NCBI RefSeq assembly: GCF_023896955.1 | Contig: NZ_JAMHIW010000007.1 | Coordinates: 124,001 to 188,000, forward strand | Source: Micromonospora sp. RHAY321 | GTDB lineage: Bacteria; Actinomycetota; Actinomycetes; Mycobacteriales; Micromonosporaceae | Length of the DNA stretch: 64,000 bases | Direction of reading: 5' to 3' | In this document: piece after piece, positions 1 through 64,000 of the stretch | Layout of the letters: each line of letters starts with the position of its first letter | Position numbering within the stretch: position 1 is the first letter of the stretch | The notes under the pieces: model-generated | Database searches by the model: none | What the model was told of the DNA's origin: nothing | What the model saw: the letters and a program-made list of their open reading frames with translations, nothing else | Made by a program: the position numbers and the translations under genes

Positions 1-168
1 CGGCCGCGCTGGGCGTGAGAAACGTCCCGAACAGGAGTTCGTGTCCGTAATCGGGCATTGTGCTGGTACCACCAATCTCGGTCGTCTGGCCTGCATATCC
101 GTTGATCGACAACTGATTTGCCGGCCAGCGCATTCCCGACCTCAGACGTGTGTTGATCCCAACATGAG

Positions 169-279
169 TTGTCGGACAAACGATCTGGTCGCATGCTTGA
201 GGCAAATGAGCAGTTCGGCCGGAACGCAGAGCATTACGTCATGGCGCGTCCGGCCGCTGACCGTGGAAGTGAGGGCGTC
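169..279 (+). other. In-frame N-terminal extension resembling a methyltransferase start
   Basis: The reading frame of the following SDR stays open upstream to a TTG at 169 and an ATG at 193. The encoded stretch contains NEQFGRNAEHYV, which looks like the conserved N-terminus of class I SAM-dependent methyltransferases (typically QFxRxAxxYV). The methyltransferase then stops and SDR sequence begins at 280. It may be a deletion remnant of a lost methyltransferase gene or chance similarity. The rest of 1-168 shows nothing I can assign. Confidence 0.35.
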
Positions 280-1035
280 ATGGGAACACTGACCGGCCGG
301 GTCGCGGTAGTCACGGGCGCCGCCCAGGGCATCGGAGCCGGCATCGCCAGGGACCTCGCCGCAGCAGGCGCCACCGTGGTGGTCAACTACTACCCGGGAG
401 ACACGCGCCGGGCGGCACAGGTGGTAGCAGACATCGAAAATCAGGGCGGCAGGGCGATCGCCATCGCCGGTGACGTCACCAGCGGACCAGACATGGAGAG
501 CATGTTCCAGCAGGTGATCGCCGAGTTCGGGTCGGTGGACATCCTGGTGAACAACGCGGGTGTCTACGAGTTCGGCGCGCTCGATAGCGTCACCGAACGG
601 GACTACCGGTTCCAGTTCGACGTGAACGTCCTCGGGGTCATCCTGGCGACCAGGGAGGCGGTGAAGCGCTTCGGCCCCAACGGTGGAAGCGTGGTCAACA
701 TCAGCTCGACCGCCGTGCACCTGTCCCAGCCGAACCTGATGATCTACACCGCCACGAAGAGTGCCGTCGAGGCCATCACCCGCGTACTGGCCAAGGAGCT
801 GGGCCCCCGGCAGATCCGGGTGAACGCCGTGGCGCCTGGCGGAACGGAGACCGAGGGCGGGCACGAGCACGGGCTCGTCGACAGCCCGTACGTCAAGGAA
901 CTGATTGCCCAGACCCCGCTCGCCCGACTCGGTCAACCCTCCGACATCGCTGGCGTCGTGACATTCCTCGCCGGTCCGGAGGCACGGTGGCTGACCGGAG
1001 AGGTCATCCTGGCCTCGGGCGGCCTGCGCCCCTGA
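280..1035 (+). CDS. SDR family NAD(P)-dependent oxidoreductase
   Basis: A 251-residue classical short-chain dehydrogenase/reductase with a Rossmann fold. The cofactor motif TGAAQGIG lies near residue 12, NNAG near residue 88, a catalytic Ser in NISST, and YTATK with Tyr156 and Lys160. The C-terminus has the usual LTGEVILASGG ending. ATG 280 is chosen because the SDR fold starts there and a GGAAGTGAGG purine-rich SD precedes it; the frame is open further upstream to 169. It would be a 3-oxoacyl-ACP-reductase-like or alcohol/ketone oxidoreductase; the substrate cannot be read from sequence. The acetamidase-family gene follows 44 nt downstream but has its own promoter. Confidence 0.9.
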   Translation: MGTLTGRVAVVTGAAQGIGAGIARDLAAAGATVVVNYYPGDTRRAAQVVADIENQGGRAIAIAGDVTSGPDMESMFQQVIAEFGSVDILVNNAGVYEFGALDSVTERDYRFQFDVNVLGVILATREAVKRFGPNGGSVVNISSTAVHLSQPNLMIYTATKSAVEAITRVLAKELGPRQIRVNAVAPGGTETEGGHEHGLVDSPYVKELIAQTPLARLGQPSDIAGVVTFLAGPEARWLTGEVILASGGLRP

Positions 1036-1067
1036 GTTCCGTCTACCCCAGCCCCGGGAACGGCAAC

Positions 1068-1079
1068 TAGCCTGCGCAG
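1068..1079 (+). promoter_or_regulatory. Leaderless-type -10 element (TAGCCT) for the acetamidase gene
   Basis: TAGCCT at 1068-1073 is followed by 6 nt and then the ATG at 1080. This spacing puts the transcription start on or next to the ATG, and no SD sequence is present. It is the first of several genes here with the same arrangement. Confidence 0.55.
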
Positions 1080-2006
1080 ATGCGACACACCCTCACCCCG
1101 GGCGACGAGACCCTGCACGGCCACTTCTCCCCCGACTTCGCGCCGGTGCTCACCATCGACCCCGGCGACACCGTCACCTACCGCACCCTGGACTGCTGGT
1201 GGTCGGCCGGCCCCTACACCGCCGGGCCGAACCGGGAACGGCCCCGGGCACCGCAGTACCAGCCCGACCACGGACACGCCCTGATCGGTCCGGTCGCGGT
1301 CCGCGGCGCCCGCGCGGGCCAGACCCTCGAGGTACGCGTCGACGCGATCGTCCCGGCCACCTGGGGAACCACCGTGGCCGGCGGCTGGCCCAGCGACTTC
1401 AACCAGCGGTACGGCGTCGAGTCGGACGGCGTGGTGCACGCCTGGGCGCTCGACCCGGTGGCGATGACCGGCCGCAACCAGCACGGCCACACCGTCGCGT
1501 TACGTCCCTTCATGGGGGTGCTCGGCATGCCACCCGCCGAGCCGGGCCGGCACTCGACGGTGCCGCCCCGGCCGCACGGCGGCAACCTGGACTGCAAGGA
1601 CCTGACCGCCGGCAGCACCCTGCTGCTGCCGATCCCGGTCGACGGAGCACTCTTCTCGGTCGGCGACGGGCACGCCGCGCAGGGAGACGGCGAGGTCGGC
1701 GGCACCGCGATCGAGTGCCCGATGGACGAGGTCACGCTGACCTTCGACGTCCGGGACGACTTCCCGCTCACCGGCCCGGTGGCGCGCACCGCGGACGCCT
1801 GGCTGACCCTCGGCGTCGGCGCGTCCCTCGACGACGCCACGTACATGGCCCTGAACTCGATGCTGACCCTGATGCAACGGCTGCACGGCGTGAGCCGCCC
1901 GGACGCCGTGGCGCTGGCCAGCGTCGCCGTCGACGTACGGGTGACGCAGATCGTCAACCAGACCGTCGGCGCGCACGCGGTGCTCCGCGACGACGCGCTG
2001 CGCTGA
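1080..2006 (+). CDS. Acetamidase/formamidase family protein
   Basis: A 308-residue FmdA/AmdA-type protein, the metal-dependent cytoplasmic amidohydrolase family that converts formamide or acetamide to ammonia and the acid. Diagnostic stretches include HGHFSPDFAPVL near the N-terminus, GPVAVRGARAGQTLEV, PRPHGGNLDCKDLTAGSTL (metal-site region) and SVGDGHAAQGDGEVGGTAIE. The length fits the family. No SD is visible; a -10 element sits 6 nt before the ATG, so translation is probably leaderless. It ends at a strong stem-loop shared with the convergent secreted-protein gene. No amide transporter lies beside it. Confidence 0.88.
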   Translation: MRHTLTPGDETLHGHFSPDFAPVLTIDPGDTVTYRTLDCWWSAGPYTAGPNRERPRAPQYQPDHGHALIGPVAVRGARAGQTLEVRVDAIVPATWGTTVAGGWPSDFNQRYGVESDGVVHAWALDPVAMTGRNQHGHTVALRPFMGVLGMPPAEPGRHSTVPPRPHGGNLDCKDLTAGSTLLLPIPVDGALFSVGDGHAAQGDGEVGGTAIECPMDEVTLTFDVRDDFPLTGPVARTADAWLTLGVGASLDDATYMALNSMLTLMQRLHGVSRPDAVALASVAVDVRVTQIVNQTVGAHAVLRDDALR

Positions 2007-2043
2007 ACCGACGCGGCGCCACCGTGACGACTCCCGTCGCACG

Positions 2044-2082
2044 GGGACAGCCGCACCCGTCGGACGCAGGTGCGGCTGTCCC
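2044..2082. terminator. Bidirectional stem-loop between convergent genes
   Basis: A perfect 14-bp stem (GGGACAGCCGCACC at 2044-2057 and its complement at 2069-2082) encloses an 11-nt loop. It lies between convergent genes ending at 2006 and 2114. There is no U-tract, which is usual for actinobacterial terminators. Confidence 0.75.
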
Positions 2083-2113
2083 GATCCCGTCGGCAGCGCT
2101 CCGGCTGCCGAGG

Positions 2114-2479
2114 TCAGGTGCGGGAGGTCGCCCAGTCGCCGCAGTCGACCTGGTTGAACACGCCATACCGGGTGCAGACCCGGATGGTGATGTACCGGTT
2201 CTCCGCCACGTCCTCGTTGCAGCCGAGCCGACCGCCGATGTTGTCGCCGCAGAACCCGGTCCGGCCGTAGTTGGTGTACCACTCGGCGTAGGAGGCGTAG
2301 TGGCCAGGATAGGGGTCGTAGGTGTAGTGGGTGAGGGTGATGTAGTCGCCGGCGCTCTCGAAATTTGCCGATCCGTATCCGTTGTACGAGTACGCGTCGG
2401 CACTCGCCGGCGCCGCCGTACCCATCACGAGCGCGGCGGCCACCGCACCCGAGATGGCCAGTGTCTTGAGCAACTTCAT
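2114..2479 (-). CDS. Small secreted protein, function unknown
   Basis: A 121-residue protein with a clear Sec signal peptide: MKLLK, a hydrophobic core, and a probable cleavage after APASA near residue 27. The mature part of about 95 residues is rich in Tyr, Gly and Asn (YNGYG, YTYDPYPGHY, YTNYGR) and has four Cys, consistent with two disulfides in an extracellular protein. AGGGAGA precedes the ATG at good spacing. I do not recognise the family. It resembles the small secreted Cys-containing proteins common in Micromonospora and Streptomyces. Confidence 0.75.
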   Translation of the reverse strand: MKLLKTLAISGAVAAALVMGTAAPASADAYSYNGYGSANFESAGDYITLTHYTYDPYPGHYASYAEWYTNYGRTGFCGDNIGGRLGCNEDVAENRYITIRVCTRYGVFNQVDCGDWATSRT

Positions 2480-2670
2480 CGGTGTCTCCCTGCCGTCGAC
2501 TGTGGAGCACCCCGGCTCCGGCCCAATCCTGACCAGCGGCCCCGGATGCCGGAAGCACCTCGAACAGTCCCGAACAAACCCGAACTGGGGTGGCTCGGCT
2601 CTGCCGCTCACCGACGCGGGTGCCGGCCGCGACCCCACCGCTGCCTGCCGTCCCGCCACCGCCCTGGCGG

Positions 2671-2683
2671 TAGCCTGGTGGCC
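2671..2683 (+). promoter_or_regulatory. Leaderless-type -10 element (TAGCCT) for the ABM monooxygenase gene
   Basis: TAGCCT at 2671-2676 is followed by 7 nt and the ATG at 2684. It is identical in sequence to the element at 1068, and there is no SD. A GTG at 2678 is in frame but would lie inside the promoter spacing. Confidence 0.5.
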
Positions 2684-3016
2684 ATGATCTTCATTACCGC
2701 GAAGTTCCGCGTCCTGCCCGCGCACGCCGACCGCTGGCCGCAGATCGCCGCCGACTTCACCGAGGCGACCAGGGCCGAGCCGGGCTGCCTGTGGTTCGAC
2801 TGGTCCCGCAGCCTGGACGACCCGACGGAGTACGTGTTGGTCGAGGCGTTTCGCGACGACGAGGCCGGCGGGGCCCACGTGCAGTCCGCCCATTTCCGTG
2901 CGGCCCAGGAGACCCTGCCGCCGTACCTGGCCGAGACGCCTCGCATCGTGAACGCGACCGTGCCGCAGCAGGACTGGTCTCTGCTCGGCGAGATGGCCGT
3001 CCCCGAGGGGCGCTGA
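2684..3016 (+). CDS. Antibiotic biosynthesis monooxygenase (ABM) domain protein, putative quinol monooxygenase
   Basis: A 110-residue ABM-family protein with the ferredoxin-like dimeric alpha+beta barrel. The N-terminal strand is IFITAKFRV, followed by a helix and EPGCLWFDWSRSLDDPTEYVLVEAFRD, which is the typical core strand pair of the family. AHVQSAHFRAA is the usual segment near the active site. Members oxidise quinols or polyketide intermediates without cofactors, or act as stress proteins. It is a single-gene unit with a leaderless-type promoter. The substrate is unknown. Confidence 0.8.
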   Translation: MIFITAKFRVLPAHADRWPQIAADFTEATRAEPGCLWFDWSRSLDDPTEYVLVEAFRDDEAGGAHVQSAHFRAAQETLPPYLAETPRIVNATVPQQDWSLLGEMAVPEGR

Positions 3017-3134
3017 CCTCCTCCGAGGTGGCGGGTGACCTTTAACGCATCCCGGGACGCCCGTACCGCCGCGGGGATCGCCGGCGGTGGTCGGTAGGGA
3101 CGGCCCTACTCGCGACCGTCCGGGCTGCGGGATA

Positions 3135-3168
3135 TCGACACACCGGCGAGGTTGAATAGCGTCGAAGA
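3135..3168 (+). promoter_or_regulatory. Promoter of the DUF418 gene, leaderless type
   Basis: TCGACA at 3135-3140 (-35-like), a 16-nt spacer and TAGCGT at 3157-3162 are followed by 6 nt and the ATG at 3169. This is the best-formed example of the leaderless arrangement in the window, with both hexamers recognisable. Confidence 0.55.
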
Positions 3169-4350
3169 ATGCAGTCGTCAACGGGGGAACGGCGAGCCGA
3201 CCGTCCACATTCAGCGTCCAATTCGCGGATCAACGACATCGACGCGCTGCGAGGCGTGGCCCTGCTCCTCATCCTGCTCGTGAACATCGCCTTCTTCGCC
3301 TCGGGATACGCGTTCCATCTGGTGGCCGACCCCGCCGACAACTGGTTCGACCGGATGATCTCCACGCTGGTCGAACTGCTGTTCGCGATGAAGGCGTACC
3401 TGCTGTTCTCGTTCCTGTTCGGCTACAGCTTCACCTTGCAGATCGAGTCGGCGGCCCGACGTGGTGTTCCGTTCCTGCCGCGGTTCCTGCGGCGGCTGTC
3501 GGGGCTGTTCCTCCTCGGGATCGTCCACGCGGTCCTGCTGTTCCAGGGCGACATCCTCACCGCGTACGCGCTGCTCGGGCTCCTCCTGCTCGCCGCGCGA
3601 CGGATGAGCCCCCGCACGGCCCTGACGGCGGCGGCCTGCGTCGTCGGCGCCGTCGCCTTCCTCATCGGAGTGGCCGCGGTGCTCGGCGCGACCCTCGTGC
3701 CGGACTCCGCCGCCGCGGTCGAGGCCGGCGCTCGCTCCACGGCGGCACTCCAGGGCGGTCTCGGCGACGTCGTGGTCGAGCACCTGCGGTCGCTGCCCGC
3801 CGCGCTCGGCGGGCTCGCCGTCCAGGGACCGCTGGCGTTCTCCGCGTTCCTCGTCGGGCTCGCGGCCGGAAAGCAACGGATGCTCGCCGAGGTCCCCGCC
3901 CACCTGCCGCTGCTGCGCAGGATCGAGGCGGTCGGCTATCCGGTCGGACTGGCCGGTGCGACGCTCTTCGCCGTCGGCGGCGGCACCAGCAACCTGACCG
4001 GCCTGATGCTCAGCGTCATCACCGCCCCGTTCCTCGCCGCCGCCTACGCCGCCACGATGCTCCGCCTCTTTCACCGGCGACGCCGGGTTGCCGACGTCCT
4101 GGCGCCGGTGGGACGGATGGCGCTGACCAACTACCTGGGCCAGTCCCTGGCCTGCGTCGTCATCTTCACCGGCGTCGGAGTCGGCCTCGCCGGGCACACA
4201 CCACCCGCACAGGTCCTGCTGGTCGCGCTGGCGCTCTTCGCCGTGCAGCTCGCCGCCAGCGCGTGGTGGTTGCGCCGGTTCCGGTACGGCCCCGCGGAAT
4301 GGGTCCTCCGGGCCTGGACCAACCGGGAACGACCCGCGATGAGACGGTGA
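3169..4350 (+). CDS. DUF418 domain-containing membrane protein
   Basis: A 393-residue polytopic membrane protein with about ten hydrophobic segments. It opens with RINDIDALRGVALLLILLVN, the hallmark start of the DUF418/YeiB-type acyltransferase-3-related family. FLFGYSFTLQ lies in the second segment and the conserved C-terminal DUF418 block contains PVGRMALTNYLGQS and YGPAEWVLRAWT. The function of these proteins is unknown; they are relatives of membrane acyltransferases. It is monocistronic with its own leaderless-type promoter. The next gene begins 330 nt later. Confidence 0.88.
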   Translation: MQSSTGERRADRPHSASNSRINDIDALRGVALLLILLVNIAFFASGYAFHLVADPADNWFDRMISTLVELLFAMKAYLLFSFLFGYSFTLQIESAARRGVPFLPRFLRRLSGLFLLGIVHAVLLFQGDILTAYALLGLLLLAARRMSPRTALTAAACVVGAVAFLIGVAAVLGATLVPDSAAAVEAGARSTAALQGGLGDVVVEHLRSLPAALGGLAVQGPLAFSAFLVGLAAGKQRMLAEVPAHLPLLRRIEAVGYPVGLAGATLFAVGGGTSNLTGLMLSVITAPFLAAAYAATMLRLFHRRRRVADVLAPVGRMALTNYLGQSLACVVIFTGVGVGLAGHTPPAQVLLVALALFAVQLAASAWWLRRFRYGPAEWVLRAWTNRERPAMRR

Positions 4351-4397
4351 CCGTCGATGGCGGGACTATCGATACCGCCACACCTGAGCGTCAACGA

Positions 4398-4580
4398 TTT
4401 CCGGAAAAAGTTGCGGAAGGGCAGCGCCGCTCGCGCTCATCCCGAGAGGCATTCCACCTGGTCAATGTCCTGCCGGGCAGATCGACCGACGGACCAGGCC
4501 ACCATGGCGATCGGATATCGAGGTCGCACGTTTCCGGAAGTTGTTGACCTGTTCGAATTCCCGCTGCAATACTCCGATCC
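4398..4580 (+). promoter_or_regulatory. Promoter region of the CE4 gene with two TTTCCGGAA palindromes
   Basis: The 329-nt gap 4351-4679 holds TTTCCGGAAA at 4398-4407 and TTTCCGGAAG at 4531-4540. Both are centred on the palindrome TTCCGGAA and lie 133 bp apart. The second copy abuts a promoter-like pair, TTGACC at 4544-4549 and AATACT at 4568-4573, with an 18-nt spacer. Two copies of one palindrome around a promoter suggest an operator pair. The rest of the gap shows no gene. Confidence 0.45.
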
Positions 4581-4679
4581 ACTCAGGTCGATGCGACCGA
4601 CGTACCCGCGACGCACCCACCGGTCCGGCCTTTGCTGTCCGGGCACCGAGCGTGTCCGGGCCCGTGGAAGGGGCACCAG

Positions 4680-5705
4680 ATGAGCAACGTCTCCGCCGGC
4701 AGCGTCATGCGGTCCGGGCGACTGCGCGCGGCGCTGTCCGTGCTGGCCACCGCCGTTGCGACCTGCGGCGTCGTCGTCGCGGCCACCGCGACCCCGTCGA
4801 GCGCCGCCACCTGCAACGGCTACGTCGGGCTCACCTTCGACGACGGGCCGACCGGCAGCACCAGCGCCCTGCTGACCGTGCTGCGCAACAACGGCGTACG
4901 GGCCACGATGTTCAACGTCGGGCAGAACGTCCAGAACAACCGGGCGGCGGCGCAGGCGCAGGTGGCCGCCGGCATGTGGGTCGGCAACCACAGCTGGAAC
5001 CACGCCCACATGACCTCGATGACTCAGGCTCAGATGCAGTCCGACCTGTCCCAGACGAGCACGGCGATCCAGTCCGCCACGGGCAGCCGGCCCCAACTGT
5101 TCCGGCCACCGTACGGGGAGACCAACTCGACGCTGCAGTCCGTCGCCTCGTCACTCGGCATGCGGCAGGTCATCTGGGACGTGGATTCCCAGGACTGGAA
5201 CGGCGCCAGCGTCAGCCAGATCGTGTCCAACGCCGGCCGCCTCCAGGCCGGTCAGGTCATCCTCATGCACGACGGCATCCAGAACACCCGCGACGCGATT
5301 CCGCAGATCGTCGCGAACCTCGCCGGCCGCAATCTCTGCCCGGGCATGATCTCGCCGTCCACCGGCCGCGCGGTCGCGCCCGACGGCACGAACCCGCCGC
5401 CCGGCGGTGGCACCCCGCCACCCCCGTCCGGAAGCTGCACCGCGACGGCGACGACCACCAACGTCTGGGGTGACCGGTACAACACGTCGGTGACGGTCAG
5501 CGGCGCCAACACCTGGACGGTGGTCGTGGCCGTCACCGCGCCGCAGAGCGTCACCACCACCTGGAACGGCAGCGCCAACTGGGACAGCAGCGGCAGAGTC
5601 CTGACCATGCGCTCCAACGGCAGCGGCAACACCTTCGGCTTCACCACGATGTTCAACGGCAACAGCGCCGCCCGGCCACAGATCCGCTCCTGCACCGCCG
5701 GCTGA
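4680..5705 (+). CDS. Secreted polysaccharide deacetylase (CE4, acetylxylan-esterase-like) with C-terminal CBM2
   Basis: A 341-residue secreted enzyme. A signal peptide (cleavage near SSAA, about residue 40) is followed by a CE4 NodB-homology domain with the full motif set: TFDDGP, HSWNH (metal His pair), RPPYGE, DVDSQDW and ILMHDG. Its start ATCNGYVGLTFDDGP and the GMISPSTGRAVAPDG linker closely resemble Streptomyces AxeA acetylxylan esterase, so it probably removes acetyl groups from xylan or chitin oligomers. After a Pro/Gly linker the last 85 residues form a family 2 carbohydrate-binding module with flanking Cys and aromatic residues. GGAAGGGG precedes ATG 4680. Possible TTCCGGAA operators lie upstream. 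Confidence 0.9.
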   Translation: MSNVSAGSVMRSGRLRAALSVLATAVATCGVVVAATATPSSAATCNGYVGLTFDDGPTGSTSALLTVLRNNGVRATMFNVGQNVQNNRAAAQAQVAAGMWVGNHSWNHAHMTSMTQAQMQSDLSQTSTAIQSATGSRPQLFRPPYGETNSTLQSVASSLGMRQVIWDVDSQDWNGASVSQIVSNAGRLQAGQVILMHDGIQNTRDAIPQIVANLAGRNLCPGMISPSTGRAVAPDGTNPPPGGGTPPPPSGSCTATATTTNVWGDRYNTSVTVSGANTWTVVVAVTAPQSVTTTWNGSANWDSSGRVLTMRSNGSGNTFGFTTMFNGNSAARPQIRSCTAG

Positions 5706-5738
5706 CCCAGGGTCGCCACCCGCACGGTGGGACGTGCG

Positions 5739-6590
5739 TCAGCGTAGGCGGCGGGCGGTGAAGCTGGCTGGCGGTTCGGCGATCGCGTCCTGGGCCGCGA
5801 TCAGCTGGATCTCCCGGGTGCCCGCCGCGAGGGTCGCCTCCAGGACGGCGAATACGGAGGCGATGGTGCGCTCCAGCGCCGTCGCGGGCGAGCCCGTCGT
5901 CCGCAGATGCGCCAGGTACAGCGCCGCGGTGACGTCCCCTCCGCCGTTCGGGTTGATCGGTAGCAGCGGTGTGGTGACCGCCCAGGCGCCCTCGTCCGAG
6001 ACGGCCACCACCTCCAGCGAGCCCGCCGGCACGTCGCCGTGGAGCACGCTGGTGACCAGGACGTGCCGGGGTCCCGTCTCGCGCACCACGTCGACCGCCT
6101 CCAACACCTCCGTCAGCGAGTTCGTCGTACGGCCGGCGAGGAAGTCCAGCTCGAAATGGTTCGGGGTGATGATGTCCGCCCGTGGGACGACGATGTCCCG
6201 CATGAACTCCGGAATGCCCGCCCGGACGAACATCCCCCGGCCAATGTCGCCCATCACCGGGTCGCAGCAGTACACCGCGTCCGGGTTGGCCGCCTTGACC
6301 GTGTCCACCGCGTCGAGGATCACCGCGCCCATCGCCGGGTCACCCTGGTAGCCCGACAGCACCGCGTCGGCACTGCCGAGGACCCCGCGGTCCGCGATGC
6401 CCGCGATCACCTCGGCCACGTCGGTCGGTGCGAGCAGCGGCCCGCGCCACGCGCCGTACCCGGTGTGGTTGGAGAAGTGGACCGTCAGGACCGGCCAGAC
6501 CTCGTGGCCGAGCCGCTGCAGGGGGAAGGCGGCCGCCGAGTTGCCGACGTAGCCGTAGGCGACCGACGACTGGATGGACAGGATCTTCAC
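5739..6590 (-). CDS. pdxY: Pyridoxal kinase PdxY
   Basis: A 283-residue PfkB/ribokinase-superfamily kinase that phosphorylates pyridoxal for B6 salvage. It begins with KILSIQSSVAYGYVGNSAA and continues with FSNHTGYGAWRG, LSGYQGD, YCCDPVMGD, the ITPNHFELDFL motif and NPNGGGDVTAALYL, which holds the catalytic anion-hole GGGD. The start is a GTG at 6590, matching the MKILS start of the family; the frame is open further upstream but that part has no family similarity. The SD is weak. It is convergent with the CE4 gene, which ends 33 nt away. The MocR-type regulator at 14160 also binds a B6 cofactor, but no direct link is visible. Confidence 0.92.
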   Translation of the reverse strand: MKILSIQSSVAYGYVGNSAAAFPLQRLGHEVWPVLTVHFSNHTGYGAWRGPLLAPTDVAEVIAGIADRGVLGSADAVLSGYQGDPAMGAVILDAVDTVKAANPDAVYCCDPVMGDIGRGMFVRAGIPEFMRDIVVPRADIITPNHFELDFLAGRTTNSLTEVLEAVDVVRETGPRHVLVTSVLHGDVPAGSLEVVAVSDEGAWAVTTPLLPINPNGGGDVTAALYLAHLRTTGSPATALERTIASVFAVLEATLAAGTREIQLIAAQDAIAEPPASFTARRLR

Positions 6591-6856
6591 CAGCTCATCA
6601 TGGCGGTACCCGCTGGTGCCGCACGTGCGGCCCACCGTTTCTGTCGGATGACCCACTCCGGCCCCGCTCTCCCCCACCGCGGTGGCGGGACCGTCCGGCA
6701 GGGTGCGCAGCCGAGCGCGGGCGAACGCCCGGACGAATTCGGTCCCGGCACGGTGCGCGAGACCTCCACCGGGCCTCTTCTCGATCAGCCGGAGCTTGTG
6801 GCACGGTACGAAGCTGACCTTGAAACCCGAGGTGCACCCGAGCAAGGAGATCGTCG

Positions 6857-7468
6857 TTGCGCAAGCTCGTCTACTACATCGCCGCCACCCTGGACGGCTT
6901 CATCGCCGGCCCGGACGGCGCCGACCCCACCGGCCCCGGCGGCTTCTGGCCGATCCCCGAGGACTACCTGCGCCACCTGGTCGCCGAGTACCCGGAGACC
7001 CTGCCGGGCCCGGCCAGGCAGGCGCTCGGCGTCACGGCCGAGGGCACCCGGTTCGACACCGTGCTGGAGGGGCGTCACTCCTACGAGATCGGGCTGAAGG
7101 CCGGCGTCACCGACGCCTATCCCCACCTGCGCCACCTCGTGTTCTCGCGCACGCTGTCCGGAAGCCCGGACGGGGCGGTCCAGGTCCTGTCCGGCGACCC
7201 GATCGGCACCGTACGTGACCTGAAGCGGCAGGACGGCAAGGACATCTGGGTGATCGGCGGCGGAGCCCTGGCCGGCGCCCTGTACGCCGAGATCGATCAG
7301 CTGATCGTCAAGCTGGCTCCGTTGACCATCGGAGCGGGCATTCCGCTGTTCGGGCGCGACGCCGCCTTCGAGCCCCGTACCTGGCACCTCAGCGACCACA
7401 CCGTGCTGGACAGCGGGGCGATCTTCCTCACCTACAGCCGCACGTCCGCCGTTCCGGAGTCGGTCTGA
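6857..7468 (+). CDS. Dihydrofolate reductase family protein (RibD C-terminal-like)
   Basis: A 203-residue cytoplasmic protein of the RibD C-terminal/DHFR-like superfamily, of the YyaP/YwjB type common in actinobacteria. The N-terminal strand is RKLVYYIAATLDGFIAGPDG, followed by a central block ending in LKRQDGKDIWVIGGGALAGAL (NADPH-binding strand and GGG turn) and TIGAGIPLFG. The start is TTG at 6857, supported by AAGGAG at 6844-6849 with 7-nt spacing. The natural substrate is unknown, and true folate reduction is unlikely. The 266 nt upstream (6591-6856) hold the pdxY start region and no other gene. Confidence 0.85.
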   Translation: MRKLVYYIAATLDGFIAGPDGADPTGPGGFWPIPEDYLRHLVAEYPETLPGPARQALGVTAEGTRFDTVLEGRHSYEIGLKAGVTDAYPHLRHLVFSRTLSGSPDGAVQVLSGDPIGTVRDLKRQDGKDIWVIGGGALAGALYAEIDQLIVKLAPLTIGAGIPLFGRDAAFEPRTWHLSDHTVLDSGAIFLTYSRTSAVPESV

Positions 7469-7473
7469 CCACT

Positions 7474-7510
7474 CGCCCGGGCAGGCTGGCCATGCCTGCC
7501 TGCCCGGGCG
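7474..7510. terminator. Bidirectional stem-loop
   Basis: A perfect 13-bp stem (CGCCCGGGCAGGC at 7474-7486 with its complement at 7498-7510) and an 11-nt loop. It lies between the convergent DHFR-like gene and the GNAT gene ending at 7516. Confidence 0.75.
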
Positions 7511-7515
7511 GGGAG

Positions 7516-7830
7516 CTATTTGACCTTGCGGGTCGACCGGGCCACGATGCCCTCGTACTCCGGGTGCTTGACCAGCCACTCGGCGAGGAACGGGCAGATC
7601 GGGACGACGGTCCGGCCCCTGGCCCGCGCGTCGTCCATCACGGCACGAGCCAGGGTCGAGCCGACGCCCCTGCCCTCGAACGCCGGATCAACCTCGGTGT
7701 GGGTGTAGACGATGATGTTGCCGGTCAACTGGTAGGTGACCAGCCCGGCGACCACGCCCGCCTCGTCGCGCGCCTCGAACCGCTCCCGCGTCGGCGCGTC
7801 TGTCACGGTGAACTGCACCTGACCATCCAA
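7516..7830 (-). CDS. GNAT-type N-acetyltransferase (short, YjdJ-like)
   Basis: About 104 residues, matching the small single-domain Gcn5-related acetyltransferases of the YidJ/YjdJ type. The acetyl-CoA-binding segment is VDPAFEGRGVGSTLARAVMDDA, followed by the conserved C-terminal ending ICPFLAEWLVKHPEY. EAGVVAGLVTYQLTGN forms the central strands. The start is either TTG 7830 or GTG 7818; no strong SD separates them. It lies 80 nt downstream of nrdB on the same strand and could be read through, but nothing links it to deoxynucleotide synthesis. Confidence 0.82.
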   Translation of the reverse strand: MDGQVQFTVTDAPTRERFEARDEAGVVAGLVTYQLTGNIIVYTHTEVDPAFEGRGVGSTLARAVMDDARARGRTVVPICPFLAEWLVKHPEYEGIVARSTRKVK

Positions 7831-7909
7831 TCACGCTGCCGGTCGACCCCCGGCCCGGTGGGTGGGCCGAAGCCCCGGCCCGCCGTGGTCGCGGACCGGG
7901 GCTTCGGGG

Positions 7910-8947
7910 CTAGAAGTCGTCGTCGAAGGCGACGGCGCCGGTGATCCCGACCTGGTACGCCGACACCCGCCGCTCGAAGAAGTTGGACAACTCCTGCACG
8001 TCCTGCAACTCCATGAAGGCGAACGGGTTGACCGACCCGTAGTGCGGGGCGATGCCGAGCTGGGCCAGGCGCCGGTCGGCGACGTGCTGGAGGTACTCCC
8101 GCATGTCGGTCAGGGTCAGTCCCGGCACACCGTGGCCGAGCAGGTCCTCGGCGAACTGGACCTCACACTCGACGGCCTCGGTGAGCATCAGGCGGACCTG
8201 GTCGGCGAGGTCGTCGTCGAACAGGTCGGGTTCCTCGCGACGCACGGTGTCCACGACGTCGAAGGCGAAGGCCATGTGCATGGATTCGTCGCGGAACACC
8301 CAGTTGGTGCCGGAGGCCAGGCCGTGGAGCAGCCCCCGCGAGCGCAGGAAGTAGACGTAGGCGAACGCGCCGTAGAAGAACAACCCCTCGATGCAGGCGG
8401 CGAAGCAGATCAGGTTGAGCAGGAACGTCCGCCGGTCCTCGCGGGACCGCAGCTCCCGCAGGTCGTTCAGGGAGTCGATCCACCGGAAGCAGAACTCGGC
8501 CTTACGACGGATCGAGGGGATGTTCTCGATGGCCGCGAAGGCGTCGAAGCGCTCGGCCTCGTCGGGCACGTACGTGTCGAGCAGGTTGAGGTAGAACTGG
8601 ACGTGCACCGCCTCCTCGAACAGCTGCCGGGACAGGTAGAGGCGGCCCTCGGGGCTGTTGACGTGCTGGTAGAGGTTGAGCACGAGGTTGTTGGCGACGA
8701 TGGTGTCGCCGGTGGCGAAGAAGGCCACCAGGCGGCCGACCAGGTGCCGCTCGGCCGGCGAGAGCTTGTCGAGGTCGGCGAGGTCGGCGTGCAGGTCGAC
8801 CTCCTCGACGGTCCAGGTGTTGCGGATGGCGTCACGGAACCGGTCGAAGAAGTGCGGGTACCGCATCGGGCGGAGGGTGAGGTCCATCCCGGGGTCGAGC
8901 AGCATGTGCGTGGTCCTCGTGTCGGTGGTGGTGTTGGCGGCGGTCAC
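7910..8947 (-). CDS. nrdB: Class Ia ribonucleotide reductase small (beta) subunit
   Basis: A 345-residue R2 subunit carrying the diiron-tyrosyl radical cofactor that NrdA needs to reduce NDPs. Ferritin-like helices hold the iron ligands in EEAVHVQFY and FRDESMHMAFAF, with a further carboxylate helix IEGLFFYGAFAYVYF. The C-terminal tail ends in VAFDDDF, the peptide that docks into NrdA. GTG 8947 overlaps the nrdA stop (GTGA), implying translational coupling; an internal ATG at 8905 would drop a poorly conserved 14-residue leader. It is under the same cobalamin riboswitch as nrdA. No nrdS or nrdR follows, unlike the Streptomyces nrdABS operon. Confidence 0.93.
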   Translation of the reverse strand: MTAANTTTDTRTTHMLLDPGMDLTLRPMRYPHFFDRFRDAIRNTWTVEEVDLHADLADLDKLSPAERHLVGRLVAFFATGDTIVANNLVLNLYQHVNSPEGRLYLSRQLFEEAVHVQFYLNLLDTYVPDEAERFDAFAAIENIPSIRRKAEFCFRWIDSLNDLRELRSREDRRTFLLNLICFAACIEGLFFYGAFAYVYFLRSRGLLHGLASGTNWVFRDESMHMAFAFDVVDTVRREEPDLFDDDLADQVRLMLTEAVECEVQFAEDLLGHGVPGLTLTDMREYLQHVADRRLAQLGIAPHYGSVNPFAFMELQDVQELSNFFERRVSAYQVGITGAVAFDDDF

Positions 8948-11325
8948 TGGCAGGCCTCGCACGACTCGGGGTTCTCCAGCGAGCAGGCCAGCGCCTCCGT
9001 GTCGGTCGCCGTGGGTGCGGTGAGGGCGACGGTGGCCTGCTGGATCCGGGTGGCGGGGCGGGAGCGCAGGTAGTAGGTGGTCTTCAGCCCGGCCTTCCAG
9101 GCGTACAGGTACATCGAGGAGAGCTTGCCGATGGTCGGCGAGGCCAGGAACAGGTTCAGCGACTGCGACTGGTCGATGAACGGTGCGCGGGCGGCGGCCA
9201 GGTCGATCAGCGCCCGCTGCGGCAGCTCCCACGCGGTACGGAACAGCTCCCGGACGGCGCCCGGCAGCTCAGCGATGTCCTGCACCGACCCCTCGGCGCG
9301 CCTGATCGCCGACCTGATCTGTTCGGTCCACAGGCCACGGGCCTTCAGCTCGCGTACCAGAGCGGTGTTGACCTGGAGGAACTCCCCCGACAGGGTCTCG
9401 CGCTTGAACAGGTTCGACACCTGCGGCTCCACGCACTCGTAACAGCCGGCGATCGAGGCGATGGTGGCGGTCGGGGCGACCGCCACCAGCAGCGAGTTCC
9501 GCAGTCCGTCCGTCTCGACCCGCTTCCGCAGCGCGTCCCACCGCGCGGTCTGCGTGCCCTCGACACCCCACAGGTCGGGCTGCAGCTGGCCCCGCGCGGC
9601 CCGGGTCTGCGGGTACGCCGGATGCGCGCCGAAGCGGCGCGCCAGGTCGGCGGAGGTTTCCAGGGCGGTCAGGTACAGCTCCTCGCTGATCCGGGTGGAC
9701 AGCTCCCGCGCGGCCGGGGAGTCGAACGGCAGCCGCAGGGCGAAGAACACGTCCTGCAGGCCCATCAGCCCGAGCCCGATCGGTCGCCAGCGGGGGTTGC
9801 TCGCCGCCGCCTGCGGGGTCGGGTAGTAGTTGATGTCGATGACCCGGTCGAGGAACGTCACGGCGGTACGGACCGTGGCGCGCAGCCGCTCCCAGTCGAC
9901 GCCGCCGTCGGTGAGGTGAGCGGCGAGGTTCACCGAGCCGAGGTTGCACACGGCGGTCTCGGTGTCGCTGGACACCTCGATGATCTCGGTGCAGAGGTTG
10001 GACAGGTGCACCACGTTGCCCGGCTCGGCGGTCTGGTTGCACAGCCGGTTCGCCGCGTCCTTGAAGGTCATCCACCCGTTGCCGGTCTGGGCCAGGGTGC
10101 GCATCATCTTCCCGTACAGCTCCCGTGCCGGGACCTGCCGCACCTGGCGGCCCTGCGCCTCGGCCGCCCGGTACGCGGCGTCGAACCGCTCCCCCCACAG
10201 GTCGGGCAGTTCCGGCACCTCGTGCGGGTCGAACAGCGACCACATCTCGTCGGCCTCGACCCGGCGCATGAACTCGTCCGGGATCCAGTTGGCCAGATTC
10301 AGGTTGTGGGTGCGCCGGGCGTCCTCGCCGGTGTTGTCCCGCAGTTGCAGGAACTCCTCGACGTCCGGGTGCCACGGCTCCAGGTAGACGCAGGCCGCGC
10401 CCTTGCGCCGGCCGCCCTGGTTGACCGCGGCGACGCTCGCGTCCAGCGTGCGCAGCCACGGCACGATCCCGTTGGACTGCCCGTTCGTGCCGCGGATCAG
10501 CGAACCCCGGGACCGGACGCGGGAGTAGGCGATGCCGATGCCACCGGCGAACTTGGACAGGTTGGCGACCTGGGCGTACCGCTGGTAGATCGAGTCCAAC
10601 TCGTCGCGCGGGGAGTCGACCAGGTAGCAGGAGGACATCTGGGTGTGCCGGGTACCGGAGTTGAACAGCGTCGGCGAGCTGGGCAGGTAGGCCAGGCTGG
10701 ACATCAGCCGGTAGAAGCCGACCGCCTCGTCCGGCGTACGGGACAACCCGCAGGCCACCCGCAGCAGCCAGTACTGCGGGGTCTCCAGCACCAGCCGACT
10801 GCTCGGGTGGCGCAGCAGATACCGGTCGTAGACCGTGCGCAGGCCGAAGTACTCGAACCGCCGGTCGCCGCCCGCGTCCACGGCGTCGTCGAGGGTACGG
10901 GCGTGGGCGGCGACGAAGGCGGCGGTGTCGTCTCCGATCAGTCCCTCGGCGTGGCCGGTCCGGATCGCCGCGCTGAACGAGGTGATGCCCTGCCGGCGGA
11001 CCTCCTTGTCGACGTAGCCGGCCAGCAGCCGGGCGGCGAGGCGGGAGTACTGCGGTTCCTCTCCGATCATCTCGGCCGCGGTCTGGATGGACAGCCGGTC
11101 CAGTTCGGCCGTCGTCGCGCCGTCGTACAGGCCGCTGATCGTCCGGGTCGCCACCCGCAGCGGGTCGACGTCGGTGAGGTCGTCGGCCCACCGCTCGACC
11201 GCCCGGACGATCTTGTTCACGTCGACCTGTTCGGTGGCGCCGTCGCGTTTGCGGACACGCATCTGCGTCCGCCGACCGGGCGGGGCCGGGTCGGCGGTGA
11301 CCGGGACTGCCTGGGTGACCGTCAC
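8944..11325 (-). CDS. nrdA: Class Ia ribonucleotide reductase large (alpha) subunit
   Basis: A 793-residue oxygen-dependent reductase. Residues about 20-110 form an ATP-cone (VRKRDGATEQVDVNKIV, then EMIGEEPQYSRLAARLL), the allosteric activity site. The catalytic barrel shows HLSNLCTEI (Cys and Glu of the active site), NLGSVNLA, INYYPTPQAAASN and PTATIASIAG. The C-terminal SCEACQ provides the CxxC pair that re-reduces the active site. GTG 11325 is preceded by GAGGAG with 7-nt spacing. That SD can pair with an upstream CTCCTCG, so translation is probably shut off when cobalamin is abundant and a B12-dependent class II enzyme, expected elsewhere in the genome, takes over. Confidence 0.94.
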   Translation of the reverse strand: MTVTQAVPVTADPAPPGRRTQMRVRKRDGATEQVDVNKIVRAVERWADDLTDVDPLRVATRTISGLYDGATTAELDRLSIQTAAEMIGEEPQYSRLAARLLAGYVDKEVRRQGITSFSAAIRTGHAEGLIGDDTAAFVAAHARTLDDAVDAGGDRRFEYFGLRTVYDRYLLRHPSSRLVLETPQYWLLRVACGLSRTPDEAVGFYRLMSSLAYLPSSPTLFNSGTRHTQMSSCYLVDSPRDELDSIYQRYAQVANLSKFAGGIGIAYSRVRSRGSLIRGTNGQSNGIVPWLRTLDASVAAVNQGGRRKGAACVYLEPWHPDVEEFLQLRDNTGEDARRTHNLNLANWIPDEFMRRVEADEMWSLFDPHEVPELPDLWGERFDAAYRAAEAQGRQVRQVPARELYGKMMRTLAQTGNGWMTFKDAANRLCNQTAEPGNVVHLSNLCTEIIEVSSDTETAVCNLGSVNLAAHLTDGGVDWERLRATVRTAVTFLDRVIDINYYPTPQAAASNPRWRPIGLGLMGLQDVFFALRLPFDSPAARELSTRISEELYLTALETSADLARRFGAHPAYPQTRAARGQLQPDLWGVEGTQTARWDALRKRVETDGLRNSLLVAVAPTATIASIAGCYECVEPQVSNLFKRETLSGEFLQVNTALVRELKARGLWTEQIRSAIRRAEGSVQDIAELPGAVRELFRTAWELPQRALIDLAAARAPFIDQSQSLNLFLASPTIGKLSSMYLYAWKAGLKTTYYLRSRPATRIQQATVALTAPTATDTEALACSLENPESCEACQ

Positions 11326-11331
11326 TACTCA

Positions 11332-11690
11332 CTCCTCGCGAGTTCGGGACCTGATGGCCCTCGGACACGAGGAGGCGGACACCGGCGGACGGCACGCCGA
11401 CGGGCGTGGGTCAGGTGGCGTCAGCCGTCCCACGCGGCCTCGGACCGCCGCCCACCCGGGTGCGGGTGTGCGGCGCGCTGGCAGGTCTTCGGACTTGCGG
11501 GCACGACCGGACTCGCCGGTCACCTACTGGCCGTCGCTTCCCAGGCCGCTTCGCGGCCCAGTGCTGATGACGGCGGTCGTTCCCACTCACCGCTGCGGGG
11601 CAGTCCCGGATTTCCACCAGGTTCCCTCTTGCCTCGGCCACTGCGATGAGCGGTCGAACCAGCTGCGCTCGACACCATATATGGGGAGGG
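11332..11690 (-). promoter_or_regulatory. Cobalamin (AdoCbl) riboswitch with SD-sequestering expression platform, upstream of nrdAB
   Basis: Read on the minus strand, the leader carries the conserved cobalamin-aptamer core GGTGGAAATCCGGGACTG followed by CCCCGCAGCGGTGAG (about 11591-11619), GGGAAGCGACGGCCAGTAGG, and the 3' B12 box AGTCCGAAGACCTGCCAGC at 11477-11495. The aptamer spans about 11470-11690. Downstream, CTCCTCG (plus-strand 11368-11374) is complementary to the nrdA SD CGAGGAG (plus-strand 11332-11338), giving a hairpin that would hide the ribosome site. The Streptomyces class Ia RNR operon is known to be repressed by B12 through such an element. The 11326-11883 gap otherwise holds only the stem-loop at 11779. 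Confidence 0.93.
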
Positions 11691-11778
11691 ATTCCGTTGT
11701 CACACCCCACATGTCGGTCCCGGGTGTGTCGGGCCTCGCACCTGGACGGCCCTCCTGGGCGCTCACCAGCCGGAACGG

Positions 11779-11819
11779 CGCACGGTGCACGCTGGAGTGA
11801 TCTCAGCGCGCACCGTGCG
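11779..11819. terminator. Stem-loop downstream of the SapA-like gene
   Basis: Sixteen-nt arms at 11779-11794 and 11804-11819 pair with one A-C mismatch around a 9-nt loop. It lies 65 nt past the stop of the minus-strand gene at 11884 and upstream of the nrdAB leader, so it probably insulates the two units. Confidence 0.55.
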
Positions 11820-11883
11820 GCAGTGCGGATGCGGTGACCCGCTCCCGTCGGTCAGGCGAACGTCGAGCGTCCTGACGTGGACG

Positions 11884-12351
11884 TCAGCCGCACCAACCCG
11901 TTTTGTTGTTCCCGGCGTTGGAGTCCGTCGGCGGGTAGTAGATGTTGCCGATGACCCAGATGCACTTTCCGCTGGCGTAGGCGGTCACCGGACCGGCGTA
12001 GTACCGGTAGGTGCCGTGGTCCCGGTCGTCCGGCGCCAGGAGCCGGCAGTTGCTGGTGCCCGACGAGCAGACCCACAGCTCGACGGACATGACCTTGCTG
12101 ACGCCCCAGGTGTTCGGACTCGACACGGTCCGTGCGCAGTTGTAGCCGCCGCTGTAGTAGACCTCGACATATCCGTATCTCGTCGAACCGTTGATGGCCA
12201 CGTCCCCGTACAGGTCGAAGCCACCGACCTTTGAACCCGAACAGGTACCGGTCGCCGCCTGCGCCGGCGGACCGGCGAGAAACACCGTCCCGGTGGTGAG
12301 GAGGACCAGCGCGGCGAGCATCGCCAGGATTCGCGGTCGCGAGGTGGTCAA
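11884..12351 (-). CDS. Secreted protein resembling spore-associated protein A
   Basis: A 155-residue secreted protein with a Sec signal (cleavage near PPAQA, about residue 32) and a mature domain with paired Cys. The pattern YVEVYYSGGYNCAR, a middle strand block, YRYYAGPV, then GKCIWVIGNIYY resembles the Streptomyces spore-associated protein A family (YAGPV and CI-V motifs). Those proteins are small extracellular or spore-surface proteins of unknown role. It is divergent from the MFS exporter, and the 223 nt between them contain a perfect 26-bp palindrome. Family assignment is by pattern only. Confidence 0.7.
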   Translation of the reverse strand: MTTSRPRILAMLAALVLLTTGTVFLAGPPAQAATGTCSGSKVGGFDLYGDVAINGSTRYGYVEVYYSGGYNCARTVSSPNTWGVSKVMSVELWVCSSGTSNCRLLAPDDRDHGTYRYYAGPVTAYASGKCIWVIGNIYYPPTDSNAGNNKTGWCG

Positions 12352-12434
12352 AGGTGCCTCCGTTCTCTCGGCGCCCCGCCCACGGCGGGCGCTTCCGGAC
12401 CGGCACAGTCAACATTCACGTGCATCGCCGACCA

Positions 12435-12460
12435 AGTGATTCGAACTGGTTCGAATCACT
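12435..12460. promoter_or_regulatory. Perfect 26-bp palindromic operator candidate
   Basis: Arms AGTGATTCGAAC (12435-12446) and GTTCGAATCACT (12449-12460) are exact inverted repeats around TG. The site lies 84 bp upstream of the SapA-like start and 115 bp upstream of the exporter ATG. The geometry suits a homodimeric TetR-, MarR- or Xre-type repressor. No such gene is adjacent. Confidence 0.7.
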
Positions 12461-12574
12461 GCCGCGCACAGGTTGTCCGTCACCGGCCGGACGGAAGCTG
12501 GTTGCGTCTGTTCGACCAGCCCGAGCTCGAGCCCACCAGCTGGGGCAGCCGCCCGGAGGAGAGCAGGTACCAGG

Positions 12575-14104
12575 ATGCGCAGGTGGCTGCCACTGCTGAC
12601 GGTCTGTCTGGGTACGTTCATGCTCCTGATCGACGTCACGATCGTGATCGTCGCCCTGCCCGACATGGTCGACGACCTGGGCGCGTCCTTCGGCGCGTTG
12701 CAGTGGGTCATCGACGCGTACGCCCTCGCGCTGGGCGCACTGGTGCTCGGCGCCGGCTCGATCGGCGACCGGGTGGGACACCGCCGCGTGTACGTCGTGG
12801 GGCTCGCGCTCTTCGCGGTCTCGTCGCTGATGTGCGGTCTCGCACCGAACTCGGGCGTGTTGATCGCCGCACGCGCCATCCAGGGCGTCGGCGCGGCGGC
12901 CATGTTCGCGACCACGTTTGCCCTGCTCAACAGCGCCTACGCCGGCCGTGACCGGGGAAGCGCCTACGGCATGTGGGGTGCCGTGTCGGGCGCCTCGGCC
13001 GCGGTGGGCCCGATCCTCGGCGGGCTGCTCACCGAGGGCGCGTCGTGGCGCTGGATCTTCCTCGTCAACCTACCGGTCAGCGCCGTCGCCATCCTGCTGT
13101 GTCGAACGGCCCTCACCGAGGCCCGTACGCCCGTCCGGGGCCGGATCGACGTCCCCGGCATGGCGAGTTTCACCGCCGCCGCGGCCTGCGCGACCTACGC
13201 ACTCATCCGGGCCAACGAGGACGGGTGGTCCAGCCGCGTTGTCTGGTCGCTGCTGGTGGCGGCGGCGCTCCTGCTGGCCGGGTTCGTGGTGATCGAGGCG
13301 CGCACCCGACACGCCATGTTCGACCTCACCCTGCTGCGCAACCGCTCGTTCGTCGCGGTGCTGCTCGCCGGTCTGTTGCTCACGTTCGCCGCCTTCACCA
13401 CGTTCACCTACACCTCGATCTGGCTGCAGTCCGTGTTGGGGATGAGTCCGCTCGCCGCGGGGCTCACCGGTCTGCCGCTGTCCGTCACCGCGTTCGGTGT
13501 CTCGGCGGTGCTGGGGCGGGTGCTGCACGGTCGGCGGCCGGACCTGGTCATCGGCGCCGGGCTACTGTTCGTCGGGCTCGGCAGCCTGCTCACCGCGGCG
13601 CTCGTGCACGGTGCGGCCGGGTGGCCGTCGCTGCTGCCGGGGCTCGCCCTCGTCGGCGTCGGCGTCGGTCTCGCGACGCCCATCCTCGGCTCGGTCTCCA
13701 TGTCCCTGGTACCCGTGGAGCGGGGCGGCATGGCGGCCGGCGCGGTCAACACCACCCGCCAGCTCGGTTTCGCCTTCGGCATCGCCGCGCTGGGCAGCGT
13801 CTTCACCGCCCGCGCGGAAAGCATCCTGGCCGGACGGGGCATTCCGGATCCGACGCACGTCGCGCACGCCATCGCCGGCGGGCAGACACCCGGCCTGCTG
13901 CGTGCCGCCCCGGCAGCCGGACGGCAGGTGCTGGACAGCGCGGCGCACGCCGCCGGGGTGGCCGGCGTCCAGGCGACCTTCGCCGTGGCTGGAGCCGTCG
14001 GCGTCATCGCCGGCCTGCTCGTGGCCGTCCTCATGCGACCCGCCGGCCCACGCACCGCTACTCCGGCGGAGCGTCCACCCGTCACCGAAGGCGCGGCACG
14101 CTGA
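12575..14104 (+). CDS. MFS transporter, DHA2 (EmrB/QacA-type, 14 TMS) drug exporter
   Basis: A 509-residue inner-membrane proton antiporter. It opens with WLPLLTVCLGTFMLLIDVTIV (helix 1, motif D1 region), then GDRVGHRRVYVVG (motif A), a motif C-like GAVSGASAAVGPILGGLL in helix 5, and WRWIFLVNLPV. About 14 hydrophobic segments are present. ATG 12575 begins the first helix; GGAGGAGAGCAGG lies 12-20 nt upstream. Such pumps usually export antibiotics or dyes, and the substrate is unknown. It is probably controlled from the palindrome at 12435. The MocR gene is convergent downstream. Confidence 0.9.
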   Translation: MRRWLPLLTVCLGTFMLLIDVTIVIVALPDMVDDLGASFGALQWVIDAYALALGALVLGAGSIGDRVGHRRVYVVGLALFAVSSLMCGLAPNSGVLIAARAIQGVGAAAMFATTFALLNSAYAGRDRGSAYGMWGAVSGASAAVGPILGGLLTEGASWRWIFLVNLPVSAVAILLCRTALTEARTPVRGRIDVPGMASFTAAAACATYALIRANEDGWSSRVVWSLLVAAALLLAGFVVIEARTRHAMFDLTLLRNRSFVAVLLAGLLLTFAAFTTFTYTSIWLQSVLGMSPLAAGLTGLPLSVTAFGVSAVLGRVLHGRRPDLVIGAGLLFVGLGSLLTAALVHGAAGWPSLLPGLALVGVGVGLATPILGSVSMSLVPVERGGMAAGAVNTTRQLGFAFGIAALGSVFTARAESILAGRGIPDPTHVAHAIAGGQTPGLLRAAPAAGRQVLDSAAHAAGVAGVQATFAVAGAVGVIAGLLVAVLMRPAGPRTATPAERPPVTEGAAR

Positions 14105-14159
14105 CGGTGCCGACGCACTGTCCCCCGAGCGTCGATGAGCCCGGTCGACGAGCCCCTGG

Positions 14160-15572
14160 TCAGGCGGGGTGGTTCGTGAGTGCCCGGCCGAGGACGCGCG
14201 CTCCGGCGGGGAAGGCCGTGGGATTCGGCCCGGCGTAGTTGAGGCGTACGAACGGGCCGGTGGGTTCCGCCGGGAACCACTCGTTTCCGGGGGCGATGAT
14301 GAGCCCGGCCCTCTCGCAGTCGTACGCGAGCTGGTGGACGTCCGTTCCCTCGGGGAGGCGTACCCAGAGGTTCAGCCCTCCTGCCGGCACCATCTCGACG
14401 TCCGCCGCCGCGGCGTGCTCGCGCAGGGCCGCGACGAGAAGGTCCCGCCGTGTGCCGAGCTGCTGCCGCAGGTCACGGAGGTGCGTCTGCCAGGCGGGTT
14501 GGGTCACCACGTCGAGCGCCGCGGCCTGCAGGAGGCCGCTGACGTACATCGACTCGGCTCCGCGGTCGGCCAGGAGCCGTTCGCGTGCCGGTCCGCGCGC
14601 GATGACGGCGGCGACGCGGACGGCCGGCGAGACGCTCTTGGTGAGTGAGCGCAGGTAGACGACGTGGCCGCCGTCGTCGTGGGCCGCGACGGGAGTCGGG
14701 GTGCAGGTGATGCCGAAGTCGTGGGCCCAGTCGTCCTCCACGAGGAACGCGCCGTGCTCGCGCACGACCGCCAGCACCTGCTCACGCAGCGCCGCCGGCC
14801 ACTGCGCTCCGGTGGGGTTGGCGTAGTTCGGTTGCGCGTAGAACACCCGCGCGGCCGACTCCCGGAAGGCGCGGGCCACCTCGGCAGGGTCCGGGCCGGT
14901 CGGGCCGGTGGGTACCGGCACGACGAGGACGCCGGCCTGCCGTGCGGCCAGGATCGCTCCCCAGTAGGTCGGGGACTCCATCAGCAGGGGCTGCCCGGCC
15001 CCCGCCAGGGTGCGGAAGATCGAGCTCAGCCCGCTCTGGCTGCCGGGAAGGACGACGACGTCGCCGGGCGTGGGCGGCGTGATCCCGGCCCGGGTCGCGG
15101 CGCCGAGTTCGGCGGCGAACCAGGACTGCAGCTCCGGCAGGCCCGCCGCGGGTGGCCGGGTCAGGGCGGCGTCGGTACGCGCCGCGCGCGTCAGGGCCGA
15201 ACGGACCAGACGCTCCGGGAGAAGCTCGCGATCCGGGTAGCCGGCGTGCAGGGCGATGACGTCGTTGGGGGCGCTGCGCAACGCCGTGGACAGCGCGTGG
15301 ACGCGCGCGGGAGGTGAGCGTAGGGCGGCGGTCTGCCAGCCGTGGTCGGCCGGTCGCACGGTGCGGGCGGCCCGGACGAACGTGCCGACCCCGGGGCGGC
15401 TCTCGATGAGCCCCTGGGCGGTGAGGGTGCGTAGCGCCTGCTGCACCGTCACCGGGCTCGCCTGGTAGCGGGCGACCAGCTCGCGGGTGGACGGCAGCCG
15501 GGCACCCGGCGTGGCGGCGGCCACCCACTCACGCAGAGCGGCGGCGATTCGCGAGCTGCTACTGTCATCCAT
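14160..15572 (-). CDS. MocR-type transcriptional regulator (GntR wHTH + PLP aminotransferase fold)
   Basis: A 470-residue fusion regulator. Residues 1-70 form a GntR winged helix (PGARLPSTRELVARYQASPVTVQQALRTL). From about residue 110 there is a class I aminotransferase fold with PGSQSGLSSIF, the substrate-loop NYANPTGAQW, DDWAHDF and LRSLTKSVSPAVRV, where Lys312 is the expected PLP Schiff-base residue. MocR proteins sense PLP or amino compounds and commonly control a divergent gene, here the EamA exporter. The two start codons overlap in one CATG. A -10-like TACTCT lies 8 nt before its ATG and there is no SD, suggesting leaderless expression. Confidence 0.92.
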   Translation of the reverse strand: MDDSSSSRIAAALREWVAAATPGARLPSTRELVARYQASPVTVQQALRTLTAQGLIESRPGVGTFVRAARTVRPADHGWQTAALRSPPARVHALSTALRSAPNDVIALHAGYPDRELLPERLVRSALTRAARTDAALTRPPAAGLPELQSWFAAELGAATRAGITPPTPGDVVVLPGSQSGLSSIFRTLAGAGQPLLMESPTYWGAILAARQAGVLVVPVPTGPTGPDPAEVARAFRESAARVFYAQPNYANPTGAQWPAALREQVLAVVREHGAFLVEDDWAHDFGITCTPTPVAAHDDGGHVVYLRSLTKSVSPAVRVAAVIARGPARERLLADRGAESMYVSGLLQAAALDVVTQPAWQTHLRDLRQQLGTRRDLLVAALREHAAAADVEMVPAGGLNLWVRLPEGTDVHQLAYDCERAGLIIAPGNEWFPAEPTGPFVRLNYAGPNPTAFPAGARVLGRALTNHPA

Positions 15573-15600
15573 GAGAGATCAGAGTAGCGCTACTGCGATT
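15558..15600. promoter_or_regulatory. Divergent MocR/EamA control region with GCTACTG direct repeats
   Basis: GCTACTG occurs at 15558-15564 and 15589-15595, 31 bp apart (about three helical turns). The perfect 12-bp palindrome AGTAGCGCTACT lies at 15583-15594. Direct repeats are the usual binding pattern of MocR proteins. The region is so compact that one repeat lies inside the regulator's first codons. Confidence 0.5.
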
Positions 15601-16491
15601 GTGGATGCCCCGGTACCGGCTACCGGCCCCTCGGGGCTGTGGTGGGGCCTGCTGGGAGTGGTCGCCTTCTCCTTCACCGTCCCGCTGACCCGGGTGGCGG
15701 TGGGAGGTCTCTCGCCGCTGTTCATCGGCTCCGCCCGAGCGGTCGTAGCGGCGGCGCTGGCCGTCGTCGCACTGGCCGTCACCCGCCAGCGGCTGCCTCG
15801 GGGCGCGCAGTGGCCACGCCTTGCCGTGGTCGGCGGTGGCGTCGTCGTCGGGTTCCCGCTACTGACCTCGTACGCCCTCACGAGCGCGCCGGCCAGCCAC
15901 GGTGCCGTCGTCATCGCCATGCTGCCCGCCGCGACCGCCGTGCTGGCGGTCATCCGCGGGCACGAGCGCCCACCCGTCGGGTTCTGGGTCGCCGCCGGCG
16001 TCGGCGCCTTCGCCGCGTCGGCCTTCGCATCCGCCCAGTGGGGCGGCCTGGGTCGGCTGCACTGGGCCGACCTGCTGCTCTTCGGCGCGGTGGCGTCCGC
16101 CGCCGTCGGGTACGCCGAGGGCGGCCTGATCGCTCGGGAGCTGGGCGCCTGGCAGACCGTCTCCTGGGCGCTCGTGCTGTGCTCCCCGCTCATGGTGGCC
16201 CTGACGGTGGTGTCCGTGGCCGGGCAGACCCCGACGGGGACTCCGGCACAGTGGACGGCCTTCGCCTACCTCGGCGTTGTCAGCATGTTCCTCGGCTTCT
16301 TCGCCTGGTATCACGGGCTGGCGATCGGCCCGCTGGCTCAGGTCAGCCAGGTGCAACTCGTCCAGCCCGTCATGAGCATCGCCTGGGCCGGTCTGCTCCT
16401 GGGTGAGCACATCGGCTGGGCCACGGTGGTCGGCGGCCTCGTCGTCATCCTGTGCGCCGGGGCCGCCGTCCGCGTACGGCTCGGTCGGTGA
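15571..16491 (+). CDS. EamA/DMT family exporter
   Basis: A protein of up to 306 residues with ten hydrophobic segments arranged as two EamA repeats: SGLWWGLLGVVAFSFTVPLTRVAV in the first half and LLLFGAVASAAVGYAEGGLIA in the second. Members export amino acids or other metabolites by the drug/metabolite transporter mechanism. Two starts are possible, ATG 15571 (sharing CATG with the divergent regulator) or GTG 15601, which would give 296 residues and leave room for a promoter. Its pairing with a MocR regulator suggests export of an amino compound under PLP- or ligand-responsive control. Confidence 0.88.
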   Translation: MRDQSSATAIVDAPVPATGPSGLWWGLLGVVAFSFTVPLTRVAVGGLSPLFIGSARAVVAAALAVVALAVTRQRLPRGAQWPRLAVVGGGVVVGFPLLTSYALTSAPASHGAVVIAMLPAATAVLAVIRGHERPPVGFWVAAGVGAFAASAFASAQWGGLGRLHWADLLLFGAVASAAVGYAEGGLIARELGAWQTVSWALVLCSPLMVALTVVSVAGQTPTGTPAQWTAFAYLGVVSMFLGFFAWYHGLAIGPLAQVSQVQLVQPVMSIAWAGLLLGEHIGWATVVGGLVVILCAGAAVRVRLGR

Positions 16492-16503
16492 CACTCACCG
16501 GAC

Positions 16504-17220
16504 TCAGGAGCGCAGCTTCACCGCGAGGTCGCTGATCGCCTTCGTCGCGTACCGCTGCATCCCCGGACCGAAGGTGATGCGCGTGGCGCCCAGCCGTGCC
16601 AGCCCGGCCACCGACTCCCTGTCCGGTCCGGCAGCCATGTTGACCGGCCCCTCGACGCCCTCCCGGAACACCGGGAACACCTCCGCCGGCGCCATGAGCG
16701 GGTAGACGCAGTCGGCGCCGGCGGCCACGTACAGGCGGGCGCGTGCCACGGCGTCGGCCGGGTCACCGGTGCCGAACAGGAACGTGTCGACGCGCGCGTT
16801 GATGAAGAGAGCGTCGCCCGCCTCGGCCCGCACCTCGGCCAGCCAGTCCGCGTGCCGCTGCGGGTCCTTGAGCGTGGCGTGGCCCTCGGAGTCCTCCAGA
16901 TTGCAGCCGACGGCACCGGTCTCCAGGAGCCGTGCGACCAACTCTCGGGGAGCGAGGCCGTAGCCGCCCTCGATGTCGGCGGACACCGGAACGGGGACGG
17001 CCCGGACGATCCTCGCCACCGCGGCGAACATCTCGTCGGGCGGGGTGGCGCCGTCCTCGTAACCCAGCGAGGCGGCGACTCCGGCGCTCGGGGTGGCGAG
17101 CGCCGGGAAGCCGGCGTCGGCGAAGGCCCGGGCGCTGGCCGCGTCCCACGGGCCGGGCAGGACGAGGGGGTCGCCGGCGGGGCGGCCGTGGTGCAGGGCA
17201 CGGAAGGTGGCGGCGGTCAT
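16504..17220 (-). CDS. Isocitrate lyase/PEP mutase superfamily protein
   Basis: A 238-residue TIM-barrel protein of the ICL/PEPM superfamily, which makes or breaks C-C or P-C bonds next to a carboxylate using Mg. Visible blocks are LPGPWDAASARAFADAGFPALATPSAGVAASLGY, the metal/substrate segment VPVSADIEGGYG, GAVGCNLEDSEG and FINARVDTFLFG. ATG 17220 is preferred over an in-frame ATG at 17229, because GGGAG lies 9 nt before the former and directly abuts the latter. The reaction is unknown; many such actinobacterial proteins are carboxyphosphonoenolpyruvate-mutase- or oxaloacetate-hydrolase-like. It is tail-to-tail with the EamA gene. Confidence 0.87.
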   Translation of the reverse strand: MTAATFRALHHGRPAGDPLVLPGPWDAASARAFADAGFPALATPSAGVAASLGYEDGATPPDEMFAAVARIVRAVPVPVSADIEGGYGLAPRELVARLLETGAVGCNLEDSEGHATLKDPQRHADWLAEVRAEAGDALFINARVDTFLFGTGDPADAVARARLYVAAGADCVYPLMAPAEVFPVFREGVEGPVNMAAGPDRESVAGLARLGATRITFGPGMQRYATKAISDLAVKLRS

Positions 17221-17287
17221 CGAACTCATCTCCCGAGGGGATCCGGAGGGGTGATGGTATCGGTTCAGGCGCGCGTCCCGGGCCAGG

Positions 17288-18064
17288 TCAGCCCTGACCG
17301 GGCTCGCCGGTCTGCTCCCACATCGACTTCATCTCGCCGAACGCCTGCTCCATGATCTGGACCATCGCGGCGCGGGCGCGGTCGCCGTCGCGCCGCTGGA
17401 TCGCCTGCGCCACGTCGGCGTGCAGCTGGAGGGCCTGCTCGTGCGGGTAGTGCGGCATCAGGTCGTAGTGGTGGCGGCCGGTGAGCACCTCCGCCACCAA
17501 CTCCTGCAGCTTGACGAACATCTCGTTACCGGAGGCGGCCAGCACCCGCCGGTGGAACTCGATGTCGAGCCGGAGGAAGCGCTCCTCGTCCCCGGCCTTT
17601 CCGGCGGCCCACATCTTGGCCGCCAGGCCGACGAGATCGCTCGCCTCGTCGTGGTTGACCCGGTTGGCGGCCAGCCAGGCGGCGTGCGGTTCGACGGCGG
17701 TCCGCAACTCGGTGATCGAGCGCATCTGCGCCATCCGCCCTGCTGACGCGAGTCGCCAGCGGATCACCTGCGGGTCGAAGACGTTCCAGTTGTGCGCCGG
17801 CCGGATCAGCACCCCGACCCGGCGGCGGGTCTCGATGAACCCCATGGCGGCGAGCACCCGCAGGACCTCGCGGACGACCGAACGCGACACTCCGTACCGG
17901 TCGACCAGCTCGTCGATGTTGAGCACCGAGCCGGGCGCCAGGTGGCCGCCGCAGATGGCGGTGCCGAGGTGGTCGAGAACTTGTGCGTGCAGCCCGGCCT
18001 CGGCAGGGGCCTTCTTCTGGACGGCTGCAACCCCCGATGAGGACGGTTCCACACGTTGGAGCAT
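17288..18064 (-). CDS. GntR family transcriptional regulator, FadR/FCD subfamily
   Basis: A 258-residue repressor. The winged helix at about residues 25-90 contains GSVLNIDELVDRYGVSRSVVREVLRVLAAMGFIETRRRVGVLI. The FCD effector domain follows, with ELRTAVEPHAAWLAA, FLRLDIEFHRRVLAASGN and HADVAQAIQRRD supplying the metal-binding Asp and His residues. GAGGTGATC sits 10 nt before ATG 18064. FadR-type proteins of this kind (DgoR, UxuR/ExuR-like) often respond to sugar acids. That matches the divergent operon of sugar-acid dehydratases it almost certainly controls. Confidence 0.92.
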   Translation of the reverse strand: MLQRVEPSSSGVAAVQKKAPAEAGLHAQVLDHLGTAICGGHLAPGSVLNIDELVDRYGVSRSVVREVLRVLAAMGFIETRRRVGVLIRPAHNWNVFDPQVIRWRLASAGRMAQMRSITELRTAVEPHAAWLAANRVNHDEASDLVGLAAKMWAAGKAGDEERFLRLDIEFHRRVLAASGNEMFVKLQELVAEVLTGRHHYDLMPHYPHEQALQLHADVAQAIQRRDGDRARAAMVQIMEQAFGEMKSMWEQTGEPGQG

Positions 18065-18083
18065 ATCAGTTGAAGATCACCTC

Positions 18084-18131
18084 TTGAATAAATCCGCTTT
18101 ATCGGCCTAGCATCCGGACGTTAAGCGGATG
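18084..18131 (+). promoter_or_regulatory. Promoter and GntR operator of the sugar-acid operon
   Basis: TTGAAT (18084-18089) and TAGCAT (18108-18113) are separated by 18 nt and lie about 70 nt upstream of the SBP gene. An inverted pair, ATCCGCTT at 18092-18099 and AAGCGGAT at 18123-18130, flanks the -10, and CATCCG/CGGATG (18111-18116, 18126-18131) forms a nested pair. This is a likely binding region for the divergent GntR regulator, repressing both directions. Confidence 0.55.
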
Positions 18132-18182
18132 TAAACGTGAGGTTCCGCCCTACCCCCGGCGGCGACCACGACAGAAGGAGAG

Positions 18183-19475
18183 ATGGGCGTGCGACGTCGA
18201 TCGATATTGGGAACTTCTCTGGCCGTGGTAGCCGCCATGGGCCTGTCGGCGTGCGGCGGCGACGAGGACAGCGCCGCGTCGACGACCGTACGGGTGACGC
18301 TGGCGAACCACGTGTGGACCGAGAACATCAAGCAGGCCCTGCCCGAGTTCGAGAAGCAGACCGGGCTCAAGGTCGAGATCACCCAGCTCGGCGAGGACCA
18401 GCTCTCCGACCAGTACAACGTGAAGCTGAACGCGGGCTCCAGCGACCTCGACGTGATGATGTACCGCCCTCTGCAGGAGGGGAAGCTGTTCGCCAAGAAC
18501 AAGTACCTCGCCGACCTGTCCGACGAGGTGAAGTCCAACAAGGACTGGGACTTCAGCGACTTCCAGGCCGGCCCGGTGGAGGCCACCTCGTACGAGGACA
18601 AGGCCGTCGGTGTCCCGATCATCACCGAGCAGGAGGTCCTCTACTACCGCAAGGACCTGCTGTCCAAGGCCGGTCTGACCGCCCCGCCGAAGACCCTCGA
18701 CGAGCTGAAGACGGCCGCAGCCAAGATCAAGGCTGCCGACCCGAGCATCGCCGGCTTCGTGGCCCGTACCGGCAAGTCGCCGGCGGTCACCCAGTTCTCC
18801 AGCTTCCTCTACAGCTTCGGCGGTGACTTCGTCGACAGCAGCGGCAAGGCCACCGTCAACAGCGAGCAGGCCAAGCAGGCGTACGCCTACTACGGCGGGC
18901 TCCTCAAGGACCACGGCCCCGCGAACGTCAGCACCGACATGAGCTGGCCCGAGGCGATGGCCATCTTCACCCAGGGCAAGGCGGCCTTCTACACCGAGGC
19001 CAACTCGCTCTACAAGAACGCCACCGACCCGGCCAAGTCGAAGGTCTCCGACACCGTCGGCTTCGCGCCCTTCCCGGCCGGCCCCGCCGGATCGAAGCCG
19101 TACAACATCCCCTCCTGGGCGCTGGGCATCAACGACAGCTCCGAGAACCAGAGCAACGCCTGGAAGTTCGTCGAGTGGGCGACCAGCAAGGAGCAGACGC
19201 TCGCGCAGCAGAAGTCCGGCGTGCCGGGCGCGCGTACCTCGGTGTGGGCCAACCCGGAGGGCACCGCGACGTACCCGAAGGACCTCGTCGAGGCCATCGC
19301 GGCCAGCACCAAGGACGGCGTGGGGCACGACCGCCCGCTGGTCAACAAGGTGGCCCAGGCCCGGGAGATCGTCGGCCAGCCGATCGTCGACGCCATCGCC
19401 GGCAAGGACCCGGCGGCCGCGGCCGACACCGCCAACGCGGCGTTCCAGAAGTTCCTGGACGACGAGGCCAAGTAG
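18183..19475 (+). CDS. Sugar ABC transporter substrate-binding lipoprotein
   Basis: A 430-residue family 1 extracellular solute-binding protein. A lipobox LSACGG with Cys near residue 22 anchors it to the outer face of the membrane. The mature part shows ENIKQALPEFEKQTGLKVEI, DLDVMMYRP, and the C-terminal WKFVEWATSKEQ helix typical of this group. AGAAGGAGAG precedes the ATG. It captures the substrate for the two permeases immediately downstream. Given the dehydratases in the operon, the substrate is probably a hexuronate, an aldonate or a glycoside of one. A stem-loop after the stop probably keeps its level above that of the permeases. Confidence 0.92.
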   Translation: MGVRRRSILGTSLAVVAAMGLSACGGDEDSAASTTVRVTLANHVWTENIKQALPEFEKQTGLKVEITQLGEDQLSDQYNVKLNAGSSDLDVMMYRPLQEGKLFAKNKYLADLSDEVKSNKDWDFSDFQAGPVEATSYEDKAVGVPIITEQEVLYYRKDLLSKAGLTAPPKTLDELKTAAAKIKAADPSIAGFVARTGKSPAVTQFSSFLYSFGGDFVDSSGKATVNSEQAKQAYAYYGGLLKDHGPANVSTDMSWPEAMAIFTQGKAAFYTEANSLYKNATDPAKSKVSDTVGFAPFPAGPAGSKPYNIPSWALGINDSSENQSNAWKFVEWATSKEQTLAQQKSGVPGARTSVWANPEGTATYPKDLVEAIAASTKDGVGHDRPLVNKVAQAREIVGQPIVDAIAGKDPAAAADTANAAFQKFLDDEAK

Positions 19476-19482
19476 GCCCGAC

Positions 19483-19522
19483 GGCGGGGGTGGCGCGGCC
19501 GCGTCGCCGCTCCACCCCCGCC
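19483..19522 (+). terminator. Intra-operon stem-loop between SBP and permease genes
   Basis: GGCGGGGGTGG at 19483-19493 pairs with its complement at 19512-19522 (11 bp, 18-nt loop) in the 72-nt gap between the binding-protein and permease genes. Such elements usually attenuate transcription or protect the upstream mRNA, so more binding protein than permease is made. Confidence 0.55.
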
Positions 19523-19547
19523 CGGCCCGCCCACCCCGGGAGACCCC

Positions 19548-20495
19548 ATGACAGCAGTGACCACCCCCACCAGACCGCCCCGTGGCACCTCGGAGACGCC
19601 GGACACGCCGGCGTGGGCCCGCTGGGCCAACGACCATCGCAAGTGGCTCTTCGCGGCACCGGCCATGGTGTTCGTCGCCGCGCTGATCATCTTCCCGTTG
19701 GCGTGGACCGGATATCTCAGCCTCACCGACGCCGAGGGCTCGGTCCGGGCCGAGTCCGAGTTCGTGGGCTTCCAGAACTACGTCGAGGTGCTGTCGGACA
19801 CCGACCGGTTCTGGCCCGCCGTCGCCCGGACCGCCGCGTTCACCGTCGTGGCACTGCTGTTCGAGGTGGTGCTCGGCATGGCGGTCGCGCTGCTGCTGTG
19901 GCGACCGTTCCGGGGTCAGAAGTGGGTCCGGGTCGCCATCCTGATGCCGTTGGTCGCCACCCCGGTCGCGGTCGGCATGATGTGGCGGCTCATCTTCGAC
20001 CCGAACATCGGTCTGGCGAACCAGGCCCTCGGCTGGATCGGCATCGGACCCCAGCCGTGGCTGGCCGGCCAGCACTCCGCGCTGCCCACGACGATCTTCA
20101 TCGACGTCTGGCAGTGGACCCCGATGGTGGTGCTGATCCTCCTCGCCGGCCTGACCTCACTCTCCGACGAGCCTCAGGAGGCGGCGCGCATCGACGGCGC
20201 CAGCGCCTGGCAGCGGTTCCGGCACGTCACCCTGCCGCTGGTGATGCCGACCGTGATCGTCGCGATCCTGCTGCGCGGCATCGACGCGCTGAAGACCTTC
20301 GACATCCTCTACGCCACGAAGGGTCGCGGCGGCGGCTCCTTCCACGAGGTCGAGACGCTCAACGTGTACGCCTACGGCCTGAGCTTCGACTACAACGAGT
20401 ACGGCATCTCATCGACGGTCCTCATCATCTTCTTCCTGATCATCATCGGGTCGATGTGGGCCCTGACGTCCCGCAGGAAGGAGGCGCAGCGATGA
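19548..20495 (+). CDS. Carbohydrate ABC transporter permease (MalF-type)
   Basis: A 315-residue inner-membrane permease with six main helices after a 30-residue hydrophilic N-terminus. FAAPAMVFVAALIIFPLAWTG is helix 1. The cytoplasmic EAA loop that contacts the ATPase reads DEPQEAARIDGASAWQRF followed by TLPLVMP. It pairs with the MalG-type permease, whose ATG overlaps its stop (ATGA). No ATPase gene is in the operon, so a shared MsiK-type ATPase encoded elsewhere is expected, as in Streptomyces sugar importers. Confidence 0.92.
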   Translation: MTAVTTPTRPPRGTSETPDTPAWARWANDHRKWLFAAPAMVFVAALIIFPLAWTGYLSLTDAEGSVRAESEFVGFQNYVEVLSDTDRFWPAVARTAAFTVVALLFEVVLGMAVALLLWRPFRGQKWVRVAILMPLVATPVAVGMMWRLIFDPNIGLANQALGWIGIGPQPWLAGQHSALPTTIFIDVWQWTPMVVLILLAGLTSLSDEPQEAARIDGASAWQRFRHVTLPLVMPTVIVAILLRGIDALKTFDILYATKGRGGGSFHEVETLNVYAYGLSFDYNEYGISSTVLIIFFLIIIGSMWALTSRRKEAQR

Positions 20496-21307
20496 GGTCC
20501 CGCCCCGCCTACCGGGTGTTCCGCGTCGTGGCGCTCACCATCGTGGTGATCGCGCTGCTCGCACCGCTGCTCTGGATGGTCGCCGCGTCGTTCAAGACGA
20601 ACGTCGACATCTACGACACGGGCAAGGCTCTCGTCTTCTCGCCCACCCTGGACAACTACGCCAACGTCCTGGAGCAGGCCAACTACGTCCAGTTCATCGG
20701 CAACAGCCTCTGGGTGGCCTTCGCGGCGACGGCGCTCTCCCTCGTCCTCGGCATACCGGCGGCCTACTCGATGAGCCGCTTCAACATGAAGAAGTCCGCG
20801 CTCGTGGTGCTGATGGCGCGGGTCATCCCCGGCGTCTCCCTGCTGGTGCCCTGGTACTACGTCTTCTCCAACCTGAAGATGGTCGGCGGGTTCACCGTGC
20901 TCATCCTCAGCCACATGTTCGTGTCGCTGCCGCTGGTGGTCTACATCATGATGGGCTACTTCGACAGCCTCCCCCTCGAACTCGAGGAGGCGGCGCTCGT
21001 GGACGGGCTGACCCACATCGGCGCGTTCCGCAAGATCACGCTGCCGCTGTCGATACCGGGTGTGGCCACCGCCGGGATCCTGTCGTTCATCTTCAGCTGG
21101 AACAACTTCATGTTCGCGCTCGTGCTCTCCGGCGCCGACACCAAGACCCTGCCCGTCGCGATCTTCGACTTCGTCGGCTACGCCAGCATCGACTGGGGCG
21201 GCCTGATGGCGGCGGCCAGCGTCGTCACCCTGCCGATCATGCTGATCGCCCTGTTCGTGCAGAAGTACGTCGTCTCCGGCCTCACCGCCGGTGCGACGAA
21301 GGGCTAG
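20492..21307 (+). CDS. Carbohydrate ABC transporter permease (MalG-type)
   Basis: A 271-residue permease with six helices. It has SFKTNVDIYDTG after helix 1, the conserved VIPGVSLLVPWYYVFSNLKM, and the EAA loop LELEEAALVDGLTHIGAF followed by ITLPLSIPG. The start overlaps the stop of the preceding permease by 4 nt, indicating coupled translation. The DgoD-like gene begins 6 nt after its stop, so all six genes from 18183 to 24304 appear to form one operon. Confidence 0.92.
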   Translation: MRSRPAYRVFRVVALTIVVIALLAPLLWMVAASFKTNVDIYDTGKALVFSPTLDNYANVLEQANYVQFIGNSLWVAFAATALSLVLGIPAAYSMSRFNMKKSALVVLMARVIPGVSLLVPWYYVFSNLKMVGGFTVLILSHMFVSLPLVVYIMMGYFDSLPLELEEAALVDGLTHIGAFRKITLPLSIPGVATAGILSFIFSWNNFMFALVLSGADTKTLPVAIFDFVGYASIDWGGLMAAASVVTLPIMLIALFVQKYVVSGLTAGATKG

Positions 21308-21313
21308 GCCGTC

Positions 21314-22462
21314 GTGACGACCGTCGCACGCGTCGAGACCTTCCTGGTCGCCCCGCGCTGGCTCTTCGTCCGCGTCGAGACCGAATCGGGGATCGTCGGC
21401 TGGGGCGAGGCGACCTGCGAGGGCCGCTCCGAAACCGTCCGGACCGCCGTCGAGCAGCTCAGTGAGCTGCTGATCGGCCGGGACGCGCTGCGGATCGAGG
21501 ACCACTGGCAGACCATGACGAAGGGCTCCTTCTACCGGGGCGGTCCCATCCTGGCCAGCGCCGTGTCCGGCCTGGACCAGGCGCTGTGGGACATCGCCGG
21601 CAAGCGGTACGGAGCGCCCGTGCACCAACTGCTCGGCGGCCCCGTCCGGGACCGGATCCGGGTCTACGGCTGGGTCGGCGGTGACGAGCCCAACGAGGTC
21701 CGCGACCACATCGCCGAGCAGGTGGCGGCCGGGTTGACCGCGGTCAAGATGAACGCGTCCGGGCGGATGAGCCCGATCGCGTCGGTCGCCGAACTGGACG
21801 GTGTGGTCCAGCGGGTCGCCGCCGCGCGGGAGGTGCTGGGCGACGAGCGGGACGTCGCCGTCGACTTCCACGGCCGGTTCACCCTGGCCAACGCCCGCCG
21901 CGTCGCCCCGCTGCTGGAGCCGTACCGGCCGCTCTTCCTCGAGGAGCCGGTCGTCCCGGAGAACTCCCACCTCATCGGCGACTTCGTGCGGTCCACGACC
22001 ACGCCCGTCTCGACCGGGGAGCGGCTCTACAGCCGGCAGGAGTTCCTGCCCGTCTTCCAGGCCGGCATCGCGGTCGCGCAACCGGACCTGTCGCACGCCG
22101 GCGGGATCTCCGAGGTACGCCGGATCGCGGCGCTCGCCGAGGTCTACGACGTGCAGCTCGCCCCGCACTGCCCGCTCGGGCCGCTCGCCCTCGCGGCGTG
22201 CCTGCAGATCGGCTTCGCCACGCCCAACTACCTGATCCAGGAACAGAGCATCGGCATCCACTACAACCTGGGCGTCGAGGTGCTGGACTACGTCCTCGAC
22301 ACCACGCCGCTGATCTTCGTCGACGGGCACATCGAGCGGCTCACCGCACCCGGGCTCGGCATCGAGATCGACGAACAGGCGGTACGGGCGGCGGACAAGC
22401 GCGGGCACGCCTGGCGCAGCCCCACCTTCCGGCACCCCGACGGCTCGTACGCGGAGTGGTGA
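21314..22462 (+). CDS. dgoD: Enolase-superfamily sugar-acid dehydratase, D-galactonate dehydratase-like
   Basis: A 382-residue mandelate-racemase-type enzyme that would dehydrate a sugar acid to a 2-keto-3-deoxy acid in the cytoplasm. The capping domain comes first ([46 protein letters not shown]). The barrel follows with Mg ligands in VDFHGRF, LFLEEPV and STGERLYS, and the base-bearing [12 protein letters not shown] and [15 protein letters not shown]. The last two segments match the DgoD subgroup. Start is GTG 21314, 6 nt after the permease stop. D-galactonate is the most likely substrate, but related aldonates are possible. Confidence 0.82.
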
Positions 22463-22515
22463 CCGGAAGCCACGCCCGACCAACCCGGCCAGCCGGCACC
22501 CGAGAAAGGCAGCTC

Positions 22516-23745
22516 GTGAAGATCGTCGCAGCGGACGTCATCGTCTCCAGCCCTGACCGCAACTTCGTCACCCTGAAGATCACCACCGATGACGGGCTCA
22601 CCGGCCTGGGCGACGGCACTCTCAACGGGCGGGAGCTGTCGGTCGCCTCGTACCTGCGCGACCACGTCGTCCCGCTGCTGATCGGGCGGGACTCGCACCG
22701 CATCGAGGACACCTGGCAGTTCCTGTACCGCTCGGCGTACTGGCGGCGCGGGCCGGTGACCATGGCGGCCATCGCGGCCGTGGACGTCGCACTGTGGGAC
22801 ATCAAGGCCAAGGCCGCCGGCATGCCGCTCTACCAACTGCTCGGTGGCGCGTCGCGGACCGGCATCATGGCCTACGGCCACGCCTCGGGCCGGGACATGC
22901 CCGAGCTGTTCGACTCGATCCGGAGCCACCTCGACCTCGGTTTCCGGTCGATCCGGGTCCAGACCTCCGTTCCGGGCATCAACGCCGTCTACGGGGTGGC
23001 GGCCCAGCCCAGCGCCGACGGCAAGCGGTACGACTACGAACCGGCGCAGCGCACCCCACTGCCGGCCGAGGAGGACTGGGACACCCGCTCCTACATGCGT
23101 CACCTGCCCGGCGTCTTCGAGGCGGTACGCAACGAGTTCGGGCCCGAGCTTCCGCTGCTGCACGACGGCCACCACCGGATGACCCCGATCCAGGCGGCGC
23201 GGCTCGGCAAGGATCTCGAACCGTACGACCTGTTCTGGCTGGAGGACTGCACTCCGGCGGAGAACCAGGAGGCGCTGCGGCTGGTACGCCAGCACACCAC
23301 CACGCCGCTGGCGATCGGCGAGGTCTTCAACACGGTGTGGGACTACCAGACGCTCATCCGGGAGCAGTTGATCGACTATGTGCGGTCCGCCGTCACCCAC
23401 ACCGGGGGCATCACCGCGATGCGTCGGCTGCTCGACTTCGCCGCGCAGTACCAGATCAAGTCCGGCATCCACGGCCCGACCGACATCTCACCGGTCGGCA
23501 TGGCCGCCGCCCTGCACCTCGACCTGGCCATCCACAACTTCGGCATCCAGGAGTACATGCGGCACGGCGCCCTGACCAACGAGGTGTTCCGGCAGTCCTT
23601 CACGTTCGCCGACGGCTACCTCCATCCGGGTGAGCAGCCGGGGCTGGGCGTCGAGCTCGACGAGGAGGCCGCCGAGCGGTTCCCGTACGTGCCGGCCTAC
23701 CTCCCGTTCAACCGCCTCAAGGACGGGACCGTCCATGACTGGTGA
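22516..23745 (+). CDS. Enolase-superfamily dehydratase, D-mannonate dehydratase (ManD)-like
   Basis: A 409-residue ManD-family protein. It shows [45 protein letters not shown] and the Arg-containing [13 protein letters not shown]. The Mg ligands sit in [23 protein letters not shown] and [11 protein letters not shown], with [18 protein letters not shown] near the end. Family members range from efficient D-mannonate dehydratases to low-efficiency or non-catalytic forms, so true activity is open. GTG 22516 has GAAAGG upstream. Its last codons overlap the start of the gluconokinase gene by 11 nt. Confidence 0.85.
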
Positions 23746-24304
23746 GCGCCGTGCCGCTCCCCCGTCCACCCGCCGGCGCCTGCCCCGGCACGTCGTCGTG
23801 ATGGGCGTGTCCGGGGCGGGGAAGACAACCGTGGCCAGGGGGATCAGCGACCTGACCGGCCTGACGTTCGCCGAGGCCGACGAGTTCCACTCCGAGGCCA
23901 GTGTGGCGAGGATGCGGTCGGGCGTACCCCTCGACGACGACGCCCGCTGGCCCTGGCTCCGCGCCCTCGCCGCCTGGATGGCCGACCGGGACGCCGAAGG
24001 CGTCTCGACGGTGCTGGCCTGCTCGGCGTTGAAGCGCTCCTACCGGGACGTGCTCCGGCAGGGACCACCCACCGTGGATTTCCTGCACCTGGACGGGACG
24101 GCGGAGGTCATCCGCGAGCGGATGGCCCAGCGCGCCGGGCACTACATGCCGGCGAGCCTTCTGGACTCCCAGCTGGCCATCCTGGAACGGTTCGAGCCGG
24201 ACGAGCCGGGGCTGGTCCTCGACGTCTCGCTGTCCCCGGACGCGCTCGTGTCGGCCGCGGTGGACCGTCTCGGTCTCCTGCGCCGCGACGCGCTCGCCAT
24301 GTAG
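23735..24304 (+). CDS. Gluconokinase (GntK-type P-loop sugar-acid kinase)
   Basis: A 189-residue carbohydrate kinase that would phosphorylate D-gluconate to 6-phosphogluconate. The P-loop [11 protein letters not shown] lies at about residues 24-34, [31 protein letters not shown] forms the substrate site, and [14 protein letters not shown] and [28 protein letters not shown] are family signatures. ATG 23735 lies inside the end of the upstream gene (AAGGA 11 nt before), so translation is coupled. It is the last gene of the operon. A 2-keto-3-deoxygluconate kinase, needed after either dehydratase, is absent from the window. Confidence 0.9.
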
Positions 24305-24309
24305 CGGTC

Positions 24310-24432
24310 TCAGCCCTGTCGGGCCTTCTGGCGCCGGTCGCTCTTGTTGATGACGAACGTCCTGCCCCGGCGGCGGACCACGATCGAGTTCATCTTGTTC
24401 TTCAACCCACGCAGCGAGTTTCTGACCTTCAT
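24310..24432 (-). CDS. 50S ribosomal protein bL36, alternative (cysteine-free, type B)
   Basis: A 40-residue protein, [20 protein letters not shown] followed by an Arg-rich stretch and [17 protein letters not shown], matching type B bL36 (YkgO/RpmJ2). It has none of the four zinc-binding Cys/His of the standard form, so it can replace that protein when zinc is scarce. AGGAGAGGG precedes ATG 24432. It is alone on the minus strand, 5 nt past the convergent gluconokinase stop. I could not find a clear Zur box upstream. The alternative S4 at 46869 is a second cysteine-poor ribosomal paralogue in this window. Confidence 0.93.
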
Positions 24433-24485
24433 TTCGGCCACCCTCTCCTGGTCGTATCCCGATTCGCTCGCGTACCCGAGGGACC

Positions 24486-24505
24486 ACCGCTCATTCCCGA
24501 GCGGT
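24486..24505. other. Stem-loop/inverted repeat upstream of the bL36 gene
   Basis: ACCGCTC (24486-24492) and GAGCGGT (24499-24505) are inverted around ATTCCC. An outer pair GACC/GGTC extends the structure discontinuously. It lies 54 bp upstream of the bL36 ATG and could be an operator or a leader hairpin for that gene. Confidence 0.35.
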
Positions 24506-24657
24506 CAGGGTGGTCACAGGAACAGAATGTGGCTACGGCAGGAAGCGTGTGTTGGACGCTTCGCAGGGCCGCCGCGCACGATCGTTGCGGGAGCCGGCCA
24601 GTCTCAGACCCGGTTGTCACCGCCGGACGGCAACGACGACATCAAAGGAACCCGACA

Positions 24658-25593
24658 ATGCCATCAGATCGCGTCACCACGCCTTTCAACGCCCGATCCA
24701 CCGCCGAGGACGTCGTGGGCGGTGTCGACCTCACCGGGCGGCGTGCTGTCGTCACCGGCGCCTCATCGGGCATCGGCGTCGAGACGGCCCGGGCGCTCGC
24801 GTCCGCGGGTGCCGAGGTCACCCTGGCCGTCAGGGATGTGGAGGCCGGCGAGCGGACCGCGGCGGACATCCAGGGCACCACGGGCCAACTGGTCCGGGTA
24901 GCCCCTCTGGACCTCTCCGACCAGAGGTCGGTCGCCGCCTTCGTCACCGCCTGGGAAGGCCCTCTGCACATCCTGGTCAACAACGCCGGGGTGTCGGCGA
25001 CCCCGGAGATGCGGACTGCGGAGGGCTGGGAGCTGCAGTTCGCGACCAACCACCTCGGCCACTTCGCGCTCACCACCGGACTGCACCGGGCGCTCGCGGC
25101 GGCCGGCCGGGCCCGCGTGGTGTCCCTCAGCTCCATCGCACACGTGCAGGCGCCGATCGTCTTCGAGGACATCAACTTCCACGAACGCCCCTACGACCGT
25201 CTCCTGGCGTACGGCGAGTCGAAGACGGCCACCGCGCTGTTCGCCGTCGAGGCGAACAGGCGCTGGGCCGGCGACGGCATCACCGTCAACGCGGCCAACC
25301 CCGGCGCGGTCACCACCAACCTGGGGCGCCACCTCACCGAAGAGGACTACGCGAACCTTCCGGCGTACGACTTCAAGACCCGGGAGCAGGGGGCCGCCAC
25401 CTCCGTGCTGCTCGCGGCCTGGCCGCAACTGGAGGGCGTCGGCGGCCGGTACTTCGAGGACTGCAACCAGGCCGGGCGCCACACCCCCGAGACCCCGCTG
25501 AGCGGAGTCGCCGACCACGCGATGGACCCCGCGGCAGCCGAGCGACTGTGGCAGGTCTCGCTCGACATGCTCGCCGACGCCCAGCGCGCCTGA
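24658..25593 (+). CDS. SDR family oxidoreductase (retinol-dehydrogenase-like)
   Basis: A 311-residue short-chain dehydrogenase. TGASSGIG is the NADP-binding turn (about residues 35-42), followed by NNAGV, SLSSIAH with the catalytic Ser, and YGESK with Tyr and Lys. The length and the DINFHERPYDRLLAYGESK arrangement fit the RDH/WWOX-like group common in actinobacteria. AAAGGAA precedes ATG 24658. It is a single gene ending at a very strong stem-loop facing the GH81 gene. Substrate is unknown. Confidence 0.9.
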   Translation: MPSDRVTTPFNARSTAEDVVGGVDLTGRRAVVTGASSGIGVETARALASAGAEVTLAVRDVEAGERTAADIQGTTGQLVRVAPLDLSDQRSVAAFVTAWEGPLHILVNNAGVSATPEMRTAEGWELQFATNHLGHFALTTGLHRALAAAGRARVVSLSSIAHVQAPIVFEDINFHERPYDRLLAYGESKTATALFAVEANRRWAGDGITVNAANPGAVTTNLGRHLTEEDYANLPAYDFKTREQGAATSVLLAAWPQLEGVGGRYFEDCNQAGRHTPETPLSGVADHAMDPAAAERLWQVSLDMLADAQRA

Positions 25594-25604
25594 CCGCACC
25601 TACG

Positions 25605-25651
25605 CCGCGACGCCGCCGCCGGCCTCGTCTCGACCGGCGGCGGCGTCGCGG
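25605..25651. terminator. Very strong bidirectional stem-loop
   Basis: A perfect 18-bp stem (25605-25622 with 25634-25651, all G/C except one A-T pair) encloses an 11-nt loop. It lies between the convergent SDR and GH81 genes and starts 11 nt past the SDR stop. Confidence 0.85.
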
Positions 25652-25658
25652 TGGTGGG

Positions 25659-28529
25659 TCAGGAGTACGGGAGCCGCAGCACCGACTGGTTGCCGATGCC
25701 CAGGGTGCTCGGGTTGTTGCCGATCGCCGACCAGACCTCGACACGGACCGTGCCGTTGCTCAGCGCACCCAACGTGCCGGTGGCCGAGGCCAGGCCGGTG
25801 TTCTGCGTGTAGTGCTCATAGCCGGGAACCGGGTCGGTGGCGAAGTAGCGCGAGGTCTCCACCCTCTCCCAACTGCCGTTGCCGGTCAGGTCGTAGGAGA
25901 CCCGCACCTGCACCCCGTTGCCGACTGCCGTGCCGGCATCCAGGAACAGGTCGAACGCGGTCTGTCCGCCGGAGTAGGCGAGGTTCAGGCCGGTCGCCGT
26001 GAAGACCTGCGGGTTGGTCGGCGTACCGTCGTGGTTTCCGTTGGCCGCCGCGACCGTGGTCGTGGCCGCGCCGCCGGCGGCGCCCAGCCCTCCCCCGGGC
26101 AGCAGGTACCGCGTCGGGGTGCCCGGGTTCGGGGGCGGATCCGTCGGCGGCGGGTCGGTGGGCGGCGGGTCGGTGGGCGGTACACCGCCCGAGGCGTTGC
26201 CGCCACTCCAGGTGTACGCACCGGTGGTGGCCGTCCGTCCGGCTGCCACATTGAGCGTGGTGCCGTTGGAGAAGGTCACCGTGACCGGCGTCGCGGTCGG
26301 GTTCGACGCCACGTAGGTGCGGGCCCCGTTGCGTGAGAAGACCGCCGTCAGCGGGTGGTTGGCGGTCACCGTCGTGTCGACGGTGCCCAGCGCCGCGAGG
26401 TTGCGGATCCAGTGGAAGGTGTGTGCGCGGCTCTCCCCCTCCTCGGGTGTGTAACCGGGGTTCGCGCGGAGGTTCGCCAGCGCCGCGGGGGCGTCGCCGA
26501 GGGCCTGGAACTGCCAGAGGATGTCCTGCCACACCGTCGGCTGCCCGCCGTTGTTGCGGACCAGTTCGGCGTAGTTGGTCCGCACGTACGCCGGGTTGTT
26601 GCCCAGGTAGAGGTGGCCACCGGTGATCGGCAGCAGGTTGATGCCCTGGATCATCTCCGGCTCGCCGCTGAACCAGGTGGCGTACGCGCCGCCGTCACCC
26701 CAGACCATGCCGACCGTCGAGTGCCCGAAGGCGGCGGGGAAGTTCTGGTCGCTGGAGTCGAACCAGTACTCCTGGATGGCCGCGGCCTGGGTGGTGTAGA
26801 GGAAGATGCCGGCGTCCCGGACGGCGGTGTCACCGGTCACCTGACCCCACTGGATCAGGGCGTTGGCGAAGTTCATCCCCTCCGACGAGGACTCCTGGTT
26901 GTTGCCGGACCCGAACGAGCCGTGCCCGGACGCCCAGTCGTGCCCGGCGTAGATGTCGAAGTCGCGCAGGTAGGGGAACTGGGTGTCGTCGCGGCGGTAG
27001 TTGTTGGCGTCCCGGATCAGCAGGTCCACCATGCCGCCGTAGCGGCTCTTGGCGGCCCAGGCCGGGTCGAACTTGGCCAGCGTCGCGGCGGCCGCGATGT
27101 AGTAGCCGTAGTGGAAGTGGTGGTCGTTGAGTTCCTGGTCGGAGCCGTACGACGCCGGGTAGCCGATCAGCGTGCCCCAGTTGGCGTTGTAGTAGAAGAC
27201 CTTCGAGGTCTTGCCGGTCGACGCCGTGAACCAGTCGGTGAGCGTGGCGCGGATCGCGTTCAGCGCGCTGTCCCGCGTCGCGGTGTCGTTGACCAGGTCG
27301 GCCACCTCGGCGAGTCGGGCCGCCCGGCCGAGTCCCTTGCCCGTCCAGTACGTGTCGGCGCCGCGCTGGTCCATCGGGTTCGCCCGAGCGGCGGCCAGGT
27401 GGCCGTTGAGCGTCGCCAGATCGGCGCCGCTGCCGTCGCCGACGGCCGGCAGTTCCGGCAGGACGCCCTGGAACTTCATGGAGGTGCGGAACTGGTTGAC
27501 GCCGGTGAGCGCCTTCATCCGGCCACGCGCCGACGGGTACGTCGGGGTGATCGGGGTGGAGCCGGTCAGCGACTTCCACTGGTGCGGGTAGAGACTCACC
27601 ACGGTCTGCGTGGCGGTCCCCTCCCGGGCGGTCGTGGTGAACGCGTACGTGGTGGTCAGGCCGCTGGTCGCGGGGTCGTAGGCGTACGAGACCCGGGTGC
27701 CGGTGACGTGGGCGTGCGCGTACCGGCCGTAGGTCGCGGCCAGCTCGGCGCGCTCCGCCGTGGTCGCGGTCGGCGGCAGGAGGGCGACGGAGAAGTAGCC
27801 CCGACCGGCCAGGGTGGAGGAGATGCGGCCGGCGCCGGCCGTCCAGCTGGCGCCGCTGGGCGCGTACGCGACGTAGTCGTGGCCGTTGACCCGGAAGCCG
27901 ATGGTGGCGCCGCTGTTGGACCAGACGTCGGCGGTGCCGCTCGTGCTGATCACCGCGTCGCCGCCGGTGGTCTGGAAGTACGCGAAGGGCAGGCCGTGAC
28001 CGATGGTGGCGCGCATCGTCCGCGCCCCGTCGCTCCAGTGCGGGCTGACCGTCCAGTCGGTCCAGCCGTCGACCTTGACCTGTGGCGCGGCGAGCCCGGC
28101 CACACCGACCCGGATGTCCTGGACGTACGGGTAGTGGTACTCCCCGACGCCGGTCGAGGTGCCGCTGATGGCGGGGGTGGAGTTGGCGGAGAAGCCGAGG
28201 CCGTCACCGAAGGTGTCGTACGAGATCGGATGGGCGTGCAGGGGCTCGCTGAAGGAGCAGTCGGTGCGCTTCCACAGCAGTGAGGACCACCAGTCGTTGG
28301 TGGGTATCGCACCGGCCGGAGCGTTGGCGGTGGCGAACTGCCGGGGGTTGCTCGACATCTGGCCACAGCCGCTGGGAAGCGCACCGACGGGGGTGGTGGT
28401 GTAGCTGCCGGCGCCGACGGGGGCGGCCTCCGCCGGGCGGGTGACGGCGATCGTGAGGCCGCTGACGGCCACGGCCAGGGCGGTGGTGGCGGCCAGTGCC
28501 CATCGACGGTGTGGGACGGGAGGTTTCAT
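25659..28529 (-). CDS. Secreted GH81 endo-beta-1,3-glucanase with C-terminal CBM56
   Basis: A 956-residue secreted enzyme that would hydrolyse beta-1,3-glucans such as laminarin or fungal walls. A signal peptide ends near AEAA (about residue 38). The GH81 module covers about residues 45-750, with PTNDWWSSLLWKR, HAHPISYDTFGDGLGF, NDHHFHYGYYI, FDIYAGHDWASGHGSFGSGNNQES and SSSEGMNFANAL, the last two carrying the catalytic-site Asp and Glu residues. A small beta domain, a PPTDPP-repeat linker and a CBM56-like glucan-binding module (VRVSYDLTGNGSWERVET, RVEVWSAIGN) follow. GGAGG precedes ATG 28529. A LacI-type operator overlaps its promoter. Confidence 0.93.
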   Translation of the reverse strand: MKPPVPHRRWALAATTALAVAVSGLTIAVTRPAEAAPVGAGSYTTTPVGALPSGCGQMSSNPRQFATANAPAGAIPTNDWWSSLLWKRTDCSFSEPLHAHPISYDTFGDGLGFSANSTPAISGTSTGVGEYHYPYVQDIRVGVAGLAAPQVKVDGWTDWTVSPHWSDGARTMRATIGHGLPFAYFQTTGGDAVISTSGTADVWSNSGATIGFRVNGHDYVAYAPSGASWTAGAGRISSTLAGRGYFSVALLPPTATTAERAELAATYGRYAHAHVTGTRVSYAYDPATSGLTTTYAFTTTAREGTATQTVVSLYPHQWKSLTGSTPITPTYPSARGRMKALTGVNQFRTSMKFQGVLPELPAVGDGSGADLATLNGHLAAARANPMDQRGADTYWTGKGLGRAARLAEVADLVNDTATRDSALNAIRATLTDWFTASTGKTSKVFYYNANWGTLIGYPASYGSDQELNDHHFHYGYYIAAAATLAKFDPAWAAKSRYGGMVDLLIRDANNYRRDDTQFPYLRDFDIYAGHDWASGHGSFGSGNNQESSSEGMNFANALIQWGQVTGDTAVRDAGIFLYTTQAAAIQEYWFDSSDQNFPAAFGHSTVGMVWGDGGAYATWFSGEPEMIQGINLLPITGGHLYLGNNPAYVRTNYAELVRNNGGQPTVWQDILWQFQALGDAPAALANLRANPGYTPEEGESRAHTFHWIRNLAALGTVDTTVTANHPLTAVFSRNGARTYVASNPTATPVTVTFSNGTTLNVAAGRTATTGAYTWSGGNASGGVPPTDPPPTDPPPTDPPPNPGTPTRYLLPGGGLGAAGGAATTTVAAANGNHDGTPTNPQVFTATGLNLAYSGGQTAFDLFLDAGTAVGNGVQVRVSYDLTGNGSWERVETSRYFATDPVPGYEHYTQNTGLASATGTLGALSNGTVRVEVWSAIGNNPSTLGIGNQSVLRLPYS
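26130..26182 (-). repeat. Tandem PPTDPP linker repeat inside the GH81 gene
   Basis: A short G/C-rich tandem repeat of about 15 nt encodes three PPTDP-type units that link the catalytic part to the CBM56-like module. It is a flexible extracellular linker. Confidence 0.7.
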
Positions 28530-28596
28530 GGTGCCTCCATCGCGCGCCAGAACGCCGGCTGGCCGGCCCCGACGCGTTTCGTCGTAATTGAGGAGA

Positions 28597-28621
28597 AGGT
28601 TAGGTGAGAGAGCGCTCTCTC
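28597..28621 (-). promoter_or_regulatory. GH81 promoter with LacI-family operator
   Basis: The perfect 16-bp palindrome GAGAGAGCGCTCTCTC at 28606-28621 contains the GAGCGCTC core of CebR-like LacI operators. It sits immediately upstream of a minus-strand -10-like TAACCT (28602-28597), between the -10 and the expected -35, where a repressor would block RNA polymerase. The GH81 start is 77 bp downstream. Confidence 0.7.
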
Positions 28622-28804
28622 GATCGGCACGGTAATCGAGCACCGAGACCTTCGTCAATGTTTCCAGGGGGTTCCACACTGATGTCGCGATTCGAACAAC
28701 CGTCCAGCGGAGAGGCGGCCGCCAGGCGAGGCCCACTGTGGACGCCACCCCGATCTGTCAAGTTGGCGACACTTCGGGGATGCCATGGCCGCCGCCGCCA
28801 CCAA

Positions 28805-28816
28805 TACCATTGGCGC
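28805..28816 (+). promoter_or_regulatory. Leaderless-type -10 element (TACCAT) for the conflict-island plus-strand operon
   Basis: TACCAT at 28805-28810 is followed by 6 nt and the ATG at 28817, with no SD. It would drive the EACC1-like, VMAP-C and FxsT-like genes. Confidence 0.5.
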
Positions 28817-29251
28817 ATGTCACCAAAGGTCTCGATTGTCGCCACGGACAGCCACCGCGATCCCGGCCCCCGACCCGGCGCCGACGTGACCTTCCTGCCG
28901 CTCGCCGACGACGACGGCGTACCGATCTACGACGAGTCCATCCCGGACCTGATTCAGCATCTGCAGACCGCGGGGCTGTCGGCCGACACCTGGCATCCCG
29001 CCGCCGAATGCGACTTCGTCTCGTCCCGAGGGCTGGTGACCGACGCCCTGGTCCAGATCGGCGTGGGAATCGGATCGTCCGCCGGCTGGTACGCCCTACA
29101 GTCGCTGCTCCGTCGTCGTGGCGGACAGGTCAGGGTGGTCGCGGTCTTCGACGACGGCACCCAACGGCGGCGTGCCGAGGTGACCGGAGAAGCGGCCGAC
29201 GTCGTGGAGGCGCTGGAGAAGCTCGACCCTTTCAGCTCGGAGCCGTCCTGA
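28817..29251 (+). CDS. EACC1-like effector-associated constant component
   Basis: A 144-residue protein. After a variable N-terminus it has a hydrophobic segment near residues 72-98 (LVQIGVGIGSSAGWYALQSLL), a basic turn RRRGGQVRVV, and the C-terminal TGEAADVVEALEKL. This layout matches effector-associated constant component 1, a short protein found beside EAD-bearing conflict genes in actinobacteria. It lies upstream of an EAD2/VMAP-C gene, which supports the assignment. The hydrophobic segment may bind the membrane. Its biochemical role is unknown in the family. It starts leaderless and its stop (TGATG) runs into the region before the next gene. Confidence 0.65.
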   Translation: MSPKVSIVATDSHRDPGPRPGADVTFLPLADDDGVPIYDESIPDLIQHLQTAGLSADTWHPAAECDFVSSRGLVTDALVQIGVGIGSSAGWYALQSLLRRRGGQVRVVAVFDDGTQRRRAEVTGEAADVVEALEKLDPFSSEPS

Positions 29252-29299
29252 TGACGCCGGCCACAGCGTCACCTCGGAGTCGCGCCGGCGAGCGATCAG

Positions 29300-30796
29300 T
29301 TGGGGCTCGTGCGTGAGGCCCCGCGGCGCCATCCGCCGTCCATAGCGGAGGAACGTCGCCGACTCGTCGGGCAGATCGCCACCGTCATGGAGGCGTCGGC
29401 GGTGGTCCGCGACCCCAACAGCCGACAGTTGCTGCTTCAGGAGCTGGGGCATGCGCTGGGCGGCGCGCTGGGTTACCGGGAGCTGGTCGTGCTGCGACCC
29501 CAGATCGTCGATCTGGTGACGGTGTGCGTGGACCGGCCAGGTGGCCTGCGCTGCCTCGCCGAATGCCTGGAGCTGCTCGAGCCGGGCAGCACACAGACCA
29601 TCGCGCTCCTGCTACTGGCCGACGAGTGGCAGGCGGTGGAACTCCTCGCCGACTACGACATCTCCTGGCTCCGCAGCCTGTTGTCCACCCTTGAGGCGAC
29701 CGCGGAGCTGCGACGGTTCGTCACGGAGGCCCGCGCGACCCCCGCACCGCCGTGGTGCGAGACCGCCTGGCATCTCTTCGCCCATCTCGCGTCGGCGAAC
29801 TCGCACGGCGCGGTGCCACCCTGGCTCTCACTGCTCGACAGGATCGCGCCGGCCGTACCGCAGGCGTCGCTGTCCCGGATGAACCATCTCACCGCGCAGC
29901 TCGCCAAGGACTGGGGAATGACGGATCAGGTCGTGGCTTCCACGCCGAGCCCTCCGTCTCCCACCGGCACCGCCTACCTGGTGATCCAGTTCGAGAAGTA
30001 CGGCGGCGACGACGACACCTACATCATGTCGCACTGGTATCAGTGGGCGTCTCCGGTGTGGCAACCGATCCGCGGCGAGGACCGACACGTCCCGTACGGG
30101 GAGCTCGAGGCGGCCGTCGACCAGGTCGTCAACGAGACCGAGCGCCGCTGGGCGAAGCTCGCCGGGGCGGTGACGATCGAGTTCGTCCTGCCCTGGCAGC
30201 TGATCAACGAACCGGTCGACACCTGGCGCAAGGAACTCGATTCACCGATGCCGAGTCCCCTGACCACGGAGTATCCCCTGGTGATCAGGAGCCTCGAGCG
30301 CCTCCGCGCCAGTCAGTGGCACCGGGTCTGGCGGAGTCGTTGGCGAGGTCTGGCCGACCGCGTCGGCGAGCGAAAGCTGGTCCACTGCGCGGCGCAGCAG
30401 CATGCCGACGTTCAGCTCGAGGCGATTCTCAAACGCGAGACCGCCGTCGTGGCGCTGGTGCTCAGCGAGACCCCGACCTCCGACAGCGTCGGCGAGCGGC
30501 AATTGCTCGTCGGGTTGCGCTCCGGCGTCCCGGCGATCGTGTGGCACCGTGGATCTTCATCCACAGTGGATCTATGTAAGACTGTTTCGTCGATGCTTGG
30601 CGACCACGCGTCGGGCTCCGAGGTGACGGAACTTCCGAACCGTGCCGCGCAATTGCGGCAGCAGGCGTGGAGTGAGGACCCCAAGGGGCTCGACCAGCAC
30701 ATCGGGCACGGCTTCGTGCTCTTGTTCGACGATCCGGACCGGCAGCCAGTGGGGGCGGTCCACGCCGACGGCGACAGGCGAAAGGTCCCTGCATGA
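29300..30796 (+). CDS. EAD2 + VMAP-C domain protein (conflict-system adaptor)
   Basis: About 498 residues. Residues about 17-100 resemble effector-associated domain 2, a death-like helical adaptor: ERRRLVGQIATVMEAS, then VDLVTVCVDRPGGLRCLAECLELLEPGS. From about residue 215 to the end the sequence fits VMAP-C: YLVIQFEKYGGDDDTYIMSHW, VTIEFVLPWQLINEPVDTWR, YPLVIRSLERL, and the ending DQHIGHGFVLLFDDPDRQP. VMAP proteins are core components of NTP-dependent conflict systems and EAD2 recruits effectors bearing the same domain, here presumably the caspase at 37050. Start is TTG 29300 or GTG 29309; the SD is weak. The stop overlaps a small ORF by ATGA. Confidence 0.82.
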   Translation: MGLVREAPRRHPPSIAEERRRLVGQIATVMEASAVVRDPNSRQLLLQELGHALGGALGYRELVVLRPQIVDLVTVCVDRPGGLRCLAECLELLEPGSTQTIALLLLADEWQAVELLADYDISWLRSLLSTLEATAELRRFVTEARATPAPPWCETAWHLFAHLASANSHGAVPPWLSLLDRIAPAVPQASLSRMNHLTAQLAKDWGMTDQVVASTPSPPSPTGTAYLVIQFEKYGGDDDTYIMSHWYQWASPVWQPIRGEDRHVPYGELEAAVDQVVNETERRWAKLAGAVTIEFVLPWQLINEPVDTWRKELDSPMPSPLTTEYPLVIRSLERLRASQWHRVWRSRWRGLADRVGERKLVHCAAQQHADVQLEAILKRETAVVALVLSETPTSDSVGERQLLVGLRSGVPAIVWHRGSSSTVDLCKTVSSMLGDHASGSEVTELPNRAAQLRQQAWSEDPKGLDQHIGHGFVLLFDDPDRQPVGAVHADGDRRKVPA

Positions 30797-30912
30797 GCGG
30801 CAACGGCCACGCGACGACGGGAAGCGCCGGCTGGCGTACGCGCCGGCTGGACGTAAGCACTGCCGGCGGGTGCCGTGGCATCCGGCCACCGTGGCCCGGT
30901 TCGGGTCGCTGA
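30793..30912 (+). CDS. Possible small coupling ORF between VMAP-C and FxsT-like genes
   Basis: A 39-codon frame starts at ATG 30793, overlapping the VMAP-C stop as ATGA, and ends with TGA at 30910-30912, overlapping the FxsT-like ATG as TGATG. It has no recognisable domain (MSGNGHATTGSAGWRTRRLD at the start). It may be a translated coupling peptide, or it may mark a frameshift that once joined extra N-terminal sequence to the large gene. Codon use is unremarkable. Confidence 0.3.
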   Translation: MSGNGHATTGSAGWRTRRLDVSTAGGCRGIRPPWPGSGR

Positions 30913-33900
30913 TGAGCCAGTCGACGCCGCTGACCTCCGCCCCCGGCCGACAGGCCGACGGGTCGCCGCTCAGGCCCACGGGCCACAGCCGGGAACTCGT
31001 CGTGGTCGTCGACGACGACCCGGTGATGGAGTTCTGGGCCGACGAGATATCCACCTTCGTGGCGGTGCTGCGCGCCCAGAGCGTCTTCCGTTCGGTCGAC
31101 GTCAGGCGGATGGGGGTCGGCGATGGCAGGCTCTGGGTGACCGGCGGGCCGGACGGTGACCCCGCCGCACCCGCGGATCTGGTCGACCCGGCCGGGCAGC
31201 GCGTCGTCTTCCTGTTGACCCACGGTGGTTCCGAAGCCTGGCTCGGCGGGCTCGTCCAACCCGTCCTCGCCTCCTGGGCGGCCCGCATGATGGTCGCCGT
31301 CGTCAACGTGCTGCCCCAGCAGCACTGGCGCGAACGACGGATGGAGACGACCGAGGTGGCCTGGAGCCCGGGCGGCTCCGGTGCGACGACCACTGGGTGG
31401 TCGTGGCGGGTGAGCGGTCTGGACCTGCGCCCGCCGGGCGAGCAGAACGACGCCCTGTTGACGGCGGTACCGGTCATCGAGCGCGGCACTGACTGGCTGC
31501 ACCGGTGGAGCCGGCTGCTGGCCGACCCCGCGCCGGACGACGTGCGGCTGCCCGCGCTGCTCCTGCCGCCGGACGGCTCGACCGCTTCCCGGTTGAGGCA
31601 CTCGCTCAGCGCCCACGATCTTGTCGCCCGATTCCGGGCCACCGTGTCACCCGCGTCGTTCACGCTGGCGACCCGGCTGGCGGCCGCTCCGCTCAACGCC
31701 CGGGTGGTGCGCGCCCTGCTCAAGACGGTGGTCCGGTCGGGGCCGGCGCAGTTGACCGAGGTGCTGACGAGCGACCTGGTGCGCCCCGTCCTGCACGGGG
31801 GCGCGACCACGAGTGACACCCGCATCAGGTACGAGTTCGTCCACGGCGTCCGCGAGCGTCTCCTCACGCTCGGGTACCGCGACCGCACCATCGAGGTCCA
31901 GCACGTCGTGGAATACGAACTCGCGCACGACGTCGAGGCCGTGCGCAATCTGACACTTCGCATCAAAGATCCGCGGAACGCGTCGTTCGGGCGCGTCACT
32001 CCGGCCGCCGAGCCGTACCTGCGGGTCGAGTTGGCTGTTCACCTCTCACTGGGCGGGCCGAACCTTGGCGCGGCCACGCGGCTCGGCCAGGCACTCGGGT
32101 CGCCCATTCCACGGCAGGTACGTCGAGTCGTGCCGCCATCTTCCGTTACCGCTCACAGGACCATGGAGTCCGGAATGTCTGACAGAGTGAAATCGCCGGG
32201 CCCGGGGGTCTCGTTCGGCACCACCACGCCTGACACATTGGCCACCGATTCGGACGTCATCCCCGGCACGCTGCGGATCCACGACCTGGAGACCGCGCAT
32301 CGACTCGACGGACAGGCACCGGCGATCGTCGGCAACCTTCCGCTGCGGAACACGAACTTCACCGGCCGGCGCGATCTGCTCGACTCCCTGCACCAGCGCC
32401 TGCGCGCCGGCACCACCGCCGTCCTGCCGGAGGCGGTGCACGGCGCCGGCGGGGTCGGCAAGTCCCAGCTCGTCATCGAGTACGTCTATCTCCATCAGCA
32501 GGACTTCGACCTCATCTGGTGGATCCCGGCCGAACGCCCGGCCCAGATCCAGTCCGCGCTGGTGGAGCTGGCGGTGCGCTTGAACCTGCCGGTGCCGTCG
32601 ACGGCCAACACGGCCGTGCCGGCGGTGCTGGAGGCGCTGCGAATCGGCCGTCCGCACACGAACTGGTTGCTGATCTTCGACAACGCCGAGGACCCGGACG
32701 ACGTCGAGCGGTTCTTCCCGACGGGCGGCCCGGGGAGCATCGTGGTCACCTCGCGCAATGGTGCGTGGCGCGAGATCGCGAGCAGCCTTCCGGTCGACGT
32801 CTTCGACCGGCAGGAGAGCATCGAACTGCTCCGCCGTCGAGGCCCGGACCTGGCCGTCAACGACGCCGACCGGCTCGCCGCGGCCCTGGGCGACCTTCCG
32901 TTGGCCATCGAACAGGCGGCGGCCTGGCGCGCCGAGACGAGGATGCCCGCCGACGAGTACCTCGAACTCCTGGACGCCAGCCGCCCGGTGCTCGACGACG
33001 GTACGGCGACGCAGGATTACCCCGCCCTCGTCGCGGCCGCGTGGAACGTGTCTCTCAACTGGCTACGTGACCAGGACAGCTCGGCACTACGGCTGTTGCA
33101 GGTGTGTTCGTACTTCGCTCCCGAACCGATCGGCAAGGTGCTGCTGTCGAAGCCGCGCGCACTTCGCATCCACCCCGACCTGGATCCCCTCGTCCGCAAC
33201 CCGATCCGCCTCAACCGGGCGATCCGTACGATCGGTCGACTGTCGCTGGCCAGGATCGACCACCGGACGAACTCGTTCCAGATGCACCGTCTCGTCCAGC
33301 GCGTGTTGATCAACCAGATGGACCCGGACGATCGGGAGGCGATGCGCCACGGTGCCCACCTGCTGCTCGCCGGCAACGACCCCGACCAGCCGGACGACGC
33401 CGACCACTGGCCGCGGTACGCCGAGTTGTATCCGCACATCATCGCCTCGGAGGCCGAGCGGTGCTCCAACGAACTCGTGCGGGACATGGTGCTGAACGAG
33501 GCGAAGTACCTGTGGCGGTGGGGTGACCACCTCGGTGCCCGTGACCTCTCGCAGCGGGCGTGGACGGCCTGGACCTCCACCGCCGACGGCGCCGACCCGG
33601 ACAGCCTCCGGATGGCGAGCTGGCTTGGTTTCATGCACTTCGTCGTCGGTGACTACGCCGCCGCGGCAGCACTCAACGCCCGGACGCTGGAGTTGTACCG
33701 GCAGACCCGCGGCGACGACCAGGAGGAGACCCTGGACGCCACCGGTGCCGTGGCCGCCGACCACCGGGTCGCCGGTGACTTCACCGGTGCGCTGGATCGC
33801 TCGCTCATCGTCTACGAGCGGGCCAAGCAGAACTTCGGCGAGGAGGAGCCGTTCACTCTGCGCGCCGCACACAACCTCGCGGTGAGCATGCGACTGTCCG

Positions 33901-34799
33901 GCCTCTTCGGGCGAGCTCTCCAACTCGACGAACAGACCTATCAGCGGCTGGTGCAGATCTACGGCACCGACCACCCCGACAGCCTCAGCACCTTCGGCGG
34001 CATCAACCTCGACCGCCGTGAACTCGGTGACTACGTCGCGGCGCACGCCAACCAGGAGAACGTCGTCGCGACGGCCCGTCGGATGCTGAAGTACGACGAC
34101 CACCCGGATCTTCTCCGGCAGAGCCACATGCTGGCGAGCTTCCGGCGCAAGGCCGGTCACCACCACGACGCCCTGGACCTGTCCAGCGACGTGCTCCGCC
34201 GCTTCCGTACCCGCTACGGCGACAGCCACCCGGACACCGTGCTCGCCACGCTGACGTTCTCCATCGACCAGCGGCTGACGGGCGACCTACGTGCCGCGCG
34301 GGAGGCTGCGGAGGTCGCGGTGGAGGGTCTGCGCCGGCTGTACGGCGAGCAGCACCCGCACACCGCGGGCGCTCAGGTGGACCTGGCGGTGACACTTCGG
34401 CTGCTGGGCGAGTGCGAACAGGCCCGGGAGCTCGACCAGACGGCGCTGCAACGGCTGACCAACCGGCTCGGCGAGTCGCATGCCCTGGTGATGGCTTCCC
34501 GGATCAACCTGGCGAGCGATCACTACGAGCTCGGCGACTACGAGGAGGCTCACGCCCTCGACCTGGCCACCCTCGCGACCTGCCGTCAGGTCCTCGGCAG
34601 CAGCCACCCCACCACGCTCGTGTGTGCTCTCAACCTCGCCATGGACCTTCGGGGCCTGGGACGGGAGGCGGAGGCGGGCATGCTGTTCGACAAGGGCCTC
34701 GAGCAACTGCGGCAGACCCTCGGCGTACGACACCCGGCCGTCGCGGCGATCGGTGCCGGCGTACGGGCCAACTGCGACATCGACCCGCTTCCGTTGTAG
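30912..34799 (+). CDS. FxsT-like STAND protein: SAV_2336-type vWA-like region + NB-ARC + TPRs
   Basis: A protein of about 1295 residues. Residues about 25-345 match the SAV_2336 N-terminal region: ELVVVVDDDPVMEFW (a MIDAS-like motif where the usual Ser is Asp), QRVVFLLTHGGSEAW, LVARFRATVSPASFTLATRLAAAPL. An NB-ARC NTPase follows from FTGRRDLL (about 482), with P-loop GAGGVGKS at 511-518, Walker B LIFDN (Asp590) and LPLAIEQAAAW. The last 430 residues are TPR repeats of the HPDT/HP type. This layout is that of FxSxx-COOH system TPR proteins, thought to act as a sensor and signalling ATPase. ATG 30912 lacks a good SD and may depend on coupling; the frame is open further upstream. Confidence 0.85.
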   Translation: MSQSTPLTSAPGRQADGSPLRPTGHSRELVVVVDDDPVMEFWADEISTFVAVLRAQSVFRSVDVRRMGVGDGRLWVTGGPDGDPAAPADLVDPAGQRVVFLLTHGGSEAWLGGLVQPVLASWAARMMVAVVNVLPQQHWRERRMETTEVAWSPGGSGATTTGWSWRVSGLDLRPPGEQNDALLTAVPVIERGTDWLHRWSRLLADPAPDDVRLPALLLPPDGSTASRLRHSLSAHDLVARFRATVSPASFTLATRLAAAPLNARVVRALLKTVVRSGPAQLTEVLTSDLVRPVLHGGATTSDTRIRYEFVHGVRERLLTLGYRDRTIEVQHVVEYELAHDVEAVRNLTLRIKDPRNASFGRVTPAAEPYLRVELAVHLSLGGPNLGAATRLGQALGSPIPRQVRRVVPPSSVTAHRTMESGMSDRVKSPGPGVSFGTTTPDTLATDSDVIPGTLRIHDLETAHRLDGQAPAIVGNLPLRNTNFTGRRDLLDSLHQRLRAGTTAVLPEAVHGAGGVGKSQLVIEYVYLHQQDFDLIWWIPAERPAQIQSALVELAVRLNLPVPSTANTAVPAVLEALRIGRPHTNWLLIFDNAEDPDDVERFFPTGGPGSIVVTSRNGAWREIASSLPVDVFDRQESIELLRRRGPDLAVNDADRLAAALGDLPLAIEQAAAWRAETRMPADEYLELLDASRPVLDDGTATQDYPALVAAAWNVSLNWLRDQDSSALRLLQVCSYFAPEPIGKVLLSKPRALRIHPDLDPLVRNPIRLNRAIRTIGRLSLARIDHRTNSFQMHRLVQRVLINQMDPDDREAMRHGAHLLLAGNDPDQPDDADHWPRYAELYPHIIASEAERCSNELVRDMVLNEAKYLWRWGDHLGARDLSQRAWTAWTSTADGADPDSLRMASWLGFMHFVVGDYAAAAALNARTLELYRQTRGDDQEETLDATGAVAADHRVAGDFTGALDRSLIVYERAKQNFGEEEPFTLRAAHNLAVSMRLSGLFGRALQLDEQTYQRLVQIYGTDHPDSLSTFGGINLDRRELGDYVAAHANQENVVATARRMLKYDDHPDLLRQSHMLASFRRKAGHHHDALDLSSDVLRRFRTRYGDSHPDTVLATLTFSIDQRLTGDLRAAREAAEVAVEGLRRLYGEQHPHTAGAQVDLAVTLRLLGECEQARELDQTALQRLTNRLGESHALVMASRINLASDHYELGDYEEAHALDLATLATCRQVLGSSHPTTLVCALNLAMDLRGLGREAEAGMLFDKGLEQLRQTLGVRHPAVAAIGAGVRANCDIDPLPL

Positions 34800-34812
34800 C
34801 GGCACCACGTCC

Positions 34813-34850
34813 GACCCGGCGGGTCACACAGCCAGCCAGCCCGCCGGGTC
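34813..34850. terminator. Stem-loop between FxsT-like and HExxH genes
   Basis: GACCCGGCGGG at 34813-34823 pairs with CCCGCCGGGTC at 34840-34850 (11 bp, 16-nt loop). The right arm lies within the last codons of the minus-strand HExxH gene, which stops at 34824. It probably terminates the plus-strand operon. Confidence 0.55.
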
Positions 34851-36698
34851 GAACGTGTCGAGTTCCTGGTCCGGCACGCCGCGGCCGACCCAGTCGGCCA
34901 GCTCGATGGGATCCAGCGCCACCGTTGCGTGGCCCCGCGACCGGAGCCCGTGGACGACGGCCAGGACGAGTTCCGGACGGCACAGCAGGGCGCGGGTCGC
35001 CGGGTCGGCGGGACGGTCGATCTGGGTGAGGCCGAGACCCACCCAGCCGTGCACGCTCGACGGGTCCTGTCTCAGTTCACCGAGGTAGCCGGCACGCGCC
35101 CGCTCCACGTCGCCGGCCACCAGTGTGAGGTCGGCCGGGGTGGCGCCCGCGACCCTGGCGCCCACCTCCTCGGGCGAGGCGCACAGTCGACCAAACTCGT
35201 CCGGGTCGACCAGCAGGTATCTGCGCAGCACAGCCCTCGCGTCGAGCAGACCCTCCGGAGGCGCCACCAGCACCTTCCGGCCGTCGATGGCGAGGACAGC
35301 CTCCGCTGCCGGGTCGCGGCGCTGCCAGGCCACCGCCAGCGCATCCCGGTCGGCCGGGTCGAGGCACACGTTGTGGCCCCGCCACATTGCGCGGTGATCG
35401 AGGGCGACGGCGTGCGCCGCATCGAGCGCGGCGACAGGCACCGCGTCTTCCTGACACGTCTCCAGTTCCGCGTGCAGCGTCTCGACGAACCGCTGGCCGT
35501 GCGTGGTCAAGCGGCCGGACGCCGCCATGAGCCGCAGGACGCCGAGGGTCTGCCGCCGCCACAGCGCGAACTCGAAGTCCGCGGCGGGGCGGTCGGTGGG
35601 CGGCGCGTGGTGTCGGTGAACCCGCCAGAACCGGGTGATGCCGGCGAACGCGTACGCGCCCTGAAGGACGCCGGCAAGTGGCCTGGGGTCGTCGCGCCAC
35701 GGGGCGTAGTAGCGGATCGGGCCGCCGCTCTCGGAGAGGGCGAGCAGGTGAGACAACGCGCCGAGCTTGTGGTGCTGCGACTCGTGCACCAGGGTCACGG
35801 CCAACTGTGCCGCGTCGTCCGGCTCGGAGAGCAGGACGCCGCCGAAGGCCTCGGCTCCGGACGCGGACAGTTGGCGGAACCGGTCCCGGCGTGGCAGCGG
35901 TGCCACGGTCCGCAGGATCCCGGCGATCGCCAGGGCCGTGCCGCGCTGCTCGCTGACCAGCAGCTCCCAGGCCTGCGCGAGACACGCACGCCAGCGGGCG
36001 ATCTCGGGTGCCGACAGCGGCTGGGGCGACGAGGGGCCTCGCAGGTCCCGGTACACGTCACGATCGAGCAGTTCGACCCGGAGGCCGACGCCGTCCGCAG
36101 CGGCCTCGACGATGATCGGCTCATGCCAGTCCGGATCACCGGCCACGCACCGGACGGTCCGTCCGCCGGTCACCAGGTCGACCTGTCCGTCCCGGGCCCG
36201 CACGCGGACGACCGGGACGGCCGACGCGATCGAGGCGGAGCCCACGGTGGGTAGCACCGCCGCGCCGTCGCGCACCGGGATGTCGAGGTCGAAGGAGAGG
36301 CCCGCGCGGACAGCGCTCGCCGCGGCCAACGCGTGCAGGTATCCGACGTCCAGCCACAACGGCACGAGAAGGTCGGAGTCGTCTCGCAGCCGACGCAGGG
36401 TGTGCGCGGCCCAGATGCCGACCTGTGGCCGGGCCAGGACGTCTTCGGTGACGTCCGGAGCGGCACCGTGCGCCTGGACCAGAAGCTGCCAGGCGTCAGC
36501 GACGGGCGCGAGCGGACCGGCGGCATCGGGCCGGGTGGCGCAGCTGTCCAGGAGGACCCGCAGCACGATCAGCCGCCAACTGCGCTCGGACCTCCAGAGC
36601 GCCTCGACGGTCCGTTCGGCTCCCCCACCGGACGCCAGGGCGTGAAAGTGCTCGGGTTCGAGGTACGTCGGCCCTAACGGCACGGGATCAGACGCCAT
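34824..36698 (-). CDS. Stand-alone HExxH peptide-modification enzyme (aKG-HExxH-type peptide beta-hydroxylase family)
   Basis: A 624-residue cytoplasmic protein. Near residue 300 is AVTLVHESQHHKLGALSHLL, in which His305, Glu306 and His309 form the HExxH site. It is followed by YAPWRDDPRPLAGVLQGAYAFAGITRFW, the conserved block of the mod_HExxH family. Proteins of this family are annotated as alpha-ketoglutarate-dependent peptide hydroxylases acting on RiPP precursors. In FxSxx systems the domain is often fused to the radical SAM enzyme FxsB; here it stands alone. ATG 36698 (GAGGAAC upstream) overlaps the stop of the precursor gene by 11 nt, so the two are co-translated. That makes the peptide its probable substrate. 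Confidence 0.85.
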   Translation of the reverse strand: MASDPVPLGPTYLEPEHFHALASGGGAERTVEALWRSERSWRLIVLRVLLDSCATRPDAAGPLAPVADAWQLLVQAHGAAPDVTEDVLARPQVGIWAAHTLRRLRDDSDLLVPLWLDVGYLHALAAASAVRAGLSFDLDIPVRDGAAVLPTVGSASIASAVPVVRVRARDGQVDLVTGGRTVRCVAGDPDWHEPIIVEAAADGVGLRVELLDRDVYRDLRGPSSPQPLSAPEIARWRACLAQAWELLVSEQRGTALAIAGILRTVAPLPRRDRFRQLSASGAEAFGGVLLSEPDDAAQLAVTLVHESQHHKLGALSHLLALSESGGPIRYYAPWRDDPRPLAGVLQGAYAFAGITRFWRVHRHHAPPTDRPAADFEFALWRRQTLGVLRLMAASGRLTTHGQRFVETLHAELETCQEDAVPVAALDAAHAVALDHRAMWRGHNVCLDPADRDALAVAWQRRDPAAEAVLAIDGRKVLVAPPEGLLDARAVLRRYLLVDPDEFGRLCASPEEVGARVAGATPADLTLVAGDVERARAGYLGELRQDPSSVHGWVGLGLTQIDRPADPATRALLCRPELVLAVVHGLRSRGHATVALDPIELADWVGRGVPDQELDTFDPAGWLAV

Positions 36699-36906
36699 GT
36701 TCCTCCGAATCCGGCCCGGTGGGCCGCCTCCGGCTCGGGGAGGAGCCGTTGTAGCCGCTGATGCTGCCCCCCGTATCGGCAATGATCGCGCGCACCCGCG
36801 AGATCGCCGCAGTCATGCCGGTGAGGTCGACGGATCGCAGGGACGCGACGTCGACCGTTGACAGATCGAGCAACTCAGACTCGATATCAGCGAGGCCTTC
36901 CTCCAT
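36688..36906 (-). CDS. FxsA-like RiPP precursor peptide, non-canonical core GYNGSS
   Basis: A 72-residue peptide. The leader contains ELLDLSTVDVASLRSVDL and AAISRVRAIIAD, the acidic/hydrophobic pattern of FxSxx-COOH precursors. Where those peptides end in an aromatic-x-Ser motif at the C-terminus, this one has SISGYNGSS (residues 48-56) and then a 16-residue Pro/Arg/acidic tail ending HGV. ATG 36906 is chosen because GGAAGGG lies 9 nt upstream; an in-frame TTG at 36915 directly abuts it. Candidate modified residues are Tyr52, Asn53 and the Ser residues. Its stop overlaps the start of the HExxH gene. Confidence 0.78.
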   Translation of the reverse strand: MEEGLADIESELLDLSTVDVASLRSVDLTGMTAAISRVRAIIADTGGSISGYNGSSPSRRRPTGPDSEEHGV

Positions 36907-37049
36907 GTACGGCAACCCTTCCGACGATGACAGTCGATAAAACCATCATCTCTCATGTTTGCAGCGCAACGAAAGCGTCACATGGAGCAACGGGTACGAC
37001 AACCCGGATTCCGTGCCAGTCTGCGGTGCGGGGTGCCGGCGGCGCGCGA
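36907..37049 (-). promoter_or_regulatory. AT-rich promoter region of the precursor/HExxH operon
   Basis: Between the caspase stop (37050) and the precursor start lies a patch around 36936-36990 that is clearly richer in A/T than its surroundings. It includes TTTTAT on the minus strand at about 36945. It probably holds the promoter of the two-gene peptide operon, making it separable from the caspase gene. I cannot assign the -35 with confidence. Confidence 0.4.
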
Positions 37050-38165
37050 TCACGTGTACGGCACCAGCCGGGCGGCCCCGGTCTCGACGCCGGCCATCGC
37101 CGCGTCGTCGGTGGCGAAGAAGCGGACCGCCTCGACGAGTTCGGACAGTGCGCCCGGATACCGCAGACAGGTCCGTACGACGCTGATGGTGTCGAGCCGT
37201 GCCCCGTTGTGCCGCCGGATCGCCGCGTACACCTGGCCGCGCAGGAGGGACAGGATCTCCTCACGCTCGGCGGGCCGCCGGAACTCGGGTATCTCCAGCA
37301 ACGCGTCCACGAGAGGGGCCATCACGGTGGGTGACGGTGACGCGGCAGCCACCCGCACCGGCGGCCCCGCCTCGGGCCTGCCGAGAACGAGACCCTCGTC
37401 GCCCAGCCCGTTGCGGTACCAGAGGTACGTCGGCGTCTGCCCGGTGAGACCACTCGCCCGCAACTCGGCGAACCGCTCTCGTAGCGTGGTCACCAACCGA
37501 CCCGGGTCCCCGAGCCAGTCCGTGTCGCCGGACTCGACCAGTCGCAGGATCTCCCGGCTGAACAGGCCGGTACGTCGGACCCGCAGGTTGGCAGCGGCCT
37601 GACCGAGACCAGCGGCGAACACCACGTCCTGCGTCCGGCCTTCGACGGGGACTCCGCTGGGGAAAGTCTCGTTGCCGGTCGAGCGCCCCGCCTCGGGGCG
37701 CTCGCGCACCTGGCAGGCGTCGACGATCCACAACTGTCGGTTGAACGCCGGGACGAGGTCGGAGGCGAACGTCACGAGCATGGAATCGAGGTCGAGGGCG
37801 CCGGCATCGGTGGCGGTGGCGTCGGAGTAGTAGAGCCGCCGATGACGACCGGTGTCGACGTAGCCGTGGCCACCCCAGATCACGTAGAGGGTGGATCCGC
37901 GTCGGGTGGGCAGCTCGCGCAGCAGCACGTCCCGTACGGTCCCGCGGTCGGCGGGCCGCACGACGACGCCCGGCGGGACGACGTCCGAACCGGGGTCGGG
38001 CGCCAGCAGCACGGTCATCTGCTCCGGTGGCACCCCCCGCGCCACGAACCTGGTGGCGAACCGGACGGCGTCGTCGACCGGCCCGACCAGGCTCCACTCG
38101 CTCCCCGCCTCGTAGCGGTCGATGCCGACGATGACGACGTGGGCATCGCGGGGATCGTGCGGCAT
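37050..38165 (-). CDS. Caspase-family (C14) protease with C-terminal EAD2
   Basis: A 371-residue predicted cysteine protease effector. The caspase fold opens with DAHVVIVGIDRYEAGSEWSLVGPVDDAVRF. The catalytic His100 sits in VIWGGHGYVD and Cys151 in WIVDACQVRE. Residues about 285-352 (REEILSLLRGQVYAAIRRHN, then VVRTCLRYPGALSELVEAVRFF) form an effector-associated domain 2, the same adaptor type as in the VMAP-C protein at 29300. EAD2-EAD2 contact would bring the protease to the VMAP/STAND machinery. When activated it probably cleaves a partner or host proteins to cause dormancy or death; the target is unknown. ATG 38165 has no clear SD. Confidence 0.87.
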   Translation of the reverse strand: MPHDPRDAHVVIVGIDRYEAGSEWSLVGPVDDAVRFATRFVARGVPPEQMTVLLAPDPGSDVVPPGVVVRPADRGTVRDVLLRELPTRRGSTLYVIWGGHGYVDTGRHRRLYYSDATATDAGALDLDSMLVTFASDLVPAFNRQLWIVDACQVRERPEAGRSTGNETFPSGVPVEGRTQDVVFAAGLGQAAANLRVRRTGLFSREILRLVESGDTDWLGDPGRLVTTLRERFAELRASGLTGQTPTYLWYRNGLGDEGLVLGRPEAGPPVRVAAASPSPTVMAPLVDALLEIPEFRRPAEREEILSLLRGQVYAAIRRHNGARLDTISVVRTCLRYPGALSELVEAVRFFATDDAAMAGVETGAARLVPYT

Positions 38166-38325
38166 CCGGTCACCATCCCGTTCCGGAGGTGCGCTGGCAA
38201 GGCACCAGGCAGCGGCGCAGGCGGCGCCAGCGGCAACCGATCTTGTCGGAGGCGACGGTTAGCGTGTGGGCACTGTCGCCGCGCCGGCCACGTCGGGCCG
38301 GTCGCTGACCCCCTCGGAGGCCCCC

Positions 38326-39744
38326 ATGTCCCAGGAGACGACCTACCTCGAACTGTCCGAAGTGGACGGTGCGCACAAGTTCTACGAGGTCGTTGTCGAG
38401 GACGCCACGCTGACCGTGCGCTACGGCCGGATCGGCGACCAGGGGCAGACCAAGGCGAGCGCCTATCCGGACAACGCCCGCGCCCGTGCCGCCGCAGCGA
38501 AGAAGATCGGGGAGAAGGTCCGCAAGGGGTACGCCCCGGCCGTCCCCGGGGTTCGACAGAAGCGCACCGTCTCCCGCCGCCAGATCGTCAGCACCCGCTC
38601 GACCGCCCACACCGCACCGGTGCTGTGGCGCTACGACTCCGGTGCCCCCGCCTTCGGCATCTTCGTCGACGGGCAGCACTGCATGGTGGGCAACGAGCAC
38701 GGGGTGATCACCACCCTCGGCCACGACGCCCAGGTGCGCAGCCAGGTCCGCCTCCCCGACGGCGTGAAATGCATCGTCGCCGACGACGCCTGGATCTACG
38801 CCGGCTGCGACGACGGCAACGTCTACGACCTCTCCGGCAAGATGCCCCGGGTGGCGTACGCGATCGCGCCGGAGATCGACATCTACTGGCTGGACATTCA
38901 CGACGGCGTTCTGGGCGTCTCGGACGCCGACGGTGGGATCGCCGCCATCGACCACGAGGACGAGTTCCTCTGGCGCCGCCCGGGGCGGGGGCGCTCCGCC
39001 TGGATGGTGCGGTGCGACACCGACGCGCTCTACCACGGCCATTCGCAGGGCGTGACCGGCTACGACTGGCGTACCGGCCGCGAACTCTGGCACACCAGGA
39101 CCGGCTCGGTGCTCTTCGGATGGCAGGAGCCGGGCAGCGTGTTCGCCGGCACGGGCACCCGCGAGGTGGTGCGGCTGGCGAAGGACGGTCGGGTCGAGCG
39201 CAGCTACCGGTGCGACGCCCCGGTCTTCTCGTGCGCCACGGCCGAGGGCGGCCGGTACGTCTTCGCCGGTGACAGCCAGTCCTCGATCTACTGCTTTGAC
39301 GCGGCGGGCACCCGGCTGTGGAAGCTCGGCACCGGTTGCGGCTCGGCGTACTCCATGCAGTACCGCGACGGTCGGCTCTACGTCGTCACCACCGGCGGCC
39401 ACCTGGCGTGCATCGACGCCAGCGAGCCGGCGATCCGGGCGGCCCAGGTCGGGGACGTGCCGGAGGTGCTGGACGTCAAGGCGCCCCGCCAGGCACCCCG
39501 CACCGTGGAGCCGATGCTGGTCGAGGTGACCAGCGACGCCGGCGCGGGCGTGGTGGTGCAGTGCCTGGACGACCGGGGGCGGCTGCGGGTCCAGGTGCTC
39601 TCCGACGGCTACCGACGGGACTGGTCCGTGCAGTTCCCCAAGGGCATCCGGGAGCCGGGTGCCCGCTACCTGGTGACGGAGGTCCGCGAGTCCGGCCGCG
39701 GTGGGTTCTACCGGGCGTACGGCGACATCCGCCGGCTGCGCTGA
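38326..39744 (+). CDS. WGR domain + PQQ-like beta-propeller protein
   Basis: A 472-residue protein. Residues about 5-80 form a WGR domain (TYLELSEVDGAHKFYEVVVE, LTVRYGRIGDQGQTKAS, AAAKKIGEKVRKGY), a fold found in PARPs and bacterial MolR-type proteins that reads DNA ends or nucleic acid. Residues about 95-470 form a seven-bladed PQQ-like propeller (AGCDDGNVYDL, VFAGDSQSSIYCFDAAGTRLWKL). GGAGG precedes ATG 38326, and a -10-like TAGCGT lies at 38260-38265. No signal peptide is seen, so it is cytoplasmic. It is divergent from the caspase gene and may be a further sensor of the island, but this rests on position only. Confidence 0.82.
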   Translation: MSQETTYLELSEVDGAHKFYEVVVEDATLTVRYGRIGDQGQTKASAYPDNARARAAAAKKIGEKVRKGYAPAVPGVRQKRTVSRRQIVSTRSTAHTAPVLWRYDSGAPAFGIFVDGQHCMVGNEHGVITTLGHDAQVRSQVRLPDGVKCIVADDAWIYAGCDDGNVYDLSGKMPRVAYAIAPEIDIYWLDIHDGVLGVSDADGGIAAIDHEDEFLWRRPGRGRSAWMVRCDTDALYHGHSQGVTGYDWRTGRELWHTRTGSVLFGWQEPGSVFAGTGTREVVRLAKDGRVERSYRCDAPVFSCATAEGGRYVFAGDSQSSIYCFDAAGTRLWKLGTGCGSAYSMQYRDGRLYVVTTGGHLACIDASEPAIRAAQVGDVPEVLDVKAPRQAPRTVEPMLVEVTSDAGAGVVVQCLDDRGRLRVQVLSDGYRRDWSVQFPKGIREPGARYLVTEVRESGRGGFYRAYGDIRRLR

Positions 39745-39758
39745 GGGGCCCTTCGCAG

Positions 39759-41189
39759 CTAGGGGCTGTCCGTGGAGGCGGTGGCGGAGCGCCTCCGGAA
39801 CAGGCCCAGCCGGAGGGCCCGGAGCAGGGTGCCGGGGTGGCTCAGCGTCGCCGGGTGGTCGAGCATGGTGGTGACCCGGTTCAGCCGGGCGCTGAGCACC
39901 GGATCCGTCAGCGAGGCCCGGAAAAGCAGGTCACCGAACCACTTCGTGACCTTGTAGCCGGGCGGGTACGGGCCGTCGACGTGTGGGAGTTCGATGTCGG
40001 CGGAGGTGGAGATACGCCAGGCGGCGTCGACGACGACTGCGACCTGGTCGAAGTAGCCCCGCGCCGGCTCGTCCAGCTTCGGGTCCGACCGGAGGTACGC
40101 GGACAGGCAGGAGGCGTGCAGCGTCGCGGAGGTCATGCCCTGGCCGTACACCGGGTTGAAGGAGGCGACCGCGTCCCCGGCGGCGACCAGACCGGCGGGC
40201 ATCCGGTCGAGCCGGTGGAAGTCCCGGCGTCGACTGTCGGCCTGGTGGTACGTGACCACCCCGCCGATCATCTGCCCGTGCTCGGCGATGTCGCCGAACA
40301 TCGGCGGATAGTGCTCACGGCAGCGGGCGGTGAAGTCGGCGACGTCGCGGCTGGGCCGGTCCTCGTCGTAGCCGGCCACCAACATGATCCAGCGGTCCCC
40401 CTCGACGGAGTTGATCCCACCGATCCGCGCGGTACGGCCCTTGCCGGCCATGGTGTGGTAGACCACCACCCAGGCGTCGCTGACCTTCTCGTCCTGCTTG
40501 TAGAGCGCGGTCGCGTAGTTCAGCTTGATCGGCATCCGCTGCATGGGCGGGCGCGGCCACCCGTTGTCCGCCAGCCAGTCGCTCAGCCGGCTCGACCGCC
40601 CCATCGCGTCGACCACCAGGTCGGCCGGTTCGGCGACCGGCTCCGTGCCGCCGTCGGGCACGTACCGGGCGCCGGTCACGCGGCCGTCGGTGAAGACCAG
40701 GCCGTCGGCCCGGCCGTACACCATCCGGATGGTGTCGACGGCGAGGGTCCGCCGCCGGACCAGCGCCTCCAGGAACGGTCGCGTGGTGATCAGCGCCGGT
40801 CCGCTGCCGGAGGGCGCCGGTGGCAGCCCCAGCACCCCGTTCACGAAGATCTTCGCGGCGCCCTCGTCCCTCGGCGGAGGCGGGGCGCCGAGCGCGAGCG
40901 CCTCGTCGACGATGCCGGGAAACCAGCGCTCCAACTGGACCTGACCGGCCGGCAGCAACGCGTGCACCTGGCTGCCCTGCGGCACACCGGGCCGCGGATC
41001 GCCATCCGCCTCGGACGGGTCCCGCTCGATGATCAGCACCTCTTCGGCGTGGTCGCTGAGCACCCGGGCCGCCATCAACCCGGCGATGCTGCCACCGAGC
41101 ACGACCGCACGCCGCATGACCACTGTGGTCTCGGCCGGCCTGTCGGCTGTCGCTATCTCCGCGAAGATCCGGGACGGGGAGGGTGGCAT
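39759..41189 (-). CDS. FAD-dependent oxidoreductase/monooxygenase, paralogue 1
   Basis: A 476-residue PHBH-fold flavoprotein. Near residue 28 is RAVVLGGSIAGLMAARVL, the ADP-binding turn of FAD. ADLVVDAMGRSSRLSDWL is the second FAD-contacting motif, and AAGDAVASFNPVYGQGMTSATLHA carries the GD motif and ribityl contact. The 23-residue N-terminus before the Rossmann strand matches a 24-residue one in the gene at 50539, and the two share most motifs. The substrate is unknown; this subgroup often oxidises aromatic or isoprenoid natural products. GAGGAG lies 8 nt before ATG 41189. It is convergent with the WGR gene, whose stop is 14 nt away. Confidence 0.85.
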   Translation of the reverse strand: MPPSPSRIFAEIATADRPAETTVVMRRAVVLGGSIAGLMAARVLSDHAEEVLIIERDPSEADGDPRPGVPQGSQVHALLPAGQVQLERWFPGIVDEALALGAPPPPRDEGAAKIFVNGVLGLPPAPSGSGPALITTRPFLEALVRRRTLAVDTIRMVYGRADGLVFTDGRVTGARYVPDGGTEPVAEPADLVVDAMGRSSRLSDWLADNGWPRPPMQRMPIKLNYATALYKQDEKVSDAWVVVYHTMAGKGRTARIGGINSVEGDRWIMLVAGYDEDRPSRDVADFTARCREHYPPMFGDIAEHGQMIGGVVTYHQADSRRRDFHRLDRMPAGLVAAGDAVASFNPVYGQGMTSATLHASCLSAYLRSDPKLDEPARGYFDQVAVVVDAAWRISTSADIELPHVDGPYPPGYKVTKWFGDLLFRASLTDPVLSARLNRVTTMLDHPATLSHPGTLLRALRLGLFRRRSATASTDSP

Positions 41190-41272
41190 GCGATCGCTCC
41201 TCGGGGTGGTCGGGAAACCTCACCCACGACCGTAGCCACCAGATCCACCGCAGTCATTGCCCAGAACGCACA

Positions 41273-41307
41273 CGGGCGGCCCGGGCCGTCGCCGGCCGGG
41301 CCGCCCG
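41273..41307. terminator. Stem-loop downstream of the trypsin gene
   Basis: A perfect 12-bp stem (CGGGCGGCCCGG at 41273-41284 with 41296-41307) and an 11-nt loop, 14 nt past the minus-strand trypsin stop. Confidence 0.7.
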
Positions 41308-41320
41308 CTCGGTCGTACGG

Positions 41321-42180
<860 letters not shown>

Positions 42181-42308
42181 TTGAGATCAATGGATTGCGG
42201 AGGACATCCTCTCTGGGTCCTACTTCCGGCGCTATGGATTCCGGCAACGGTCCGGCGATCCGCTGGGCGTCTGCCGACAACCTGCGACCGGACAGAGAGG
42301 AGCGCAGC

Positions 42309-43049
42309 TCAGAGCTGGTGGCGAACCCACACGTTCGGTTCGACGTAGACGCCGTGGTCATGCTCGACGTCGCACCAGACCGGGACGAGCGCACCCGGCA
42401 CGTGCACCGGGCCGGTGCGGTCGAACGGCAGACCGGTCCAGCTTCGCCACTCCCGCAGCGTGCCCGGGATGGTCATCGACCGGGGGGCCACCGACTCGAT
42501 CTCCCCGCCGGCACGTACGTGCGTACGCAGCCACGGGTCGACCGGCAGGCCGTCGTCGCGGACACGGAAGGCGTACCGGTCCATCGGTTCGTCGGGAACC
42601 TCGTGCTTGGCGCTGGGGCGTACCGGCGCGACCAGCGTGCCGTAGCCGAGCCTGCGGGTGTTGTCGCGCATCGCGTCGAGCATCCTGGCGGACAGGCCCA
42701 GGCCGCGGGCCTCGGGACGGATGCAGATCTCCAACGCGGAGACGATGTTCGTCGGCGTACCGGCGAGGCGGTTGATCGTCGCCCGCTGCACGATCCGGTC
42801 CCATCCCCCGGGCGGCAGCCGTTCCTCCGTCCAGGACAGCGGAACGCTGTAGGCCCGCGCCACCGCCCGGTCCGGCTCACCGGGGTCGACGGCGAGGAGC
42901 ACGAACTCCGGGTACAGCTTGTCGGCGAGCGCGTAGTACAGCGATGCCATCGGATCACAGGTCATGAACTCCGGCCAGGCGCCGTCGAAGTCGTCGAGCA
43001 GTGGCGCCAGTTCGGGTCGCTGTGCGACCGTCACGAACTCAAGATCCAT
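42309..43049 (-). CDS. GNAT family N-acetyltransferase (long form)
   Basis: A 246-residue protein whose core (residues about 60-150) matches the GNAT fold: EFVLLAVDPGEPDRAVARAYSV, then SALEICIRPEARGLGLSARMLDAMRDNTRRLGY, where RGLGLSA is the acetyl-CoA pyrophosphate loop. The C-terminal 100 residues (HEVPDEPMDRYAFRVRDDG, ESVAPRSMTIPGTLREWRSW) belong to a less-studied actinobacterial subgroup. The start is ATG 43049, because a -10-like TATCGT lies 7 nt upstream with no SD, the leaderless arrangement. Substrate is unknown. The LacI gene ends 88 nt upstream on the same strand. Confidence 0.82.
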   Translation of the reverse strand: MDLEFVTVAQRPELAPLLDDFDGAWPEFMTCDPMASLYYALADKLYPEFVLLAVDPGEPDRAVARAYSVPLSWTEERLPPGGWDRIVQRATINRLAGTPTNIVSALEICIRPEARGLGLSARMLDAMRDNTRRLGYGTLVAPVRPSAKHEVPDEPMDRYAFRVRDDGLPVDPWLRTHVRAGGEIESVAPRSMTIPGTLREWRSWTGLPFDRTGPVHVPGALVPVWCDVEHDHGVYVEPNVWVRHQL

Positions 43050-43137
43050 CTGCCGGACGATAGCGGATCGCTCCGGCGGTGGCACCCGGGTTTCCTCCCC
43101 CCTCTTCCCTCCGCCGGCCGGGGGAACCTCCTGGTCG

Positions 43138-44154
43138 TCACGCGCCCGGCGTGCCGGTGCTCTCCCGACGGACGAGGCGGAACGGCGTCTGCACGGTCAG
43201 CGGTGCCGCGACCTCGGCGCCCTCGATCCGGGCGACGAGGCGGCGCACGGCGAGACGACCGATCTCCTCCTTGTCCGGGGCGATCGTGGTGAGGGTCGGC
43301 GTGCTGAAGCGTCCCTCCTCGATGTCGTCGATGCCGATCACCGCCACGTCCTCCGGCACCCGACAACCGGCCTCCGCCAACGCCCGGAGCGCGCCGATGC
43401 CGATCAGGTCGTTGTAGCCGAACACCGCGTCCGGGGGTTCGCCGAGAGCGAGCAGGTCGCGCATCGCTCTCCTGCCGTCGAGCCGGCCGAACTCGTCGGT
43501 CCGGGCCACCAACTGCGGGCGGAACGGCAGGCCGGCCGCGGCCAGGGCCTCCCGGTAGCCGCGCATGCGCAGGTGCGCCGACTGCCTGTCGGCTCCGGGC
43601 GCCGCTCCGATGAACGCGATCCGGCGGCGGCCGATCGCCACCAGGTGCTGGATCGCCGCGTGACTCGCGGCGACGTTGTCGATGGCGATGTGGTCGTGCG
43701 GCACGTCGTAGACACCCTCACCGATCAGTACGAGCGGGGTGTCGGCGCTGCGGGCCAGCACTTCGTCCCGGCCGATCCGCACCGGACTGAAGATCAGGCC
43801 GTCGATGGTGTGCCGATGGGAGCCGTCGAGGAGCAGCAACTCCGCCTCGCGGTCCGCGGCGGTGTTCTCCATGACCAGCGTGTAGCCGAGCCCGGCGGCC
43901 TCCCGGATGGCGATCTCGGCCAGTTCGGCGAAGTAGGGGTTGTTCAGCTCCGGGATGGCCAGGGCGATCAGGCCGGTACGGCCCCTGCGGAGATGCCGGG
44001 CGCCCAGGTTGGGGGTGTACCCGAGTTCGTCGATCGCCTGCTGCACCCGCTGCCGCGTCCGCTCCCCCACCGGCCGGTACCCGTTCACGACGTTGGAGAC
44101 CGTGGCCAGCGAGACGCCGGCCCGCTCGGCGATGTCCTTCAGGCTGACGCCCAT
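43138..44154 (-). CDS. LacI family transcriptional regulator
   Basis: A 338-residue repressor. Residues 3-60 contain the LacI helix-turn-helix and hinge: SLKDIAERAGVSLATVSNVVNG, then LGYTPNLGARHLRRGRTGLIAL. A periplasmic-binding-protein-like effector domain follows (DGLIFSPVR, RRIAFIGAAPGADRQSAHLRMRGYREAL, DAVFGYNDLIGIGALRAL, VAVIGIDDIEEGRF). It is divergent from a secreted GH2 glycosidase, and a palindrome typical of its own operator lies between them. It probably represses the glycosidase until a sugar inducer binds. Confidence 0.93.
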   Translation of the reverse strand: MGVSLKDIAERAGVSLATVSNVVNGYRPVGERTRQRVQQAIDELGYTPNLGARHLRRGRTGLIALAIPELNNPYFAELAEIAIREAAGLGYTLVMENTAADREAELLLLDGSHRHTIDGLIFSPVRIGRDEVLARSADTPLVLIGEGVYDVPHDHIAIDNVAASHAAIQHLVAIGRRRIAFIGAAPGADRQSAHLRMRGYREALAAAGLPFRPQLVARTDEFGRLDGRRAMRDLLALGEPPDAVFGYNDLIGIGALRALAEAGCRVPEDVAVIGIDDIEEGRFSTPTLTTIAPDKEEIGRLAVRRLVARIEGAEVAAPLTVQTPFRLVRRESTGTPGA

Positions 44155-44225
44155 CCACCGACCCTTCCGGGCGCCCCGGCGCAGACATTGATGAACAAGG
44201 ATTGACGGGACGTCCGCCGTACCTC

Positions 44226-44301
44226 TATAACGTTATACGGGTGGTGATGGATGTCAATGTTACGGCCATTGCTCATCGATGGAAGACCACCGACATCCAT
44301 C
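44226..44301. promoter_or_regulatory. Divergent LacI/GH2 control region
   Basis: TATAACGTTATA at 44226-44237 is a perfect 12-bp palindrome with the central CG typical of LacI-family operators. A 10-bp inverted repeat, GATGGATGTC at 44246-44255 with GACATCCATC at 44292-44301, follows. The patch is AT-rich relative to its surroundings and lies 72-147 bp from the LacI start. Confidence 0.6.
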
Positions 44302-44401
44302 GATGACGTCCGTCCCCTCGTCGAGTGACCGCCCGATGCCCACCGCCAACGCGCTCCGGGCCAGCTGCACCGCCCGCGGCGACTCGACCCACGGAGACGG
44401 C

Positions 44402-46756
<2,355 letters not shown>

Positions 46757-46798
46757 CCGGTCAGGAGGTCGAGGCGACGTCGCCGTACGACAGGACGC

Positions 46799-46833
46799 CG
46801 CGGGGAGTTCCGGCCGGACCGGAACTCCCCGCG
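46799..46833. terminator. Bidirectional stem-loop between GH2 and S4 genes
   Basis: A perfect 15-bp stem (46799-46813 with 46819-46833) and a 5-nt loop, between the convergent GH2 gene and the S4 gene ending at 46869. Confidence 0.8.
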
Positions 46834-46868
46834 ATGGCGACCCCAGTTCGTCGGCCCGGTCCGACCGT

Positions 46869-47477
46869 TCAGCGCGAGTAGTACTCGACGACGAGCTGCT
46901 CGTCGCAGACCACCGGAACCTCCGCCCGCAGCGGAACCCGGACCAGGCGGGCGGTCAGGTCCGACAGGTTGACGTCGAGATACGGCGCGGGACGCTCCGG
47001 GACGTGCGCTCCGGCCGCCGCCACGACGAACGGAGCCTTGCCCCGGCTACGGTCCGCCACGGCGATGACGTCGCCGGGACGCAGCCGTGCCGACGGCCGG
47101 TCCAGCCGACGGCCGTTCACCGTGACGTGCTGGTGGGTGACGACCTGGCGGGCCTGGTAGATCGTGCGAGCGAAGCCCGACCGCAGCACCAGCGCGTCGA
47201 GCCGGGTCTCCAGATCGACGATCAGCTCCTCACCGGTCTTGCCCGGCCGGCGTGCGGCCCGGTCGAACGCGCTGCGCAGCTGGCCCTCGTGCAGGTCGTA
47301 CTGCGCCTTCAGGCGCTGCTTCTCCAGCAGCCGGACCTTGTAGTCACTGGTGGTACGGCGGGCACGGCCGTGCTGACCCGGCGGGAACGGACGGCGCTCG
47401 AAGTACCGCACACACTTCGGGGTCAGGGCGATGCCCAACGCGCGGGAGCGCTTGACCTTGGGGCGGGTCTGATTCAT
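46869..47477 (-). CDS. rpsD: 30S ribosomal protein S4, cysteine-poor (alternative) form
   Basis: A 202-residue uS4 protein. RYFERRPFPPGQHGRARR, then TGEELIVDLETRLDALVLRSGFARTIYQARQVVTHQHVTVNG (S4 RNA-binding domain) and the ending CDEQLVVEYYSR are diagnostic. It resembles the solitary Streptomyces S4 (N-terminus QSRPKVKKSRALG) rather than the copy usually beside rpoA. It lacks the zinc-binding Cys cluster, retaining a single N-terminal Cys. It stands outside any ribosomal operon. AGAGGTGAAGG precedes ATG 47477, and only 50 nt containing an iron-box-like palindrome separate it from the divergent DUF2470 gene. A second S4 gene elsewhere is therefore likely. Confidence 0.93.
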   Translation of the reverse strand: MNQTRPKVKRSRALGIALTPKCVRYFERRPFPPGQHGRARRTTSDYKVRLLEKQRLKAQYDLHEGQLRSAFDRAARRPGKTGEELIVDLETRLDALVLRSGFARTIYQARQVVTHQHVTVNGRRLDRPSARLRPGDVIAVADRSRGKAPFVVAAAGAHVPERPAPYLDVNLSDLTARLVRVPLRAEVPVVCDEQLVVEYYSR

Positions 47478-47492
47478 CCTTCACCTCTCAAC

Positions 47493-47511
47493 TAAGGTAA
47501 GCCTAACCTTA
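47493..47511. promoter_or_regulatory. IdeR/DmdR-type iron box
   Basis: TAAGGTAAGCCTAACCTTA closely follows the actinobacterial iron-box consensus TTAGGTTAGGCTAACCTAA and is a near-perfect 19-bp inverted repeat. It occupies the centre of the 50-nt gap between the S4 gene and the DUF2470 gene, so iron-loaded repressor would cover both promoters. Confidence 0.75.
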
Positions 47512-47527
47512 TTAGGAGGTGTTCAGG

Positions 47528-48250
47528 TTGAGCAACCAGCTGACCACGACGGACGCGACAGACAGCCCGGCGAGCCGGCTCCGGTCGATGCTCGTCGCCG
47601 CCCAGTCCCTGGGCCTGCGCACGCCCGGCTACCGGGCGGACATCGCCGGCCGCCACTCCGTGACCGGCGACGGACGGGTACGGGTCGAGCTGCCGGCGGG
47701 CAGCCACATGGCGCGGGACATCGCGCACCAGCGGGAGACGGTCGCGATGATCGAAGTGACCGACCTGGCCCCCACCCCGGTACGCGACCGGGTCCGGGCA
47801 CGCGGCACGCTCACCGGCTGGCTGAGCCCGGCCTCCATCGACCGGGACGCCGAGGAGGGCCAACTGGTAACCGTCCTCGACCTCGCCACCGCCGAGCTGA
47901 GCACCACCGAAGGCACCACCACGATCGACCCGATCGACTTCGTCACCGCCCGGCCCGACCCGCTCGCCGCCACCGAAGCCGAGCTGTTGTGTCACCTCGA
48001 CCACCACCACCCGCACACGGTCGAACGACTGTGCCGACTGGTGGACCCCCACCGGCTGCACGGTGTCCGCATGGTCCGTCCGCTGCGGCTGGACCGTCAC
48101 GGCCTCGTGCTCCGACTCGAACTGGTGAACGGCGACCGGGACATCCGACTGAGGTTTCCGGCCCCGGTGCGCCATCCGGACCAACTCGGCGCGCAGATCG
48201 AGGCACTGCTCAGGCAGGCCCGCCGCTGCCGACCTCCGCGCGCCCGCTGA
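47528..48250 (+). CDS. DUF2470 domain-containing protein
   Basis: A 240-residue cytoplasmic protein related to the split-barrel heme-utilisation/pyridoxamine-oxidase-like families. The N-terminal part has RSMLVAAQSLGLRTPGYRAD and HMARDIAHQRETVAMIEVTDLAP. The DUF2470-type C-terminal domain begins near ATEAELLCHLDHHHPHTVERLCRLV and ends VRHPDQLGAQIEALL. Such proteins are found in heme and siderophore loci of actinobacteria. The start is TTG 47528, because AGGAGGT lies 7 nt upstream; an in-frame GTG at 47519 overlaps the SD. The iron box directly upstream indicates induction under iron starvation. Confidence 0.85.
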   Translation: MSNQLTTTDATDSPASRLRSMLVAAQSLGLRTPGYRADIAGRHSVTGDGRVRVELPAGSHMARDIAHQRETVAMIEVTDLAPTPVRDRVRARGTLTGWLSPASIDRDAEEGQLVTVLDLATAELSTTEGTTTIDPIDFVTARPDPLAATEAELLCHLDHHHPHTVERLCRLVDPHRLHGVRMVRPLRLDRHGLVLRLELVNGDRDIRLRFPAPVRHPDQLGAQIEALLRQARRCRPPRAR

Positions 48251-48442
48251 TGATCGAAAACCGGCGCGGACCAGCCCTGAGGTGAGGCAGAGCGGGCCCG
48301 GCCGCCTCGTGTCGTCGTCCAGCGCCGCAGCCTGACCAGCGCACGCGAGATGCGTCGGGCGCCGTACGGTGCGTACAGTTCCTGGTCGGACGTGAGGTGA
48401 GCCGGCCGGATCCGGCGCAGGAACGGGACGAGACAGAGACGC

Positions 48443-49903
48443 ATGACGGTGGACAACATTCCCGAAAACGGTCAGAACGGCATTGACCGGAACCGGCTGG
48501 AGACCTGCCTCAGCGTCTTCGAGGCGTTGGAGGCCCTGCCTCCGGACCATCCGGACGTCGTCCGGGTGCAGCGGGCCACCGCGAAGCTCTACAAGGTGAT
48601 CAAGCAGCGGCGACGCGAGGAGCGGCGGGACGCCATCGCCTCGGCCGACCGCGCCGTGACGGCGGCCACCGCCACCGGTGCCCCCGGCCGCATCGACGAC
48701 GAGACCCAGGGCATCCCGCTCGCCTCCCCCACCGCGGGTGCCACGGCCGGCGTTCTGCACAATCCGCGCGGCTGCTACGTCTGCAAGCAGCGCTACCGCG
48801 AGGTGGACGCCTTCTACCACCAGCTCTGCCCGTCCTGCGCGGCGCTGAACCGGCAGCGCCGGGACGCCCGCACCGACCTGACCGGGCGGCGCGCACTGCT
48901 CACCGGCGGCCGGGCGAAGATCGGCATGTACATCGCGCTGCGGCTGCTGCGCGACGGAGCGCACACCACCGTGACCACACGGTTCCCGCACGACGCGGTC
49001 CGCCGGTTCGCCGCGATGCCCGACAGCGCGGACTGGCTGCACCGTCTGCGGATCGTCGGGATCGACCTGCGCGACCCCGCCCAGGTGATCGCCCTCGCCG
49101 ACTCGGTCAGCAGCCAGGGACCACTCGACATCCTGATCAACAACGCGGCGCAGACCGTCCGACGCTCGCCCGGGGCGTACTCGCAGCTCGTCGCCGCGGA
49201 GGCCGCGGCCCTGCCGGACGGCCCGTTGCCGGAGCTGATCACGTTCGCCAAGCCGGGGGGCCAGGGCACACCGGCGGGCAGCCTGACCGCCGGCCCGCAG
49301 TCGACCGCGCTCACCCCGCACGCGCTCACCGCGCTGGCGTTGACCAGCGGCTCCGCGTCGCCGGAACGGATCGCGGCGTCCACCGCCATCGACGCCGGCG
49401 GGCTGGTGCCCGACCTCGACTCGGTCAACAGCTGGGTCCAGCGGGTGCACGAGGTCGACCCGGTGGAGCTGCTCGAAGTGCAGCTGTGCAACGTCACCGC
49501 GCCGTTCGTGCTGGTCAGCCGGCTACGACCGGCGATGGCCGCCGCGAAGGCCCGCCGTAAGTACGTGGTGAACGTGTCGGCGATGGAGGGCCAGTTCGGG
49601 CGCGGCTACAAAGGGCCGGGGCACCCGCACACCAACATGGCCAAGGCCGCGCTGAACATGCTGACCCGGACCAGTGCCCAGGAGATGCTGACCGACGGCA
49701 TCCTCATGACCAGCGTCGACACCGGCTGGATCACCGATGAGCGGCCCCACCCGACGAAGATGCGGCTGGCCGACGAGGGCTTCCACGCTCCGCTGGATCT
49801 CGTCGACGGCGCCGCCCGGGTGTACGACCCGATCGTCCGCGGCGAACAGGGCGAGGACCTCTACGGCTGCTTCCTGAAGGACTACGCGCCCTGCGCCTGG
49901 TGA
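48443..49903 (+). CDS. Zinc-ribbon SDR-fold protein with altered catalytic motif
   Basis: A 486-residue protein. A helical N-terminus (residues 1-75) is followed by a CxxC-CxxC zinc ribbon (NPRGCYVCKQRYREVD, then QLCPSCAALN, about residues 109-135). An SDR Rossmann domain comes next, with LLTGGRAKIG, NNAAQTV, and VVNVSAMEG supplying the Ser. In place of the YxxxK pair it reads HTNMAKAALNML, so the Lys is kept but the Tyr is absent. An insertion of about 100 residues lies between NNAA and the Ser motif. GAGACAGAGAC precedes ATG 48443. The product may be a redox-inactive nucleotide-binding protein or use another acid; function is unknown. Confidence 0.8.
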   Translation: MTVDNIPENGQNGIDRNRLETCLSVFEALEALPPDHPDVVRVQRATAKLYKVIKQRRREERRDAIASADRAVTAATATGAPGRIDDETQGIPLASPTAGATAGVLHNPRGCYVCKQRYREVDAFYHQLCPSCAALNRQRRDARTDLTGRRALLTGGRAKIGMYIALRLLRDGAHTTVTTRFPHDAVRRFAAMPDSADWLHRLRIVGIDLRDPAQVIALADSVSSQGPLDILINNAAQTVRRSPGAYSQLVAAEAAALPDGPLPELITFAKPGGQGTPAGSLTAGPQSTALTPHALTALALTSGSASPERIAASTAIDAGGLVPDLDSVNSWVQRVHEVDPVELLEVQLCNVTAPFVLVSRLRPAMAAAKARRKYVVNVSAMEGQFGRGYKGPGHPHTNMAKAALNMLTRTSAQEMLTDGILMTSVDTGWITDERPHPTKMRLADEGFHAPLDLVDGAARVYDPIVRGEQGEDLYGCFLKDYAPCAW

Positions 49904-50011
49904 TCGGCGTTCCCGCCGGCCACGGCGCACGCAGCGGTTTTTGTGACAATCACCGGGTACGCCCCACCCGCACGCGGGGCCGTCCGCCAACTCGACGAGG
50001 AGAAGGTACGC

Positions 50012-50488
50012 ATGCCAACTGACCAGGACTCATGGCCGACGCTGGACGAGCTGGAGCGCGAGGAGATCGAGCTGGAGCTGCCGGGCCTGTCGGAGACGGA
50101 CGCGTACGGGTTGGGGATGCTGGCCGTCACCGCCGCGGGCGAGCAGCGGCTTCCCGTCTCGGTGGGTGTGTGGCGCGCCGGACGTCAGCTGTTCCACTGC
50201 GGCCTGCCCGGTTCGACGCTGGACAACGACGGGTGGCTGCGGCGCAAGGGACGCGTGGTGATGCGGTTCGAGCACTCGTCGCTGTACATGGCCCGACTGT
50301 GCCACGACAAGCAGGTGACCCTGACGGAGAGGTACGGCCTGCCGGCCTCGCGGTACGCGGCCGCCGGGGGCGCGGTGCCGCTGCGCGTCCGCGGCACCGG
50401 CGTGGTGGGTTGGGTCGGTGTCTCCGGTCTGCCGCAGCTCGACGACCACCGCTTCGTCGTCGACGTCCTTCGCAAGCTCCCGCGTTAG
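50012..50488 (+). CDS. Heme-degrading domain/UPF0303 family protein (HbpS-like)
   Basis: A 158-residue single-domain protein. LPVSVGVWRAGRQLFHCGLPGSTLDNDGWLRRKGRVVMRF and RYAAAGGAVPLRVRGTGVVGWVGVSGLPQLDDHRFVVDVL match the GlcG/HbpS-type UPF0303 family. Those small proteins bind heme or other small molecules in some members. GAGGAGAAGG precedes ATG 50012. It lies downstream of the zinc-ribbon SDR with a 108-nt gap and is convergent with the FAD oxidoreductase. Given the iron-regulated DUF2470 gene 2 kb away, a heme-related role is possible but not shown. Confidence 0.82.
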   Translation: MPTDQDSWPTLDELEREEIELELPGLSETDAYGLGMLAVTAAGEQRLPVSVGVWRAGRQLFHCGLPGSTLDNDGWLRRKGRVVMRFEHSSLYMARLCHDKQVTLTERYGLPASRYAAAGGAVPLRVRGTGVVGWVGVSGLPQLDDHRFVVDVLRKLPR

Positions 50489-50512
50489 CCTCGCTACCGT
50501 CACCCGGTCCGG

Positions 50513-50538
50513 CCGGGCTGTCGTCGCCGACAGCCCGG
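50513..50538. terminator. Bidirectional stem-loop
   Basis: A perfect 10-bp stem (CCGGGCTGTC at 50513-50522 with 50529-50538) and a 6-nt loop, directly abutting the stop of the minus-strand FAD oxidoreductase gene at 50539. Confidence 0.7.
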
Positions 50539-51915
50539 TCAGCGCGCTCGCCGGTTGGCGCGCAGGGCGCCCAGGATCACGCCAGGTGTGGCCAGGGAAC
50601 GCGGGTGCTCCCGCAGGGAGACGACCTCGTTGAACCGCCGCGCGATCGTCACGTCGGTGACCGTGGCCGCGACGATCTGCCGGCTGGCCCAGCTGGAAAG
50701 CCGGTAGCCGCGCGGGTAGGGCCCGTCCACGTGGGGCAGCGCGAGGTCGGCTGAGGTCGACAACGACCAGGCGGCGTCCACCACGACCTTCTGCAGGGCG
50801 AGGTACCGGCGCGCCGGCACGCTCAGGTCCGGGTTCGACCCCAGGTACATCGCCAGGCACGCCGCGTGCAGGGCCGCCGCGGTGATTCCCTGCCCGTACA
50901 CCGGGTTGAACGACGCGACGGCATCACCGACGCTGACGAGCCGGGCCGGGAACCGCTTCAACGCGTGGAAGTCCCGCCGCCGACTGTCGGCGTGGCGGTA
51001 GGTCTGGACGTCGCCGAGCATCTCGTTGCCGGCGACCTCGCCGAACTCCGGCGGGAACTGATCGCGCAGGCGACGCACGAAGTCCTCGGCGGTGCGCCCC
51101 GGGCGGTTGTCCCCGTAACCGGCCATCATGGCCATCCACCGGCCGCCCTCGATCGCGAAGAATGCCGCGCCGGCCACGTCCGACGACATCTTCGGACTGT
51201 GCAGGGCCAGGACGACCGTCGAGGCGGGGTTCGCCTCGTTGCGACGGAACAGGGCGGTGGCGTAGTTCAGGTGCACGGTCATCCGCCGCGTGGCGGGTCG
51301 GTCCCAACCGGACTGCTCCAGCCACTCCGACAGCCTGCTCGAACGCCCCATGGCGTCCACCACGAGGTCGCCCCTCTCGACGCCGGTCACCCCGTCGACG
51401 TCGCAGCGGACCCCGGTGACCTCGTCGCCGTCGAACACCAGACCCGTGGCGCGGGCGGTGACCACCTTGACGTTGGGCAGTCGAAGGACCTGGTCACGGA
51501 TCAGGCCCTCCAGGAGGGGTCGGCTGCCCGCCAGACTGTCGGCGTCGTCGGGCACGACGACCTTCAGGCGGCCGTCGAGGTAGTTCCGCCTGGCCGCGGG
51601 CGGGGCCTCGACCGCCCCCCGGGCCAGCGCCTGCTCCCGGAAACCCGGAAACAGGTGCTCGAGTTGGAGGAAGCCGCCGGGCAGCAGCGCGTGCAGTTGC
51701 GTCCCCTGTGGCACGCCGGGCCGCCCGCCGGTCGTCTGCAGGTCGTCCCGCTCGATGATGACGACGCTCTCCGCGTGGGCGGACAGGGCCCGCGCGGCCA
51801 GCATGCCGGCGACACTGCCGCCGACCACCACGGCCTTGCCGAGGATCGGGAGCGCCTGGTCGGGAGGCCGCACGGCGTTCAGCGCGGCGAAGACCCGAGC
51901 CGGGGAGAGGGACAT
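50539..51915 (-). CDS. FAD-dependent oxidoreductase/monooxygenase, paralogue 2
   Basis: A 458-residue PHBH-fold flavoprotein closely similar to the one at 39759. Both start with an SP(A/S)R(V/I)FA-type N-terminus, share VVGGSVAGMLAARAL, PGVPQGTQLHALLPGG, DAMGRSSRLSEWL, HADSRRRDFHALKRFPA, GDAVASFNPVYGQG and LPHVDGPYPRGY, and have the same domain order. No catalytic residue obviously differs. GGAG lies 6 nt before ATG 51915. The substrate is unknown. Two copies 10 kb apart with unrelated neighbours suggest an old duplication. Confidence 0.85.
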   Translation of the reverse strand: MSLSPARVFAALNAVRPPDQALPILGKAVVVGGSVAGMLAARALSAHAESVVIIERDDLQTTGGRPGVPQGTQLHALLPGGFLQLEHLFPGFREQALARGAVEAPPAARRNYLDGRLKVVVPDDADSLAGSRPLLEGLIRDQVLRLPNVKVVTARATGLVFDGDEVTGVRCDVDGVTGVERGDLVVDAMGRSSRLSEWLEQSGWDRPATRRMTVHLNYATALFRRNEANPASTVVLALHSPKMSSDVAGAAFFAIEGGRWMAMMAGYGDNRPGRTAEDFVRRLRDQFPPEFGEVAGNEMLGDVQTYRHADSRRRDFHALKRFPARLVSVGDAVASFNPVYGQGITAAALHAACLAMYLGSNPDLSVPARRYLALQKVVVDAAWSLSTSADLALPHVDGPYPRGYRLSSWASRQIVAATVTDVTIARRFNEVVSLREHPRSLATPGVILGALRANRRAR

Positions 51916-52172
51916 CGTGCTCTCCAAGGGGTACGAGGTGAGGCGCCCTCTGCCGTGCCTGCCAGCGACTGGTGCGCGGACAAGCCCCGGTGGACGGCCG
52001 TTCGGGATGACGCCCGACGATCGTTGCACAGGTGGCGCACCGTGCCCAGGCCGGCCGGTCGGCGGTGGCAATCCCATCGCGGTCGCCGCTCGGGTATGGA
52101 CCGCTGACCATCCCCCTGCGACGATACTTGCGCTCCCAGTGCAGATACTTTCTCGACCGAGGTGGAGGACCG

Positions 52173-53501
52173 ATGCACACGTCCCGCCGGAGACTGCTCT
52201 CCCTGACGGCCGGGCTCGCGCTCGCCGCCGGACTGTCCGTCACCGCCGTTCCGCAGGCCGCCAGGGCCGCAACCGGCGCGTCGTACCGCCCGGTGATCTT
52301 CGTGCACGGCAGTGCCGGATCGGCGTCGCAGTTCCAGTCCCAGGCCAAGCGCCTGGCCAGCAACGGCTACCCCACCGACATCATCGAGGCGCACGAGTAC
52401 GACTCGCCGAACGTCGCCACGATCCTCCCGCAGGTGTACGCGGAGATGGACGCGCGGATCTCACGGCTGCTGGCGGCGACCGGCGCGGACAGGGTGGACC
52501 TGCTCGCGCACTCGCTGGGCACCTTCGTCATGCAGGGCTACCTCGCCAGCTCACCGGCGCGCGCCGCGCGCGTCGCGCACTACGTCAACCTGGACGGGCG
52601 CACCGCGGCGTCACCACCGGGTGGTGTGCCCACGCTCGCGATCTGGGGCGAGGGCGACCCGGCCCGGGCAGTCGCGGGCGCGACCAACGTGTACCTCCCC
52701 GACCAGTCCCACACGCAGACCGTGTCGTCGCCGGAGTCGTTCCGCGAGATCTTCCAGTTCTTCCAGGGCCGCCCTCCCCGGACGACGCGGATCGTTCCGC
52801 AACTGTTCGGCACCGCTCGGGTCTCCGGTCGCGCCGTGCTCTTCCCCAGCAACGTCGGCGTCACCGACGCGACGCTGGAGGTCTACCCGGTCAACTCCCT
52901 GACCGGCGGGCGGCTGTCGAGCCGGCCCGCGCATCGGGTGCCCCTGAGCGGCGACGGCTCGTTCGGCCCGTTCCCGGTGCTCGCCACCGCCCGGTACGAG
53001 TTCGCGATCGTGCGCGCCGGCGCGGCCACGCACCACTTCTACTTCCAGCCGTTCCTGCGGTCCGACTCCTTCGTACGCCTGACGACCAGCCGGCCGGGCG
53101 AGGGGCTCGGCGCGCTGGTCGACACCAGCGACCAGCACACGGCGCTGACGATCCAACGGCAGAAGGAGTGGTGGGGCGACCAGGGCGATGCCGGCGACAA
53201 CCTGTGGATCAACGGCAGGGACGTCCTGAACCCGGCGAACACCCCCCGCGTCAAGCGGACGATCGCGCTCTTCGCCTTCGACGACGGCAGTGACGGTGTC
53301 ACCGACCTGACCGCGCCGCTGCCGGAGTTCTTCAGCCAGACCTTCATCACCGGCATGGACGTGTTCATCCCTGCCACGCCGGCACACCTCGGCCTGGTAC
53401 GGATCGCGGTCGGTCAACGCGGTGGCGGGCTCGATGTGATCAACGTGCCGAACTGGAAGTCCAGCGAGCATCGCGTGACGGTGAACGTCGACGACTTCTG
53501 A
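52173..53501 (+). CDS. Secreted alpha/beta-hydrolase lipase
   Basis: A 442-residue secreted protein. A twin-Arg-like start MHTSRRRLLSLTAG leads the signal peptide, which ends near ARAA (about residue 34). The alpha/beta-hydrolase core contains VIFVHGSAGSASQF (oxyanion loop), VDLLAHSLGT (nucleophile Ser in AHSLG), GEGDPA (Asp) and LPDQSHTQTV (His). From about residue 200 there is a beta-rich C-terminal region like that of large secreted lipases of the AFL type. GGTGGAGGAC precedes ATG 52173, and GATACTT occurs twice upstream, 21 bp apart. It probably hydrolyses triglycerides or esters outside the cell. Confidence 0.87.
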   Translation: MHTSRRRLLSLTAGLALAAGLSVTAVPQAARAATGASYRPVIFVHGSAGSASQFQSQAKRLASNGYPTDIIEAHEYDSPNVATILPQVYAEMDARISRLLAATGADRVDLLAHSLGTFVMQGYLASSPARAARVAHYVNLDGRTAASPPGGVPTLAIWGEGDPARAVAGATNVYLPDQSHTQTVSSPESFREIFQFFQGRPPRTTRIVPQLFGTARVSGRAVLFPSNVGVTDATLEVYPVNSLTGGRLSSRPAHRVPLSGDGSFGPFPVLATARYEFAIVRAGAATHHFYFQPFLRSDSFVRLTTSRPGEGLGALVDTSDQHTALTIQRQKEWWGDQGDAGDNLWINGRDVLNPANTPRVKRTIALFAFDDGSDGVTDLTAPLPEFFSQTFITGMDVFIPATPAHLGLVRIAVGQRGGGLDVINVPNWKSSEHRVTVNVDDF

Positions 53502-53527
53502 TCGGCGCCACCTGTCGACCGTGCGGA

Positions 53528-53561
53528 GCGGCGAGTTCGCCTAACGAGGCGGGCTCGCCGC
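53528..53561. terminator. Weak stem-loop between lipase and TetR genes
   Basis: GCGGCGAG at 53528-53535 pairs with CTCGCCGC at 53554-53561 (8 bp, 18-nt loop) between convergent genes. It is a possible terminator only. Confidence 0.35.
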
Positions 53562-53580
53562 AGCCGCCCGTGTTTCGCCC

Positions 53581-54270
53581 TCAGGCGCGGAGGCGTTCCA
53601 GCCCGTCCAGGAGCAAGTTGAGCGTGAACTCGAACTCGGTCTGGCTGTCGCACCACCCGAGCATGGGGTCGGTGACATCGTGGATCTCGGTTGCCATCAT
53701 GGCCGTCAGGTGCGGTAGCGCCTCGGCCATCGCGGCCAGGTCCGCCTCCGCGGCCTCGGCGTCCATGCTCCCGCCCGCCGACGCCGGACTGAAGATCTCC
53801 TGCACGAACCCGAGAGGCAAACTACCGAACGCGTGCAACGCCCGGTGCGCGAGGCGGTGTGAGAAGCCGGCATCGACCAGGGTGCCCACGATCCCGTCGT
53901 AATACGCGTACATGCCGACGGGAACGGTCCGGCGCGAGCCCAACAATCCGGGCATCCACGGGTGACGCAGCATGATCCGACGCGCGGCGAGGAACTGCCT
54001 GCGCAACCGCCCTCGCCAGTCTTCATCGCCATCGTTTGTGGAGATGGGACCAACAGCCGCATCGATCTCGGCGAACACGGTCTCCACGACGCCGTCGAGG
54101 AGGGCCTCCTTGCCGGGCAGGTGATGGTAGAGCGACATGGCCTCGACGCCGAGATCGGCGGCGAGGCGACGCATCGTCAACGCGTGAATCCCCTCAGCGT
54201 CCGCCAGTGCGACCGCCGCTGCCAGTACGCGCTCGCGACTGAGCGGTTGCCGGACTGCCTTCGCTGCCAC
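53581..54270 (-). CDS. TetR family transcriptional regulator (TetR_C_1 type)
   Basis: A repressor of about 229 residues. The helix-turn-helix lies in the first 60 residues: SRERVLAAAVALADAEGIHALTMRRLAADLGVEAMSLYHHLPGKEALL. The C-terminal domain (MLRHPWMPGLL, YYDGIVGTLVDAGFSHRLAHRALHAFG) matches the TetR_C_1 group. The start is GTG 54270, because a strong GAGGTG lies 9 nt upstream; an in-frame GTG at 54282 overlaps that SD. It is divergent from a DUF4386 gene, with two tandem palindromes between them that it almost certainly binds. Confidence 0.9.
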   Translation of the reverse strand: MAAKAVRQPLSRERVLAAAVALADAEGIHALTMRRLAADLGVEAMSLYHHLPGKEALLDGVVETVFAEIDAAVGPISTNDGDEDWRGRLRRQFLAARRIMLRHPWMPGLLGSRRTVPVGMYAYYDGIVGTLVDAGFSHRLAHRALHAFGSLPLGFVQEIFSPASAGGSMDAEAAEADLAAMAEALPHLTAMMATEIHDVTDPMLGWCDSQTEFEFTLNLLLDGLERLRA

Positions 54271-54293
54271 CTGTCCCCCCACCTCTTGCCAGC

Positions 54294-54328
54294 ACCTTAC
54301 ATCGTATGGTTACCTTACAACGTAAGGT
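54294..54328. promoter_or_regulatory. Tandem TetR operators
   Basis: Two 17-bp sites lie in tandem. ACCTTAC-ATC-GTATGGT is at 54294-54310 (one mismatch) and ACCTTAC-AAC-GTAAGGT at 54312-54328 (perfect arms). Their centres are 18 bp apart. They lie 24 bp from the TetR start and about 54 bp from the DUF4386 ATG. Confidence 0.8.
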
Positions 54329-54381
54329 CGTGGTCGGAGTTCCACCACCTCCACGAGCCGGTACGGCCCCAAGGAGCCACG

Positions 54382-55092
54382 ATGCCCGCGCTGATCCGTA
54401 CCGCCCGCATGACCGGACTGCTCTACCTCGCCCTCGCCATCACCGGGGGTCTCGGCTTTCTGCTCATCCGGTCGCAGCTCTTCAATGCCGACGACCCCAG
54501 CGCGACGCTCGCCAGTCTGGTCCAGCACGAAACACTCGCGCGCGTCGGCGTCGCCGTCGAGCTGCTCGTCGTCGTGACCCAGGCCCTCGCCGCCGTATGG
54601 TTCTACCGGCTGTTCCGGACCGCCGACCGGCTCGCCGCCGGCGCCATCGCCGCGTTCGGCCTCATCAACGCGATCGTGGTCCTCGTCAGCGCAGCACTGC
54701 TCGCCACGGCCCTCGACATCGCGCTCGATCCCGTCGGGGACCCGGCGGCAACCGTCCAGCTCCTCTATCTGACCAGCGGCAACCTGTGGGGCGTCGGAGG
54801 TCTGTTCTTCGGGCTGTGGCTCATTCCCATGGGACTTTGCGTGCTCCGCTCGAACTGGATGCCCCGCCCGCTGGGCTGGGTCCTCGTCGCCGGCGGCATC
54901 GGTTACCTGCTCAGCGCATTCATCGGATACCTCGTCCCGGACGCACAGGGCGTCGCTGACGCCCTGGTCGTTCCCGCGACCATCGGCGAGTTCTGGATGG
55001 TCGGCTACCTGCTGACGCGCGGCGTCCGCCACCATGTACTCGACCAGACACCAGCCGACCGGCAACCGGAGGCCACGCCACTGACCGCCTGA
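54382..55092 (+). CDS. DUF4386 domain-containing membrane protein
   Basis: A 236-residue membrane protein with about six hydrophobic segments: RMTGLLYLALAITGGLGFLLI, an EHET-like loop, VAVELLVVVTQALAAVWFYRLF, AAFGLINAIVVLVSAALLATA, GGLFFGLWLIPMGLCV and LGWVLVAGGIGYLL. These match the DUF4386 family. AAGGAG precedes ATG 54382. Function is unknown; family members are often next to TetR regulators, as here. It is probably derepressed when the TetR ligand is present. Confidence 0.87.
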   Translation: MPALIRTARMTGLLYLALAITGGLGFLLIRSQLFNADDPSATLASLVQHETLARVGVAVELLVVVTQALAAVWFYRLFRTADRLAAGAIAAFGLINAIVVLVSAALLATALDIALDPVGDPAATVQLLYLTSGNLWGVGGLFFGLWLIPMGLCVLRSNWMPRPLGWVLVAGGIGYLLSAFIGYLVPDAQGVADALVVPATIGEFWMVGYLLTRGVRHHVLDQTPADRQPEATPLTA

Positions 55093-55187
55093 GTCCCGAG
55101 GCCCGGACACGGCCGAGAGCGCTCGCGCCATGAGAGAGGGCGCGGCATCGGTTGCCTCGACGGGGCAAAGCCTCCAGTGCGGGAGCG

Positions 55188-55664
55188 TCACACCTCGGCG
55201 GGGGGCGACAACGCCATCTTCTGCCAGTTCCGGAACACGAAGCGGTGTACCGACTTCAGCCCGACCCAGAGCGCCGGCTCCAATGCGACACGGCCGAGAC
55301 CGCGGACCGTCACCGTGCTCGTCCGGGTGATCCTCGTGCCGGCTCCCGCCTGCTCCAGCTCGAACAGATCCCCGAGCTGGTCGACGAACCGGTGGAAGTA
55401 GAGGTCGGTCGACTCCATGTGGAACGCCAGTCGGCTCGGTGGCTCCCAGAGGGTGATCCGCTGCCGCACCACACCCTGCTCCGAGACGCACTGCCGCGCC
55501 GCGCCCACCTCGCCCGGGCCATCGGGCAGCCGGCACGTCGTCGGCCGGGGCGTGCCCAGGTAGAAGACCGGACACCGGGGCTGCAGCTCAAGGCGCGAGT
55601 CGCAGAGCGCGGGCCACAACACGTCCGGTGGGTGGGGCATCGTCCAGCGCGTCCGCACCATCAT
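55188..55664 (-). CDS. SRPBCC family protein
   Basis: A 158-residue START/Bet v1-like protein with a helix-grip fold that would bind a hydrophobic ligand. The layout TRWTMPHPPDVLWPALCDSR, then VVRQRITLWEPPSRLAFHMES, DLFELEQAGAGTRITRTSTV and a C-terminal helix is typical of polyketide-cyclase-like SRPBCC proteins. The start is ATG 55664, because a -10-like TATCGT (plus-strand 55671-55676) lies 6 nt upstream and there is no SD. It is a single gene of unknown ligand, convergent with DUF4386. Confidence 0.78.
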   Translation of the reverse strand: MMVRTRWTMPHPPDVLWPALCDSRLELQPRCPVFYLGTPRPTTCRLPDGPGEVGAARQCVSEQGVVRQRITLWEPPSRLAFHMESTDLYFHRFVDQLGDLFELEQAGAGTRITRTSTVTVRGLGRVALEPALWVGLKSVHRFVFRNWQKMALSPPAEV

Positions 55665-55724
55665 GCGACCACGATAGGCCCGCCGTCACCGGCGGCGCGG
55701 CCCTCGGATCGGCCGTAGGCCTTC

Positions 55725-56126
55725 TCACCCTCGGGCAGATACCGTCGGCACGGGTGCGGTGGTGTCCGACCTGGTGCACCCACTGGCCGGGCTCTCGCTG
55801 AGGGCGATGACGGCGTCGAGCCGGTCCCTGGCCTGGGTGAGTTGGGTTATCTGCCGCTCGATACGCGCGCGTTCGGCCGTCAGCATGGCGCGGGACTCCG
55901 GGGTGTTGACCTTCGCGTCGACGCAGGGCAGGAGGTCCAGGATCGTCCTGCTGGACAGGCCGGCGGCGTACAACATCTGGATCAGGTGGACCCGCTCGAC
56001 CGCGCCCTCGTCGTAGTGGCGCTGGCCGCCGCTGCTGCGGGCGGGGATCAGGAGTGCCTGCTCCTCGTAGTAGCGCAGGGCGCGCACGGACACGCCGGTC
56101 CGGGTGGCGAGTTCACCGATTCGCAC
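55725..56126 (-). CDS. MerR family transcriptional regulator
   Basis: A 133-residue regulator. RIGELATRTGVSVRALRYYEEQALL is the MerR winged helix, followed by RHYDEGAVERVHLIQMLYAAGLSSRTILDLLPCV and a coiled-coil dimerisation helix (ERARIERQITQLTQARDRL). The tail has a single further Cys, so the metal-sensor Cys pattern is absent and a small organic effector is likely. The start is GTG 56126 with GAGGGAGGGG upstream. It is divergent from an SDR gene whose promoter has the long spacer that MerR proteins act on. Confidence 0.92.
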   Translation of the reverse strand: MRIGELATRTGVSVRALRYYEEQALLIPARSSGGQRHYDEGAVERVHLIQMLYAAGLSSRTILDLLPCVDAKVNTPESRAMLTAERARIERQITQLTQARDRLDAVIALSESPASGCTRSDTTAPVPTVSARG

Positions 56127-56163
56127 GGCCCCTCCCTCTGCTGGGTGACGTCGGGCACAGGGC

Positions 56164-56195
56164 TTGCCCCTCACGTCAACGTCAGGTTCTAGCGT
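56164..56195 (+). promoter_or_regulatory. MerR-type promoter/operator of the SDR gene
   Basis: TTGCCC (56164-56169) and TAGCGT (56190-56195) are separated by 20 nt, longer than normal and typical of MerR-activated promoters. The spacer holds CCTCACGT-CA-ACGTCAGG (56169-56186), an inverted repeat with one mismatched pair. Confidence 0.65.
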
Positions 56196-56236
56196 AGCCC
56201 GCGTACCGAACCACCGAAACCGCCCTGGAGGCAGTC

Positions 56237-56941
56237 ATGCAGATCTCCGGTTCGATCGCGCTGGTCACCGGCGCCAACCGTGGCATCGGCCGGCACTTCG
56301 CCCGACAGTTGCTGGAGCGCGGCGCGACCACGGTGTACGCCACGGCCCGCCACCCGGAGCGCATCGACCTCCCCGGCGTCGAGAAGCTCCGGCTGGACAT
56401 CACCGACCCGCGGTCGGTCGCGGAGGCGGCAGCCGCCGCTTCCGACGTCACCCTGTTGATCAACAACGCCGGGATCTCCACCGGGACCAACCTCGTGACC
56501 GGCGACCTGGACAAGATCCGGTTGGAGATGGACACGCACTTCTACGGAACGCTCGGCATGGTGCGGGCGTTCGCGCCGGTGCTGGCCGCCAACGGCGGCG
56601 GCGGAATCCTCAACGTCCTGTCCGCGATGTCATGGTTCTCCTACGACGGAGCCAACGCCTACGGCACGGCGAAGGCAGCCGAGTGGAGCCTGACCAACGG
56701 TGTCCGGATCGAACTGGCCGGCCAGGGCACCCTCGTCACCGGGCTGCACCTGGGCAGCGCCGACACCGACATGATGGCCGACTACGACGGCGACAAGATC
56801 GACCCCGCCGAGGTTGTCCGCGCCGCACTCGACGGAATCGAGGCAGGCAAGCTCGAGGTCGTCGCCGACGAGTGGAGCGCCCACGTCAAGGCGTCTCTGG
56901 CCGCGGACCCCGGCGCCTTCTACGGCAGCGCCGTCAGCTGA
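56237..56941 (+). CDS. SDR family oxidoreductase
   Basis: A 234-residue short-chain dehydrogenase with TGANRGIG (about residues 12-19), NNAGI, NVLSAMS with the Ser, and YGTAK with Tyr and Lys. It is short at the C-terminus compared with classical members. TGGAGG precedes ATG 56237. The divergent MerR regulator and the MerR-type promoter indicate that it is induced by a ligand, which suggests detoxification of a small carbonyl or quinone. This is inference from context. Confidence 0.9.
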   Translation: MQISGSIALVTGANRGIGRHFARQLLERGATTVYATARHPERIDLPGVEKLRLDITDPRSVAEAAAAASDVTLLINNAGISTGTNLVTGDLDKIRLEMDTHFYGTLGMVRAFAPVLAANGGGGILNVLSAMSWFSYDGANAYGTAKAAEWSLTNGVRIELAGQGTLVTGLHLGSADTDMMADYDGDKIDPAEVVRAALDGIEAGKLEVVADEWSAHVKASLAADPGAFYGSAVS

Positions 56942-56976
56942 CGGCGCGGCTCGCCGCACGTCGGGCCGGTGGACAC

Positions 56977-57426
56977 TCACTGGCAGACGCGCCACTCGCC
57001 GCGTTCCTTGGTCAGCGGAATCGTCTGCGTGAACCGCCCGCCCGCCACCTGGACCAGTTGGACGGTGACAACACCGCTGACCCGGCCGTTGTAGTTGGAG
57101 ACGGACACACCGGTGATCTTGTAGCTGCTGATCTTCAGTTGCGCGGACTGGACCCGCGTGAACTCCTCCTGCGGCATGCCGTCGCGCACCCTCTCGCACA
57201 GCCGGCCGTAGGCGCCCTGGTAATTGCCGGCCTGCACGTCGTCCAGGTACGCGCCGGTGGCTTCACGAGCCGGCCCGACTGCCGTGTTGACGGTGCGGAA
57301 GAGCCAGAACCCGCCGCCGACACCCACCACACAACAGACCGCCAGCACCGCGGCAACAACGATCAGAACCGTACGGGTCGTTCGGTTGGGTTTCCGGTCG
57401 GGCACAAGCATCGGCTCGTACGTCAT
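56977..57426 (-). CDS. Single-pass membrane protein with extracytoplasmic DUF4878-like domain
   Basis: A 149-residue protein. An 18-residue cytoplasmic N-terminus is followed by one transmembrane helix (VLIVVAAVLAVCCVVGVGGGFW) and an outside domain of about 105 residues (AREATGAYLDDVQAGNYQGAYGRLCERVRDG, then a strand-rich part ending EWRVCQ). The helix-then-sheet layout resembles the DUF4878/lumazine-binding-like group. Two Cys outside may form a disulfide. The start is ATG 57426, with a -10-like TACGAT (plus-strand 57434-57439) 7 nt upstream and no SD. Function is unknown. Confidence 0.75.
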   Translation of the reverse strand: MTYEPMLVPDRKPNRTTRTVLIVVAAVLAVCCVVGVGGGFWLFRTVNTAVGPAREATGAYLDDVQAGNYQGAYGRLCERVRDGMPQEEFTRVQSAQLKISSYKITGVSVSNYNGRVSGVVTVQLVQVAGGRFTQTIPLTKERGEWRVCQ

Positions 57427-57503
57427 GGCCCGGATCGTAGGGACGGCAGGCAAGCCACCACGGAGTGCCGCCCGGCGGCGGCGCCCATCCCCCTACCCCG
57501 ATC

Positions 57504-57869
57504 GTGACCATCGAGGGATCGCAGCGTGATGCCACCTTGGCAGGCTGCATCCAGCCGACGGGCGTTCTCGTCACGTGCGACGACACGTTCTCCCAATTGA
57601 GCGTGTTCAGGAACGACAACCGCAACGACGCGAGTGAACGACCGCTGATCACGTGGGGCGTCAGCGGCATGCCGACGAACGAGGTCGTGGAGGTCCCCCT
57701 GTTCGGTCAGCCGCCGGAGGGTTGGGAGGTCAAGGAGATTCGCGACCTCACGGCGGCGGAGTCAGGCCTGGCCGTGGATGTCGAACCGCTCACCGGGCGC
57801 GGCCACGACAGGACGAAGATCGTGTCGCGGGAGGCCTTCTTGCGCAAGGCCCGGAACAACTGCACGTAG
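57504..57869 (+). CDS. Hypothetical protein
   Basis: About 121 residues from GTG 57504 (the frame is open to 57465). I do not recognise it. It contains three Cys (LAGCIQ, VTCDD, NNCT), an Asn/Asp-rich middle and no signal peptide or membrane segment. The third-position G+C bias is weaker than in neighbouring genes and no good SD is visible, so it may be a truncated or decaying gene. Its start region abuts that of the divergent membrane protein, and it is followed by a strong stem-loop. Confidence 0.45.
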   Translation: MTIEGSQRDATLAGCIQPTGVLVTCDDTFSQLSVFRNDNRNDASERPLITWGVSGMPTNEVVEVPLFGQPPEGWEVKEIRDLTAAESGLAVDVEPLTGRGHDRTKIVSREAFLRKARNNCT

Positions 57870-57900
57870 GTGACGCCTGACTCATGTGCCGCCCGTCGGC

Positions 57901-57930
57901 CGGGCCGGACGTCTCGTGACGTCCGGCCCG
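57901..57930. terminator. Bidirectional stem-loop
   Basis: A perfect 13-bp stem (CGGGCCGGACGTC at 57901-57913 with 57918-57930) closed by a TCGT loop, between the hypothetical gene and the convergent secreted beta-helix-like gene. Confidence 0.85.
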
Positions 57931-57951
57931 GTGTCGACGGGTGCTGATCAG

Positions 57952-58932
57952 TTACAGCCGGGCGGCGCCGGCTGCGGTGGCCTCCTGCACGGCCGAGGTA
58001 CGACGGGTCTCCGCCCGCTCGTCCCCGGCGCCCTCCCGCTCCGGAGCCGACGCGACCTGAGCCGACCGGTTGGTGCTGGCCGCCGCCTGGTCACCGATCA
58101 CGCCGCCACGGATCCGGTTGTTCGCGGCCACCTGGGCGGCCGGGTTGTTGGACGTCACGGTCAGCTTGCCGTCGATGATGTTGTCGTCGACCGTGACACC
58201 CCCCGTGGTGCTGGTGATGCTGACGTCCCGGCCCCAGTAGCCGCCGGAGGCGCAACTGTCGAGGGTGCCGTTGGGGCCGAGCTGCACGGCGCCGAGGTTG
58301 CCGGCGAACGTGGCCTGGCCCCGGACCGCGCTGCCACACACGACACTGCCGGTGGCGCTGTTCAGCACCGACAGGGTGCCGTCGACGAACGAGTCGTGGA
58401 CGTCGGTGTAGTAGGTGCCGGTGGTGTTGAGGTTGCGCTCGACCTGGGTGCCGCGGTCGAGCCGGACCTCACCGGCGCCGGCGGTGACGGTCCCGACGAT
58501 CGTCGACTCCTCCACGAACAGGAAGCTGTCGATCGTCGAGGTGCCCTTCGGCCGCACCGTCACGTTGCCGGTCCGGGCGCCGTTCAGGAACGCGCCGTAC
58601 CCGCCGGCGGCCAGCACCACCTGGCCACCGACCGTCGTGTTGGTGGCGTCCAGGTAGCCGTCCGTGGCGATGCGTACCTCGCCGCTGATGGTGCCGCCGC
58701 TGACCACGAGGTTGCCGCCGGCGGCGACGCTGACGTTGCCGGTGATGGTGGTGCCGGTGAGCGCGCAGGACTCGCCGGCCGGCACGTACAGGTCGTTGGG
58801 CACGGTCACGGCACCGCCGGTGCCGATGCAGTAGGTGACCAGGTCAGCGTGTGCGCTGGGTGCCACCGCCAGCACCGAGGAGGCGACGACGGCGGTCACG
58901 GTCGCCAGCTTGGCGAGGGTACGTCTGGGCAT
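57952..58932 (-). CDS. Secreted repeat protein, probable beta-helix
   Basis: A 326-residue secreted protein. The signal peptide ends near AHA (about residue 31). The mature part consists of many short strand-turn repeats (TTITGNVSVAAGGNLVVSGG, TISGEVRIATDGYLDATNT, and so on), suggesting a right-handed beta-helix or bactofilin-like solenoid. The last 50 residues are charged and disordered. GGGAG precedes ATG 58932, and the cupredoxin-repeat gene ends 33 nt upstream on the same strand. No enzymatic motif is visible. It is probably a cell-surface or matrix protein. Confidence 0.75.
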   Translation of the reverse strand: MPRRTLAKLATVTAVVASSVLAVAPSAHADLVTYCIGTGGAVTVPNDLYVPAGESCALTGTTITGNVSVAAGGNLVVSGGTISGEVRIATDGYLDATNTTVGGQVVLAAGGYGAFLNGARTGNVTVRPKGTSTIDSFLFVEESTIVGTVTAGAGEVRLDRGTQVERNLNTTGTYYTDVHDSFVDGTLSVLNSATGSVVCGSAVRGQATFAGNLGAVQLGPNGTLDSCASGGYWGRDVSITSTTGGVTVDDNIIDGKLTVTSNNPAAQVAANNRIRGGVIGDQAAASTNRSAQVASAPEREGAGDERAETRRTSAVQEATAAGAARL

Positions 58933-58964
58933 CGCTGTACTCCCTGTCGATGAGATTCGGTGAC

Positions 58965-60491
58965 TCATGCGCCGACGTCCGATCGGGCCGCGGCCCGGAC
59001 GATGGCGCCCTGCTGGCGCTGGTTCAGCGTTCCGCCGGTCACGAGCGCGGTGGTGACCGTCTCGACGTGCCGGACGAATTCGGCGTGCCCCGGATAGTCG
59101 GCGTTCTCGGCGATCAGATCGTTGATGGTGCAGCCGTTGCCGGTGTCGACGTTGGCCACACCGGTGTCGTCACCGTCGATGATCACCGTTCCCCGGGTGT
59201 CCGACCCGGGGCAGGCGTCGGTGCCGTCGGCCACCACGGTGAACGTCGCCGACTGCTCGGTGGCGGTGTTCCCGGCGGTGTCGGTTGCCCGGTACCGCAC
59301 GGTGTGGGCGCCGACGGCGCGGACGGAGACCGGGGCGGTGTACGTCGTCCAGGCGCCGGTGTCGAGCGCGTACTCGATCTTCGCCACACCGGAGCCGTCG
59401 TCGGTCGCCGTGACGGTCACGGTCGCGGCCCCGACGTATCCGCCGGCTGCGTCCCGCTCACCGGTGACCGTGGCGGACACCGCGGGCGGGGTGGTGTCCT
59501 CGACGGGCGGGGGCACGACGGTGAAGTGGGCCATCTGCTCCGCCGACGTGTTCCCCGCGACGTCGGTCGCCCGGTAGTGCAGCATGTGCATGCCGACGGC
59601 GTCGACCACGATCGGCTGGGTGTACGGGGTGAAGGCGCCCCCGTCCAGCGAGTACTCGACCGTGGCGACGCCGGACTCCGCGTCGGTGGCGGCCAGCGTG
59701 GCGGTGGCCGTACCGATGTAGTTGCCGTCGCCGTCCTGGTCGCCGGCCAGGGCGGCCGTCACCACCGGCGGGGTGGTGTCCTCCTGGCTCGGCTCGACGA
59801 CCCGGAACGACACCGAGCCGACCGCACTGACGTTGCCGGCCTCGTCGGTGGCGCGGAACTGCACCGAGTGGTCACCGATCGCGGTCACCTGCACCGGCTG
59901 CGTGTACGGCTGGAAGCTGGTGTCGTCGACCTGGTACTCGACGGTGTCCACACCCGACCCGGCGTCGGTGGCCGTGACGGTCACCGTGGCCGCGCCGATG
60001 TAGTTGCCGTCCCCGTCGCGGTCGCCCGTGACGGCGCCCGTCACCGTCGGCGGGGTTGTGTCGCTGCCTCCCCCGCCGTCGGTGACGACCAGTTCACCGA
60101 CCATCTGGCTGTGGCCCGGGATGGAGCAGAAGTAGCGGTACCTGCCCGGGGTCAGGGTCACGGTCGCCTGGTGCCGGCCGTTGTTCACGTCGAACGGGTT
60201 GGCCAGGATGTTCAGCGTGACGTCGTGGTTGTAGCCGTCGGTGGTGGTGTCGAAGGTCAGCGTGTGCGGCATCCCGGTGGTGTTACCGGTGGCCGAGCTG
60301 TTCTCCCAGATGATCGTGGTTTCGCCGGCCACCGCCTGGGCGGGTGCGGACTTGTAGCGGGTGATGCTGTCGTCGGCGGTCCAGGTCAACACCTGCGCCT
60401 GGGCGTTGGGCGCGGCGGAGGCGGGCGTCGCGACCAGGGGAAGGACGGTGAGCAGGAGCGCCGACAGCGCGGCCATTAATCGTCGGGTCAT
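58965..60491 (-). CDS. Secreted cupredoxin-like protein with three Ig-like (OmpL47-type) repeats and a conserved C-terminal module
   Basis: A 508-residue secreted protein. After the signal peptide (ending near SAA, about residue 27), a plastocyanin-like domain ends in RYFCSIPGHSQMVGEL, a blue-copper type loop with Cys, His and Met ligands. Three repeats of about 90 residues follow, each with DTTPP.V, a YIG/YVG turn, GSGV..VEY and H.V.FRATD.AGN, matching OmpL47-type beta-sandwich domains. The last 85 residues contain GCTINDLI, FVRHVETV and ARSDVGA, also seen in the adjacent large gene. AGGAGAAACG precedes ATG 60491. It lies 8 nt downstream of that gene and is surely co-transcribed. Confidence 0.83.
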   Translation of the reverse strand: MTRRLMAALSALLLTVLPLVATPASAAPNAQAQVLTWTADDSITRYKSAPAQAVAGETTIIWENSSATGNTTGMPHTLTFDTTTDGYNHDVTLNILANPFDVNNGRHQATVTLTPGRYRYFCSIPGHSQMVGELVVTDGGGGSDTTPPTVTGAVTGDRDGDGNYIGAATVTVTATDAGSGVDTVEYQVDDTSFQPYTQPVQVTAIGDHSVQFRATDEAGNVSAVGSVSFRVVEPSQEDTTPPVVTAALAGDQDGDGNYIGTATATLAATDAESGVATVEYSLDGGAFTPYTQPIVVDAVGMHMLHYRATDVAGNTSAEQMAHFTVVPPPVEDTTPPAVSATVTGERDAAGGYVGAATVTVTATDDGSGVAKIEYALDTGAWTTYTAPVSVRAVGAHTVRYRATDTAGNTATEQSATFTVVADGTDACPGSDTRGTVIIDGDDTGVANVDTGNGCTINDLIAENADYPGHAEFVRHVETVTTALVTGGTLNQRQQGAIVRAAARSDVGA

Positions 60492-60499
60492 CGTTTCTC

Positions 60500-63400
60500 C
60501 TAGAGTTCCCGCGCACGGATGTTGCGGAACTCGATCAGGTCGTTGTCGCCGTGGTTCTGCAGCCCGATGAAGCCGCGGAGGAACTGCCGCAGATCGGTTG
60601 GCGGGTCGCCCGCGCGGGACGACTGCTTGCCCGGCGTGTTGTCGAACTCGTTGATCACCACGCCGTTGCGGATCATCGTGTAGTGCTGCCCGACGACGCG
60701 GATCTCGTAGTCGTTCCACTGCTCCTTCGGAGTGACACCGGCCTGGGCGAGTGGCACGGAGTCGAAGTTGTAGACCGAGCCCGTCTTCTGCGGCTCGCCG
60801 GTCTCGCCGTCGTAGATCTGGATCTCGTGCCCGCAGAAGATCGCCACCCACGCCGGTGAGGTCCGGGCCGATCCGACCGTGCCGCAGCTGCCCGGCGGGC
60901 GTTGCTCCAGCGGGATCCGTGGGTCCGGGAACCGGGTGAAGACGCCGCTGTTGGCCCGTCCGGTCCCTGGCGCGATGTCGCGGAACTGCAACTTCAGCGA
61001 GAAGTCGCCGAACTCCTTGGTGTGCCAGAGCATGCCCAGGCCGCCGCTGGACCTCAGTGAGCCGTCCGGCTGGATGCCGAACGATCCCGATGGTGCCTGC
61101 TGCCAGCCGAGCAGCGACTCAGCGGTGCCGTCGAAGAGCGGCTCGTACCCGGTGCGGCCGTCCCGGCCGATGTCGGACGCGGCAGCCAGGCGGGTCAGCG
61201 TGCCGGCTTCGCGGGCGGAGAGCAGACCGTCGCGCTGGAGCGTGTCGGTCACCGCCGTCACGTGCCGGACGAAGCTGTTGTGGTCGCCCCACGTGCTCTC
61301 GTCGTCGATCAGGTCATTGATGGTGCAGCCCTGCCCGACCGTACGGCTGGGCACCTTCGTGTCGGTGTCGCCGAGCCACACGGTGTCCCGGCTGTCGGGC
61401 ACCGCACAGCCCACCGTGACCGTGGTCTGCACCGTCGCCGTCTCACCGTCGGCGTACGTGACGGTCAGCTTCGCGGTGTAGGTGCCGACCCGGGCGTACG
61501 TGTGCCGAGGGTTCGCCTCGGTCGACGTGGCGCCGTCGCCGAACTCCCACCGGTAGCTGACGCCACCGGAGCGAGAGCCGTTGAAGGCGATGGTCAGCGG
61601 CTTGTTCTGCACGGCGACCGAGGTCGCGGCCGGCGCCGGGGTGGGCGCGCCACCGGTGTAGGTGATGCGGATCAGCTTCTGGTTGGGGTGCAGGCTGAAG
61701 AACCCGCCTCCGTAGTCCAGCAGGTAGAGCGCACCGTCCGGGCCGAACTTGGCGTCCATCCAGCTCTGCAGGCGGGTGTCGCCGTTGCCGCCGGGGATGA
61801 TGGCCCGCAGCGACTCGGCGTACACCGGCGGCGCAGCGGTGGGCACGCCGGCCGGGTCGACCGTGACAGCGACACGGTTGTTCGCGTTCGACTGGTCGCC
61901 GATGAACCACTTCTCGTCCCAGTACTCCGGCCAGGCCACGCCGCTGTTGGTGTCGACGAGGTCGCGGTGGTAGGTCGGGCCGGACATGATGGCCTGGCCG
62001 CCGCCGCGCAGGTAGGGCTGGGTGTAGGTGGCGTCGGCCGCGACGTAGGTCGGCAGGCCACTGCCGTCCGCCCGCTTCGGGAACACCGGTCCGCCGCCGT
62101 CCGGCGAGTACCAGATCATGTTGTCCCGGGCCGCCGGGATGTCCACCAGACCGGTGTTACGCGGCGACTCGTTCTTCAGGTTGTCGCAGTCGTACCAGCC
62201 GGTCAGCACGGTCGCGTCGGTGGTGCTGCGGTCCCGGTACGGCTGCCGGTTGCCCATGCAGTACGGCCAGCCCTGGTTGCCCGCCGAGGTGATGATGGTC
62301 GCGGTCTCGTACTTCGCCGGGCCCAGCGTCGGGCTCGGCGACGAGGCGTCCGGGCCGACCCAACCCGCGGTCAGCCACTGGTGCTCCGGGTCGACCTGCA
62401 GGCGGGCGATGTTGCGCACGCCCATCACGTAGATCTCCGGCCGGGTCTTCTCCGTGCCCGGCGGGAACAGGTTGCCCTCCGGGATGGTGTACGTGCCGTC
62501 CGCCTCCGGGTGGATCCGGATGATCTTACCGGCCAGGTCGTTGGTGTTGCCCGAGGTGCGGCGGGCGTCCTGGAACGAGATCCCCTGGTACTCCTGGGTC
62601 CAGTTGTTGCCGGAGTAGCCCTGCGATCCCTCGGACGAGTTGTTGTCGCCGGAGCCCACGTAGAGGTTGCCCTTGGCGTCGAACGCCATGCCGCCGCCGG
62701 CGTGGCAGCAGCTGTGGATCTGCACCGGGAACTGCAGCAGATCCTTACGGGTGGCCTGGTCGATCGTCTGGGTCGCACGGTCGTAGGTGAACCGGGAGAC
62801 GGTTCGCTGCCCGACCCGCTTCACCCGGTCGATCGAGTCGTGCGGCATCCAGTAGACGTAGAGCCAGCCGTTCTCGGCGAACTTAGGGTCGGGCACGATG
62901 CCGAGCAGGCCCTCCTCGTTCTTCACCAGCTCGGAGCCGCTGCCCCGGTTACCCATCACCTCCAGGGTGGTGAGCAGCTTGGCCTGCTTGGTGCGCGGGT
63001 CCCACGAGTGGATGGTGCCGCAGCCCAGGCCGACGTCGGGGTTGTTCCAGTCCGCGATCGGGCCGCTCGGGCAGGCCGCCTTGCCGACGTAGAACACCGT
63101 GTTGTCCGGCGCGATGGTGAGCCCGTGCGGCTCGCCGATCTGGTCCAGCTGCCCGGTCTGGTTGGCCGCGGTGAGTCGCTCCACCTTGTAGTTCGCGGCG
63201 ATCGTCGCCTGGCAGTCACCGCGCTGAAGGCCGGTCGTCCACTTGAGCGCCCCGGCCAGGTGCGTGCGGAACGCCTCCTCGCCGTAGCTGCCCTCGGTGT
63301 GGCCCATGCCGGTGTAGAACGACCGGCCGCCGTCGTAGTCCCGGCACCAGGACACCGGGTGGAACGGGCCGTTGGCGCCCGGCCCCGGGTTGTAGTGGCG

Positions 63401-64000
63401 CTCCTCGACCTGGGCGAGGGTGTGCACGGCACCGATCGGGTTCGGGTCCCAGTTCTCCCAGCGGTCCGAGCGGGTGAGCGTCATCGGCAGCGACGCCGTG
63501 GCCGGGTGCTTCCGGTCCAGAATGTTGACGACCGCCCGGTTCACCGCGGGCGGCTCCGGCGCGGTGGTGCTGCCGGTGAACAGACGCAGGTCGGCGAGCT
63601 GGGTCAGCGGCTCGCCGCTGTTCGCGGTGATGTTCAGGCGGAAGTGCTTGAACTCCTGCGGCGTGGCGATGTCGAACCGCCGGGTCTGGAAGCGCTCCGG
63701 AAAGGTCTGGCCGGTCCGCCGGTCCACATCGGACCAGTTCTGGCCGTCCGTGGAGCCCTGCAGGGTCCAGTCCTTCGGGTCACGGCCGGAGGAGTCGTTG
63801 GCCGACGTCAGCGCGTAGCCGGTGATGCGCTTGGGTGCGCTCAGCTCGTAGGCCACCCAGGCCGTCGGGGTGCGGACGAGCCACTTGGTGCCGGAGTCGC
63901 CGTCGGTCAGCTTCTCCTTGGTCTCGTTCGGCGCGTTCTCACCGCTGGCGGTCACCCGGGCGACCGGCTCGGCCACCGGGATGGCGCCGGCCGGGCGGGT
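60500..64000 (-). CDS. Large secreted multidomain protein: F5/8C + ThuA C-terminal half + GSDH propeller + PKD + DUF1080 (5' end outside window)
   Basis: At least 1166 residues; the frame runs off the window edge, so the N-terminus is missing. In order: an F5/8 type C (CBM32-like) domain; the second half of a ThuA-like domain (VVNILDRKHPATASLPMTL, HPVSWCRDYDGGRSFYTGMGHTEGSY); a glucose/sorbosone-dehydrogenase propeller (IGEPHGLTIAPDN, HSCCHAGGGMAFDAKGNLYVGSGDN); a PKD domain (YRWEFGDGATSTEANPRHTYARVGTYTAKLTV); a module with GCTINDLI and FVRHV; and a C-terminal DUF1080 (keto-disaccharide-hydrolase-like) domain. It is likely a sugar-oxidising or glycoside-processing extracellular enzyme. It forms an operon with the cupredoxin gene 8 nt downstream, which may accept electrons from the dehydrogenase. 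Confidence 0.85.
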   Translation of the reverse strand, partial: TRPAGAIPVAEPVARVTASGENAPNETKEKLTDGDSGTKWLVRTPTAWVAYELSAPKRITGYALTSANDSSGRDPKDWTLQGSTDGQNWSDVDRRTGQTFPERFQTRRFDIATPQEFKHFRLNITANSGEPLTQLADLRLFTGSTTAPEPPAVNRAVVNILDRKHPATASLPMTLTRSDRWENWDPNPIGAVHTLAQVEERHYNPGPGANGPFHPVSWCRDYDGGRSFYTGMGHTEGSYGEEAFRTHLAGALKWTTGLQRGDCQATIAANYKVERLTAANQTGQLDQIGEPHGLTIAPDNTVFYVGKAACPSGPIADWNNPDVGLGCGTIHSWDPRTKQAKLLTTLEVMGNRGSGSELVKNEEGLLGIVPDPKFAENGWLYVYWMPHDSIDRVKRVGQRTVSRFTYDRATQTIDQATRKDLLQFPVQIHSCCHAGGGMAFDAKGNLYVGSGDNNSSEGSQGYSGNNWTQEYQGISFQDARRTSGNTNDLAGKIIRIHPEADGTYTIPEGNLFPPGTEKTRPEIYVMGVRNIARLQVDPEHQWLTAGWVGPDASSPSPTLGPAKYETATIITSAGNQGWPYCMGNRQPYRDRSTTDATVLTGWYDCDNLKNESPRNTGLVDIPAARDNMIWYSPDGGGPVFPKRADGSGLPTYVAADATYTQPYLRGGGQAIMSGPTYHRDLVDTNSGVAWPEYWDEKWFIGDQSNANNRVAVTVDPAGVPTAAPPVYAESLRAIIPGGNGDTRLQSWMDAKFGPDGALYLLDYGGGFFSLHPNQKLIRITYTGGAPTPAPAATSVAVQNKPLTIAFNGSRSGGVSYRWEFGDGATSTEANPRHTYARVGTYTAKLTVTYADGETATVQTTVTVGCAVPDSRDTVWLGDTDTKVPSRTVGQGCTINDLIDDESTWGDHNSFVRHVTAVTDTLQRDGLLSAREAGTLTRLAAASDIGRDGRTGYEPLFDGTAESLLGWQQAPSGSFGIQPDGSLRSSGGLGMLWHTKEFGDFSLKLQFRDIAPGTGRANSGVFTRFPDPRIPLEQRPPGSCGTVGSARTSPAWVAIFCGHEIQIYDGETGEPQKTGSVYNFDSVPLAQAGVTPKEQWNDYEIRVVGQHYTMIRNGVVINEFDNTPGKQSSRAGDPPTDLRQFLRGFIGLQNHGDNDLIEFRNIRAREL

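Follow-up and report, generated by a model that had tools for sequence, protein, structure and literature searches.

The closest described systems are those of Kaur et al. (2020, eLife; PMC7159879). As far as the available part of that paper goes, its HExxH protein is taken as a metallopeptidase and its peptide precursors fall into FxSxx, RxD, acidic and FtsH-associated classes. An extra SPASM radical-SAM gene comes with FxSxx peptides, a distinct radical SAM occurs in FtsH-associated systems, and in the RxD and acidic types the AP-ATPase-TPR is fused to a vWA protein. RxD-type systems, as presented in the same part, combine a HExxH gene with a small, fast-evolving precursor and have no radical SAM; their NTPase-TPR is fused behind a vWA/SAV_2336-type part and their VMAP carries EAD2. 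A limited literature search found no work treating VMAP and HExxH together and, judged by its listing, only Kaur et al. on FxSxx in this subject.

Peptide oxidation has since become established for the HExxH family. In the accessible parts of two papers, His, Asp, Phe, Gln and Pro of other peptides are oxidation targets of HExxH enzymes (PMC13060819), and such enzymes are capable of both hydroxylation and cleavage (Ouyang et al., PMC12636437). The residue at the site matters: in PosA, Ala or Gly favours backbone cleavage, with Gly only partly cleaved, Gln and Val undergo hydroxylation, and oxidation of Ser leaves the backbone uncut (PMC12636437). The PosA motif need not be C-terminal, and in an alanine scan R, M and D of ARMD are individually dispensable (PMC12636437). 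For the enzyme PesO, the hydroxylated residue is a Pro before R(V/T)DN (PMC13060819). Characterised HExxH partners of FxsB-like maturases require a preinstalled cyclophane (PMC12636437). The available parts of the biphenomycin paper PMC12257519 and of PMC8195603 hold nothing decisive for the peptide considered here.

The window (the whole stretch of 64,000 nucleotides that was analysed) contains a gene cluster of RxD-type layout (Table 1), with a HExxH gene adjacent to the precursor gene, no radical SAM, and NF041121 and NF040586 matched within one protein. It fits the RxD/acidic design of Kaur et al., yet the peptide carries none of the testable ends given in the available part of that work, i.e. 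RxD, FxSxx or four acidic residues. It ends HGV, with Tyr-x-Gly-Ser-Phe internal (core GYxGSF) and a tail behind it; from residue 51 onward, the longest acidic run in 14 aligned tailed copies is 2, so that four contiguous acidic residues do not occur. Measured against what that part of the paper describes (PMC7159879), the peptide is a previously unlabelled, tail-bearing branch of the 2020 family, in which the C-terminal RxD is replaced by GSF and a tail. Most likely, this small conserved actinobacterial gene encodes a peptide that is oxidised by the enzyme encoded beside it, within an immune-like signalling gene cluster.

Table 1. Features of the gene cluster, in window coordinates
Feature	Position	Strand	Description	Basis
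Precursor peptide ORF	36688..36906	minus	72 aa + stop, ATG at 36906	translation, relatives in other genomes
Leader	36769..36906	minus	residues 1-46	dN/dS 0.26 in 8 close copies
Core	36739..36768	minus	residues 47-56, GSISGYNGSS in window, consensus GSISGYxGSF	entropy, dN/dS
Tail	36691..36738	minus	residues 57-72, last codons overlapping HExxH start	in all 14 aligned copies
Stand-alone αKG-HExxH enzyme	34824..36698	minus	624 aa	TIGR04267 166.1 bits, cut-off 40
Caspase-like protein with EAD2	37050..38165	minus		Pfam EAD2 PF19956, 76.1 bits
NTPase-TPR	30642..34799	plus	SAV_2336-type N-terminal domain	NF040586 FxSxx_TPR 870.9 bits, NF041121 210.1 bits
VMAP	29300..30796	plus	EAD2, VMAP-M0, VMAP-C	Pfam PF19956, PF19916, PF20028
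Small conserved protein	28817..29251	plus	EACC1-like by position (analyst's label)	start from L044 copy

Clear relatives of the precursor occur in 5/150 other genomes searched, those of congeners G047, G027, G005, G039 and G017 (E 3e-31 to 8e-15), and all five adjoin a HExxH gene. A precursor profile finds the same tailed peptide type in 12 named loci, within a set drawn from the best 80 of 251 candidates. The original prediction supposed a short ORF conserved across related genomes, and both searches agree with it. A chance ORF is rejected, since conservation across relatives appears in the genome search, the profile and dN/dS. The start Met (36906) is identical across 8 close copies, the window included. 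At the other end, the ORF is overlapped by 11 bases by the HExxH gene, whose start at 36698 was placed by aligning relatives; this overlap and the conserved adjacency bear out the proposed pairing of a precursor-like peptide with a stand-alone HExxH enzyme. Translation of the ORF confirms every element first read in it: ELLDLS, AAISRVRAI, Tyr52, SGYNGSS and, as the last 16 residues, a Pro/Arg/acidic tail that ends HGV.

The core is the best conserved part of the peptide, with the lowest entropy and the lowest dN/dS. Mean entropy over 14 aligned tailed copies is 0.31 in the core versus 1.50 in the tail (0/100000 in a shuffle test that takes no account of relatedness among copies). Across the 8 close copies, dN/dS comes to 0.11 in residues 47-57, 0.26 in the leader and 0.43 in the tail (58-68), all given without a significance test. 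Invariant columns number 11/40 in leader residues 7-46 and 0/16 in the tail, which is 12-16 residues long in all 14 copies. The motif GYNGSS as such is not conserved: position 56 is Phe in 13/14 copies and Ser in the window copy only, so that the conserved motif is SGYxGSF and the window carries a Phe-to-Ser change. Position 54 is Gly in 13/14 copies, preceded by Asn, Ser or Gln; L072 has Pro54. Among the 8 close copies, D7, A40, I41, R60 and G71 are also seen in the window copy only, and these changes together with Ser56 suggest that this copy may be weakening. One tailed copy, L063, retains a terminal RxD (ADRVD), which may be a remnant of the ancestral end.

Resemblance of the leader to FxSxx precursors, also part of the original prediction, stands as a distant relationship: 4/10 related precursors give sub-threshold matches to TIGR04268 (FxsA; 16.0-21.5 bits, cut-off 28), among them the ortholog L054 at 16.5 bits, and the precursor profile also recognises, with E of 1e-7 to 5e-9, the precursors linked to FxsB in L050-L052. 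Membership in FxsA does not stand. In NCBIfam the window peptide has no TIGR04268 match and is absent from its genome's 11 such matches, and FxsB is missing from the 79 related loci (best 80 of 251), so that membership is rejected. The NCBIfam run on the ten related precursors returned nothing besides the four sub-threshold matches, and the precursor profile did not find the window genome's own FxsA (L053). Compared with the FxSxx-COOH system (TIGR04268, TIGR04269, TIGR04267), the window thus shares a distantly related leader, a HExxH partner and an NTPase-TPR of model NF040586, but has neither FxsB nor a C-terminal FxSxx, and its own copy has no TIGR04268 match. In the FxsB-linked precursors of L050, L051 and L052, a few acidic-rich residues (DGDD or DGRD) come after the FxSxx-like motifs GWNSAI, GFESAL and GWQSAI, so that in these, too, FxSxx is internal.

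By tblastn, FxsB radical SAM is found in 0/79 related loci (best 80 of 251 candidates) and in 4/4 control loci, one of them the source of the query. Six genomes with tailed peptides were searched as a whole: FxsB exceeds the cut-off in G000 and G039 and in none of G047, G027, G005 and G017, and each of the six also shows lower-scoring radical-SAM matches, at 76-82 bits against a cut-off of 370. A ring installed by FxsB is thus not needed in general. In three-residue cyclophanes the bond goes to a beta carbon, and the third residue of Tyr-x-Gly is Gly in 13/14 copies. Neither this nor the FxsB search supports a different ring chemistry, which is rejected because the 79 loci yielded no enzyme for it.

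By its TIGR04267 match and its intact HExxH motif (HESQH), the neighbouring protein is a member of the αKG-HExxH peptide hydroxylase family, its predicted activity being peptide oxidation that depends on αKG and iron. Profile A1 matches PDB 22nu (E 2.4e-63) and ChlH (8s5f, E 7.5e-13), the likeness covering HExxH and the PWRxDxRP region. ChlH needs a cyclophane installed first (PMC12636437, available part), unlike the window enzyme if this acts on a ring-free peptide. In the accessible descriptions of PflC/PosC and PesO (PMC12636437, PMC13060819), a stand-alone HExxH enzyme likewise acts on a leader-bearing peptide without radical SAM and oxidises beside a C-terminal ARMD or R(V/T)DN. These systems differ from the window in leaders and partner enzymes and have no VMAP/NTPase, and the likeness is one of description. 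ARMD and PR(V/T)DN resemble the RxD of sister precursors, which is a lead only, and a strict RxD recognition motif is disfavoured because PosA can do without any one of the R, M and D of ARMD.

Related loci were collected with seven aligned stand-alone HExxH proteins as query, and the best 80 of 251 candidates correspond to 79 named actinobacterial loci. Six of these end at contig edges (L090 is shortest, at 4.1 kb), and L055, L056, L058, L061 and L064 come from the same genomes as L046, L045, L047, L048 and L049. The precursor profile, built from 18 seeds picked by leader motif and, for a few of them, by C-terminal sequence, gives a candidate at E <0.5 in 77 of the 79 loci, the weakest at 9e-3; it finds its seeds by construction, and 17/79 loci supplied seeds. 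The precursor lies downstream of the HExxH gene in 7/77 loci (L088, L095, L107, L120, L121, L127 and L132). Six end types were distinguished: the window's tailed GYxGSF, and SGYNPQRxD, GGYNPQRDE, xSYNPSRxD, GPPGRxD and SQxKRVD. L126, L111, L074, L078, L083, L086 and L112 are variants of their assigned types, and L099 was grouped with SYNPSRxD by leader, though its ORF ends VAGVNQTH and the profile missed it.

The distribution of precursor types agrees with the HExxH tree: every type occupies one side of a branch, with support 100 for the tailed type (13 rows) and 87 for GPPGRxD. The number of type changes is 6, the minimum possible, against a shuffled mean of 41.7, in a quick tree with 17/84 rows without group and with type labels set loosely by the analyst from precursor ends. 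A single tailed clade contains the window and 12 named loci, and all 13 encode a tailed peptide with 12-16 tail residues (loci from the best 80 of 251); it sits among types with RxD at or close to the C-terminus. Of the precursors from the same best 80 of 251, 40/65 others have an exact RxD-COOH versus 1/13 tailed ones (L063), a count in which part of the profile seed itself ended in RxD; the background is 35/20687 small ORFs. A residue common to the cores of all precursor types was looked for and none was found; site assignment is thus drawn from the tailed clade alone. In all, six precursor types pair with enzyme clades, and the tailed clade would allow a simple test with two genes.

Some loci contain more than one precursor. 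L070, L074, L075, L078, L081 and L083 are duplicated systems with differing cores: a second precursor-like ORF (E 7e-13 to 6e-17, and 2e-12 in L081) lies ∼1.4-2.1 kb upstream of the HExxH gene on the opposite strand, together with a second HExxH gene in divergent orientation. L089 and L117, both from Amycolatopsis, each carry an additional precursor, alike in type, ∼9.1-9.5 kb downstream from the HExxH start. In L123, two weak candidates, with E of 9e-3 and 4e-2, lie in tandem between -441 and -12 from the HExxH start; their ends read GGGGGGAERID and EEGGGAERID.

Partner genes were counted over the 79 loci (best 80 of 251) with profiles built from those same loci. NTPase-TPR is the commonest partner (74), followed by VMAP (68) and MoxR (24), and the EAD2 partners are trypsin-EAD2 (18), caspase-EAD2 (16) and hydrolase-EAD2 (6). 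Among the 12 named tailed loci of this best-80 set, NTPase-TPR is present in 12, VMAP in 10 (not L061 and L062, which have a short NTPase only) and caspase in 8 (all but L060-L063); all three are present in the window. Four of the five congeners with a clear relative (loci L044-L047) share the window's six-gene set, i.e. small protein, VMAP and NTPase-TPR, with HExxH, precursor and caspase-EAD2 on the other strand, and in the fifth (L048) the set comes down to precursor, HExxH and an NTPase of short length. The small protein, without Pfam or NCBIfam match, is kept in L044-L047, and its profile (named EACC1b) is found in 7/79 loci, all tailed (best 80 of 251). From the length of the L044 copy (1297 aa), the conserved start of NTPase-TPR is probably near 30906. 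PADLOC gave no match at E 0.01 for the six genes of the locus.

Taken together, the ORF probably encodes the substrate of the adjacent HExxH enzyme, a derived RxD-type precursor whose core undergoes ring-free oxidation and whose product serves NTPase-TPR. As gene anatomy and the published relatives suggest, the first ∼46 residues would be a leader that docks on the enzyme. The enzyme would then oxidise the SGYxGSF core around Tyr52-Asn53-Gly54, most likely at or beside Asn53/Gly54, without a radical-SAM ring. Within one HExxH clade, the RxD end would have been swapped for GSF and a tail of 12-16 residues, and the modified peptide would probably be read by, or regulate, the NTPase-TPR protein. 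The role of substrate is supported by the gene overlap and conserved adjacency, by the core being the most constrained part of the peptide, by the family assignment and retention of HExxH in 84/84 tree proteins, and by the match between precursor types and enzyme tree. Oxidation without a ring is supported by FxsB in 0/79 loci of the best 80 of 251 and by the 4/6 searched genomes without FxsB over cut-off. NTPase-TPR is the best candidate reader because it is the most constant partner (74/79 loci and 12/12 named tailed ones, best 80 of 251). Against this explanation stand Pro54 in L072, the lack of a core residue common to all types, Ser56 and the other changes peculiar to the window copy, and the cyclophane needed by characterised FxsB-linked HExxH enzymes.

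The fate of the tail can be read in several ways. It may have no role at all, the stop codon having drifted downstream toward the HExxH start in a G+C-rich, stop-poor frame. The tail is indeed the least conserved part, as its invariant columns (0/16) and dN/dS (0.43) indicate; yet 12-16 residues with Arg/Pro and acidic residues are kept in 13 loci of several genera, and dN/dS stays below 1, although without a significance test. A roleless tail is thus unlikely, but far from negligible.

Also unlikely is removal of the tail by the HExxH enzyme itself, as by PflC/PosC at ARMD, where alpha-hydroxylation of Gly54 would split the backbone and leave SGYN-amide. This would suit Gly54 in 13/14 copies after Asn, Ser or Gln, a tail far less conserved than the core, the 4/13 tailed loci without caspase in the locus stretch (best 80 of 251), and the behaviour of PosA, in which cleavage is favoured by an Ala or Gly there and the motif may be internal (PMC12636437, available part). 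Cleavage is weakened by the PosA alanine scan and by the Pro54 copy of L072; moreover, the PosA Gly variant is only partly cleaved (same source), no ARMD-like sequence is found at Gly54, and Ser55-Phe56, conserved as well as the rest of the core, would be discarded. More doubtful is an extended scheme in which a ring-free αKG/oxygen-dependent peptide mark controls an NLR-like NTPase, with SGYxG oxidised, the Gly54 step freeing the tail and leaving a C-terminal amide, and NTPase-TPR reading the mark. If true, every HExxH clade would use a core code specific to it (GYxGSF, GYNPQRxD, GPPGRxD, etc.).

The original prediction suggested that the tail is a follower cut off by the neighbouring caspase-EAD2 protease. 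The caspase gene lies directly upstream of the precursor, the tail contains Arg and Asp residues, and caspase-EAD2 is enriched beside it (9/13 tailed loci vs 8/67 others, best 80 of 251). However, L060-L063 have a tail and no caspase in the locus stretch, so that caspase is not required locally; 8 other loci (best 80 of 251) carry caspase without such a tail, and of the 8 named tailed loci with a caspase, 6 belong to close relatives of Micromonospora type. Trypsin-EAD2 or hydrolase-EAD2 in other loci makes the caspase look like an exchangeable EAD2 module, and such a cut is improbable. The EACC1-associated caspase model matches the window protein only weakly (21.9 bits, cut-off 140). Although FxsA, FxsB and a second HExxH lie together on contig C12 of the window genome, it is barely credible that FxsB encoded elsewhere makes a ring in trans on the core before hydroxylation by the HExxH enzyme, given the 4/6 genomes without FxsB over cut-off and Gly at the third ring position in 13/14 copies.

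Substrate oxidation by the adjacent HExxH enzyme, the preferred explanation, bears on the 2020 systems as well. Since the proteolytic reading of Kaur et al. (available part) concerns a family now known to oxidise peptides, these loci become testable as peptide oxidation in NLR-like conflict systems.

Related loci do not share the genes that lie past the caspase in the window; one of these, at 38266-39744, adjoins the cluster and encodes a WGR domain fused to a PQQ-type beta-propeller, not seen in related loci. The C-terminus of NTPase-TPR is strongly conserved, and in the window reads RANCDIDPLPL (34760-34799). R-x-[N/D]-C occurs near this end in 71/74 proteins, the exceptions being L061 and L062, both without VMAP, and L116 (RANGDVDPMPL). 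FxsB-linked NTPase-TPR proteins end otherwise, with TDTDIDVPxS in L050-L052. R-x-[N/D] near the NTPase-TPR end resembles the RxD end of the sister precursors.
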